Source: an uncultured Veillonella sp. (GTDB taxonomy: Bacteria > Bacillota > Negativicutes > Veillonellales > Veillonellaceae). Taken from it: 8,186 bases of DNA. This document shows positions 1 through 8,186 of the stretch, piece after piece. The notes beneath the pieces were generated by a model that ran no database searches, was not told the DNA's origin, and was given only the letters and a program-made list of their open reading frames with translations. Position 1 is the stretch's first letter. Every line of letters starts with the position of its first letter. The translations under genes were made by a program, and so were the position numbers. The stretch covers positions 1-8,186 of the forward strand of contig CABQQJ010000023.1 of NCBI GenBank assembly GCA_902466275.1, in the 5' to 3' direction.

Positions 1-55
1 GAGGGAATATATTAATTCTAGAGGTAATACCTCGACCTATTAATATCTCATCTGA

Positions 56-80
56 GGGTTATAGGACAAAACGTGTTGGT
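56..80 (+). repeat. Left terminal inverted repeat of the insertion sequence
   Basis: These 25 bases (GGGTTATAGGACAAAACGTG then TTGGT) are the exact reverse complement of 1380-1404. The transposase stop codon lies only 4 bases inside, at 84-86, which is usual for compact insertion sequences. Confidence 0.9.
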
Positions 81-83
81 ACT

Positions 84-1205
84 TTAATCCCAATCATTGA
101 AAGATAATTTGTCATAGTTATGCAAATCACCCCAAGAAATGGCATCCCCCCAAGTTGGAATTATGCCTTGAAGTTGGGCTCTTTCATTCATAGAACTATA
201 TATTTTAGAAATACTTGCATCAGTTGGCATTACCTTAAGTATTTCTTTTGCAGAAAGCGGTCTTGGTGAGTGTAAATAACACCACCAAAAGACCGCTTTT
301 ATACGTTTTTCTACAGACATTCCTCGATGGTAACGCAATAAACGTCTGAGTTGTGCGTTTACTCCGCCTTCAATAGGGTTATTAGTCCTCGGACATTCTT
401 TATCCAACACCAATGTTTCATCTAAATATCGAAACATTGTCTCTGTATTAATTAATACCACTAGAGAGTTATAGGCTTTTAGTAATCGTTCATGCGTAGC
501 TCTTAAATTATCATTACTATCACGTGTCATTTCATTTAGAAACTCTTTAAAAGTCACCCTCCAATTAAATAATCGTTGAATCCATATTTTTGCATCTTCC
601 TGTGTTTTTACGTTATATAAATCGCTTGCTAAATCTTTTAACATAATGCCTGCTAATGTCTTAGGCCGCCTAGTAGTGTAACGATGTACTTGCCATACGG
701 CATGAACAATACAACGTTGAAGCTTGGCGGTACGCCAAACTTTTTTTAATGCTTTTCTAAGACCAGGTCCACCATCAGAAACGACCACAATGGGGGTCGC
801 TATTCGCTGCATAAGAGCTTGCCATGAGCGAGACTGTTCTGACCTACATAAATACCACCCTAATACATATTCACCATCATAACAGATCAAAATACAAGCT
901 TTTTTAGCTAAGTAAATACCATCAACGAATACCACATCTCTCGAGGTTTCAATTTTGGGCGGCATAGGCCATATTTGCCAGAAATCAGCTATCTGTCTAC
1001 GAAATGTACGGCCCTGCCCAGGCATGTCCTGTTGTGTTTCTTTACTAAATAACCAATTTAGAAATCGATGAAAACATTTAGTAGTATTATCAATAGTTTG
1101 TGTAAAGGTGATGTTACACTGCTTACAATGCCATCGTTGTGATCCAGCTTTAGTTTTCCCATATTTTTGACAAGAAAATCCACAATTTATACATCTTACC
1201 AGCAT
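84..1205 (-). CDS. Transposase, IS256 superfamily (IS1249-like)
   Basis: This 373-residue DDE transposase would cut and rejoin the ends of its own insertion sequence. The N-terminus has a zinc ribbon (C5-x2-C8 and C27-x2-C30) followed by an RRQIADFW helix, probably for DNA binding. The catalytic triad is D95 (VVFVDGIYL), D144 (VVVSDGGPG) and E279 (NNPIEGGVNA). The C165-x2-H168 motif (RCIVHA) after the second D is typical of the IS256/Mutator group. I start at the ATG at 1205, which has GGAGGG seven bases upstream. A GTG at 1220 is in frame but overlaps that ribosome binding site. There is no frameshift or internal stop, so the enzyme looks functional. The family is clear; the IS1249 subgroup is inferred from the zinc ribbon plus the TNNPIEGG motif. 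Confidence 0.9.
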   Translation of the reverse strand: MLVRCINCGFSCQKYGKTKAGSQRWHCKQCNITFTQTIDNTTKCFHRFLNWLFSKETQQDMPGQGRTFRRQIADFWQIWPMPPKIETSRDVVFVDGIYLAKKACILICYDGEYVLGWYLCRSEQSRSWQALMQRIATPIVVVSDGGPGLRKALKKVWRTAKLQRCIVHAVWQVHRYTTRRPKTLAGIMLKDLASDLYNVKTQEDAKIWIQRLFNWRVTFKEFLNEMTRDSNDNLRATHERLLKAYNSLVVLINTETMFRYLDETLVLDKECPRTNNPIEGGVNAQLRRLLRYHRGMSVEKRIKAVFWWCYLHSPRPLSAKEILKVMPTDASISKIYSSMNERAQLQGIIPTWGDAISWGDLHNYDKLSFNDWD

Positions 1206-1243
1206 GATTATTCCCTCCACTTAGAACACGATTTTCTAAGAAG

Positions 1244-1273
1244 ATATAACCTTATTGAAGCCAGTAAAATCAA
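1244..1273 (-). promoter_or_regulatory. Candidate transposase promoter
   Basis: On the minus strand, TTGATT (1268-1273) and TTATAT (1244-1249) are separated by 18 bases, which puts the start of transcription near 1237. That leaves a leader of about 30 bases before the ATG at 1205. The match is moderate. Confidence 0.4.
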
Positions 1274-1290
1274 GGGTTTTGGGACTTTTT

Positions 1291-1313
1291 ACCAACACAT
1301 TTTGTCCACCCTC
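1291..1313 (-). repeat. Second, diverged right-end-like sequence inside the element
   Basis: Read on the minus strand this is GAGGGT, GGACAAAA, TGTGTTGGT. The left end reads GAGGGT, TATA, GGACAAAA, CGTGTTGGT (54-80). The two therefore match except for a 4-base TATA gap and one substitution, and both carry the outer GA bases that the outer right repeat lacks. A few bases further in, both also read TCCC. It may be the original right end, or a subterminal transposase binding site. Confidence 0.65.
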
Positions 1314-1339
1314 TAAGTTTATCAAAAGAACTTAAAATA

Positions 1340-1372
1340 GCGATGGATCCAGTAATTTACTGGCTCCATCGC
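1340..1372 (-). terminator. Hairpin upstream of the transposase, terminator-like
   Basis: Two 15-base arms (1340-1354 and 1358-1372) pair with a single mismatch around a 3-base loop. On the minus strand the hairpin is followed by TATTTTAAG, a weak T-rich tail. It sits just inside the right end and upstream of the transposase promoter. Hairpins in this place in other insertion sequences block or bury read-through transcription from the flanking DNA; that role is inferred here. Confidence 0.4.
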
Positions 1373-1379
1373 CTATAAA

Positions 1380-1404
1380 ACCAACACGTTTTGTCCTATA
1401 ACCC
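1380..1404 (-). repeat. Right terminal inverted repeat (outer copy)
   Basis: This is the perfect 25-base partner of 56-80. It lies about 175 bp upstream of the transposase start codon, on the 5' side of that gene. Confidence 0.88.
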
Positions 1405-1428
1405 CATTCTCGTTAGTAACTAGCACAA

Positions 1429-1502
1429 TAAAAATAGCAGGGCTGCCACCCTGCTATTTTTTCGTTCATATGAGACTATGTCACATATTGACATCCCTTG
1501 TC
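1429..1502 (-). ncRNA. Candidate short transcript ending at the terminator
   Basis: The minus-strand promoter at 1509-1537 followed by the terminator hairpin would yield an RNA of about 75 bases with no convincing reading frame. It could be a small RNA, an attenuated leader of a leftward gene now cut off by the insertion sequence, or nothing. The call rests only on promoter plus terminator geometry. Confidence 0.25.
1431..1462. terminator. Strong bidirectional intrinsic terminator
   Basis: A perfect 12-bp stem (AAAATAGCAGGG with CCCTGCTATTTT) closes a 6-base loop. The A-rich left arm and T-rich right arm make it work in both directions. It could end minus-strand transcripts from the orphan gene at 1560-1967, or once have ended a plus-strand gene left of the window from which the insertion sequence now separates it. 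Confidence 0.82.
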
Positions 1503-1503
1503 A
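1479..1503. promoter_or_regulatory. Phased TGTCA/TGACA half-site array, candidate operator
   Basis: TGTCA (1479-1483), TGACA (1489-1493) and TGTCA (1499-1503) alternate in orientation with exactly 5 bases between them, so each begins 10 bases after the last, about one helical turn. The array covers the predicted start site and first two dozen bases of the minus-strand transcript. This is a plausible place for a repressor; the regulator is unknown. Confidence 0.4.
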
Positions 1504-1508
1504 TATAT

Positions 1509-1537
1509 AGAATAACACTTCACTATAGTGTAGTCAA
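1509..1537 (-). promoter_or_regulatory. Minus-strand promoter with palindrome in the spacer
   Basis: TTGACT (1532-1537) and TATTCT (1509-1514) are 17 bases apart on the minus strand, close to the sigma-70-type consensus. The spacer contains the perfect 10-base palindrome CACTATAGTG (1521-1530), a possible operator. The predicted start is near 1502. No gene lies between it and the terminator at 1431-1462. Confidence 0.5.
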
Positions 1538-1559
1538 TAAATCCTCTACGCAATCACTC

Positions 1560-1967
1560 TTAAAAGCTTATCCACTCTAAATTCTCAAAATTATTTAAAA
1601 TTCGTTTATCCATTTTTACCACTTGATTGGAAAACTCTATTCGATTATTAACAAATGAAATATCTGTATACCATTCCTTTAAACTAGCATACACTTCATT
1701 CTCTAAATCAATAATAATGGTTTCAATGGGATCCCAGGTTTTGCATCTTACAGACTCGACCATAACCATACTATTACCTATGAAAGTAACGTCCCTACCA
1801 TAAATCCAAAACGGTAATACTTTCCCCTTTATAGAAATAGAATATATAGCATCTCCATGAGGTGGTTCCGTTTCATATTGTGCTTTTATATTGTACTTTT
1901 CCATTATCTCATTGCTAGCATTTTCTATATATGGCAACGTTGAAATCTTGTAATTATCTGCGTTCAT
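1560..1967 (-). CDS. Hypothetical protein, orphan (135 residues)
   Basis: I do not recognise this protein. It is soluble and mixed alpha/beta in character, with no signal peptide, membrane segment or metal motif. It has an acidic, Tyr- and Asn-rich N-terminal part, a central beta-rich stretch (SISIKGKVLPFWIYGRD) and a C-terminus ending in LEWISF. The start is the ATG at 1967, with GGAG five bases upstream. An in-frame GTG at 1997 would add 10 residues but has no ribosome binding site. It is transcribed away from the small membrane peptide gene at 2107. Small single-domain proteins beside mobile elements are sometimes orphan immunity proteins of interbacterial toxins, but no toxin gene is present and nothing in the sequence proves this. 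Confidence 0.65.
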   Translation of the reverse strand: MNADNYKISTLPYIENASNEIMEKYNIKAQYETEPPHGDAIYSISIKGKVLPFWIYGRDVTFIGNSMVMVESVRCKTWDPIETIIIDLENEVYASLKEWYTDISFVNNRIEFSNQVVKMDKRILNNFENLEWISF

Positions 1968-2039
1968 AAAAGCTCCATTATTTTTAATATCAACCACAAC
2001 AAAGAGGACTGTATATCGCTATTTGTGTAAAAAGTATTT

Positions 2040-2048
2040 TGCTATACT
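2040..2048 (+). promoter_or_regulatory. Extended -10 promoter of the small peptide gene
   Basis: TGCTATACT is an extended -10 element (TG, one base, then TATACT at 2043-2048). No good -35 box is visible at 15-18 bases upstream. The predicted start near 2055 gives a leader of about 50 bases. Confidence 0.55.
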
Positions 2049-2082
2049 TATTACGAAGAGAGTCCGTTGACGTGAGTTAGGT

Positions 2083-2102
2083 TCATCTCCGCGAGGAGGT
2101 GA
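2083..2102 (+). promoter_or_regulatory. Leader hairpin sequestering a very strong Shine-Dalgarno
   Basis: The arms TCATCTCC (2083-2090) and GGAGGTGA (2095-2102) form an 8-bp stem with one G-U pair around GCGA, a GNRA-class tetraloop. The right arm is almost the whole ribosome binding site: GGAGGTGAT (2095-2103) matches nine bases of the 16S rRNA 3' end. The site would therefore be closed in the folded mRNA, as in many type I toxin mRNAs, where excess translation is harmful. Confidence 0.65.
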
Positions 2103-2106
2103 TACT

Positions 2107-2184
2107 ATGACAAATCATGAAGTTACCTATGTAATTATCATAGTTCTGTTATCAGTAGTCACTATCATTGCACTAGTTAAGTAG
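2107..2184 (+). CDS. Small hydrophobic membrane peptide, type I toxin-like (25 residues)
   Basis: This 25-codon gene begins at an ATG three bases after the very strong ribosome binding site GGAGGTGAT. The peptide starts MTNHEVTYV, runs through one continuous hydrophobic helix rich in Ile, Val and Leu (about residues 8-24, IIIVLLSVVTIIALV) and ends in a single Lys. This layout (short polar head with an acidic residue, one transmembrane segment, basic tail) matches holin-like and other single-span type I toxins of low-GC bacteria. Those depolarise or disturb the membrane when freed from an antisense RNA. I cannot assign a named family by eye. Its own extended -10 promoter, sequestered start, long 3' region and opposing TATAAT box support a toxin role. 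A harmless small membrane regulator is the main alternative. Confidence 0.6.
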   Translation: MTNHEVTYVIIIVLLSVVTIIALVK

Positions 2185-2195
2185 TACAACGATAA

Positions 2196-2240
2196 ACGCC
2201 TAACGTATAGAGGAGTGCAGTCCTCTAACACGTTAGGCGT
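2196..2240. terminator. Two-tier hairpin in the 3' region of the peptide gene
   Basis: Perfect 11-bp outer arms (ACGCCTAACGT at 2196-2206 with its complement at 2230-2240) enclose a small internal loop and a perfect 7-bp inner stem (2208-2214 with 2221-2227). T-tails are modest on both strands (ATTTTG after a gap on the plus, TTTATC at once on the minus). It may terminate the peptide mRNA, a minus-strand RNA, or both. Confidence 0.55.
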
Positions 2241-2266
2241 CATCATAATTTTGTTCAGTTTTAGAT

Positions 2267-2298
2267 GAGCCTAACGCCCTAATCACGTTAATGGGCTC
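2267..2298. terminator. Second hairpin sharing the CCTAACG core
   Basis: GAGCC-TAACG (2267-2276) pairs with CGTTA (2286-2290) and GGCTC (2294-2298), leaving a 3-base bulge and a 9-base loop. On the plus strand it is followed by TCTTTATAT. It repeats the CCTAACG/CGTTA core of the hairpin at 2196-2240 and is the more likely end of the plus-strand transcript. Confidence 0.4.
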
Positions 2299-2311
2299 TC
2301 TTTATATGTAT

Positions 2312-2317
2312 ATTATA
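2312..2317 (-). promoter_or_regulatory. Minus-strand TATAAT box facing the peptide gene
   Basis: A perfect TATAAT lies on the minus strand 38 bases past the stop of the exported-protein gene. The -35 region is poor. The predicted start near 2305 would give an RNA running across the 3' region of the peptide gene. The sequence here is AT-rich, so a chance match is possible. Confidence 0.35.
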
Positions 2318-2354
2318 AGCTAATCAAGCTTAAAAAGATAGTACAGTAATAAAC

Positions 2355-2987
2355 TCAATTAGTACCTACACTGTTAATCATTTCTCTAGCCCGCTCAACA
2401 GAAACTGGCTCATTAAATAAAAACACATGGTTCTGCCCCCCATGTTCCCAAGAGGCTAGATAGACAAAATCATCCACCATTCGATAGGTAACAATTATAT
2501 CATTTACAACCTCTGTTTTCTGAGGTAAGTAATCCTTATAATCACCTGCGATATTACCAGATAGAGTCGATACGCGATACTTAATATACTTTGGCATATC
2601 ATCTACACGGTCAAAATATGTTCCTTTTAAAAGCTCATGATAGGCATACACAACTTGTAATACATCGTGATCCACAATGGATACATGTACGGAACGTAAT
2701 CCCTCTAAACCACTTGGCAACTGCGGTTTAAAGTTCAAATGTTGCTTAGCCTCATATAGGGTATCAAACACCTCTAGAGATTGACCTTTACGAGTGCTTC
2801 TATAATCGCTATCCGTCATAGTACAACTACCGAGTCTGTCAGGACATGGAAACTCATTTCTGTCACCATAGGGCTGATCATAAATCGAATTACCATTGAG
2901 TCTAAAACGAGTCGAATCATCTGCGGACACAACATTAATGGAACCTATAAAAGCTAACGTAGCTAATGCACATACAACCTTTTTCAT
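2355..2987 (-). CDS. Exported hypothetical protein with Sec signal peptide
   Basis: This is a 210-residue precursor. Residues 1-22 are a Sec signal peptide (MKK, hydrophobic core, then NVVSA before DD), giving a mature protein of about 188 residues. The Cys in the signal core is not in a lipobox, so it is probably periplasmic or secreted rather than a lipoprotein. The mature part holds two cysteines, C48 and C55 (FPCPDRLGSC), which could form a disulfide. Its C-terminal half (LPSGLEGL, VVYAYHELL, VYLASWEHGG) is loosely reminiscent of DUF4367-type domains, but that is a weak impression. The start is the ATG at 2987 with AGGGGA seven bases upstream; an earlier in-frame start at 3008 has no such site. 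It has its own extended -10 promoter and a repeat cluster upstream. Confidence 0.75.
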   Translation of the reverse strand: MKKVVCALATLAFIGSINVVSADDSTRFRLNGNSIYDQPYGDRNEFPCPDRLGSCTMTDSDYRSTRKGQSLEVFDTLYEAKQHLNFKPQLPSGLEGLRSVHVSIVDHDVLQVVYAYHELLKGTYFDRVDDMPKYIKYRVSTLSGNIAGDYKDYLPQKTEVVNDIIVTYRMVDDFVYLASWEHGGQNHVFLFNEPVSVERAREMINSVGTN

Positions 2988-3026
2988 TATATATTCCCCT
3001 ACAAACAAACTATATATATCAAGTAA

Positions 3027-3035
3027 ATTATATCA
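3027..3035 (-). promoter_or_regulatory. Extended -10 promoter of the exported-protein gene
   Basis: On the minus strand this reads TGATATAAT, a perfect extended -10 element, with the predicted start near 3020 and a leader of about 33 bases. No -35 box is recognisable; the CTATC/CAAAT cluster begins at about that distance upstream. Confidence 0.6.
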
Positions 3036-3051
3036 CTAAAATTTGAAACAG

Positions 3052-3095
3052 CTATCATCACAAATCTATCACATTTGATAGTATCTATCGCAAAT
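3052..3095. repeat. CTATC/CAAAT repeat cluster, candidate operator
   Basis: CTATC occurs at 3052, 3066 and 3085, and its complement GATAG at 3077. Three copies are joined to CAAAT or its complement: CTATC-4-CAAAT (3052-3065), ATTTGATAG (3073-3081, inverted) and CTATC-1-CAAAT (3085-3095). CTATCA and TGATAG at 3066-3081 form a perfect 6-bp inverted repeat. The cluster lies between two divergent promoters and may bind a regulator of one or both genes. Confidence 0.4.
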
Positions 3096-3122
3096 CATTC
3101 TACTATTCAAAATTATTGTAGG

Positions 3123-3131
3123 TGCTATAAT
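3123..3131 (+). promoter_or_regulatory. Extended -10 promoter of the CxCxxC protein gene
   Basis: TGCTATAAT is a perfect extended -10 element (TATAAT at 3126-3131), nearly identical to the one of the small peptide gene. The -35 region is poor. The predicted start near 3138 gives a leader of about 80 bases. Confidence 0.6.
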
Positions 3132-3159
3132 GAACTCAACAAAAGGAACAGGTGCTCAT

Positions 3160-3195
3160 ATGATACTAAATGCACTATTCCAAAACTATAGTTAG
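3160..3195 (+). CDS. Possible 11-residue leader peptide
   Basis: A short frame (MILNALFQNYS) lies in the leader of the CxCxxC gene and stops 22 bases before its ATG. A purine-rich stretch (AAGGAACAGG) precedes it. There is no run of a regulating amino acid and no attenuator hairpin after it, so it may be chance. Confidence 0.15.
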   Translation: MILNALFQNYS

Positions 3196-3217
3196 TAGTT
3201 ATATAAAGGAGACTATC

Positions 3218-3565
3218 ATGACACATACACAATTAACACAACTCGTACAAGCTTTATTAGATGCACCTACAAGCAATGAAACAGTAAAGGAATTCGCTCA
3301 ATCTTGGATCGATGCAGAAGACACCCCTAAACAGGCTGAACTCACAAAACAACTCGTATCTGTAGCAGAACAAAACATTGCTCTTATCGATGAAACAATC
3401 GGCTTTGCAGGCTCTGAACTTGCTACACAAATCCTCGGTGCAGAAGGCGCAGCTAACCTATTACAACACGCTAAAGACATCAAAGCAGAAGGCGCAGAAT
3501 TCTGCGACTGCCCTGGTTGCGTAGCTGCTAAAAATATAATTGATTTGAAAGCGGAAATTGAATAA
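3218..3565 (+). CDS. Small conserved-type protein with C-terminal CxCxxC motif
   Basis: This is a 115-residue, acidic, mainly helical cytoplasmic protein. Its only cysteines are C96, C98 and C101 in FCDCPGC near the C-terminus, a cluster suited to binding a metal ion or to redox chemistry. Proteins of this layout (helical body, then CDCPxC and a helix) occur in Negativicutes and other Firmicutes. I recall them being labelled Hsp90-like chaperones in automatic annotation, a label that nothing here supports, since no GHKL ATPase motif is present. The start is the ATG at 3218 with AAAGGAGA five bases upstream; an in-frame ATG at 3170 has no such site. It is monocistronic, with its own promoter and terminator. 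Its function is unknown. Confidence 0.8.
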   Translation: MTHTQLTQLVQALLDAPTSNETVKEFAQSWIDAEDTPKQAELTKQLVSVAEQNIALIDETIGFAGSELATQILGAEGAANLLQHAKDIKAEGAEFCDCPGCVAAKNIIDLKAEIE

Positions 3566-3579
3566 TATAAATTAATAGA

Positions 3580-3606
3580 AAGAGGCTCCTTAAAAGGAGC
3601 CTTTTT
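3580..3606 (+). terminator. Intrinsic terminator after the CxCxxC gene
   Basis: AGGCTCC (3583-3589) pairs with GGAGCCT (3596-3602), extended by A-T and G-T pairs, and is followed by TTTTTC. The A-rich left side lets it also serve the convergent gene ending at 3623. Confidence 0.85.
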
Positions 3607-3622
3607 CTATATGTTAACTAAT

Positions 3623-4114
3623 TTATACCTTTATATAATCACCTTGAGCCTTACCATTTTCAAAAATTTTAGCTTTATCGCCTACTCTACTTTGCTCAAT
3701 AAGTAAACTCAAGCCGTATTTATATTTAAATTCATTATCCTGGTTTGTCAAATATGCTAGTTTAGCCTCATCTTTTATCACATCATCACGGTTCCACCAA
3801 GGCTTTATCTCTATAACAACAAAATTTTTCTCATTACTGCCACGTTTATGAATAATAATATCTGGTCTAATACGACTCTCCCCCATACTTTTTTTATCAG
3901 CTACATTTCGATTATATTCACAATCTACATGATATTCAGTAACAAATAACTCCAAATAATGACCAAGTTTATGTGAAATAGATAGTTCACTAACATGTTC
4001 ATCATTCTCCACCGGTTCATCAGCCTCATAATTTATTAAAAACTGATCATTATTATGCAACATATCTAATGACTCCCTCAACACCGCTAAGAACTCATCT
4101 ATCAGCTCCATCAT
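3623..4114 (-). CDS. PD-(D/E)XK nuclease-fold protein, solitary
   Basis: This is a 164-residue protein with a restriction-endonuclease-like core: P84-D85 (RIRPDIIIH) followed 16 residues later by E102-x-K104 (VVIEIKP). An upstream helix (SISHKLGHYLELF, about residues 45-57) could supply the acidic residue of the first motif. These residues bind Mg2+ and cut phosphodiester bonds in active members of the superfamily. The N-terminal 40 residues are acidic and helical. There is no methyltransferase, helicase or toxin partner beside it, so the substrate cannot be inferred. The start is uncertain between the adjacent ATGs at 4114 and 4111. AGGAGA at 4119-4124 is 4 or 7 bases upstream of them and favours 4111. 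A TTG at 4129 overlaps that site and is unlikely. Confidence 0.7.
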   Translation of the reverse strand: MMELIDEFLAVLRESLDMLHNNDQFLINYEADEPVENDEHVSELSISHKLGHYLELFVTEYHVDCEYNRNVADKKSMGESRIRPDIIIHKRGSNEKNFVVIEIKPWWNRDDVIKDEAKLAYLTNQDNEFKYKYGLSLLIEQSRVGDKAKIFENGKAQGDYIKV

Positions 4115-4195
4115 ATATTCTCCTAACAATATAATCTCTCCAACAACAATTTAACTTATATTATTTATTATTCTCCCCTTTTATATAAACTCCTC

Positions 4196-4220
4196 TATCA
4201 ATACAACTAATTTATTGATA
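4196..4220. promoter_or_regulatory. 8-bp inverted repeat upstream of the nuclease-fold gene
   Basis: TATCAATA and TATTGATA are perfect complements separated by 9 bases, about 80 bases upstream of the gene's start. The right-hand part of a weak minus-strand promoter (TATAAA-like -10 near 4180) would lie next to it, so an operator is plausible. The rest of 4115-4250 is AT-rich with nothing else recognisable. Confidence 0.33.
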
Positions 4221-4249
4221 CCAACAATTTTATCTTAATCTACTTAAAT

Positions 4250-4330
4250 AAAAAGACCCTTTATTGTGATATGTCCCCCTTTACTGGACAACCAGTAAGG
4301 GGGGGACATATCAAAGCATAGGGGCTTTTT
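4250..4330 (-). terminator. Large nested hairpin terminator of the ABC importer operon
   Basis: The core is a 12-bp perfect stem (GATATGTCCCCC at 4268-4279 with 4301-4312) topped by a T/GG mismatch, a 7-bp stem (TTACTGG with CCAGTAA) and an ACAA loop. Outside it, CTTTTT and AAAAAG flank the structure, so on the minus strand it ends in a T-rich tail (TCTTTTTATTT). It begins right after the stop codon at 4333-4335. It is longer than a usual terminator and could derive from a small palindromic repeat. Confidence 0.7.
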
Positions 4331-4332
4331 TT

Positions 4333-5073
4333 CTACTCACTCGCTTCCACAAGTGCTTTTGTATATGGGTGTACCGCTTCTTTAAGTCGTTTTGATTCGA
4401 TGGTTTCTACGATTTGCCCATCTTTCATAACGATGATTCGGTCTGTTACGGCTTGTAATAGTCCGATGTCATGGCTGACGAATACGTAGCCGAAGGGCTG
4501 TTCCGTATGGATTTTTTGTAATAGGTCTAGCACCAGCTTTTGGTTCACCGCATCAAGGGCTGATGTAGGTTCGTCAAAGAGTACTAGCTTGGGGTTCATC
4601 AACATGATCCGTGCCAATACGACACGTTGTAACTGACCACCGCTGACTTCGTGAGGGTATTTATACACCGTATTTTCTGGCAAGTCTACTCGTTGCATCC
4701 ATTTACGGATATCGTCCTTTGCTGACGCCACATCCATAAGCCCATAGTTGATATACGGCTCTAAGAGAAATGCTTCTAAGTTCATTCTAGGCGGAATCAC
4801 CGCCAAGGGATTTTGGAACATCATCTGCATAGAGCGATATATTTCTGTATGATTTTGAATGGAATGGATATCCTCACCAAAGAGTCGCAAGGTGCCAGAT
4901 GTAGGTTTTTCTAGCAGGGCAATTATCCTAAGCAATGTACTTTTACCAGAACCACTACCACCAGCAATACCTACCCGTTCATTCTCCGCTACAGAAAAAG
5001 ATACATCATCAACAGCACGAACCGTATGATTGTGGTTTGTATATTGTTTACATATATTCTCGAGTTGAATCAT
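4333..5073 (-). CDS. ABC importer ATPase, NikE/OppF type, short form
   Basis: This 246-residue ATPase would couple ATP hydrolysis to uptake by the oligopeptide/nickel-family importer encoded upstream. It has Walker A GGSGSGKS (38-45), Q-loop Q87, signature VSGGQLQR (143-150), Walker B VLFDEP (164-169) and the switch His H201 (VSHD). The Walker A lacks the usual Glu before SGSGKS (Gly instead), a small deviation. It ends soon after the nucleotide-binding domain and lacks the oligopeptide C-terminal extension of full-length OppF, so it resembles NikE or CntF in size. Its ATG is one base after the stop of the preceding ATPase gene, with only a weak GTGGTG site, so translational coupling is likely. 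The terminator follows directly. The substrate is not determined by this subunit. Confidence 0.92.
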   Translation of the reverse strand: MIQLENICKQYTNHNHTVRAVDDVSFSVAENERVGIAGGSGSGKSTLLRIIALLEKPTSGTLRLFGEDIHSIQNHTEIYRSMQMMFQNPLAVIPPRMNLEAFLLEPYINYGLMDVASAKDDIRKWMQRVDLPENTVYKYPHEVSGGQLQRVVLARIMLMNPKLVLFDEPTSALDAVNQKLVLDLLQKIHTEQPFGYVFVSHDIGLLQAVTDRIIVMKDGQIVETIESKRLKEAVHPYTKALVEASE

Positions 5074-5074
5074 A

Positions 5075-5842
5075 CTACACCACTTTCATTACGGAATCTA
5101 ACAAAATACGAGTATACTCATCCTTTGGATGGGCCATAACCTCTTCGGTGGATCCTACTTCAACGAGTTGCCCCTTATTCATAACACCGATGCTGTTGGC
5201 AATGCGCGCCGCCGCCTTGATATTATGGGTTACAATAATCACCGTTGCCCCAAGAGCCTGTGTTACCTCTTTCATAAGGTCCAATACAGAGGCTTGCACC
5301 AGCATATCTAAGGCACTAGTTGGTTCATCAGCAAATACGATGCTAGGCTTCAAGATAAGGCTTAAAGCTATTGCCAATCGCTGCTGCATGCCACCGCTCA
5401 ATTGAAACGGATAGGACTGCAAGATACGCTCTCCGTCGGTTAAGTGAACAAGATTAAGCATATCTATAACGCGGCTTACATCATAGCTTTCATCATGAGC
5501 ACAGAACAAATCCTTAAAGTGATTTTCTACGGTGCGATTTGGATTTAGATAGGCGCTGGGATTTTGAAAGATCATAGAAATCTTCGTGCCCCGCAATTGT
5601 CGCCAATCACCATCACTCAATGTAGAAACATCGGTTCCGTTTAGCAAAATTTGGCCGCTAATGGTAGCTTGTTTCAACATGCCAAAGGCGGCACGAACTA
5701 ACGTAGATTTACCAGATCCGCTTTCACCAACGATAGCAAAGACCTCACCATTGGGCACGGAGAAGGATACATCGCGTACCGCTTGCTCCGCACCATATGA
5801 AATTGTAACCTTATCAAATACGATACAATCAGATTTATTCAA
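5075..5842 (-). CDS. ABC importer ATPase, NikD/OppD type, short form
   Basis: This 255-residue ATPase pairs with the ATPase encoded next. It has Walker A GESGSGKS (39-46), Q-loop Q93 in FQNP, signature LSGGMQQR (148-155), Walker B IVFADEP (168-174) and switch His H206 (VTHN). Like its partner it lacks the C-terminal oligopeptide extension, fitting the NikD/CntD size class. The start is a TTG at 5842 with AGGA eight bases upstream. It overlaps the end of the solute-binding protein gene by 8 bases (ATTGAATAA), so the rare start codon together with coupling probably sets the ATPase level below that of the binding protein. Confidence 0.92.
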   Translation of the reverse strand: MNKSDCIVFDKVTISYGAEQAVRDVSFSVPNGEVFAIVGESGSGKSTLVRAAFGMLKQATISGQILLNGTDVSTLSDGDWRQLRGTKISMIFQNPSAYLNPNRTVENHFKDLFCAHDESYDVSRVIDMLNLVHLTDGERILQSYPFQLSGGMQQRLAIALSLILKPSIVFADEPTSALDMLVQASVLDLMKEVTQALGATVIIVTHNIKAAARIANSIGVMNKGQLVEVGSTEEVMAHPKDEYTRILLDSVMKVV

Positions 5843-7358
5843 TAGTAGAATCCTTTGTTAATAAGTAGTAATCGATTGGATGTACTGGTACATTTTTAAC
5901 TTTTGTAGTAGATACAACTGTTGCACTTGGATATAACAAGTAGATATCTGCCACGTCATCAACTAAGATTTGTTGCGCTTGTTTTGCAATATTAGAGCGT
6001 TCGTTTTGATCAAATGTTACAGACAATTGGTCGATTAACGCATCTACTTGAGAATTAGTGTAGCCGCCAATGTTTGCTTTCGCACCAGTTTTGTAGAATA
6101 AGCTGAGGAACCAGTAAGGATCGTTTGTAGACATAGTCACTACATTGCGTTCTACCAAATCAAAACCATCTGTACCAAGTGTATCTACTTCATCAGGGCT
6201 TTGTAATTTCTTAAGAGTTACAGCAATACCCGCTTTTTTCAATTCTTGTTGGATTTCTTCGTATAAGCTTGTGTCTTTACCCCAAATAGCAATAGTAATC
6301 GCTAATTCTTTGCCATCTTTTGCATACATGCCGTTTGCATTCTTAGCGTAACCAGCTTGAGTCAAGATTTGGTCAGCTTTTGCTACATCTGTCATCGGTT
6401 TATTAGCAATCGCATCATAGCCTAAGTTAGCAGATGGCGGGAATGGTGCCGCCCCTGGTGTAGAGCCATTGCCAATGATTTTAGCCATGGAATCATAGTT
6501 AATGATATGAGCAATAGCGGAACGTACAGCTTTATCATGCAATGGAGAAACTTCAGTATGGTTCAATTTCAACATGAGTACACGAACGCCTGCAACGTCT
6601 TGAATGTTGAAGCCATCTTTGAACAAGCTGCGGTTAGCAGAGTCCACTTTTTGAATTACGTCTACGTCTTTAGATTGCAACGCCATAGCGCGTTTGTTAT
6701 TGTCTTCGATGTCTTTTACAGTTACAGTATCAAGACCTGGTTTGCCACCCCAGTAATCTGCAAAGGCAACGAGTTCAATAGTTTCACCTTTTTTGAAAGT
6801 AGTGATTTTGTAAGGACCGGTAAGAACTGGTTTAGATGCTACATCTTTAAGATCTGCAGTATCCATGATAACGAAAGCAGGTTCAGTCAAGCTAGATAAC
6901 AAGGAACCATTAGGCTCTGTAGTTTTAATAATCAAGTTTTGACCATCTACTGTGATGGACTCAATTTTAACAGCTTTAGCGGAACGAGCACTTTGTTTCA
7001 TCGTATACTCGATGGACTCTTTTACCTTTTGAGGCGTCATCGGAGTACCATTGTGGAATTTAACGTTTTCACGGATGTGGAATTTCCATGTTGTAGGGTC
7101 TACATTTTCCCAAGAATCTGCCAATTGTGGGGCAAATTTCATATCCGGTGTTACAACGGCTAAGTTTTCACCTGCACCGATACGAGTCAATGTCCACGCA
7201 TCCCATTCGTGAGTTGGATCTAATGTTTCACCAAACCAATACAAACCAACATTCATATGCTTCCCTTGTTTGCCGTCTTTAGCAGTATCATTGCCACAGC
7301 CGACCAAGAGAGCTACCATGCATAGCATGGACAAACATGCTAACAACCAACGTTTCAT
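5835..7358 (-). CDS. Solute-binding lipoprotein, oligopeptide/nickel family (SBP_bac_5)
   Basis: This 507-residue extracytoplasmic binding protein would deliver substrate to the permease. The signal peptide ends in a lipobox (LVGC, lipidated Cys21) followed by a polar linker. Family landmarks include LDP (46-48), PQLADSW (77-83), the WKFHIRENVKFHNG stretch and a C-terminal VHPIDYYLL. Length and landmarks fit the DppA/OppA/NikA family. The ligand may be a di- or oligopeptide, nickel, or a metal chelate, and cannot be told by eye. The start is the ATG at 7358 with AAAGGAGA four bases upstream; an in-frame ATG at 7379 has no such site. It lies between the permease and ATPase genes, and a small hairpin upstream may raise its mRNA level relative to the permease. 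Confidence 0.93.
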   Translation of the reverse strand: MKRWLLACLSMLCMVALLVGCGNDTAKDGKQGKHMNVGLYWFGETLDPTHEWDAWTLTRIGAGENLAVVTPDMKFAPQLADSWENVDPTTWKFHIRENVKFHNGTPMTPQKVKESIEYTMKQSARSAKAVKIESITVDGQNLIIKTTEPNGSLLSSLTEPAFVIMDTADLKDVASKPVLTGPYKITTFKKGETIELVAFADYWGGKPGLDTVTVKDIEDNNKRAMALQSKDVDVIQKVDSANRSLFKDGFNIQDVAGVRVLMLKLNHTEVSPLHDKAVRSAIAHIINYDSMAKIIGNGSTPGAAPFPPSANLGYDAIANKPMTDVAKADQILTQAGYAKNANGMYAKDGKELAITIAIWGKDTSLYEEIQQELKKAGIAVTLKKLQSPDEVDTLGTDGFDLVERNVVTMSTNDPYWFLSLFYKTGAKANIGGYTNSQVDALIDQLSVTFDQNERSNIAKQAQQILVDDVADIYLLYPSATVVSTTKVKNVPVHPIDYYLLTKDSTIE

Positions 7359-7380
7359 AATATCTCCTTTAAAATACATT

Positions 7381-7393
7381 GCCTCGTCGAGGC
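7381..7393. other. Small GC palindrome between permease and binding-protein genes
   Basis: GCCTCGTCGAGGC is a perfect inverted repeat with a very short loop, in the 66-base gap between the permease stop and the binding-protein start. There is no T-tail on either strand. It could shield the 5' end of a processed binding-protein mRNA, which is how several importer operons overproduce that subunit; this is inferred. Confidence 0.3.
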
Positions 7394-7424
7394 TTTCACC
7401 ATAAAAAATCTATACACAGCACGG

Positions 7425-8186
7425 TTAACGAGATACATCGAGGGCATCGCGCAACGCATCACCAATATAGTTAAATAAAACAACAGTAATAAAAATAGCG
7501 AGCCCCGGGTAAATTAGCAGCCACGGCGCCGTTTGTAGAAAATCTCGGGAGCTCAACAAGATAGCGCCCCACTCCGGATCCGGCGGTTGCACACCGATGC
7601 CTATGAGCGAGAAACTGGCTACCAAAATGATGGCATCACCTAGATGTTGAATAATAACAATCACCAACGGTGGCAATACATTCGGCAGAATATAGCGCCA
7701 CAGAATTCGTAGATTTGAAGCACCTGACATACGAGCAAAGGTAATATACTCCGCGTGGCGTTCAATCTGTACGAGGCCTCTAGTGATACGGGCATATTCC
7801 GCCCATTTCGTAATGCACAAGGAAATGATTACATTCGTTATGCTAGGTCCCATAATACCGATGAAAGCAATGGCAATCACCATGTTCGGGAACCCTAGTA
7901 CCAAATCAATCAAGCGAGATAACCAACGGTCAATGCGAGGTGTAGAGAATCCTGCTAACCCACCAATAGCGATACCGATGGCCCCACTAATGCCAATGAT
8001 GGTGAAAGCAATCCCTAAAGAGGCTTTACCACCGTACAGAATACGAGACCACACATCACGACCGAGTTGGTCAGTACCTAATAGATGGGTACTACTAATA
8101 TCTTGTAAGCGGTCCGCGATACTCGTCGTTTCAGGATCAAAAGGTGCTATATAGGGAGCGCATAAGAAAAATGCAATCCACAGAGC
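7425..8186 (-). CDS. ABC importer permease, OppC/NikC type, N-terminus cut by window edge
   Basis: The open frame runs from the stop at 7425-7427 to the last base of the window, giving 253 visible residues; only a short N-terminal part is missing. It opens with the end of the first membrane segment (ALWIAFFLCAPYIAPFDP), then the OppC hallmark HLLGTDQLGRDVWSRILYGG (residues about 34-53). Several membrane segments follow, and the cytoplasmic EAA loop (EYITFARMSGAS to ILPN, about 146-169) that docks on the ATPases. The GTG at 8054 lies inside the conserved GRDVWSR motif and is not the true start. It forms half of the membrane channel; the other half (OppB/NikB-like) should be encoded just beyond the right edge. 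Confidence 0.93.
   Translation of the reverse strand, partial: ALWIAFFLCAPYIAPFDPETTSIADRLQDISSTHLLGTDQLGRDVWSRILYGGKASLGIAFTIIGISGAIGIAIGGLAGFSTPRIDRWLSRLIDLVLGFPNMVIAIAFIGIMGPSITNVIISLCITKWAEYARITRGLVQIERHAEYITFARMSGASNLRILWRYILPNVLPPLVIVIIQHLGDAIILVASFSLIGIGVQPPDPEWGAILLSSRDFLQTAPWLLIYPGLAIFITVVLFNYIGDALRDALDVSR

Follow-up and report, generated by a model that had tools for sequence, protein, structure and literature searches.

The stretch of DNA analyzed here, called the window, comprises 8,186 nucleotides and comes from Veillonella. The protein encoded next to the locus described below is 78-92% identical to its counterparts in 7 Veillonella genomes, and positions 2020-2340 are 99.7% identical to one of these, V. 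sp. T11011-6. A sequence-only reading of this DNA had picked out a compact set of features, and these were found where it had placed them. On the plus strand an extended -10 element, TGCTATACT, occupies 2040-2048 and is the putative promoter of a toxin mRNA with a predicted start near 2055. From this promoter and a 3' hairpin, the mRNA would extend over 2055-2305, or about 250 nt. A 7-bp hairpin at 2084-2101 (CATCTCC-GCGA-GGAGGTG), also present in relatives, closes the ribosome binding site, which forms its 3' arm (GGAGGTG, 2095-2101). The 25-codon open reading frame that follows (ATG to TAG, 2107-2184) encodes MTNHEVTYVIIIVLLSVVTIIALVK, a predicted single-span membrane peptide with a 17-residue hydropathy of 3.17. 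Facing the toxin promoter is a minus-strand -10 box, TATAAT at 2317-2312, from which an antisense RNA is predicted to start near 2305. This putative antitoxin would be about 117 nt long (2305-2189, minus strand) and is complementary to the 3' part of the mRNA. Folding and the repeats place a terminator-like hairpin on the minus strand at 2196-2240, with perfect 11-bp arms (2196-2206 and 2230-2240) and, in the window copy, no more than a short T-rich tail. At the other end, a hairpin at 2267-2298 with a T-rich tail reaching 2305, read by eye, is the predicted mRNA terminator and an alternative to the long-range pairing described below.

The antisense TATAAT box has neither a TG extension nor a good -35 element, and a strict sigma-70 scan of 1700-2800 called neither locus promoter. 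The strict scan of the same region called no terminator at either predicted RNA end. Its sole promoter-like site lies within the open reading frame on the minus strand (2162-2134), one site where 4.5 were expected by chance. A box of the TATAAT or TATACT type is found within 75 nt upstream of the ATG in 44 of 49 related copies that carry a toxin reading frame. Elsewhere in the window, an insertion element of the IS1249 family spans approximately 54-1405, with its ends placed by eye and its transposase on the minus strand at 87-1202 (NCBIfam NF033544, 492 bits); an end like that of this element interrupts a toxin copy in another genome (L145).

Both strands of the locus fold very strongly. The plus-strand RNA 2051-2330 folds with -108.4 kcal/mol (z -9.5; none of 200 shuffled sequences did as well), and it surpasses the shuffles owing to pairing between its two ends, 2056-2087 (5') and 2264-2302 (3'). 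For the minus-strand RNA 2306-2189 the fold has -49.1 kcal/mol (z -7.1) and consists of a 5' hairpin and the long terminator-like hairpin. These z-scores, together with the recurrence of the same arrangement in many genomes in spite of sequence divergence, place the features of the locus beyond chance. The 5'-3' closure was absent from the sequence-only reading, as was the inverted repeat that covers part of its arms, 2056-2075 and 2283-2302 (20 nt, 85%). In the window the predicted closure helices are 2066-2074/2284-2292 and 2076-2087/2264-2275.

The closure is a property of the family. It was recovered by RNAalifold from an alignment that took in 34 of the 39 mRNAs listed, and in these the 21 pairs of the closure helix are formed in 99.2% of the cells of the alignment, compared with 28-40% in slid controls. 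The covariation score of 0.150, against 0.122, was reached by none of 500 shuffles, with the caveat that kinship among sequences can carry such a score above shuffles without any structure. Pairs changed on both sides numbered 2 against 1.1 in shuffles, and this was not above the shuffles (142 of 500 reached it). When mRNAs were folded whole, the probability of the closure exceeded 0.5 in 42 of 43. We conclude from these predicted folds that the mRNA structure is under selection.

A comparable analysis was made of the ribosome-site hairpin, for which 11 leaders with short loops were picked; L098 and L097, both with a mismatched stem, were left out, as were L095 and duplicates. The stem is fully paired in the 8 distinct short leaders, and one of its pairs varies as U-A, A-U and G-C, a compensatory change, although the count of pairs changed on both sides (1 versus 0.5) is not above that of shuffles, 272 of 500 of which reached it. 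The mismatch in L098 occurs in a relative, and that in L097 in a broken copy. More broadly, a hairpin is predicted at the ribosome site in all 32 distinct leaders, with a mean of -14.5 kcal/mol compared with -4.1 for shuffled sequences. Because CATC at 2084-2087 belongs both to this hairpin and to the 5'-3' closure, the two helices compete. The antisense-covered region was masked, in an uncontrolled comparison, in 43 mRNAs; 5 of 49 copies were skipped, having no nearby -10 box. Predicted opening of the ribosome site fell in 37, was unchanged in 1 and rose in 5, the median going from 0.063 to 0.004; in the window the effect was small (0.318 to 0.278). Under the same uncontrolled masking the start codon tended to open, with medians of 0.028 and 0.113.

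The antisense RNA begins in a manner that resembles the mRNA. Over the first 32 nt of the mRNA the two agree at 28 positions, with a 7-nt gap in the alignment, so that the two predicted RNAs begin with approximately the same 32 nt. This shared start suggests that an inverted duplication of a toxin promoter and its leader could give rise to a facing antitoxin. A covariance model of the minus-strand RNA, R1, was built with the promoter excluded; it matches the window at 2304-2189 with 115 bits, the window copy being one of its training sequences. Upstream of the predicted antisense start, a -10 box lies within 24 nt in 69 of 70 distinct copies (12.9 in shuffles), and in 67 of these 69 it is situated 5-12 nt upstream. 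An extended -10 is present in 47 of the 70 distinct segments, compared with 0.7 in shuffles. The copies share ancestry, and their conserved features cannot be counted as independent events; near-duplicates were left out of the sets A2 and A4. The antisense promoter is conserved, even though R1 was built without one. Rfam yielded no family at the gathering threshold and, with 2000-2345 as query, none that is relevant at E≤10, whether RatA-like or another antitoxin.

Evidence that the peptide gene is real comes from its codons. In 88 antisense copies read for open reading frames, which are part of all the antisense copies, an ATG frame behind a ribosome site was present in 49, giving 39 distinct peptides of 22-33 amino acids; the ribosome-site pattern missed intact frames with unusual ribosome sites in at least 2 family copies (L093 and L098). 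Nonsynonymous change is depleted, with a pN/pS of 0.29 over 12 disjoint close pairs (P = 3e-5), and by this comparison the gene is under purifying selection. When frame conservation in relatives was checked, as the sequence-only reading had proposed, the peptide frame was found to be conserved and its loss was not observed. These data bear on the notion that the locus is a structured non-coding RNA or attenuator whose reading frame arose by chance. Very strong folding on both strands and the existence of solo RNA copies that carry no frame would be in keeping with such an RNA, but it offers no explanation for the 39 different peptides encoded in frame after a ribosome site, nor for a pN/pS of this magnitude, and we regard it as extremely improbable.

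The peptides are of two kinds. Those like that of the window are strongly hydrophobic, whereas 17 of the 39 carry a net charge of +4 or +5, for example MKFFKKLSLLIKFLKLIIDLYHFFN. The latter look amphipathic rather than plainly hydrophobic, so that a single mode of action for all of them is uncertain. The window peptide is 25 amino acids long, hydrophobic and conserved, and thus answers to the description of type I toxins as small hydrophobic conserved peptides below 60 amino acids. It has no match at E≤1 in Pfam or NCBIfam. Among 9 family peptides sampled, 5 exceed the gathering score of 23.3 for Pfam PF16935, Hol_Tox, 2 others score under it, and the window peptide and a cationic one of the MKFFKK type have no match. 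In 3 further peptides, one passes Hol_Tox, one falls under that cut-off as well as under the TisB cut-off and one has no match. The window peptide is not filed as a member of Hol_Tox because it is its relatives, equipped with the same leader and antisense RNA, that pass. One of those that pass also matches the type I toxin PepG1 of NCBIfam, below threshold (21.2 bits, where the cut-off is 70).

Purifying selection and tight folding alone do not show toxicity, and the same observations could be made of a harmless small membrane peptide, either a signal or a regulator of some membrane enzyme, with a cis-antisense RNA to adjust its expression. Some relatives also match ComI of NCBIfam, a small inhibitor of competence, below threshold, the best scoring 32.8 bits against a cut-off of 55. 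Against this stand the relatives that pass Hol_Tox, the occurrence of the locus in tandem arrays with up to four copies in 2.9 kb (L083) and a decay that runs mostly one way, described below, in which the peptide is lost and the RNA kept; a useful peptide would be unlikely to go first. On balance we consider a non-toxic peptide unlikely.

Short and degenerate peptides make type I systems difficult to find, and in the present case the search could be made with the antitoxin RNA rather than with the peptide. With R1, one window led to a family that is matched in 25 of 28 Veillonellaceae genomes (at 1e-4). A DNA search had matches in all 7 Veillonella genomes, many covering the 3' part only, and R1 matched 13 of 14 genomes of the genus at E≤0.01. 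In the order, 26 of 61 genomes were matched at 1e-4, 25 of which are those of the family, and in the class, 16 of 150 at 1e-5, all of them family genomes already matched. The sole order genome outside the family with matches at 1e-4, G035, has six copies (best E 8.4e-12), and in the one that was read (L113) the toxin start is disturbed. All the modules found so far by these searches are in Veillonellaceae, apart from those in this one further genome of the order. Copy numbers can be high: among the matches listed, six family genomes (G016-G021) have 14 to 20 copies each, part of them arranged in tandem. Phage and plasmid DNA searches with the locus gave no match. A pattern scan of viral contigs for the antisense core returned two stretches that fit neither of the models and have the look of chance matches, and these were discarded.

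The relation between toxin and antitoxin copies is asymmetric. The antisense set contains at least 156 copies, namely 150 listed R1 family matches and 6 weaker ones from the genus search; the leader set contains at least 114, listed down to 32 bits, with weaker matches unused. Among the antisense copies listed, a toxin leader accompanies 105 of 156 and is missing from 51. Among the leaders listed, in turn, 105 of 114 pair with a listed antisense copy, and 6 of the other 9 do have an antisense RNA (43-61 bits), so that 111 of the 114 are accompanied by one. The remaining 3 each head a disrupted gene: L146 has no start codon and no reading frame, L145 is cut by an IS1249-type end beside a contig end, and L147, near a contig end, has a nearly whole peptide fused to other sequence and may be an exception to the rule of decay. 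At L095, L097, L050 and L074 there are degraded toxin genes, in which the start codon is missing, the frame is broken or the N-terminal part is lost, and the antisense RNAs beside them retain their match to the model. The window's own locus in V. tobetsuensis retains the peptide and the antisense RNA, but its toxin promoter and leader are gone. Such one-sided decay is what one would expect of a harmful peptide that has the RNA as its antidote.

The same counts argue against a quite different reading, in which the locus is a MITE-like mobile element, the terminal inverted repeat (2056-2075/2283-2302) is a recognition end for a transposase and the reading frame is incidental. The inverted repeat itself, the many copies per genome, presence or absence at the same site between species and an IS1249-family element about 650 bp away would all suit such an element, as would close copies inside single genomes in G016-G021, which may instead reflect tandem duplication. 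However, the leader arm is missing from those 51 listed copies, and in 7 genomes the identity of copies to the window, leaving its orthologues aside, is only about 70-81%. Neither a clean empty site nor a target duplication was seen by eye at this one site. Further, purifying selection acts on the coding part, and the antisense promoter, which lies outside the repeat, is conserved. We therefore give a mobile element of this type very little credence, and both this reading and that of a chance reading frame were set aside on the strength of the decay pattern and the codon evidence.

Among the matches listed for the genus Veillonella, 26 of 42 antisense copies stand alone, with no leader. All 26 were read for a reading frame behind the ribosome-site pattern and none was found; the 25 leaderless copies outside the genus were read in part, and at least 2 of these lie at contig ends. 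No leader match above 32 bits is listed for 6 of the 13 Veillonella genomes that have antisense copies, V. parvula SKV38 (G006) among them. One solo copy occupies the same chromosomal place in ten genomes, behind a gene that resembles purD. Across these ten genomes, in 20-base averages, the RNA is 80-91% identical and its promoter stretch 77-79%; the neighbouring genes are mostly at 77-96%, and noncoding stretches further out at 51-69%. In 21 pairings of a solo RNA with a toxin mRNA of the same genome, the predicted duplexes have energies of -80 to -133 kcal/mol; shuffled RNAs average about -40 to -48, and the cognate antitoxin gives -204 to -222. These predicted energies are compatible with protection in trans, which they allow rather than show.

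As a whole, the comparative evidence supports the claim, made in the sequence-only reading, of a type I toxin-antitoxin-like locus with the 3'-overlapping layout known from Firmicutes. The support is drawn from the conserved antisense promoter, purifying selection on the peptide, sequestration of the ribosome site with a compensatory change, the relatives that pass Hol_Tox and the one-sided decay. We consider it quite probable that the locus is a type I module in which a hydrophobic, putatively membrane-impairing peptide is encoded by the predicted mRNA of about 250 nt, which the predicted antisense RNA of about 117 nt would silence by pairing with its 3' part. The finding is larger than had been stated, since it takes in a whole family with a shared-leader design, arrays and conserved solo antitoxin RNAs.

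From features read in the sequence and its relatives, namely the facing -10 boxes, the 3' overlap, the peptide frame, the end pairing, the ribosome-site hairpin and the one-sided decay, we infer how such a module might work. The ribosome site would be hidden by the CATCTCC/GGAGGTG hairpin once the leader is made. The finished mRNA would then close 5' to 3', and in doing so would withdraw CATC from the hairpin, leaving a shorter stem over the ribosome site. The antisense RNA, which starts with a near copy of the mRNA leader, would displace the leader from the 3' end of the mRNA; the freed CATC would lengthen the ribosome-site stem, which would grow from about 3 bp to 7 bp, and RNase III would cleave the long duplex. 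If the antisense RNA were scarce, or the 3' end of the mRNA trimmed, some peptide would be made, and this would insert into the membrane of its own cell and impair it.

The solo RNAs invite a further step, which we offer as a tentative possibility. Solo antitoxins, starting as they do like the toxin leader, might recognize many toxin mRNAs in trans and be kept, by cells that no longer have any toxin, as immunity to copies that arrive from outside or sit in arrays, while other genomes accumulate up to about 20 listed copies, some of them in tandem, with two chemically distinct peptide classes on one RNA chassis, in what would amount to an arms race between RNAs. One-sided toxin loss together with conserved solo RNAs provides a directly testable case of anti-addiction at the level of RNA.

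It is of interest to compare the module with known type I systems. In the parts of the source available to us, the ribosome binding sites of txpA, bsrE and bsrG are described as hidden in 4-5 GC pairs, RatA and SR4 as pairing with the 3' ends of their mRNAs, and SR4 binding as lengthening the SD stem of bsrG from 4 to 8 bp (PMC6562991). The Veillonella locus resembles txpA/RatA and bsrG/SR4 of Bacillus subtilis in having a short membrane-peptide gene, an RNA that faces it over the 3' part of the mRNA, a short ribosome-site stem and, as predicted here, a plausible extension of that stem on antisense binding. In some relatives the likeness extends to a peptide that starts with MxxYExL and passes Hol_Tox. 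Unlike these systems, the peptides here are only 22-33 amino acids long and both RNAs share a start of about 32 nt; there is 5'-3' closure throughout the family, conserved antisense RNAs occur alone, and up to about 20 copies per genome are listed. Relevant Rfam matches are absent, and the window peptide does not show, in Pfam or NCBIfam at E≤1, the toxin homology that would join it to TxpA and BsrG. The family also differs from Hol_Tox (PF16935, putative holin-like toxin) in having a defined antisense RNA and leader.

A second comparison is with aapA/IsoA of Helicobacter pylori, where, in the portion of the report available to us, the full-length mRNA is shut by a long-distance 5'-3' interaction and local hairpins form over the SD sequence (PMC6733600). 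The aapA interaction is described there as hiding the SD sequence directly (PMC6733600), whereas in the predicted fold here the closure and the SD hairpin compete for four bases. The likeness to aapA/IsoA thus concerns the fold of the mRNA, a 5'-3' closure that is both predicted and conserved in the present family. The mRNA of hok/Sok is likewise closed 5' to 3'. In par/Fst of Enterococcus plasmids the convergent RNAs share sequence elements, namely direct repeats; in 2040-2320 there are no direct repeats of 10 nt or more, and four inverted pairs are present instead.

A review of type I systems in Clostridia does not mention Veillonella or Negativicutes in the text covered by a term search (PMC6563280). 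For Veillonella, the part of a study of oral noncoding RNAs available to us gives cobalamin riboswitches, an L20 leader and an antisense RNA of S19, and nothing like the present locus (PMC7160235). In our searches of the open-access literature we found no paper that ties Veillonella or Negativicutes to a type I locus, an sRNA or a holin-like toxin of such a kind. Judged against that literature, the family is likely to be novel. Our best reading is that it constitutes a new type I family of Veillonellaceae, with a build like that of txpA/RatA and bsrG/SR4, an aapA-like closure and conserved solo RNAs.

Several other small-peptide loci were encountered. In other Veillonella (L003, L004 and L164) the same promoter stretch, TATATCGCTATTTGTGTAAA...TTTTGCTATACT, precedes a different small peptide gene; L003 and L004 are the same intergenic site, and the peptide in L004, which ends in ...YYICKWLDAFLALLFSN, has no Pfam match. 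From these sequences it seems that small peptide genes are swapped at this site behind one shared promoter. Some toxin promoters are preceded by a box, TATATCGCTATTT, which was considered as a regulator site and rejected, there being only 0-2 per genome in 11 genomes; its 10 places comprise 4 at family toxin promoters, 3 at the similar promoter of a different small gene and 3 within other genes. L054, L063, L075, L076, L077 and L027 carry a second peptide family, MNAYEVIMIVLGILTVVISFGALIVLICRNNDK with its close variants. It has a remote antisense match of 30-39 bits, adjoins an R1 copy in L054 and L027, and includes a variant that scores 17.3 on Hol_Tox, under the 23.3 cut-off.

In L087 (G020:C18:5000-24500), family copies surround an open reading frame of 1852 amino acids that looks like a repetitive surface protein, as well as frames that resemble Fic/Doc, RhuM and a protein of the ToxN/AbiQ type. 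Some antitoxin copies in G016-G021, at L154, L155, L159, L160 and L087, adjoin repeated structured segments of the type GGAACGCCACAAGGCTACTACACCTAACTGCGTTCC, and at one copy in L087 such segments take the place of the toxin promoter.
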